Made by a program: the position numbers and the translations under genes
In this document: piece by piece, positions 1-23,470 of the stretch
Numbering within the stretch: the first letter of the stretch is position 1
Layout of the letters: each line of letters starts with the position of its first letter
DNA from: a virus
IMG/VR virus record: IMGVR_UViG_3300041809_000220
Span: 1-23,470 of that record
Direction: 5' to 3' (one strand)
DNA: 23,470 bases
The notes under the pieces: model-generated
The model's database searches: none
Told to the model about the DNA's origin: nothing
Seen by the model: the letters and a program-made list of their open reading frames with translations, nothing else

Positions 1-160
1 ACGTTGCGGATAGACTCAAGTCGTCGGCAGCGCTCGGACCCCTCAAGAGAGAATCTGACAGGTCTACGCCATAGTAGTGATAGGGAAATGAAGCGCCAGC
101 ACATGCAGCCAAACAAAGACCTATGCCTATGCCGGCGGCAAAGTGTTTGGTCAATTCCAT
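1..160 (-). CDS. small lipoprotein, 3' end outside window
   Basis: The visible 53 residues start with a lysine-containing n-region, a hydrophobic stretch (about residues 7-19) and a lipobox LAAC with the cysteine at residue 20, so this should be a lipid-anchored exported protein. After the cysteine it reads AGASFPYHYYGVDLSD and then an acidic, Leu/Ser-rich stretch. The frame stays open to the window edge. The ATG lies inside the end of the upstream gene (ATGGAATTGA, 10-nt overlap), so translation is probably coupled. It is the third gene of a leftward group of tiny genes. A phage lipoprotein next to a one-helix membrane peptide could belong to lysis (outer spanin type) or superinfection exclusion; the sequence does not decide. 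The lipoprotein call is firm, the role is unknown. Confidence 0.72.
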   Translation of the reverse strand, partial: MELTKHFAAGIGIGLCLAACAGASFPYHYYGVDLSDSLLRGPSAADDLSLSAT

Positions 161-327
161 GTAGGCCTGCCCGTCTTCCTAAAGTTTTCAGCCTCGGCCA
201 TCATAGAAGCCACAAGAGCGGCCTGCTGTTCTTCCGGTGTTTGTCTCAAAGTCTGGATCAACTTTGTTACGGCATCCGGGAACTGAAGCGCTCCAGTAAT
301 CAACGTAATGATGGCCGAGAGTGACAT
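151..327 (-). CDS. hypothetical 58-aa phage protein
   Basis: A short leftward ORF of 58 residues (MSLSAIITLITGALQFPDAV..., ending GRPTWN). The N-terminal third is hydrophobic but broken by polar residues; the rest looks like a soluble amphipathic helix rich in Q, E and A (TPEEQQAALVASMMAEAENF). Its ATG is 2 nt after the stop of the upstream membrane peptide (TAATTATG), and its TGA overlaps the ATG of the lipoprotein, so all three read as one transcript with coupled translation. I do not recognise a family. The gene is supported mainly by its tight fit between two better supported neighbours. Confidence 0.65.
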   Translation of the reverse strand: MSLSAIITLITGALQFPDAVTKLIQTLRQTPEEQQAALVASMMAEAENFRKTGRPTWN

Positions 328-329
328 AA

Positions 330-485
330 TTAATTACCGTCTTGATCTTTAGCGCCGAGAAGCTTCAAGATATTGATCACGGACTTCACGATACCGCCCG
401 AAGCCGGGACCGCAATAGCCAGAACTTCGGAAACACTCAAAGCAACCATCAAAAGCATCGACTGATGCGCGATTACCCATGCCAT
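330..485 (-). CDS. small membrane protein (51 aa)
   Basis: The chosen ATG at 485 is preceded by a very good ribosome site, AAGGAGG, 8 nt upstream (AAGGAGGATAAATTTATG on the minus strand). The longer upstream reading has no such site. The 51-residue product begins MAWVIAHQSMLLMVALSVSE and has one hydrophobic segment over about residues 9-29, then a second amphipathic stretch (SGGIVKSVINILKLLGAK) and a charged end. One transmembrane helix or a membrane-associated hairpin is likely. It heads the leftward trio. A holin-like or exclusion role is possible but not shown; no motif identifies it. Confidence 0.72.
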   Translation of the reverse strand: MAWVIAHQSMLLMVALSVSEVLAIAVPASGGIVKSVINILKLLGAKDQDGN

Positions 486-519
486 AAATTTATCCTCCTT
501 AAGGATTATTGTTGACGTC

Positions 520-541
520 AAAAAAAAGTCTGTCAGACTTT
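520..541 (-). terminator. hairpin with T-tract in minus orientation, divergent region
   Basis: AAAGTCT (525-531), a 3-nt loop and AGACTTT (535-541) form a perfect 7-bp stem. Read leftward, the stem is followed by a T-tract (complement of A520-A524), the form of an intrinsic terminator. It sits just upstream of the leftward genes, so it could stop leftward read-through or attenuate their transcription. On the plus strand it lies in the leader of the first rightward gene and has A's, not T's, after it. Confidence 0.45.
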
Positions 542-571
542 GAAAAAAAAGCAAGTCGTTCGGGAGATCAA

Positions 572-832
572 ATGACAAAGACACTCGGTTTCATTCCAAA
601 ACAAAGGACTAAAGAAGAGATCAATCAGGAGTACAACCAACACGCGGTTATGTATGGCCATGAAGCCTGTATGATCGAGGAAGCTCAAGAACATGTCGAA
701 AAGATTTTTAAAAGCCAAGAACAGCGCGTTCGGGCAATGGTAAATCTGAGACAAGAAGCAGCAAAGCTTCCAGTTGAGCCCGCCGCACCGAAACTAGATA
801 TTCAAGCTGAGGAAGGACCGACAGGCGCATGA
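572..832 (+). CDS. small charged helical phage protein (86 aa)
   Basis: The ATG at 572 follows CGGGAGATCAA, a usable ribosome site; the frame is open back to a TTG at 509, but that start has no good site and would run through the hairpin. The product (MTKTLGFIPKQRTKEEINQE...) is charged and mostly helical in appearance, with a likely coiled-coil stretch around residues 15-65 containing a repeated E/Q/H pattern (EEAQEHVEKIFKSQEQRV), and a Pro/Ala-rich acidic tail. It overlaps the next gene by ATGA. I recall similar short coiled-coil proteins at the start of structural blocks of environmental podophages, but no function is known to me. Confidence 0.72.
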   Translation: MTKTLGFIPKQRTKEEINQEYNQHAVMYGHEACMIEEAQEHVEKIFKSQEQRVRAMVNLRQEAAKLPVEPAAPKLDIQAEEGPTGA

Positions 833-1257
833 AAACATTCTGGAGATTTTTGAGCTACGTCATGGGCCGCAATACAGAGCGGACCCCAGCAAGCGTTATT
901 AAAGAGCAATTGAATGAAAAAAGACCACTTCCGCTCGGACGAACCGAATTCGAAACGTGGTCTGATCGGATTATCTCGGGCGCATGCATTCCTGGTGCGA
1001 CCCACGAAAGCATTAAGTTCGTTCTTGCAGATCAGCTACTCCATCTTGGTCCCACTGTTGATTGCGAAACTGATCTTTATTTCATTAAGTGCCTTCGGAA
1101 GTTTGCTGTCAATCAAGTGGCGGATACGATGAGACGCGAGATCCGAGACATCGCTAAAGCACGAATGGAAGCTGAACAAACAAAACCTGCCGAAGTGACG
1201 GCCCTACCGACGGGTGTCACTGATGCAAAAGAAGTATTATCAAACGGACGAGTTTAG
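829..1257 (+). CDS. conserved-type phage protein, unknown function (142 aa)
   Basis: Starts at ATG 829 inside the stop of the previous gene (ATGA), with AAGGA about 12 nt upstream. The central part, LGRTEFETWSDRIISGACIP followed by KFVLADQLLHLGPT and FIKCLRKFAVNQVADTMRREI, looks like a compact all-helical domain; the C-terminus is low complexity (EAEQTKPAEVTALPTG). From memory the GRTEF-WSDRIISGA pattern recurs in short conserved proteins of podophage structural clusters, but I know no tested role. The last 35 nt overlap the start of the next gene in another frame. Confidence 0.75.
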   Translation: MKTFWRFLSYVMGRNTERTPASVIKEQLNEKRPLPLGRTEFETWSDRIISGACIPGATHESIKFVLADQLLHLGPTVDCETDLYFIKCLRKFAVNQVADTMRREIRDIAKARMEAEQTKPAEVTALPTGVTDAKEVLSNGRV

Positions 1258-1657
1258 GGAATTAGCCAAAGAGTGGGAGCAGATCTTAGAGGATCTTGGG
1301 CTACCCGACATAGAGAAGTGCTTAGGAGAAGATAGGGCACTCAAGCAAAACTCATCCAATGTTTACCGGCAAATGGATCCGGTAAGGCGAGAAGCAAAAG
1401 AGCTGTATTTTCGAGAACTTAACCGAGCCCTACACACCGCCTGTTTTGATTGCTCAGTAGACAGAGTTGTGATGGTTTTAAAGGCAGAGGGGACTAAGAT
1501 TGTCGAGATCTGCATGGCCCTTGAGAATCTCGGAATGAAGCGTTATCGCCGGACCGTTAGGCTGATTATTAGGAAATACGAGGATAGGTGGGGAATTAAG
1601 ACTTGGACGCAGGAACAGCTGAAATACCGCTGGAAGAAAAAGCCACCTATTCCATAA
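1223..1657 (+). CDS. HTH-like phage protein (144 aa)
   Basis: ATG 1223 is preferred to the in-frame GTG at 1214, though neither has a strong ribosome site; it is probably translated by coupling, as it starts 35 nt before the upstream gene ends. The N-terminal half is acidic and helical. The C-terminal half (about residues 88-130), with VMVLKAEGTKIVEICMALEN and YRRTVRLIIRKYEDRWGI, has the spacing of a helix-turn-helix: a short helix, a turn at GTK, a second helix and a basic recognition-like helix. It ends in a basic tail (KYRWKKKPPIP). A DNA-binding or packaging-related role is reasonable, but the domain call is by eye only. Confidence 0.7.
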   Translation: MQKKYYQTDEFRELAKEWEQILEDLGLPDIEKCLGEDRALKQNSSNVYRQMDPVRREAKELYFRELNRALHTACFDCSVDRVVMVLKAEGTKIVEICMALENLGMKRYRRTVRLIIRKYEDRWGIKTWTQEQLKYRWKKKPPIP

Positions 1658-2052
1658 TTCCTTACTTAGGCAAAAACCTATCCGAAGAGCACAGAAATAT
1701 GGTGCTGGCTAAGTGGATGAGAACTCTCAGGTTTGGTAATGACATATTCAGATTGATCGATAGTACTTCTTATTTTGATGCCTATCAGATTTATATCAAA
1801 GCGCTTCTTAAAAGACCCCAATGCATTGTCCGTTTTGCTATGTTGACGGACGATATGGATACTTGCTTGGGCTTCTCCGTGTCAGAGACGAACATACTCC
1901 ATTATGTGTGGGTTCAAAAAGATGAGAGAAGGCACGGAATAGGTAAATCATTGGTTCCATTTGCATTCAAATACATAACCCACATCACAAGAGCTGGAAT
2001 GATTATTTGGAATAACAAGTTTCCGGACGTTAGGTTTGATCCATTTAAATAG
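1603..2052 (+). CDS. GNAT-like N-acetyltransferase domain protein (149 aa)
   Basis: The region HYVWVQKDERRHGIGKSLVPF (about residues 100-120) has the R/Q-x-x-G-x-G/A form of the GNAT acetyl-CoA pyrophosphate loop, preceded by a beta-rich stretch (CIVRFAMLTDDMDTCLGFSV) as expected for GNAT strands 2-4. The start is unusual. The frame has no ATG or GTG before residue 33, and the only common start that keeps the YSIIPYLGK stretch is TTG 1603, with GGGGA 9 nt upstream, inside the end of the previous gene (55-nt overlap). The substrate is unknown. I recall similar proteins in environmental podophage structural clusters; whether they acetylate anything is unclear. Confidence 0.72.
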   Translation: MDAGTAEIPLEEKATYSIIPYLGKNLSEEHRNMVLAKWMRTLRFGNDIFRLIDSTSYFDAYQIYIKALLKRPQCIVRFAMLTDDMDTCLGFSVSETNILHYVWVQKDERRHGIGKSLVPFAFKYITHITRAGMIIWNNKFPDVRFDPFK

Positions 2053-2060
2053 GAGATTCT

Positions 2061-2363
2061 ATGATTAAAGTAGCTTACGCAATGCTTCATCACCCCTTGT
2101 TTCTGGGCGGTAAAAACCACGGGGAAAAGTTGTTTAATAAAAGCGGAATGGAGATCTCTTACGACCGCGTCGAGAAAGAGCTTATCGTGACCTATAACGG
2201 CAAGACCCAATACATCCCCAGCACGAATGTCGCCGCCTATGAGCCCTGGACCGACCCAAAAGAAGAGAAGCGTCCAGCAGCCCTCAGAGGTCCGATCAAG
2301 GCGCAGGTCACAACCCCACAAGATCATGTGTTTTCTAGCGGCCCGGGAAAGACCCACAACTAA
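2061..2363 (+). CDS. conserved-type phage protein, unknown function (100 aa)
   Basis: Begins at ATG 2061 with a good ribosome site (AGGAGATTCT). The first half contains HHPLFLGGKNHGEKLFNKSG and then EISYDRVEKELIVTYNGKTQ, which reads like a small beta-sheet domain; the second half is Pro/Lys-rich and ends DHVFSSGPGKTHN. Its TAA overlaps the ATG of the next gene (TAATG). I recognise the general pattern (YDRVEKEL-V-YNG, then HVF-GPG near the end) from phage hypothetical proteins but know no function. Confidence 0.78.
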   Translation: MIKVAYAMLHHPLFLGGKNHGEKLFNKSGMEISYDRVEKELIVTYNGKTQYIPSTNVAAYEPWTDPKEEKRPAALRGPIKAQVTTPQDHVFSSGPGKTHN

Positions 2364-2992
2364 TGGCCCGCGATCTCGTTGATATCCTGCCCGATTACGA
2401 CACAAAGATCGGGACCATGAATGCCAAGGTTCTGGCCGCAAGAGATGCGGAGTCAGCCAACTATGCCCACTTCATGGCAAAGCAGCTGGCTCTGTCCGCA
2501 GCCCAACGAGAAGAGAACAAAAGGCTCGCCGAGATTCGCAAGCAACGCCATGGTATCGATCCTACCGCTCAGCAACCGTCAACCCAAGCCATCCTAGCCA
2601 GACCAAAAGAAGACGATGAAAAACACTGGCTTAGGCCGCTGGTGGATTGTCAAATCGAGAATCCAGACGGAACGATTGATGTTGGCGAACGCCCAGTCAC
2701 CATTGAGGAGGTTTCTCATGTTGAGGCAACACGCAGAAGGCCCAAGAACTCGACCGGCCAGAGCGAAAAGTCTGCGGCTGGCGAAGAGGCTAAAGAAAAT
2801 GCGGTTAATGCATACTTATGCAGTCCACCTGCTGTTCTTAGTGAAGAGGAACTTAAAAGAGTTTCAAAGCCAAAAGCATATGAGACACAGCCCATGGTGA
2901 TAACCGCCCCACCTCTTCCGAAGCCAAGCGATAAGACCTTTTGGACCCATGGACACTTTCTAGAACTAAAGAACTGGCTTAAACGCAAATGA
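2363..2992 (+). CDS. hypothetical phage protein (209 aa)
   Basis: ATG 2363 overlaps the stop of the previous gene. The N-terminal 65 residues look helical and charged (AQREENKRLAEIRKQRHGID). A middle part, HWLRPLVDCQIENPDGTIDV, could be a short folded domain; the remainder is low complexity, rich in E, K, P and A, with a Pro-rich stretch (APPLPKPSDK) before the end (HFLELKNWLKRK). No catalytic motif is seen. It may be a flexible structural or assembly factor, given that it lies between conserved small genes and the terminase. Confidence 0.72.
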   Translation: MARDLVDILPDYDTKIGTMNAKVLAARDAESANYAHFMAKQLALSAAQREENKRLAEIRKQRHGIDPTAQQPSTQAILARPKEDDEKHWLRPLVDCQIENPDGTIDVGERPVTIEEVSHVEATRRRPKNSTGQSEKSAAGEEAKENAVNAYLCSPPAVLSEEELKRVSKPKAYETQPMVITAPPLPKPSDKTFWTHGHFLELKNWLKRK

Positions 2993-3366
2993 CCGAACTC
3001 TCATTCTTGTTAGACCTATTACTCAACCATAAGCTTCCCAAGGCAACGAAAGAAGCGATAACTGGCCGCATTAAAGAGATTGAGACTCTTGCCCATCAAC
3101 CCACGATTGCGCAACCGCAATGGCAACCAAGACCGCCAAGGAATGCACAGAGCCCAAGCACGCAACGGATCTTGGATGAGATGGCTCAACAAGGAGTTCC
3201 AATTGAACAAGCACAAGTACTTCAACAGCAACCCCATCCGCTTCCTGTAACGCAGATCGCCCAAACGGCCGCAGCTCAGATGGCCCTTAACGCACGGCAA
3301 GAAGCAATCAACATCGCAACCTCAGGAAGAGAAGAGAAAGGGCGAACAAGCCCAAGAAAGTTCTGA
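2989..3366 (+). CDS. conserved-type phage protein with Gln/Pro-rich region (125 aa)
   Basis: Starts with an ATGA overlap. The N-terminus is a helix-rich segment (MTELSFLLDLLLNHKLPKAT, then KEAITGRIKEIETL), followed by a long Gln/Pro-rich stretch and a C-terminal Ala-rich part (QMALNARQEAINIATSGR) with a basic tail. The N-terminal ELSFLLDLLLNHKLP pattern seems familiar from podophage proteins just before the terminase genes, but I cannot name a role. It is the last gene before a 47-nt gap that may hold a promoter. Confidence 0.74.
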   Translation: MTELSFLLDLLLNHKLPKATKEAITGRIKEIETLAHQPTIAQPQWQPRPPRNAQSPSTQRILDEMAQQGVPIEQAQVLQQQPHPLPVTQIAQTAAAQMALNARQEAINIATSGREEKGRTSPRKF

Positions 3367-3367
3367 T

Positions 3368-3405
3368 GCACCGTTCTTGACGTAGACAAGGGGCGTTAGA
3401 ATACT
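3368..3405 (+). promoter_or_regulatory. possible promoter before terminase genes
   Basis: The gap has TTGACG (3377-3382) and, 17 nt later, AATACT (3400-3405), a fair sigma70-type pair. It also has GCACC (3368-3372) with AC 7 nt further on, the same core and spacing seen in the TTAGCACCA motif at 5471, 13219 and 19800. If the sigma70 reading is right, the transcript would start very close to the ATG at 3414. Confidence 0.3.
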
Positions 3406-3413
3406 GGACAAAT

Positions 3414-3737
3414 ATGGGTAGACCAAAAGGTGCAAAAAACAAACACACGTTTCAGGTGGAAGAGATCGCACACAAGTTTGATGTGGAGCCCTTCGAAATC
3501 ATGATGAGGATTGCTGTAGGAGATTGGAAGTTCTTTGGTTTCGACGGCGCAACCAAGATCACCTACACGATGAATGGGATTGAGGTTGAAGAGCTCAACA
3601 TTCCCATGAAAGAGCGAGCTCAGATGGCCAAGGAAGCTTCGAAGTATCTCTATTCGGCCAAGCAGGCGATAGAGGTGACTGGCGAGATGGGCATTAAAGT
3701 GATTGTAGAGGACTATCTCAACAAGGAAGAGGGATGA
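3414..3737 (+). CDS. probable terminase small subunit
   Basis: A 107-residue protein directly before the large terminase, overlapping it by ATGA. It opens MGRPKGAKNKHTF, the basic GRPKGxKN start common in phage DNA-binding and small terminase-like proteins, followed by helices (VEEIAHKFDVEPFEIMMRIAVGDW) and a C-terminal helical oligomerisation-like part (MKERAQMAKEASKYLYSAKQ). The small subunit would recognise phage DNA and regulate the packaging motor. The call rests on position, size and the basic N-terminus; a clear HTH could not be fixed by eye. Its ribosome site is weak. Confidence 0.62.
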   Translation: MGRPKGAKNKHTFQVEEIAHKFDVEPFEIMMRIAVGDWKFFGFDGATKITYTMNGIEVEELNIPMKERAQMAKEASKYLYSAKQAIEVTGEMGIKVIVEDYLNKEEG

Positions 3738-5191
3738 TTGAACTCCGAATCGCGCTCCAACCAAAACAAAAGGCGTTCCTCAAGGCGATCGAAGCCACGC
3801 CGATTACGTTCTATGGGGGAGCTAAGGGCGGAGGTAAGAGTAAGGGCTTACAGCTTATTATGCTGCTACGACGCTTTGAACATGCTGGAAGCACTGGAGC
3901 CATCTTTAGGCGGACGTATCCTGAGCTTGAAGGCAATCATATTAGACCGCTATTCCAAGCTTTTCCTGCTTTAAGAGAATATTGGAAGGAAGCGAAAAAG
4001 CTGTTAACACTCCCAAATGGTTCAACCCTTCAGTTTTGTCACTGTAATAATGAAACGGATGTGGATCTTTATCAGGGCCGAGAGTTCCATGACTTGGCAA
4101 TTGATGAAGCTGGCCAGTGGCCGGAGCCTATGTTTCGGAGGCTTCTGGGTTCCAATCGCTCAAGCAAGGTCGGCATGGTCCCAAGATCGATGCTTACAGG
4201 TAACCCTGGGGGAATTGGGCATGGGTGGCTTAAGCGTTTGTTCGTTGAACGGCGTTTCAATGAGCGAGAGAATCCGTCGGATTACGCGTTTGTACAGGCT
4301 TTGGTTGATGACAACATTGCGCTTATGGCGGCGGACCCTAACTACGTTGCCAGACTCGAATCAGAACCCAATGAAGCACTAAGAAAGGCATATAGATATG
4401 GAGACTGGAACATCTTCGCAGGGCAATTCTTCCAAGAGATCTCGAAAGAAAAGCATTTCATCAAACCCTTCAACATCCCCAGTCACTGGAACCGTTTCGG
4501 AGCCTATGACTATGGATTCAATCATCCAGCAGCTTTTGGATGGTACGCAACGGATGAAGATGGAAACACTTACAAGTATAGAGAGCTTGTCAAAGCAGGA
4601 AAGCGAGTTGATGAGTTCGCGCAAAAGCTTAACACTTACCCAGACACAGCATCGCTCTATCCGATTGTTGCTGGTCGAGATTGTTGGACTCAAAAAAGCA
4701 CACTCAGAGATGACCGACAACCTCCAACAGTGGCAGAACAGTTTAGAACGCATGGTATTAACCTTGTCCCAGCGGTAATAGACCGGATCCAAGGAGCTGC
4801 ACAGCTTCGCGATTACTTAGCATGGCAAGGTAAGCCCAGCGGTAAGCCTCGGTTCTTTATCTTTGATACATGCCCCATCACGTTTGACGCGCTATCTCGG
4901 ATGATTCATGATCCAGATAGGGTTGAGGATGTGCTCAAGGTTGATGCAACCGAGGGAGATCCTCTATCGGGTGATGATGCGTATGATGAAACGCGCTATG
5001 CCTTGATGAGCAGGCCAACGCTCAGTGAGCCCGCACAGGTTAAAATAGTTCGCGGATCCGCTGAGTGGTACAAAAAGATTAATGAAAACCATTTTGATAA
5101 GGCAATCGAGCACTTCAAGAAGCAACAAGAGCAAGAGCAAGGCGGATGGCCGGAGATGCCACCGTTTCAAGACGAACCAATGGAGTGGTGA
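3734..5191 (+). CDS. terL: terminase large subunit (packaging ATPase/nuclease)
   Basis: A 485-residue motor protein that drives DNA into the prohead and cuts the concatemer. Visible motifs in the usual order: Walker A GGAKGGGKS (residues 28-36), Walker B LAIDEA with D124 and E125, the coupling motif LTGNPGG (154-160), then the RNase H-like nuclease domain starting FGAYDYGF with the likely first metal-binding aspartate D259 and further acidic clusters (GDDAYDETRYAL near residue 420). Length and motif set are normal and it appears intact. The ATG overlaps the previous gene; the ribosome site AAGGAAGAGGG is strong. Confidence 0.96.
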   Translation: MIELRIALQPKQKAFLKAIEATPITFYGGAKGGGKSKGLQLIMLLRRFEHAGSTGAIFRRTYPELEGNHIRPLFQAFPALREYWKEAKKLLTLPNGSTLQFCHCNNETDVDLYQGREFHDLAIDEAGQWPEPMFRRLLGSNRSSKVGMVPRSMLTGNPGGIGHGWLKRLFVERRFNERENPSDYAFVQALVDDNIALMAADPNYVARLESEPNEALRKAYRYGDWNIFAGQFFQEISKEKHFIKPFNIPSHWNRFGAYDYGFNHPAAFGWYATDEDGNTYKYRELVKAGKRVDEFAQKLNTYPDTASLYPIVAGRDCWTQKSTLRDDRQPPTVAEQFRTHGINLVPAVIDRIQGAAQLRDYLAWQGKPSGKPRFFIFDTCPITFDALSRMIHDPDRVEDVLKVDATEGDPLSGDDAYDETRYALMSRPTLSEPAQVKIVRGSAEWYKKINENHFDKAIEHFKKQQEQEQGGWPEMPPFQDEPMEW

Positions 5192-5193
5192 GT

Positions 5194-5388
5194 GTGGGCA
5201 AAAAAGGTATTCCTCAAAGGCATCATAAACAAAGCATAAGATGCAGCACAGACAAAGAGGCCGAAGCGCCTAAGTCTGATGATCTCAATATCTGGGACCC
5301 TGATTTGGGCTGGGTGTTGAAAAATGGGAAACCAACTATCAATACCAAGGCCTTCTGGGCTAAGATGCGTAGGAAGTTCAAGCAATAG
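5194..5388 (+). CDS. hypothetical small phage protein (64 aa)
   Basis: The frame is open from 5146, inside terL, but GTG 5194, just after the terL stop, has GGAG 8 nt upstream and gives a 64-residue product. It is basic at both ends (GKKGIPQRHHKQS; FWAKMRRKFKQ) with a central NIWDPDLGWVLKNGKPTINT stretch that may form a small beta unit. I see no known domain. It ends 3 nt before the tRNA gene. The ATG at 5146 is the alternative start. Confidence 0.55.
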   Translation: MGKKGIPQRHHKQSIRCSTDKEAEAPKSDDLNIWDPDLGWVLKNGKPTINTKAFWAKMRRKFKQ

Positions 5389-5391
5389 TGT

Positions 5392-5466
5392 TGGCCTGTA
5401 GCTCAGTGGTAGAGTCCGCGGCTGTTAACCGTGTTGTCGGTGGTTCGAATCCATCCAGGCCAGCCA
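5392..5466 (+). tRNA. tRNA-Asn (anticodon GUU), CCA encoded
   Basis: A full cloverleaf folds: acceptor TGGCCTG/CAGGCCA, D arm GCTC/GAGT, anticodon stem CGCGG/CCGTG around loop CTGTTAA (anticodon GTT), T arm GGTGG-TTCGAAT-CCATC, discriminator G and an encoded CCA (5464-5466). All four stems pair apart from G-U wobbles. It lies within the structural block, between a small ORF and an acidic protein gene, and probably supplements host tRNA-Asn for AAC/AAU codons. Confidence 0.95.
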
Positions 5467-5470
5467 TTCA

Positions 5471-5487
5471 TTAGCACCAATTGCGAC
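5471..5487 (+). promoter_or_regulatory. TTAGCACCA boundary motif, copy 1
   Basis: TTAGCACCA (5471-5479), with AC at motif positions 16-17, recurs at 13219 and 19800, each time in a gene-to-gene gap. This copy follows the tRNA and lacks the ATATGAG part found in the other two. It may be a diverged phage promoter or a processing signal. Confidence 0.35.
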
Positions 5488-5505
5488 TCCTGTAGATAGC
5501 AGGAG
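5487..5505 (+). promoter_or_regulatory. hairpin that hides a ribosome site
   Basis: CTCCTG (5487-5492) pairs with CAGGAG (5500-5505) around a 7-nt loop. The Shine-Dalgarno sequence AGGAG of the next gene (ATG 5511) is in the 3' arm, so translation may depend on opening the stem. Confidence 0.5.
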
Positions 5506-5510
5506 AATCA

Positions 5511-5756
5511 ATGCTTCCATTTCTAAAAGACAAAAAAGAAGCTGGCATGTCAGCAAAGCCAGAGCTGGATAAAATCGAGCGTAAGTCCGATGACGAAGAG
5601 GACAAAGACGACGATGTTGTCGATTCTCTCGAGGGCGCCATGCAGGAGCTTCACTCTGCTTTAAACGCTAAGGATTATAGCGGCGCAGCCTCTATCTTTA
5701 GATCAGCATTTGAACTTATGGACTCTGAACCCCACGAAGAAGGCGAGCACATTTAA
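5511..5756 (+). CDS. small acidic phage protein (81 aa)
   Basis: ATG 5511 is placed by AGGAG 5 nt upstream. The product begins MLPFLKDKKEAGM, has a very acidic segment over about residues 22-40 (KSDDEEDKDDDVVDSLEG) and then a helical part (QELHSALNAKDYSGAASIFR) ending in an acidic/His tail. Such short acidic proteins between terminase and portal genes are common in podophages; a head-assembly role is possible. The next gene starts within its stop (TAATG). Confidence 0.74.
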   Translation: MLPFLKDKKEAGMSAKPELDKIERKSDDEEDKDDDVVDSLEGAMQELHSALNAKDYSGAASIFRSAFELMDSEPHEEGEHI

Positions 5757-6520
5757 TGGCTACTAACGGCACGTTACAGCTAGCGACTAATTACGTTCAA
5801 ACCGGACTGGGGACATTGACGTTCACGGTTCCTCTTACGCTTCCTCCGACCGGACTGTCGGTAGTGAATGTTCCCTTCATGGTGAGCTGCCAAATCACGG
5901 TGCCGCAAGCGGTTCAAGAAGGCGCAGGCGGTGGATCTGGAGCTGACCAAGGACTTGGAGTAACCGGGACATCCCCTGCTTTTCTTCCAAGCTATCTGAC
6001 AACCGGAGCGCAACAGGGCTTGGGCAATGGTGCTCTTGGTTTGGGATTTCAAAACGTAACGACCGGAACCTTTGGCGGTTTTGACGCGGGCGGTTCTGGT
6101 GGCGGCCTGGCGGGATCTGTAAATGACAACGCATCGGGAAGTGGATCGGGATATGGAGCAGGAGCAGGCGGCGGAACTCTTGGCGGGTTTTCTGAGGGCG
6201 GCGGTGGCCTTGGAGCAAGCACAAAAGGACTCGGGTTTGGAGCAGCAAGTTCTGGATATCCTCAGCCCCCGACCTACACCAATACTCCAACATCGTTTGC
6301 TGCAGTATTGTCGACTCTATCTATCGTTGTGAATAAAAATGGAACGCCGGTTTATACAGCTCCTGCGTTTAATGGCATTCAATCAGCGCTTCAGTTCAGT
6401 GCGAATCTTCTTTGTAATGCATCGGATTCAATCACGATTGTGTTCTCGAGTTCTCTCGCGAATGACCAAGCATTGAACGCAATCAAAGCAAACGTAGCAA
6501 TCATGGTGGGTGAACAATGA
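5756..6520 (+). CDS. beta-rich virion-type protein with glycine-rich insert (254 aa)
   Basis: The ends of this 254-residue protein resemble the next gene's product: residues 17-26 (TGLGTLTFTVP) match SGLETLTIVMP, FMVSCQITVPQ matches FVLKGKIKLPR, and the C-terminal part (VNKNGTPVYTA, then DSITIVFSSSLANDQALNAI) matches IKQNGSTIFTS and DTFTVALSSAAAEDNVLNAV. Between these halves sits a glycine/serine-rich region over about residues 55-168. The fold is probably a small beta sandwich split by a glycine-rich excursion, as expected for a surface-exposed head or fibre protein. No signal peptide or enzyme motif is seen. Function unknown; virion location is inferred from context. Confidence 0.72.
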   Translation: MATNGTLQLATNYVQTGLGTLTFTVPLTLPPTGLSVVNVPFMVSCQITVPQAVQEGAGGGSGADQGLGVTGTSPAFLPSYLTTGAQQGLGNGALGLGFQNVTTGTFGGFDAGGSGGGLAGSVNDNASGSGSGYGAGAGGGTLGGFSEGGGGLGASTKGLGFGAASSGYPQPPTYTNTPTSFAAVLSTLSIVVNKNGTPVYTAPAFNGIQSALQFSANLLCNASDSITIVFSSSLANDQALNAIKANVAIMVGEQ

Positions 6521-6852
6521 GCAACTATTCTCAGAACTTCGCTATTAGTGGATTAGAAACCTTAACCATTGTTATGCCGGTTGCTGGCAACTTTGTTCTT
6601 AAGGGCAAGATCAAGCTTCCAAGGCTTTCTCAGACGGATCCAACTGATCCAAACTATCTTGCTTATCCCTCTGCGGTGGTCGCAACAATTAAACAGAATG
6701 GATCCACAATCTTCACAAGCACGGCAGGATCGGATGGCTTTTACGTTCCGATTAGTGCCGCTGCTCAAGATACATTCACGGTAGCGCTGAGTTCAGCGGC
6801 TGCAGAAGATAACGTTTTAAACGCGGTTTCGGCCGTAGTTTCCCTGGGGTAA
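6517..6852 (+). CDS. small beta-rich protein, paralogue of the upstream gene (111 aa)
   Basis: Overlaps the previous gene by ATGA. The 111 residues alternate hydrophobic and polar positions as in beta strands (ETLTIVMPVAGNFVLKGKIK; AVVATIKQNGSTIFTS), with no cysteines. It aligns by eye to the N- and C-terminal parts of the 5756 gene product without its glycine-rich middle, so the pair likely arose by tandem duplication followed by an insertion or loss. A head decoration or fibre-base role is possible but unproven. Confidence 0.72.
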   Translation: MSNYSQNFAISGLETLTIVMPVAGNFVLKGKIKLPRLSQTDPTDPNYLAYPSAVVATIKQNGSTIFTSTAGSDGFYVPISAAAQDTFTVALSSAAAEDNVLNAVSAVVSLG

Positions 6853-6855
6853 ATC

Positions 6856-7962
6856 ATGCCATTGGTCAAAGGTCGATCTGATAAAGCGTTCGAACACAAC
6901 ATCAAGGCCGAGATTGGTGCAGGAAAGCCACAGAAGCAAAGTCTGGCCATTGCTTATGCAATGAAGCGCAAGGCAGAGCACAAGGCTGATGGTGGCGAGA
7001 TGTGCGCCCATGGTGGCCCGGTTCATTGCATGGCTGGATGTTACGCTGGCGGCGGTGAATCAAGTGAGCAACCTGCGGGTCCGGTTCTTGATCCAGAGAA
7101 GGTTAAACAGTTCACTAAGGGATTTAATAGCGGAGATGTATCGATCTCTGATGCGGTATCAAACGCAAAGAAAGCGCTTGGGTTCGCGAAAGGTGGAGAA
7201 ATGAAGTCTAAACGTGAACGGGCAATGGAAGCGTTTCATCGGATGGCTGAAGGCGGGGAATCATATAAAACTGGCGCTCAAAACGCTCGGACCTATTCGG
7301 CTCAGAGTGGACAAAAAGGCGTTCACACGCCCCGGATGCCATATCCTAAATCAAAAGAATCTTATGGCGAGTCAATGGCCGGTTATTCTGCGAAAGATAA
7401 GTCTCCAGCATTGAATGCACAGGCCAAGGGTGAACATGAGCGCGTTTTGGGCGAGATGAAATCCATGAAGAAGCCCAACCTCATGGCTGAAGGTGGTTAC
7501 ATCGGCTCTTATCAGTCCAAAGATAAGCCTGAGATCGATGGCGACTTGATGCCAGAAGCGCATCTCGAGCAGGAACTAGCCGAACATGTTGCACACATGG
7601 ATGCCCCAGATTCTCATGTTGAACACGCTGTCATGAACCAAATGGGTGATGAAGATGAGGGCGCAGGAGACATGGACGCCATTCATCCTATGGTCCGCAG
7701 AATCATGATGGGAATGGCTAAGGGTTATTCTAAGGGCGGAATGGTTGCCAATGAAGACGCAGGCGAGTCTGCGAGCACGCCGGAACACATGGCTAAAGAT
7801 AAAGAGAACGAATTTGATGATCTCGCACTTAGAGATGATCTTGAATTCGAAGATACGGGCGCTAACTTGGGTGACGCTGCCGAAGACCACGACCGGAACG
7901 ACATTGTGTCTCGGATCATGAAATCTCGTGCCAAGAAAGATCGGATGCCGAGGCCCGCTTGA
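6856..7962 (+). CDS. phage protein with repeated GG motifs (368 aa)
   Basis: It begins MPLVKGRSDKAFEHNIKAEI and continues GAGKPQKQSLAIAYAMKRKA, an N-terminal motif I recall from phage proteins between terminase and portal. The rest is low complexity, and short GG units recur: ADGGEM, AHGG, AGGG, AKGGEM, AEGGES, AEGGYIG, SKGGM. Between them lie charged Lys/Glu/Ser-rich linkers and an acidic His-containing segment (EHVAHMDAPDSHVEHAVMN). Four Cys/His residues sit in the first GG block (CAHGGPVHCMAGC), possibly binding metal. The same GG style appears in the products of the 20195 and 21589 genes, which suggests a shared virion function such as internal or membrane-contact segments. Function unknown. 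Confidence 0.74.
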   Translation: MPLVKGRSDKAFEHNIKAEIGAGKPQKQSLAIAYAMKRKAEHKADGGEMCAHGGPVHCMAGCYAGGGESSEQPAGPVLDPEKVKQFTKGFNSGDVSISDAVSNAKKALGFAKGGEMKSKRERAMEAFHRMAEGGESYKTGAQNARTYSAQSGQKGVHTPRMPYPKSKESYGESMAGYSAKDKSPALNAQAKGEHERVLGEMKSMKKPNLMAEGGYIGSYQSKDKPEIDGDLMPEAHLEQELAEHVAHMDAPDSHVEHAVMNQMGDEDEGAGDMDAIHPMVRRIMMGMAKGYSKGGMVANEDAGESASTPEHMAKDKENEFDDLALRDDLEFEDTGANLGDAAEDHDRNDIVSRIMKSRAKKDRMPRPA

Positions 7963-8216
7963 TTCAGAATATCAAGGACTTAGAAAAGCTTATAAAGCTC
8001 TTGCGTAGACAAGGCGTTCAAGACTTCAAAATGGGCGATATTGCCTTGAAGCTGGGTGACTTGCCTATCGAGAGACAATCGATCCAGGTGGAAGATGAGA
8101 TCCAAGATGATCCCTACGCCAATTTCCCAACGGGAATGCTCACCGAGGCTCAGGCCATGCACTACGCAATGGGCGGCGTTCCAGAGAATGATCCGGAGTT
8201 GATTGGTAAACAATGA
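7959..8216 (+). CDS. small conserved-type phage protein before portal (85 aa)
   Basis: TTG 7959 is taken as start because it overlaps the previous stop (TTGA) and has GAGG about 6 nt upstream; no ATG lies near the N-terminal motif. The product reads MIQNIKDLEKLIKLLRRQGV then QDFKMGDIALKLGDLP, a helix followed by a short beta unit, and ends with an acidic linker, LTEAQAMHYAMGG and PENDPELIGKQ. I recall this helix-plus-FKxGDxxLxxG pattern in small podophage proteins next to the portal. Role unknown. Confidence 0.74.
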   Translation: MIQNIKDLEKLIKLLRRQGVQDFKMGDIALKLGDLPIERQSIQVEDEIQDDPYANFPTGMLTEAQAMHYAMGGVPENDPELIGKQ

Positions 8217-10135
8217 AGATCAGCAAAGGTAAGCCATCAGTCGATAAGATCATCATGAAGACCAAATCGAATTCCGAGCTCTCGAATTCGATTCTTGCTG
8301 AGTGGTGGAAGGCTGAGGATGAAGTAAAGCTCGCACAAGAGCTCTGCGGGACTGCATCTTATTTAAAGACCAACCAAACCTATAGGATTAGACAACGTGC
8401 CGTTGACATTCGGATGTATTGCGGACTTTCTGTTTATTCTTACGCTGGTTCTAATGTCAGCAAAATGGATCGGACTAAGACCCTTCCAGATGATCGACCT
8501 ACCTTTAATCTTATTCAGGCTTGCACTGATACTCTGGTTAGCCGACTTTCTCAGAATCGCCCTGAACCGAAGTTCTTAACGGACGGAGGCGATTACAAAC
8601 AACGACACCTTGCTCAAAGGCTGAATCAGTTCATCATGGGAGAGTTCTATCAGACTCGTTTCTATGAAAAAGCAGTCCAAATGCTTCGGGATTGTTTCGT
8701 CATGGGTACTGGATGCCTCAAGATCTATGAGGGACATGACAACAAGGTTGCTGTTGACCGAGTCATGATCACGGATCTATATTGTGATGAAAATGATTCA
8801 ATTAATGGCGATCCTCAAAGCCTTATTCAAGTTAAGCTTATGGACCGCGATAAGCTTATTGCGAATAGTGATAAGGCTGCTCAACTTATTATTGCTGCCG
8901 CACCTAATTCTGTACCTGATAACAGCCCTGATTCTGGACGTACTACATCAGATCAGGTCATGGTCGTTGAGGGGTGGAAGCTTCCGAGCGGTCCGGACCC
9001 AGATGCTCCTGGATACATACCTGGCCGGCATACGCTCGCTCTTCAGAGCGGTATAATTTACGACGAAGCGTGGAACAAACCTAAATTCCCATTTGTCCTC
9101 ATGAACTACTCGGATCCGTTCTTAGGGTTCTTTGGCCAGGGCTTAGCAACCCAGCTCTTTGGCACTCAGATGGGTTTGAACCGTATTCTTTATACGATTG
9201 CTAGGGCCATTACCCTTGTAGGTGTTCCACGGATCTTCATTGAGCAGAACTCTAAGGTTGTTAAAGCCCACCAAAATAATGAGATTGGCGTAATCATTAC
9301 CTATTCAGGCACGAAGCCCAGCTATGAGGTTGCCCCCTGTAATGCTCCAGAACTCTACGCTGAGCGCGATAAGCTAATTCAGTATGGATTTCAGCAGACT
9401 GGCGTATCTGCGATGCAGGCGACTTCTCAGAAGCCGGAAGGATTGAATAGCGGCGCAGCCATTCGTTCTTATGACGACATTGCAACCGATCGATTCGCTG
9501 CAATTAATAAGAAGTATGACAACGTCTTTGTCGACGGCGCTTATCTTGTAGCGGAGACGGCAAAAGATATCGCGGAGCGCGAAGGCAAGTATCAAACGGT
9601 CTATCCGAATAAGGATGGGACTAAAGAGATTGACCTTCCGGCCATGAAGTTCCTGAAAGATCCGTTTGTCATTCAATGCTTCACAGAGAGCGCGCTACCG
9701 CGCACACCCGCTGGCCGGATTCAAACGGTCACAGAGCTTGTCCAGGCGGGAATTCTGACCATCAAAGAAGGCGCACGCCTCATGCGCTTTCCCGATCTAG
9801 AACAGAATGAACGTCTGGACAACGCGTCCGAAGAGCGGATCTATCAACAGCTCGATAGCATCGTAGAAGACGGCAAGTACATAGAGCCCGACATGTTCTT
9901 AGATCTCAACTTGGCTCAACAATTGGTTGTAAAATACCTGAACTTGTACTTAGCTTGTAAGCTTGAAGAGAAGAAAGCCGATATGCTCCGCGATTACTTC
10001 AAGCAAGTCCAAGCGCTTATGCAGGCCGCTATTCCGCCTGCCCCGCCCGCTCCTGCTCCAGTTCCGCAAGCAACAGCCCAACCTCTTCCGCAGTCGCCGT
10101 TAGTGCCTAATGCGGTAGGTCAGCCAGCCGCTTAA
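8213..10135 (+). CDS. portal protein
   Basis: A 640-residue protein at the usual place, after terminase and before scaffold and capsid, with the size and composition of podophage (P22-type) portals. The portal forms the dodecameric ring at the head vertex through which DNA enters and leaves. Visible parts: early segment PDDRPTFNLIQACTDTLVSR with QNRPEP; the core LNYSDPF-like stretch FVLMNYSDPFLGFFGQGLA; and helical crown-type segments toward the end. The C-terminal 40 residues are Pro/Ala-rich (IPPAPPAPAPVPQATAQP) and probably disordered. ATG 8213 overlaps the previous stop. No truncation is seen. Confidence 0.9.
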   Translation: MKISKGKPSVDKIIMKTKSNSELSNSILAEWWKAEDEVKLAQELCGTASYLKTNQTYRIRQRAVDIRMYCGLSVYSYAGSNVSKMDRTKTLPDDRPTFNLIQACTDTLVSRLSQNRPEPKFLTDGGDYKQRHLAQRLNQFIMGEFYQTRFYEKAVQMLRDCFVMGTGCLKIYEGHDNKVAVDRVMITDLYCDENDSINGDPQSLIQVKLMDRDKLIANSDKAAQLIIAAAPNSVPDNSPDSGRTTSDQVMVVEGWKLPSGPDPDAPGYIPGRHTLALQSGIIYDEAWNKPKFPFVLMNYSDPFLGFFGQGLATQLFGTQMGLNRILYTIARAITLVGVPRIFIEQNSKVVKAHQNNEIGVIITYSGTKPSYEVAPCNAPELYAERDKLIQYGFQQTGVSAMQATSQKPEGLNSGAAIRSYDDIATDRFAAINKKYDNVFVDGAYLVAETAKDIAEREGKYQTVYPNKDGTKEIDLPAMKFLKDPFVIQCFTESALPRTPAGRIQTVTELVQAGILTIKEGARLMRFPDLEQNERLDNASEERIYQQLDSIVEDGKYIEPDMFLDLNLAQQLVVKYLNLYLACKLEEKKADMLRDYFKQVQALMQAAIPPAPPAPAPVPQATAQPLPQSPLVPNAVGQPAA

Positions 10136-10140
10136 CAGAA

Positions 10141-10158
10141 TCTCGGAAGTTACCGAGA
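10141..10158 (+). promoter_or_regulatory. hairpin just before scaffold ribosome site
   Basis: TCTCGG (10141-10146) and CCGAGA (10153-10158) form a 6-bp stem around AAGTTA, ending 2 nt before GGAAG, the ribosome site of the scaffold gene. It may stabilise the transcript end or tune initiation. Confidence 0.4.
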
Positions 10159-10169
10159 AAGGAAGCCAA

Positions 10170-11171
10170 ATGAAGATCAGCGCAATGTCTGCGGGTGCAG
10201 CAGGAACGCCAGGAACAGCCCTAAACAGTACAAACGTAGGAGTGACCGCAAGCGCGGAGAAGCTCGCAGCCGCCAAAGCCATCGCCGCAGGCGAAGAGGC
10301 GCCAAAAGAAGAAGCAAAACAAGATCCGGTTGAAAGAGCCAAAGGCATTCGTCGGATCATGATGAAGACGAACTATTCCACCAATCGAGATGACGTTCAA
10401 ATAGCACCAGAAATACCCGCTGAGGCACCGGCACCAGAAAGCACCGTTTCTGACACAGTTGAACAGAGTAAGGTGGCTGCGGAGTCAACCCAGTACATTA
10501 CTCCAGAACGCGCTGCGGTTGCTAAGCAACGGCGGGCCCTCCAAGTTAAAGAGAGGGAATTGGCAGCAAGGGAAGCTAAGATCGGACAAGCGCCGGAAGG
10601 CGAATTCCTCTCTAAGGCCGACTTGATTGCTAATCCTCTGAAGATTTTCGATCTAGGCTTAACCTATGATCAGCTCACGGAAGCAATTCTGGCGAATCAA
10701 AGCGGAATCACACCCGAAATTCAATCTCTTAAAGAAGAACTCCGGCGCGTCAAGGAAGACGTGACTAAAACTCTTACCGATAGAGACGTTCAGGCCGAGC
10801 AGCAGGTCCTTTCTCAAATGAAAAAGGAAGCTCAAGGCTTGATTCAGTCGGGCGACGATTACGAGATGGTTCGTGAAACTGGATCGCTTCCACACGTGAT
10901 TGACCTGATTTACCGAACTTACAAGAAAACAGGAGAAGTCCTGGATGTAAGAGCGGCTTTAAATCTAGTTGAGACGGATCTGATCACTGAGACGCTTAAG
11001 GTTGCTAATCTAAAAAAGGTGAGGAGCAAGATTGCTCCAGATCCTGTTCCAGTCCAGCCGACGTCAGAAGGCAAACAAATGAGAACACTAACTAACCGCG
11101 ACGGCGCAAGCATTCCTTTAGATCGGAGATCTAGGGCCATTGCTGCCATGCGCGGTACACTGAGGAAGTAG
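10170..11171 (+). CDS. probable scaffolding protein
   Basis: A 333-residue, highly charged, mostly helical protein between portal and major capsid, the standard scaffold position. Residues 1-100 are Ala/Glu-rich and probably disordered. Coiled-coil type segments follow: AVAKQRRALQVKERELAARE (about 110-135) and EIQSLKEELRRVKEDVTKTL (about 187-215). The C-terminus is basic (LDRRSRAIAAMRGTLRK), as expected for the capsid-binding end of many scaffolds. Scaffold directs shell assembly and then leaves the prohead. The call rests on position and composition; no family motif is certain. Ribosome site AAAGGAAG. Confidence 0.75.
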   Translation: MKISAMSAGAAGTPGTALNSTNVGVTASAEKLAAAKAIAAGEEAPKEEAKQDPVERAKGIRRIMMKTNYSTNRDDVQIAPEIPAEAPAPESTVSDTVEQSKVAAESTQYITPERAAVAKQRRALQVKERELAAREAKIGQAPEGEFLSKADLIANPLKIFDLGLTYDQLTEAILANQSGITPEIQSLKEELRRVKEDVTKTLTDRDVQAEQQVLSQMKKEAQGLIQSGDDYEMVRETGSLPHVIDLIYRTYKKTGEVLDVRAALNLVETDLITETLKVANLKKVRSKIAPDPVPVQPTSEGKQMRTLTNRDGASIPLDRRSRAIAAMRGTLRK

Positions 11172-11181
11172 CTTAAAGGCC

Positions 11182-11204
11182 GCTTCCTCTTAACAAAAGG
11201 AAGC
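11182..11204 (+). promoter_or_regulatory. hairpin hiding the capsid gene ribosome site
   Basis: GCTTCCT (11182-11188) pairs with AGGAAGC (11198-11204) over 7 bp with a 9-nt loop. AGGAAG is the Shine-Dalgarno sequence of the capsid gene (ATG 11209), so initiation could be held back until the stem opens. Confidence 0.5.
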
Positions 11205-11208
11205 AAAA

Positions 11209-13165
11209 ATGGCTGTTTCACCAGTCTATGCAAATTCCTCCAACCAGATTGCTGCGTTGAAGGAGCTTTACACGGACGATAAAGACTACATGAAGAACAT
11301 TGTCTAAATAGCGTGGGCAATGATTATTTTCCAGAAATGACGCTAAGAATCCTTGGCTGGCAATGATCCCGAAAAACGAGAGCCCAGACGGATTCGCTGG
11401 AAAATACATCCCTAGATTGATGGGGATGTTAAATCAGGCAAAATCGGTGAAGGCTGAAATGCTAATACCGAGGGAAGTTAGGCTTAACAACCGAAACCCC
11501 GTAGAGCGTAGTGGACGAACCTAACACAGAGTGTTAGAATATAAGCCACCAAGAGTGCCTGACACTCGGAGTTTTATGAGTGAAAATGTACGCCGAGCTA
11601 GCGCGAAAACGTGCTCTGCTTGTGGAAAAACAAAGGTCGAAGACAGAAATTGGTATCGCAATTCGACGTGTCCGGCTTGTTATATGGCAGTTTTAAGAAA
11701 AACAAGGCCCGAGGCAATTAGAAGTGCGAAACTAAAGTGTTATTACGGGATTTCTGTTGAGCACTTTAATAAACTGTTACAAAAACAGGACTTTAAGTGC
11801 GCAATCTGTAGGTCCAGTACTAACAAGCTTAAAAATGGAAAACTGCAAAACTTTGTAGTCGACCACTGTCACAAGACAAAAGATGTCCGAGGACTTTTAT
11901 GCCACACCTGCAATATGCGAGTGGGCATATTCGAAAACTGGGGCAATTCCATAAGAGAGTATTTAACAAGCGCTAGAAGCCGAGGATAAAAAGCCACGGC
12001 GATAACAAAAGCAGCGTAAGCTGCTCTGGTTCCTCTCGAGTATTCCAATCCTGCTGGCCGTGCGCACGTATTTGCGAACGCACAAAATCAGCAAACCGCA
12101 ACAAGCGTTGTCTCGTACTTCGTTTATGCGATTCAGGATTACCAACTCGTTACCATCACCAATCTGTTGATGGAGCAAACCAAAACCAATGCTGGCGCGT
12201 TCGTTGATGAAGCAAGCCGCACGCTTGATAATGGTTTCCGTAACATTTCGAACAATATGGCGTTTGAATTGTTTTCGGGCGGTACCGCTTCTCGCGGTGT
12301 CATTAGCTCTGCTGGCGTTTCCTATTCTGCTCCGACTCTGACCTTCACCTTGGCTAACAGCCAAGCTGTGGTTCAGTTCGAAGTTGGAATGGTTCTGCAA
12401 GCTTCGGCTACCGATGGTGGCGCTGCGCTTCAGAATACCCCCGGTACCATTGATGCGATCCAGATTACTGCGGTTAACCGTGGTACTGGCGTGATCTCTG
12501 GAACGGTTGTTCAAGGTGCTCCGCAAACCTCTTGGGGTGCTGGCGATTATCTCCAGATCTTGGGCGATATCGGTATCGGTGGAGCTTCGACCATTGCAGG
12601 CCTCTTGGGCTTGTCTGGCGTAGCTGCATGGGTTCCGGTTGTTGATCCTCCGGCTAATGACAATTTCTGGGGCGTTAACCGCTCTGCAGACATGACTCGT
12701 CTTGGCGGCCTTCGTTACAATGCATCGGCTCAATCGATCTCTGAAGGATTGACCTCGGCTCTTGCGTTGGCTAACCGAGAAGGCGCTGCTCCGGACCTGA
12801 TCATCATCGACTTCGTCAGTTACTCGACGCTGATCAATGAATTGGGCGCTAAAGTCCAGTACGTTCAACTCGAGCACGATGAAGTGCCGGTGGCATTTGA
12901 AGCAATTCATTTCCACAGCGCTTACGGCAAGGTTCCGGTGTTGGCTGACCGCTCGCAACCGGCTCAATCCGCTAACGTGCTTACGGTCGATACCTGGAAG
13001 CTTCGCACTCTCGGCAAGGCTCCTCATATCTTGACCTACGGCATGGAAGGACTTGAAGGTCTGCGTGTTGGTAATGCTGACGCTCTGGAGATCCGCATTG
13101 CTTATTACGGCAATGTGATCAACAACGCTCCTGGCTACAACATGAATGTTCAGCTCAGTGCTTAA
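11209..13165 (+). CDS. major capsid protein, interrupted twice (3 exons)
   Basis: Exons are 11209-11305, 11340-11413 and 12029-13165: 97 + 74 + 1137 nt, together one 436-codon frame (435 residues). Exon 1 encodes a 32-residue start (MAVSPVYANSSNQIAALKEL..., YMKNIV) that meets a TAA right after it. Exon 2 encodes AKNPWLAMIPKNESPDGFAG plus KYIP, and exon 3 resumes VPLEYSNPAGRAHVFANAQN. The order (ANS-LYTDD, NP-LAMIPK-ES, GKYIPVPLEY-NP-GR) matches the capsid family I recall from podophages, with nothing missing. Downstream come the shell domains, including LANREGAAPDLIIIDFVSYS and DTWKLRTLGKAPHILTYGME. Position after scaffold supports the call. Exon 1 joined directly to exon 3 would shift frame, so both inserts must be removed, with exon 2 kept, for full-length protein. 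Confidence 0.92.
11306..11339 (+). other. 34-nt coreless mini-intron with group I-type guide
   Basis: A 34-nt insert in the capsid gene, beginning after U11305 and ending in G11339, the base rule of group I introns. Its 14-nt segment TAGCGTGGGCAATG (11309-11322) is a guide for the joined exons. GGGCAATG pairs with exon CATTGTCT (11298-11305) in an 8-bp P1 with a U-G pair at the 5' splice site. TAGCGT pairs with exon ACGCTA (11340-11345) in a 6-bp Watson-Crick P10. The remaining 17 nt (11323-11339) cannot form P3-P8, so it has no catalytic core. Removal gives NIV-Y-AKNPW in frame. Splicing by a core supplied elsewhere is my inference; a deleted intron remnant is the main alternative. Confidence 0.8.
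11414..12028 (+). ncRNA. group I intron in capsid gene, with homing endonuclease ORF
   Basis: Starts after U11413 and ends in G12028. P1 is CATCCCT (11407-11413) with GGGGATG (11422-11428), U-G at the splice site. Fitting core pieces: P3 TCAGGCA (11434-11440) with TGCCTGA (11556-11562); P4 TCGGT (11444-11448) with ACCGA (11467-11471), with A-rich joining segments; a P7.1-like hairpin CTAACAC/GTGTTAG (11521-11537); P8 CTCGG (11565-11569) with CCGAG (11980-11984), its loop holding the endonuclease ORF; P7 possibly GTGG (11511-11514) with CCAC (11994-11997); and a GUAA-tetraloop hairpin GCAGC/GCTGC (12011-12024) before the 3' site. The extra-hairpin layout suggests subgroup IA. P10 is weak (about 3 bp). 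It looks self-splicing; P7 and P9.0 are tentative. Confidence 0.88.
11576..11989 (+). CDS. intron-encoded endonuclease VII/HNH-type homing endonuclease (137 aa)
   Basis: ATG 11576 is chosen because CTCGGAG lies 5 nt upstream; the in-frame GTG at 11531 would lie inside an intron hairpin. Two zinc-type pairs come first (CSAC, residues 13-16; CPAC, 32-35). Then comes a recombination endonuclease VII-like domain: CYYGISVEHFNKLLQKQ (55-71), FKCAIC (73-78), VVDHCHKTKDVRG (94-106) with the catalytic-type D96-H97 and H99, and LLCHTCN (107-113). Such enzymes cut intronless capsid alleles so that the intron is copied in. Its end overlaps the proposed P8 3' strand. It might also mobilise the neighbouring 34-nt insert by co-conversion, since the two lie only 74 nt apart. 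Confidence 0.92.
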   Translation: MSENVRRASAKTCSACGKTKVEDRNWYRNSTCPACYMAVLRKTRPEAIRSAKLKCYYGISVEHFNKLLQKQDFKCAICRSSTNKLKNGKLQNFVVDHCHKTKDVRGLLCHTCNMRVGIFENWGNSIREYLTSARSRG

Positions 13166-13182
13166 AACGTACTGAATTGATG

Positions 13183-13217
13183 GGGGTGGGGCTACTGATC
13201 GGCTCTACCCCTTTTTT
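13183..13217 (+). terminator. intrinsic terminator after capsid gene
   Basis: GGGGTGGGGC (13183-13192) pairs with GCTCTACCCC (13202-13211) over 10 bp (two G-U pairs), loop TACTGATCG, followed by six T's (13212-13217). It closes the capsid transcription unit. Confidence 0.88.
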
Positions 13218-13218
13218 A

Positions 13219-13244
13219 TTAGCACCATCCCGTACACATATGAG
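13219..13244 (+). promoter_or_regulatory. candidate phage promoter, TTAGCACCA copy 2
   Basis: TTAGCACCA, CC, AC and ATATGAG occur here with exactly the spacing seen at 19800-19825 (20 of 26 positions identical). It lies directly after the capsid terminator and 85 nt before the next gene, as a new promoter would. A perfect hairpin GCTAAC/GTTAGC (13245-13261) follows at once and could be the transcript's 5' stem. Confidence 0.5.
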
Positions 13245-13328
13245 GCTAACCCTTCGTTAGCGCACTGGTGGGTAAGTGGTCTAGGGCTGCTCACAGAGAA
13301 ATACCTAGTTAAATAAGGAAACAACCCT

Positions 13329-14027
13329 ATGTCAGTCGCTCGCGGATATGGTCTAAACGGCAAATCTTATTACAGCAACGTTTGTAAGCCCATTGATTGC
13401 AATCTGAACTTCACTGTTGATTCGGCCAACGGCAATGGCCTTGGAATTCGTTCTTTGAAGAGCAACGGATTCGTTGAATATGTATTCATGCACACGAGCG
13501 CAACCCCAGGAAGTGTGGGGAGTGTTGTAAATCCTAATCCTGCTGTTGGATACGCTGTGGTTAAATTTAAAAACAATTTCAATTATTATCTCGGTGGTTT
13601 TGATGGCGAAGCGGCTCCCTTGGCTAGCACGAACCTGACAAGCACGACCCAGCATAATCCCTATGTGATTACCAGCCTTGGAAGTACAACTCTTGCTCAA
13701 TGGCAAGCTGCAGGACTTCTGCCTGGGTTCACTCCAACGGTTGGCCAAGCGTTTATCGCAACGGCTACCGGCTCTATCGGTGGTTCTGGAACGGTGGGCG
13801 CTCCTGGTGTTCTTTCTGTTCTGAAGCTTTCTGTTGTCGGAGATCCTAATCAGACTATCAGCAATTCAAGCATTGCTGCAAACGCTGGCGCGATGGTCAT
13901 GATCCAGTTTTTAGCTCCAACGAATTCAAGCACGACGACCCTGGTTGCTGCGGCTCCGGCGGATGGAACTGTGGTTGGAATGTGCTTTAGATTTGATGGA
14001 AGCTCCGTAACGATTGACGGAATTTAA
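13329..14027 (+). CDS. probable virion protein, unknown (232 aa)
   Basis: ATG 13329 has AAGGAAAC upstream and is the first gene after the candidate promoter at 13219. The product starts MSVARGYGLNGKSYYSNVCK and is rich in S, T, G, N and V with many predicted beta strands; FNYYLGGFDGEAAP and a long Thr/Ser/Ala-rich second half are typical of surface virion proteins. It has three cysteines and no enzyme motif. A head decoration or head-proximal protein is the best guess from its place between capsid and adaptor. Confidence 0.74.
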   Translation: MSVARGYGLNGKSYYSNVCKPIDCNLNFTVDSANGNGLGIRSLKSNGFVEYVFMHTSATPGSVGSVVNPNPAVGYAVVKFKNNFNYYLGGFDGEAAPLASTNLTSTTQHNPYVITSLGSTTLAQWQAAGLLPGFTPTVGQAFIATATGSIGGSGTVGAPGVLSVLKLSVVGDPNQTISNSSIAANAGAMVMIQFLAPTNSSTTTLVAAAPADGTVVGMCFRFDGSSVTIDGI

Positions 14028-14043
14028 AAAATAAGGGGCCGCG

Positions 14044-15111
14044 ATGGCTATCGTACTTCCTTATCAGCCTCAGAATCTCGTTGCTGAGCAAGCTGACGGC
14101 AATATTTTGCTTACCTGGCAAGGAAGCCTGGGCGCCACTTCTTATCAAATACAGCGATCCACGGATGGGGTTAATTTCTCCAACTACGCAACCACTGGCG
14201 TAACCACTCAATATGTCGACTCGCTACCTGGTGTTGGTATTATGTACTACTACCAGGTGGCGGGCGTAAATTCGTCTGGAACTGGGCCCTATAGCTCAGT
14301 TACTCAGATGGTGGCGGCTCCGCCCAGCGAAATGAGTCTTTTTGAATTAAGGCTTCGCTCACAACAAACTGCAGACCGTGTGAATTCCGGTTTCGTTACA
14401 AACAGCGAATGGAACGCCTTCATTCGTTTGGCAATGTATGAGCTTTATGATTTGCTCATGACTACGTATGAAGATTACTTTGCTCAGAATTATGTGGCAA
14501 TTCAAACCAATGGAACCACGGCAAATTATCCTTTGCCTGATGGGGTTACAAATTATTTGGGCGGCAACTATAACGGCGCTTCTGGCGCTCCCGCACAGGC
14601 CTTTTATAAGCTTGCCGGTGTTGATCTTAACGTCAATACTAGCACCGTTACTCCTTCTCGCGTAAGTCTGCTCAGATTCGATTTCATCAAGCGCAATCAA
14701 TACGTTTATCCCAACAGCACCAGCACAATTTATGGCGTATACAACATGCGTTATCGTCTTATGGGGAATAATATCAATATCATTCCCACGCCTGCGGGAT
14801 CACAGACACTCATTCTCTGGTATTCTCCTAAGCTTCCAGGGTTGTTGAAAGACACTGATTTGACCACGCTCGGTACTTCTGGATGGTTGCGCTATCCGAT
14901 AGTCAGAGCTGCCAAATACGCAATCGACAAAGAGCAAGAAGGCGCCAATACAGACAAGCTTGATCAAGAGCTTTTGTTTCTTAAAACCAGGATCGAGCAA
15001 GCCGCAAGCAATCGTGATGCTGGTATCGCAGACACCGTCTCTGAGACACGCCAAGATCCCGTTTATGGGGGCACTGGTTTCGCTGGTGGCTCGGCGAACG
15101 GAGGATGGTAA
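14044..15111 (+). CDS. head-tail adaptor with N-terminal FN3 domain
   Basis: A 355-residue protein in two parts. Residues about 5-92 look like a fibronectin type III domain: PYQPQNLVAEQADGNILLTW, YQIQRSTDGVNF, then YYYQVAGVNSSGTGPYSS. From MSLFELRLRSQQTADRVNSG onward (about residue 97) it resembles podophage adaptor proteins that sit under the portal: NSEWNAFIRLAMYELYDLLM, then a beta-rich part and a helical end (ELLFLKTRIEQAA). The adaptor joins portal and tail. An internal start at the adaptor methionine (residue 97) is possible, but AAGGGG before 14044 supports the fused form. The FN3 domain could bind cell-surface sugars or brace the connector. Confidence 0.82.
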   Translation: MAIVLPYQPQNLVAEQADGNILLTWQGSLGATSYQIQRSTDGVNFSNYATTGVTTQYVDSLPGVGIMYYYQVAGVNSSGTGPYSSVTQMVAAPPSEMSLFELRLRSQQTADRVNSGFVTNSEWNAFIRLAMYELYDLLMTTYEDYFAQNYVAIQTNGTTANYPLPDGVTNYLGGNYNGASGAPAQAFYKLAGVDLNVNTSTVTPSRVSLLRFDFIKRNQYVYPNSTSTIYGVYNMRYRLMGNNINIIPTPAGSQTLILWYSPKLPGLLKDTDLTTLGTSGWLRYPIVRAAKYAIDKEQEGANTDKLDQELLFLKTRIEQAASNRDAGIADTVSETRQDPVYGGTGFAGGSANGGW

Positions 15112-15404
15112 TGCAGCTTCCCTGGGGGCTTAGCCTATCTCAGATGCAAACGAAGTGGGCTTCTATCATCAATCCGTTTCTCGCAAACAAGTCGCTTCAA
15201 TCGAACATTCTATCAGGCGTACGGTTGGTTGCTGGACTCAATGTAGTCAATACTGGATTGGGACGCGCTCTGATCGGTTGGCGGATTATTAGAATCGATG
15301 CTGCTTCCACAATTTACGATGAGCAGAGCCAAAACACGACTCCTTCCCTTACTCTTTTGTTGAACAGTTCTGCGCCCTGCGTGGTGAGTTTAGAGGTATT
15401 CTGA
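15111..15404 (+). CDS. small conserved-type phage tail-region protein (97 aa)
   Basis: ATG 15111 is preferred to ATG 15105 because GGAGG lies 6 nt upstream of the former and abuts the latter. The product (MQLPWGLSLSQMQTKWASII, NPFLANKSLQSNILSGVRLV, AGLNVVNTGLGRALIGWRII...) has the pattern N-V-N-x-x-LGR-x-L-GW followed by IYDEQSQN and LLLNSSAPCVVSLEVF, familiar from short proteins encoded next to phage tail fibres. It is probably a small beta-sandwich; function is not established. Overlaps both neighbours by a few bases. Confidence 0.76.
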   Translation: MQLPWGLSLSQMQTKWASIINPFLANKSLQSNILSGVRLVAGLNVVNTGLGRALIGWRIIRIDAASTIYDEQSQNTTPSLTLLLNSSAPCVVSLEVF

Positions 15405-16687
15405 TGGCTGATTATACGATTTCTCCAAATATGGGCCTAAGCGTTCCCGCCGTTGGAGTTGATCCAAGTCCAGATTGGGCAAATAATCTTAATGCAAGCT
15501 TGTCAATCTTAGACGGTCATAATCATGGGCCTGGCTCTGGTGTTCAGATTACTCCGGACGGTATCAACATCAATGCTGATTTGGCATTTCAAACTTACAA
15601 CGCGATCTCTTTAAGAAGTGCTAGATTTACACCGCAATCCGCACCATTGTCGCTTCCAACGGATTTAGACTGTCTCTACGTTTCTGGCGTTGATCTTTAT
15701 TACAATGATGGAAACGGCAATCAAGTTAAGATTACTTCTGGCGGAGCCGTCAACGCGACAAGCTCAGGAATCTCGAGCGGAACCGCGACAGCATCATTTG
15801 TTGCCGGGGTTCTTGTTGTAGATTCTGCCGCTAATACTCCGGCCAATATTCAGGCTGGTTCTGTTTTGATTGGAAACAATGTTGCTGCAAGTAATTTTGT
15901 CACTGTTTCTGCTCCAAATTCTTTGGCATCAAGCTATGGGATCACATTACCGCTATTGCCTGCCTCTAATCTTCCAGTGTCTGTCAATGCCTCCGGTGTC
16001 ATGTCTGCTGCGCAAATTACTTATGCTCAATTAAGCCCGAGCCTTCAAACTGCTCCGACAAAACAAATATTTCTATCTGGGTCTGGAATATATACGCCGA
16101 CAAGCTCATCTATCATTTGGATTGAAGTGGAGATGGTCGGAGATGGCGGCGGCGGTGGTGGTGGAACATCTTCTGGAACCAGTGGTGGCGCTGGTTCTGG
16201 AACTACATTCAGCGTGATGACCGCTAGCGGCGGATCTGGGGGCGGAGGAACTTCAACGTTTCCGGGCGGTGGTGCGGGCGGATCTGCATCTCTTGGTTCG
16301 GGCCCGATTGGTATTGCGCTGACTGGCGCGTCTGGAACCGCGGGCCCCCCAATAATTAATTTTTCTGGTATTGGCGGACCCGGCACCCCCTTTGGCGGCG
16401 GCGGCGGTGGTTCTGCGTCTCAGGTCAGCTCTACTGCTCCGGCCACGCCAAACACAGGATCGGGGGGCGCTAGCGGGCCGGGGGCCAACACGGTGGGTGG
16501 GCCTGGTGGCTCTGGTGGAGCGGGTGGTTATATTAAGGCCATCATTAGCGGCTCATTGTTGTCTGGGATTATTTCTGGCGGCGCGGCGTATTCTGTTGGT
16601 CCAGGTGGAACTGCCGGTGGTGGTCCATATCCTGGGGGCGCTGGAGGATCTGGAATCATTGTCGTTACGGAATATTATTGTGCGTAA
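15404..16687 (+). CDS. tail fibre with glycine-rich tip domain (427 aa)
   Basis: The N-terminal region (residues 1-110) carries WANNLNASLSILDGHNHGPG; the DGHNHGxGxG motif is typical of podophage fibre N-termini and probably binds metal in the trimer. The middle (about 115-235) is Ser/Ala/Gly beta-rich, like a fibre shaft. From about residue 246 the protein is glycine-rich with runs of G, then hydrophobic bits (IKAIISGSLLSGIISGG) and a final strand GIIVVTEYYCA. This resembles receptor-binding tips built of packed polyglycine helices. It should contact the host. The very repetitive GGC/GGT coding makes this region prone to recombination and assembly error. Start TGATG overlap. Confidence 0.82.
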   Translation: MADYTISPNMGLSVPAVGVDPSPDWANNLNASLSILDGHNHGPGSGVQITPDGININADLAFQTYNAISLRSARFTPQSAPLSLPTDLDCLYVSGVDLYYNDGNGNQVKITSGGAVNATSSGISSGTATASFVAGVLVVDSAANTPANIQAGSVLIGNNVAASNFVTVSAPNSLASSYGITLPLLPASNLPVSVNASGVMSAAQITYAQLSPSLQTAPTKQIFLSGSGIYTPTSSSIIWIEVEMVGDGGGGGGGTSSGTSGGAGSGTTFSVMTASGGSGGGGTSTFPGGGAGGSASLGSGPIGIALTGASGTAGPPIINFSGIGGPGTPFGGGGGGSASQVSSTAPATPNTGSGGASGPGANTVGGPGGSGGAGGYIKAIISGSLLSGIISGGAAYSVGPGGTAGGGPYPGGAGGSGIIVVTEYYCA

Positions 16688-19600
16688 TGATTACTAAACA
16701 GGCTCTTCCTCTTAATTTTGCTAATGGTCTTGATACGAAGACTGACCCCAAACAGGTTGCCTTCGGCAGATTTCTTGTGCTGGAAAATTCTATTTTCACC
16801 AAGGGTGGCCTTCTCCAAAAAAGAAATGGCTACGGTCAGCTCACGGCACTTCCAGACACTTCTTCTACTTGTTTGACTACTTTCAATGGAAACTTGACGG
16901 CCGTTGGTGAATCAATCGTTGCATACAACGATTCAAATGAGTCATGGGTCTCGAGGGGGAATGTTTCTCCGGTTGAACTCTCCGCGCTTTCTTTGATTAG
17001 AAATAGCATTAATCAGATTCAATGTGATGCGGCCGTTGCGTCTAATGGTCTCGTTTGTACGGTCTATACAGAAACTAACAATGGAACCACAGACTATAAA
17101 TATGCGGTTGCCAATTCTGTCACCGGACAAAACATTGTTATTCCTACTCTTATTCCTGCGGGCCTGGGGGCGATTACAGGAAGTCCTCGAGTTTTTGTCT
17201 TGGGTGTTTATTTCATTATTGCTTTCACAAACGAAATATCGGGCGTTTACCATCTTCAGTATATTGCTGTTTCAACTTTAAATCCTTCTGTCGTTAAGCC
17301 AAATACGGATATCGCGGCTAATTATGCTCCCGCAAGCACAGTTGCGTGGGATGCGGTTGTTACTAACAACAATCTTTATATCGCATACAATACGACATCG
17401 GGCGGACAATCCATTAAAGCGGTTTATCTTACAGATAACCTGACTCTTTCGGCGCCGGTTACATTTTCTGGTTATGCAGCCACAATGATGGCGCTCGCCG
17501 TTGACACAACCAATCCAACAAACCCCATTATTTACATAAGCTTTTATTCGAATGGATCCTCGACCGGCTACACGGTTGCGATTGGCGTTAATTTGACAAC
17601 GGTCTTTACTCCAAAAGAGATCATCTCTTCGGGCACAATTCTTAATCTCGCATCTGGCGCCCTGAATGGCATATGTACAGTGTTTTATGAGGTGTCTAAT
17701 GCTTATGGATATGACAGCGGCATTCTTACAAATTACATCTCTGGAATAAAAGTATCTAAGGCTGGGGTGGTCGGATCGCCCTATGTTGTAGTCAGGTCGG
17801 TGGGGCTCGCCTCTAAGGCATTTATCGTTGATGGGACCATCTATTTTTTGTCCGCTTATCAGAGTCCTTATCAATCTACATATTTTCTCATCAATGGAAG
17901 CCTAAGCGTTCAGGCGGTGCCGATTGTTGTAGCAAAGCTTGCCTATGAGAATGGTGGCGGATATCTTTTGCTTGGATTGCCCTGTGTTACGGTAATTGGA
18001 AATGAAGCGCGGATCGCTTATCTCTATAAAGATCTAATCGAGGCCCTTTCAACCAACAGTAATACCCAACAAACTACCACCGGCGGCATTTATAGTCAGA
18101 CTGGAATTAATCTTGTTTCATTTGTCCTCGGAGCTCTAAACCCGGATGCCGCAGAGATTGGATCAAATCTTCAACTCTCGGGCGGCTTTTTATGGAACTA
18201 TGATGGATATTTGCCCGTCGAGAATAACTTTTTTCTTTGGCCCGATAGCATTGAGGCAACGTGGAGTGCCACGGGGGGCTCAATGGCTGCCCAGCCAGAT
18301 GGGTCCACAAATACAGACGCTTATTACTACCAGTGGACTTATGAGTGGTCTGACAATCAGGGAAACGTGTACCGCTCAGCTCCATCTATACCCGTTGCCG
18401 TTACCACAACAGGATCTGGATCAACGGGAAGCATAACCCTTCACGTTCCATATCTTAGATTAACATATAAAGTGCCAAATCCTCTGAAGTTGGTTCTTTA
18501 CCGTTGGAGTGTGGCGCATCAAACCTATTATCAAGTCACATCCATTACTGCGGCTCAGCTGAATTCTACAACGAGTGATTATTTGACCTATGTGGATACA
18601 CTCGCGGATTCGTCGATCATAGGAAATAACATTATCTATACGACTGGCGGTGTTCTTGAAGATGTAAATGGGCCGGGAAGTAACATTGTGGCCCTATTTG
18701 ACAACAGGCTTTGGCTTGTTGATGCTGAGGATCAAAATCTACTCTGGTTTTCAAAGCAGGTCATTGAAGCAACGCCCGTTGAAATGTCAGATCTTCTGAC
18801 TATTTATGTAGCCCCCACTACTGCCGCACAAGGATCCACTGGACCTATCACTGCACTTGCACCAATGGATGATAAGCTCATCATTTTTAAAGAAAACGCC
18901 ATTTATTACATCAATGGAACTGGCCCAGACAACACGGGCGCAAATAGTCAATATAGTCAGCCGGTATTTATCAACTCAACCGTGGGATGCACAAATCAAC
19001 AAAGCATTGTGTTCATGCCCCAGGGTCTCATGTTCCAGTCAGATAAGGGCATTTGGCTTCTGGGCCGCGATCTTTCAACCAATTATATTGGCGCGCCTGT
19101 CGAGGCGTTTAACTCAAGCGAGGTTCAAAGCGCGGTTAACATTCCTGCCACCAATCAAGTAAGATTTACGCTAAATACAGGCCAAACGCTCATGTATGAC
19201 TATTATTATGGTCAATGGGGTACATTTGTTAATGTCCCCGCCATTTCGAGCTGTATTTTTCAAGATCTTCATACCTTCTTGAATTCGGCGGGCGCGGTTT
19301 ATCAAGAAACACCAGGCGAATATCTAGACGGCTCGAGTCCAGTGCTCATGACCCTTACAACCTCTTGGATTCAGCTTGCAGGTTTGCAGGGCTATCAGCG
19401 GGCATACTTCTTTTATCTTTTGGGCACTTATTTTAGTCCACACAAGCTTAATCTTTCGATCGCATATGACTATGTTTCAAGTCCGATTCAAAACACTATC
19501 ATTACTCCAACAAATTATAGTCCGGCTTATGGATCTCCATCCATGCCGGTTTATGGTCAAATCAGTCCTTATGGCGGGGGCTCTGATGATTCTGGCGCTC

Positions 19601-19803
19601 CATCGAATATCGAGCAATGGCGCGTCTTTTTAAGTAAGCAACGATGCACCTCTTTTCAAATCACACTTCAAGAGATTTATGATTCATCGTTTGGCGCACC
19701 CGCTGGCGCTGGTTTAACCCTTTCTGGATTGAACCTTATCGTTGGAGTTAAGAAGGGCTGGAGGCCTCAACCTTCTGCAACGTCTGCGGGTTCAGTTTCT
19801 TAG
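16687..19803 (+). CDS. tail nozzle / tail stabilisation-type protein (1038 aa)
   Basis: ATG 16687 overlaps the fibre stop (TAATG); the upstream TTG is not needed. The start LPLNFANGLDTKTDPKQVAF followed by LENSIFTKGGLLQKRNGYGQ is the typical opening of podophage tail nozzle proteins (T7 gp12 or P22 gp10 type). Later segments fit a beta-propeller-like fold: FDNRLWLVDAEDQNLLWFSK, ITALAPMDDKLIIFKENAIY, FMPQGLMFQSDKGIWLLGRD. It would form the hexameric lower tail tube on the adaptor ring. Length is large but normal. The stop codon TAG lies within the third TTAGCACCA motif. Confidence 0.88.
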   Translation: MITKQALPLNFANGLDTKTDPKQVAFGRFLVLENSIFTKGGLLQKRNGYGQLTALPDTSSTCLTTFNGNLTAVGESIVAYNDSNESWVSRGNVSPVELSALSLIRNSINQIQCDAAVASNGLVCTVYTETNNGTTDYKYAVANSVTGQNIVIPTLIPAGLGAITGSPRVFVLGVYFIIAFTNEISGVYHLQYIAVSTLNPSVVKPNTDIAANYAPASTVAWDAVVTNNNLYIAYNTTSGGQSIKAVYLTDNLTLSAPVTFSGYAATMMALAVDTTNPTNPIIYISFYSNGSSTGYTVAIGVNLTTVFTPKEIISSGTILNLASGALNGICTVFYEVSNAYGYDSGILTNYISGIKVSKAGVVGSPYVVVRSVGLASKAFIVDGTIYFLSAYQSPYQSTYFLINGSLSVQAVPIVVAKLAYENGGGYLLLGLPCVTVIGNEARIAYLYKDLIEALSTNSNTQQTTTGGIYSQTGINLVSFVLGALNPDAAEIGSNLQLSGGFLWNYDGYLPVENNFFLWPDSIEATWSATGGSMAAQPDGSTNTDAYYYQWTYEWSDNQGNVYRSAPSIPVAVTTTGSGSTGSITLHVPYLRLTYKVPNPLKLVLYRWSVAHQTYYQVTSITAAQLNSTTSDYLTYVDTLADSSIIGNNIIYTTGGVLEDVNGPGSNIVALFDNRLWLVDAEDQNLLWFSKQVIEATPVEMSDLLTIYVAPTTAAQGSTGPITALAPMDDKLIIFKENAIYYINGTGPDNTGANSQYSQPVFINSTVGCTNQQSIVFMPQGLMFQSDKGIWLLGRDLSTNYIGAPVEAFNSSEVQSAVNIPATNQVRFTLNTGQTLMYDYYYGQWGTFVNVPAISSCIFQDLHTFLNSAGAVYQETPGEYLDGSSPVLMTLTTSWIQLAGLQGYQRAYFFYLLGTYFSPHKLNLSIAYDYVSSPIQNTIITPTNYSPAYGSPSMPVYGQISPYGGGSDDSGAPSNIEQWRVFLSKQRCTSFQITLQEIYDSSFGAPAGAGLTLSGLNLIVGVKKGWRPQPSATSAGSVS

Positions 19804-19825
19804 CACCAAACCAGACTTATATGAG
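19800..19825 (+). promoter_or_regulatory. candidate phage promoter, TTAGCACCA copy 3
   Basis: Same 26-nt pattern as at 13219: TTAGCACCA, CC, AC, ATATGAG. It overlaps the end of the nozzle gene and precedes the acetyltransferase gene by about 40 nt. CAGAC/GTCTG (19812-19831) could form a hairpin across the ATATGAG part. Confidence 0.5.
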
Positions 19826-19862
19826 TGTCTGTTAATAGCGGCTCAAAAAATGGGGCATCCGC

Positions 19863-20195
19863 ATGTCTTTATATGCAAAATATTTGACCGAACGCACAAA
19901 TGACCGGATTTTAGAGACGGGCCATGGTTTTGCTACCTATCGCATTATAGGGGATCAGCGTGCGGTCTATATTATCGATCTTTTTGTAGAGTCTGACTTC
20001 AGAAAAGCCGGGACCGCGTCTCAAATGGCCGATGAAATCGCCAAAATCGCAAAAAAAGAAGGCTGTATCAAAATGTTGGGCACTGTTGCCCCAAGCGCCA
20101 AGGGAAGCACCAGTAGCGTGAAGGTTCTTCTTGCTTACGGGATGAGACTTGTGTCTTCGGGCAATGATTTTATCGTTTTTGAGAAGGAGATCTAA
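19863..20195 (+). CDS. GNAT family N-acetyltransferase (110 aa)
   Basis: A compact 110-residue GNAT-like protein. YIIDLFVESDFRKAGTASQM (about residues 37-56) matches the strand-4/acetyl-CoA loop region (R-K-A-G-T-A), followed by helix ADEIAKIAKKEGC, a strand (MLGTVAP), a helix (SSVKVLLAYGM) and a last strand, the standard GNAT C-terminal order. The N-terminal half is short. It lies between the nozzle and ejection-type genes and starts a unit after the motif at 19800; its ribosome site (GGGGCATCCGC) is moderate. Substrate unknown; capsid or host protein modification are possibilities only. Confidence 0.8.
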   Translation: MSLYAKYLTERTNDRILETGHGFATYRIIGDQRAVYIIDLFVESDFRKAGTASQMADEIAKIAKKEGCIKMLGTVAPSAKGSTSSVKVLLAYGMRLVSSGNDFIVFEKEI

Positions 20196-21592
20196 TGGGT
20201 GCTGTTGGTGGGCTTGTTGGCTTAGGTGGTGGGGCAGCAGGAACTAACTTTGCCGGACCTTCGGCAACTCCTCTTATCGTTCCTACCAATGCTCAGCAGC
20301 TTTCGTCTGCCTATACCGGAGTTCAGGGCGGGCTAACTGGCCAGCAAAACCTTCTGGCGGCGCTACAGGCGCAGCAGGGCATTCAAAATCAATCCCAAGT
20401 CTATGGACAGCTTCAGGGCGTAGCAAGTGGTGCGGTAAATCCAGCCCAAGCGCAATTTAATCAAAATACAGCCGCGAATGTAGCCAATCAATCCGCACTC
20501 ATGGCTGGACAACGTGGGGCCGCATCTAACGTGGGCCTTATGGCTCGCCAGGCAGCGCAGCAAGGCGCAGCAACTCAGCAACAGGCCGTTGGACAAGAGG
20601 CCGCACAACAGGCTCAAAACCAAATCGCAGCGATTGGCGCCGCGGGCAATCTTGCAACTACTCAGGCCGGACAACAAATTGGTCAAACCAATGCCAACGC
20701 TCAAGCGCAACTTGCAGAGCAGCAGGCATTATTTGGAGCAACGCAAGGTTACAATTCTGCTCAAGTTGCTCAACAATCGAATATCAACAATGCAAACGCA
20801 TCGCTCGCTGGCACACAAATGCAGGGGCAGCAGGGCCTTCTTGGTGGTGCAATGAATGCCGCTGGTGCCGCTCTAGCCGGTGGTGGCGAAGTAAAGAAAA
20901 TGAAAGACGGAGGTTGGTCACAAGTGGGCCAAACCGTGGGCGGCGGGAACGATTACCCAACTCAAGAAAGCCAAACCACAGCACAGCCCACCTTTGATCC
21001 GAACGATAACAGCTATCAACAGATCAATATGGGCGCTACTGCTCCGGCCAGTGCTCCGCAATCGAGTGACGGAAAAAGTAAGTTCGGTCAATTTCTGAAG
21101 GGTATGGGCGGAGGAAGCCAAGCACAGCCGGCGCAGGGCTTTATGCCTAAACAGCCGACCGCTGGAGCTCAAGCGCTTCAAGCTGGCGCTACTAATTTTG
21201 GAACCGCATTAGGTAAGAAACTTAAGTCTTCTCCCAATCAACAAGATCAGGGTTCTGACTCTACTGACGTTTCTGCTAATGCTCCGGTTTACAATCCTGT
21301 TGGCGGCCAAGCAACATCTCCTGATGCAATGGGCATTACGTCAACCTTTGGTGAGCCGCAAGCCGCTGGCGGGATGATTAAGGACTTCAGAGTGGGCGGG
21401 AAAGTCAATGCCGGATCTGGTGATGAAAAGGCAGTCAAAAGGGGCAATGATTACGCGAATGATAAAATTCCTGCCATTCTTTCGGAGCATGAAATCGTGC
21501 TTCCAAGATCTGTCACCATGTCTCCAGATCCAGTAAGTGCTGCGGCCAAATTTGTTTCCGATGTAGTTGCTAAACGAAAGGTCAGAAAATGA
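20195..21592 (+). CDS. probable ejection/internal virion protein, Ala/Gln-rich (465 aa)
   Basis: Strong ribosome site (AAGGAGATCTA); TAATG overlap with the GNAT gene. Residues 1-20 are Gly-rich and hydrophobic (GAVGGLVGLGGGAAG). Residues 30-215 are a long Ala/Gln/Asn-rich helical region, typical of DNA ejection proteins. Then come GG motifs (ALAGGGEVKKMKDGGW at about 226, AAGGMIKDFRVGG at about 391) and the segment IPAILSEHEIVLPRSVTMSP with AAAKFV, a pattern I recall near the end of phage virion proteins. The likely role is packing inside the head and passing through the cell envelope ahead of DNA. No lytic domain is seen. Confidence 0.72.
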   Translation: MGAVGGLVGLGGGAAGTNFAGPSATPLIVPTNAQQLSSAYTGVQGGLTGQQNLLAALQAQQGIQNQSQVYGQLQGVASGAVNPAQAQFNQNTAANVANQSALMAGQRGAASNVGLMARQAAQQGAATQQQAVGQEAAQQAQNQIAAIGAAGNLATTQAGQQIGQTNANAQAQLAEQQALFGATQGYNSAQVAQQSNINNANASLAGTQMQGQQGLLGGAMNAAGAALAGGGEVKKMKDGGWSQVGQTVGGGNDYPTQESQTTAQPTFDPNDNSYQQINMGATAPASAPQSSDGKSKFGQFLKGMGGGSQAQPAQGFMPKQPTAGAQALQAGATNFGTALGKKLKSSPNQQDQGSDSTDVSANAPVYNPVGGQATSPDAMGITSTFGEPQAAGGMIKDFRVGGKVNAGSGDEKAVKRGNDYANDKIPAILSEHEIVLPRSVTMSPDPVSAAAKFVSDVVAKRKVRK

Positions 21593-23229
21593 AGGGCCTA
21601 GATCTAAGAAGACTTAAAAAGATTTCTTCTGATGATAAGACTACTCTATTCAAGCACGACAACGGGCATGAACTGAAAATAGCTCACGCTGGATTATCTC
21701 CTAAAATGCTTTCTGAGCTTCAATCGCTTCCTATGCGTGGCCAAAAGCCTCAAAAGATGGCTAATGGCGGCCCACCAGAACCACAACCTCAACCTAATGC
21801 TTCGCCTGATGATTCAGATGCTGGATCAAAACCCCAAGCGCCAGTAACCATTAATATCGGTGGTCAACCACAGCCACAGGCGCAGGGCGTTCCTGTTCCT
21901 GCACCGTATACTCCTGGTGTGTCCGCTCCTGGCCCACAAGCAACGACCGGGCTTAATCCACAGAACCCTCCGCCAGATCAATCTGCACCGGCTCCTCAGT
22001 CTCCTGCTGCGCCTGATGCGGGCCAAGCCGATCAACCTGATGAGGATGTTCCTGCGCCACAACAGAACCAAAAACAGGCGCAACAAGCTCCAGATCAATC
22101 GCAGGGCCTTCCTCCAGATACCAGGACCGAACTAAATCAAGAAGATGCGGCATGGGCGCATGACTTGGCTAATGGGCACATTACTCCAAAAACATATCAA
22201 GACTTATTTTCTAAAAATGCAGACGGCACTGATCGCGGAACTCTGAGTAAAATTGGAATGATGTTTGGACTTATGGTCAGTGGTGCGGGTGCTGGGCTAT
22301 CACATCAACCAAACATGCTTTTGGGCATGATGAATAACGAGATCCAAAATGATCTCGAGGCTCAAAAACAAAGCAAGGTGAATGCTCAAAACTTTGTGCG
22401 CCTGAATCAGCAGCACCAGATGAATCAAGCCCAAATAGGACTACTGGGCGCTCAAGCTAAGAACACGCAGATCGAGGCTAGCTCGCGTGCCTATGCTCTT
22501 GCAAATATGCAGGCCAATCGGGCTACCGTTCAACACTTAACCGATCAGGTTCAAAAATATCCTGTTGGATCTCCTCAAAGAGCGCAAGCCGAACAAACAC
22601 TAGCAATGGTTTCACAAGCCGTTAATAATGAAAACTTTAGAATTGCTGATCAGGCTGCGGCCAGAAGTGCTCTTCTTCAACAAATGGGCGTCGATGTAAG
22701 CGGTGCGGCTGCCGGTCAAGCACCACAAGGTGCAGATACCGCTAGTCAGCTTAGAAAAATGCAAGCTCTGGGTTTTATTGATAAAGAACAATATAACAAA
22801 GCAAATGAAGAACTGAAGCTTGTGCAAAATAAACAGCAAGCCAATCAGGGCGCTCTTGATTCATTTGATAAAGTTTCGAATCTGGTTACTGCCGGGCACA
22901 GGGCGCTGAATCCAATTCAATCTGGTAAGCAGATCTCTGCTGAATGGGATCCAATGTTGGATAAGCTTACAAAATCTAACGAGGGCCGGGTGACTCCGAT
23001 CACGGTGGAAATGATGAACGGGATTAAGCCGGCCATGGGTGACAGCGCTGAAACCACCAACATTAAAAGACAAAAGCTCAACGAGATTTTAAATGCGGGT
23101 TATTCCACGCCAACGCTTGATGGGTTGAAGTTAACTCCTCAAAACAAGGCCTCTGGAGAGGTTCGATATGATGCCCAAGGAAATGCTTGGAAAATGGGGC
23201 CAAACGGTAAACCTGTTCGGGTGAAATAA
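21589..23229 (+). CDS. probable ejection/internal virion protein (546 aa)
   Basis: ATGA overlap with the previous gene. The N-terminus (KTTLFKHDNGHELKIAHAGL) resembles a short domain common in these proteins; MANGGPPEP carries another GG motif. Residues about 60-185 are Pro/Gln/Ala-rich and disordered. A hydrophobic segment, IGMMFGLMVSGAGAGLSHQP (about 221-240), could insert in a membrane, followed by long Gln/Asn-rich helices (NDLEAQKQSKVNAQNFVRLN onward). The C-terminus ends with a small beta unit (EVRYDAQGNAWKMGPNGKPV). The layout suits an ejection protein that helps span the envelope. Function is inferred. Confidence 0.72.
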   Translation: MKGLDLRRLKKISSDDKTTLFKHDNGHELKIAHAGLSPKMLSELQSLPMRGQKPQKMANGGPPEPQPQPNASPDDSDAGSKPQAPVTINIGGQPQPQAQGVPVPAPYTPGVSAPGPQATTGLNPQNPPPDQSAPAPQSPAAPDAGQADQPDEDVPAPQQNQKQAQQAPDQSQGLPPDTRTELNQEDAAWAHDLANGHITPKTYQDLFSKNADGTDRGTLSKIGMMFGLMVSGAGAGLSHQPNMLLGMMNNEIQNDLEAQKQSKVNAQNFVRLNQQHQMNQAQIGLLGAQAKNTQIEASSRAYALANMQANRATVQHLTDQVQKYPVGSPQRAQAEQTLAMVSQAVNNENFRIADQAAARSALLQQMGVDVSGAAAGQAPQGADTASQLRKMQALGFIDKEQYNKANEELKLVQNKQQANQGALDSFDKVSNLVTAGHRALNPIQSGKQISAEWDPMLDKLTKSNEGRVTPITVEMMNGIKPAMGDSAETTNIKRQKLNEILNAGYSTPTLDGLKLTPQNKASGEVRYDAQGNAWKMGPNGKPVRVK

Positions 23230-23470
23230 TGGACGCTCCAAATTGGGATGAGCTATCAGCGGCGCCGCCTGCAGCGCAATCTCCTCAGAGTCCGCCCGCG
23301 CAACAGTCGTCCGAAGAGGCGCCTGATTGGAACTCTCTAAGCCCAGCAGCGCCAGCTCAAGATGAGGATTTAACCAATACCTGGAAGGCCGGGATAGAAG
23401 GATTCCGTCAAGGAGTTTTAGGACCGCTTGGGGCTCTTCAAGAAAAGTACATGCCGGATACGGCGGGTCC
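23229..23470 (+). CDS. internal virion-type protein, 5' end only
   Basis: ATG 23229 overlaps the previous stop (TAATG), and the frame stays open to the window edge (80 codons visible). The first 45 residues are Pro/Ala/Ser-rich and contain a repeated unit (APNWDELS and APDWNSLS). Then comes TWKAGIEGFRQGVLGPLGAL, an amphipathic Gly-containing helix of the type seen at the N-terminus of ejection proteins. Likely a third ejection or large internal virion protein continuing beyond the window. Confidence 0.72.
   Translation, partial: MDAPNWDELSAAPPAAQSPQSPPAQQSSEEAPDWNSLSPAAPAQDEDLTNTWKAGIEGFRQGVLGPLGALQEKYMPDTAG

What the first reader, a model, noticed from the sequence alone, without database searches (positions are those of the whole stretch)
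11298..11345. A 34-nt insert in the capsid gene carries a full group I-style splice guide but no ribozyme
Seen directly: codon GTC is followed at once by TAA, and the capsid frame resumes at 11340 in another frame. Cutting 11306-11339 leaves U before and G at the end of the insert, the group I rule, and restores NIV-Y-AKNPW. Within the insert, the 14 nt at 11309-11322 are the reverse complement of the joined exon junction (CATTGTCT+ACGCTA) except for two G-U pairs: an 8-bp P1 and a 6-bp P10, adjacent as in an internal guide sequence. A 6-bp Watson-Crick match at one fixed place has a 1 in 4096 chance, on top of the P1 and the reading-frame repair. Group I introns need several hundred bases for P3-P8; only 17 nt remain. 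I know of no described intron of this form.
Basis: partly seen in the sequence, partly recalled or inferred. Interest (0 to 1): 0.96.

Follow-up and report, generated by a model that had tools for sequence, protein, structure and literature searches.

The report
Coreless introns borrowing a neighbour's ribozyme
A 34-letter insert in a phage coat-protein gene looks like an intron that carries only the splice guides of a self-splicing (group I) intron and is probably cut out by the ribozyme of a complete intron lying 74 letters downstream, an arrangement repeated in dozens of other uncultured phages and, as far as I could find, not described in nature before.

Summary
Window 11306-11339 interrupts a major head protein gene. 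It has the group I end signals (U before the 5' site, G as last base) and an adjacent 8-bp P1 and 6-bp P10 guide, but no core.

Among 143 distinct relatives of this gene, 36 carry such mini-introns (33 distinct, 30-59 nt, nine positions). All 36 also carry a full group I intron; none of 89 intron-free genes has a mini (p=2e-21). Each mini has U at -1, G at the end, and P1+P10 averaging 12 bp (5 expected).

A third, covarying helix appears. The mini's tail pairs with the exon immediately upstream of a downstream full intron's own P1 (-12.3 versus -3.8 kcal/mol when swapped), in one case across 1.1 kb. Full introns below minis usually lack P2, and this 'anchor' seems to replace it.

Best model: one ribozyme core removes two introns, first the coreless mini (P1-anchor-core), then itself. 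Similar minis occur in other phage structural genes. Splicing itself is inferred; no RNA data were available.

The parts
11209..11305 (+). exon 1 of the major head protein gene (MAVSPVYANSSNQIAALKELYTDDKDYMKNIV + first base of next codon)
   Evidence: tblastn; spliced alignment; family = PHROG 9953 major head protein, matched by 13 of 25 aligned relatives
11306..11339 (+). 34-nt coreless mini-intron: U at -1, G as last base, stop codon at once, shifts the frame
   Evidence: absent from intron-free relatives L002 and L036
11298..11305 (+). mini P1, exon strand CAUUGUCU; pairs with 11315-11322 (GGGCAAUG), U.G at the splice site
11309..11322 (+). internal guide: 11309-11314 (P10, pairs with 11340-11345) directly followed by 11315-11322 (P1)
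   Evidence: shuffles and exon swaps
11325..11334 (+). anchor strand UAUUUUCCAG in the mini tail; pairs with exon 11397-11406
   Evidence: appears in the unconstrained minimum-energy fold
11397..11406 (+). anchor target CUGGAAAAUA in exon 2, abutting the full intron's P1
11340..11413 (+). exon 2 (74 nt) between mini and full intron; the mini 3' splice site lies in the anchor hairpin loop
11406..11429 (+). P1 of the full intron: ACAUCCCU (11406-11413) with GGGGAUGU (11422-11429); no P2 follows
11414..12028 (+). full group I intron (615 nt), proposed source of the ribozyme core for both introns
   Evidence: Rfam group I model aligns full length but weakly (15 bits, E 0.51)
11431..11593 (+). catalytic core P3-P4-P5-P6-P7-(P7.1-like hairpins)-P8; P7 = GCGUA/UACGC
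   Evidence: 30-sequence alignment: 97.2% of cells paired, 32 of 42 pairs with two-sided changes, P7 100% paired; P7 variants
11531..11989 (+). endonuclease VII-type HNH gene inside the full intron
   Evidence: Pfam PF02945 E 1.6e-16; PHROG 2914 E 2.7e-26
12029..13165 (+). exon 3 of the major head protein gene

Best explanation
11306-11339 is a coreless group I-type intron. It carries all the substrate elements of group I splicing: the 5' site in P1, an internal guide with P1 and P10 halves, and a terminal G. The catalytic core is supplied in cis by the full group I intron at 11414-12028. The mini's tail base-pairs with exon 2 immediately upstream of that intron's P1, giving the order P1(mini) - anchor ('P2', with the mini 3' splice site in its loop) - P1(main) - P3...P8/P7. 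The core would first dock the mini P1: guanosine attacks after U11305, then exon 1 attacks after G11339, guided by P10. Removing the mini removes the anchor strand, and the core then docks its own P1 and excises itself. Shown by sequence: the guides, the end bases, the repaired frame, the co-occurrence, the anchor and its covariation, and the covarying core. Inferred: that splicing happens, that the neighbouring core does it, and the order of events.
For: (1) 36 of 36 genes with minis also have a full group I intron; 0 of 89 intron-free genes have a mini (p=2e-21). (2) Guides and end bases in all minis. (3) P10 is longer in minis than in full introns (5.6 versus 3.6 bp, p=7e-7). (4) The anchor target ends about 7 nt before the full intron's 5' site whether exon 2 is 23 or 116 nt long. 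Matched energy averages -12.3 kcal/mol (-11.7 if always assigned to the nearest core), swapped -3.8, best of 20,000 permutations -7.0. (5) L247: a perfect 10-bp anchor skips a P2-bearing intron and reaches the P2-less core 1.1 kb away. L018/L280: two minis anchor to two different cores. (6) P1, P10 and anchor covary among homologous minis. (7) P2-less cores and minis go together in this gene (25/1 versus 2/12, p=2e-7). (8) The window's unconstrained fold shows P1, anchor and main P1 as successive hairpins, z -3.5. (9) The neighbouring core is a covarying group I core. (10) The same layout occurs in other phage structural genes.
Against: No RNA or protein data were available; all sequences are metagenomic contigs. 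A few minis lack a convincing anchor (L204 at codon 31, L226). L088 at codon 56 has both P2 and a mini upstream. P2-less cores without minis exist in other genes (19 of 49 class-1 cores) and L211 codon 34 is one in this gene, so lacking P2 does not by itself predict a mini. Rfam scores these cores weakly or not at all. How the core would exchange one P1 for another is not shown.
Confidence: 0.82

Rival explanations
1. Coreless intron spliced by group I chemistry, but by a core acting in trans (the excised neighbour or another intron in the cell), the neighbour being linked only because both are inherited together by homing.
For: Isolated P1 helices are known to be usable by separated group I cores (general knowledge), and engineered trans-excision ribozymes exist (PMC4094466). 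Homing with co-conversion would link a mini to a nearby intron: exon 2 is more diverged from L002 than exon 1 or the start of exon 3 (57/73 versus 91/97 and 112/120).
Against: The anchor targets the exon directly 5' of a specific core's P1, including over 1.1 kb. That contact is useful only in the unspliced cis transcript.
Confidence: 0.09
2. Dead remnant of a full intron after loss of its core; the gene is broken or tolerates the insert.
For: At codon 53 both full introns and minis occur, so minis may descend from full introns.
Against: 33 distinct minis keep covarying P1, P10 and anchor; 32 of 33 meet an in-frame stop inside the insert, yet the exons stay conserved; none occurs without a full intron.
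Confidence: 0.03
3. Translational bypassing (as in T4 gene 60 or yeast mitochondrial byp elements): the ribosome hops over the insert.
For: Short insert with a stop right after the take-off codon.
Against: Take-off codon equals landing triplet in 0 of 33 minis. Bypassing does not predict U|...G ends, P10, or dependence on a group I intron nearby.
Confidence: 0.02
4. Assembly or sequencing artefact.
For: None beyond the source being metagenomic.
Against: The same class recurs with different sequences at nine positions in contigs from many separate metagenomes.
Confidence: 0.01

Closest known systems
Group I self-splicing introns of phages (T4 td/nrdB/nrdD type; capsid-gene introns as in mycobacteriophage LittleE, PMC3706429)
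   Same: U.G pair at the 5' site in P1, internal guide with P1 and P10, terminal G; the neighbour has a normal core and an HNH endonuclease.
   Different: The mini has no core (P3-P9), is 30-59 nt long, and has its core outside and downstream of its 3' splice site.
Engineered trans-excision-splicing ribozymes and the 'spliceozyme' (PMC4094466)
   Same: A group I core removes an internal segment that is not itself, using P1, P10 and a further contact near the 3' site.
   Different: Those are man-made and carry the guides on the ribozyme; here the guides sit inside the short intron, the system is natural, and the core is itself an intron in the same transcript.
Group I twintrons and twin-ribozyme introns
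   Same: Two splicing units work together in one transcript.
   Different: The two introns here are side by side, not nested, and only one has a core.
Degenerate introns needing trans-acting RNA (group III-like and fragmented group II introns; general knowledge)
   Same: Substrate intron separated from the catalyst.
   Different: Group I chemistry and guides; bacterial virus; catalyst is the neighbouring intron.
Translational bypass elements (T4 gene 60)
   Same: Short in-gene insert with an immediate stop.
   Different: No matching take-off and landing codons in 33 minis; group I signatures instead.

Membership tests
Group I intron (the 34-nt insert) | U.G wobble at the 5' splice site within P1 formed with an internal guide | tested here: met
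   39 of 40 minis by automatic register; window 8 bp
Group I intron (the 34-nt insert) | terminal guanosine at the 3' end | tested here: met
   40 of 40 minis
Group I intron (the 34-nt insert) | P10 pairing of the guide with the 3' exon | tested here: met
   6 bp in window; mean 5.6 bp over 33 distinct minis
Group I intron (the 34-nt insert) | conserved catalytic core P3-P8 with the P7 guanosine site inside the intron | tested here: not met
   Only 17 nt remain after the guide; Rfam finds nothing in the insert
Group I intron (the 34-nt insert) | splicing with guanosine cofactor | not testable with these tools
   no RNA data or bench work
Group I intron (the neighbour, 11414-12028) | covarying P3, P4, P5, P6, P8 and pseudoknotted P7 | tested here: met
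   97.2% of cells paired, 32 of 42 pairs with two-sided changes, P7 100% paired; slid controls 31-38%
Group I intron (the neighbour, 11414-12028) | own P1 with U.G and terminal G | tested here: met
   ACAUCCCU x GGGGAUGU, ends ..CUCUG|GUUCC
Group I intron (the neighbour, 11414-12028) | match to the Rfam group I model at the curated threshold | tested here: not met
   15 bits against 50, E 0.51; relatives also below threshold. This is a detection threshold, not a structural feature; the structure itself was tested by covariation
Translational bypass element | matching take-off and landing codons | tested here: not met
   0 of 33
Twintron | one intron nested inside another | tested here: not met
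   mini and full intron are separated by conserved coding exon 2
Trans-excision ribozyme / spliceozyme substrate | segment without own core removed by a separate group I core | not testable with these tools
   layout fits; activity needs experiment

The most novel reading that the evidence does not exclude
Phages carry a natural class of guide-only group I introns that depend on the ribozyme core of another intron in the same transcript. One core serves two (perhaps more) introns by successive exchange of its P1, with each mini addressing its core through an anchor helix placed 5' of that core's P1: a natural, RNA-only separation of catalyst and intron, as in a minimal spliceosome.
Probability: 0.8. 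Interest if true: 0.96.

Novelty: categorically new. Interest (0 to 1): 0.93.

Why it matters
Group I introns are textbook autonomous ribozymes: each carries its own core. A natural class of core-free introns that recruit a neighbour's core would show that the split between 'intron as guide' and 'shared catalyst', thought to be a key step from self-splicing introns to the spliceosome, also happened in group I introns and is maintained by covarying base pairs. It would give natural parts for programmable RNA excision with introns as short as about 30 nt, and means that frameshifts or stops in phage structural genes may be unrecognised mini-introns. The prediction can be tested at once with in vitro transcripts.

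Tried and rejected
Rfam at gathering threshold: no intron hit in the window or in ten relatives; with relaxed E-values on three short stretches also none, so the core was established by covariation instead.

First mini finder without a core anchor had far too many false positives (60 hits in 139 control windows); tightened. Its non-capsid hits with class-1 cores (L157, L159) look spurious.

Spacer pairing to the core body or to the intron tail instead of the exon: no consistent signal.

Bypassing: rejected. Frameshifting: a +1 shift, the only one that would regain the frame after 34 nt, meets TAG at once (by eye).

Sequenced phages: no relative of this head protein among 50,697 records; class-1 and class-2 core relatives there sit in ordinary split genes as far as annotation shows. 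No relative in bacterial genomes. The head-protein fold prediction was too poor to use (pLDDT 48). The literature searches found no natural precedent, but the library holds only open-licence PMC papers and no bioRxiv collection.

Full report
WHAT IS THERE. The window is a 23,470-bp IMG/VR phage contig. Portal, a scaffold-like gene and a head protein gene follow each other. The head protein gene is in three pieces: exon 1 11209-11305, exon 2 11340-11413, exon 3 12029-13165. The protein belongs to a major head protein family (PHROG 9953; 13 of 25 aligned relatives match, best E 9e-14). Between exons 1 and 2 lies the 34-nt insert of the finding.

Every coordinate and pairing claimed is in the sequence. 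A spliced protein-to-DNA alignment against intron-free relatives places the insert exactly at 11306-11339 without any knowledge of splice signals.

IT IS A CLASS. I collected relatives of the gene (plus core-pattern loci) and ran the spliced alignment on all: 209 loci, 143 distinct genes. 36 genes have one or two inserts of 30-59 nt, and L189, cut off at its contig end, has one more. All 36 have at least one full intron, and the mini lies upstream of one. 16 genes have full introns only, 89 have neither, none has a mini alone (Fisher p=2e-21). One 22-nt insertion in L049 has no guide and is not counted. Between 59 and 184 nt there are no inserts, apart from one 67-nt artefact at a contig end.

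GUIDES. For 40 minis the junction was chosen only by pairing and by keeping the protein: 40/40 have U at -1, 40/40 end in G, 39/40 have U.G at the site. P1 is mostly 7-9 bp (some with one bulge or one U.U mismatch) and P10 mostly 5-7 bp, directly adjacent. Shuffled inserts or swapped exons give 5 bp in all instead of 12. P10 is longer than in full introns (5.6 versus 3.6 bp, p=7e-7), as if the mini needs it more. 32 of 33 distinct minis meet an in-frame stop inside the insert.

THE THIRD HELIX. The part of the mini behind the guide is not filler. It pairs with exon 2, and the target abuts the P1 of a downstream full intron: modal distance 7 nt from its 5' splice site, for exon lengths from 23 to 116 nt. 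Matched spacer-target energies average -12.3 kcal/mol (-11.7 using simply the nearest core), swapped ones -3.8; no permutation of 20,000 went below -7.0. Two cases stand out. In L247 the mini at codon 25 is followed by a P2-bearing intron (codon 125) and then by a P2-less one (codon 135). Its tail TGTTCGTGAT is the perfect complement of ATCACGAACA directly upstream of the second one's P1, 1.1 kb away. In L018/L280 the mini at codon 32 is anchored to the core at codon 57 and the mini at codon 48 to the core at codon 63. In the window, TATTTTCCAG (11325-11334) pairs with CTGGAAAATA (11397-11406), and the unconstrained minimum-energy fold shows mini P1, anchor and main P1 as three hairpins in a row (z -3.5, 0 of 200 shuffles as stable).

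COVARIATION. Nine distinct minis at codon 48: P1, P10 and anchor 92% paired, 5 pairs with two-sided change, 17 such cells against 5.8 shuffled, 0/500; slid registers 37-52% paired. Synonymous differences in the exon (GCG/GCA, GGT/GGC/GGA, AAA/AAG) are matched in the mini. At codons 32-33 nearly every pair varies and stays paired.

THE CORE NEXT DOOR. Thirty class-1 cores aligned: P3, P4, P5, P6, two hairpins between P7 and P3 (as in subgroup IA; that assignment is from general knowledge), P8, and the P7 pseudoknot. 97.2% of cells paired, 32 of 42 pairs with two-sided change, P7 100% paired with GCGUA, GCAUA, GAGUA, GACUA types. A second core class (about 200 nt, no endonuclease, 'TCTCTGATTGACTTGGA') also serves minis.

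P2. Class-1 introns of this gene without a mini have a P2 hairpin between P1 and P3; those below a mini go straight from P1 to P3 (25 P2-less with mini, 1 without; 2 P2-bearing with a mini upstream, 12 without; p=2e-7). One of the two exceptions (L247) is not the anchor partner. In other genes P2-less class-1 cores occur without minis (19 of 49), so this is an association within this gene. It suggests that the anchor stands in for P2.

MECHANISM (inferred). Strand order P1(mini) - anchor - P1(main) - P3..P8/P7 matches the usual P1-P2-P3 order, with the mini 3' splice site in the loop of the P2-like helix. The core would splice the mini first; this destroys the anchor and leaves main P1 as the only substrate.

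OTHER PHAGES. A protein-free scan around class-2 cores (212 with a main P1 called) found further minis with P1, P10, anchor and frame repair in unrelated loci: 18 places at score 18 or more, against 3 and 0 in shifted controls; about five of the 18 are the gene studied here. They include L403/L471/L455, L445/L448/L434/L464/L468 (the L448 exon matches PHROG 1357 major head protein), L461/L514, L511/L516 and L416. Within the L445 group the anchor target changes (CAGATAAAC, CAACTCAAC, ATTATCAAC, CAAATAAAC) and the tail changes with it. Because an anchor was required for detection, these energies are descriptive. L523 from that list is a false hit by eye.

LITERATURE. Capsid-gene group I introns are known (LittleE, PMC3706429). 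Engineered group I ribozymes that excise an internal segment are known (trans-excision splicing and the spliceozyme, PMC4094466). A survey of phage group I introns (PMC11878797) and a review (PMC3984707) showed no core-free introns in the passages searched. I found no natural precedent within the library available.

LIMITS. No transcript or protein evidence; only uncultured contigs; related sequences are not independent, so p-values are descriptive of strength rather than exact; a few minis lack a clear anchor (L204 codon 31, L226).

Noticed in passing
L058, whole head protein gene: One head protein gene with five interruptions: one mini and four small full introns of at least two core classes.
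   Followed up: partly
L058 codon 97; L297 codon 352; L300 codons 34, 126, 337: A third compact core class (motif CGAATATCGGTTAAA, 184-193 nt, no open reading frame) in the same gene; not aligned or tested.
   Followed up: no
L049, codon 353: A 22-nt insertion with no guide pairing in an otherwise intron-free head protein gene; may be an indel or assembly error.
   Followed up: no
L204/L165/L200, codon 31: A 52-nt mini with its own small internal hairpin and no anchor to the only downstream core; how it is removed is unexplained.
   Followed up: partly
L211, codon 34: A P2-less class-1 full intron with no mini upstream, the only such case in this gene.
   Followed up: partly
window 11340-11413: Exon 2 is much more diverged from the intron-free relative L002 (57/73 identical) than exon 1 (91/97) or the start of exon 3 (112/120), suggesting that mini, exon 2 and full intron moved together as one cassette.
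   Followed up: partly
window 5392-5466: A tRNA-Asn (GUU) gene between the terminase and later structural genes.
   Followed up: no
window 11531-11989 and relatives: The intron-borne endonuclease VII genes differ widely in sequence, and their reading frames overlap the 3' part of the ribozyme core including the 3' strand of P7.
   Followed up: no
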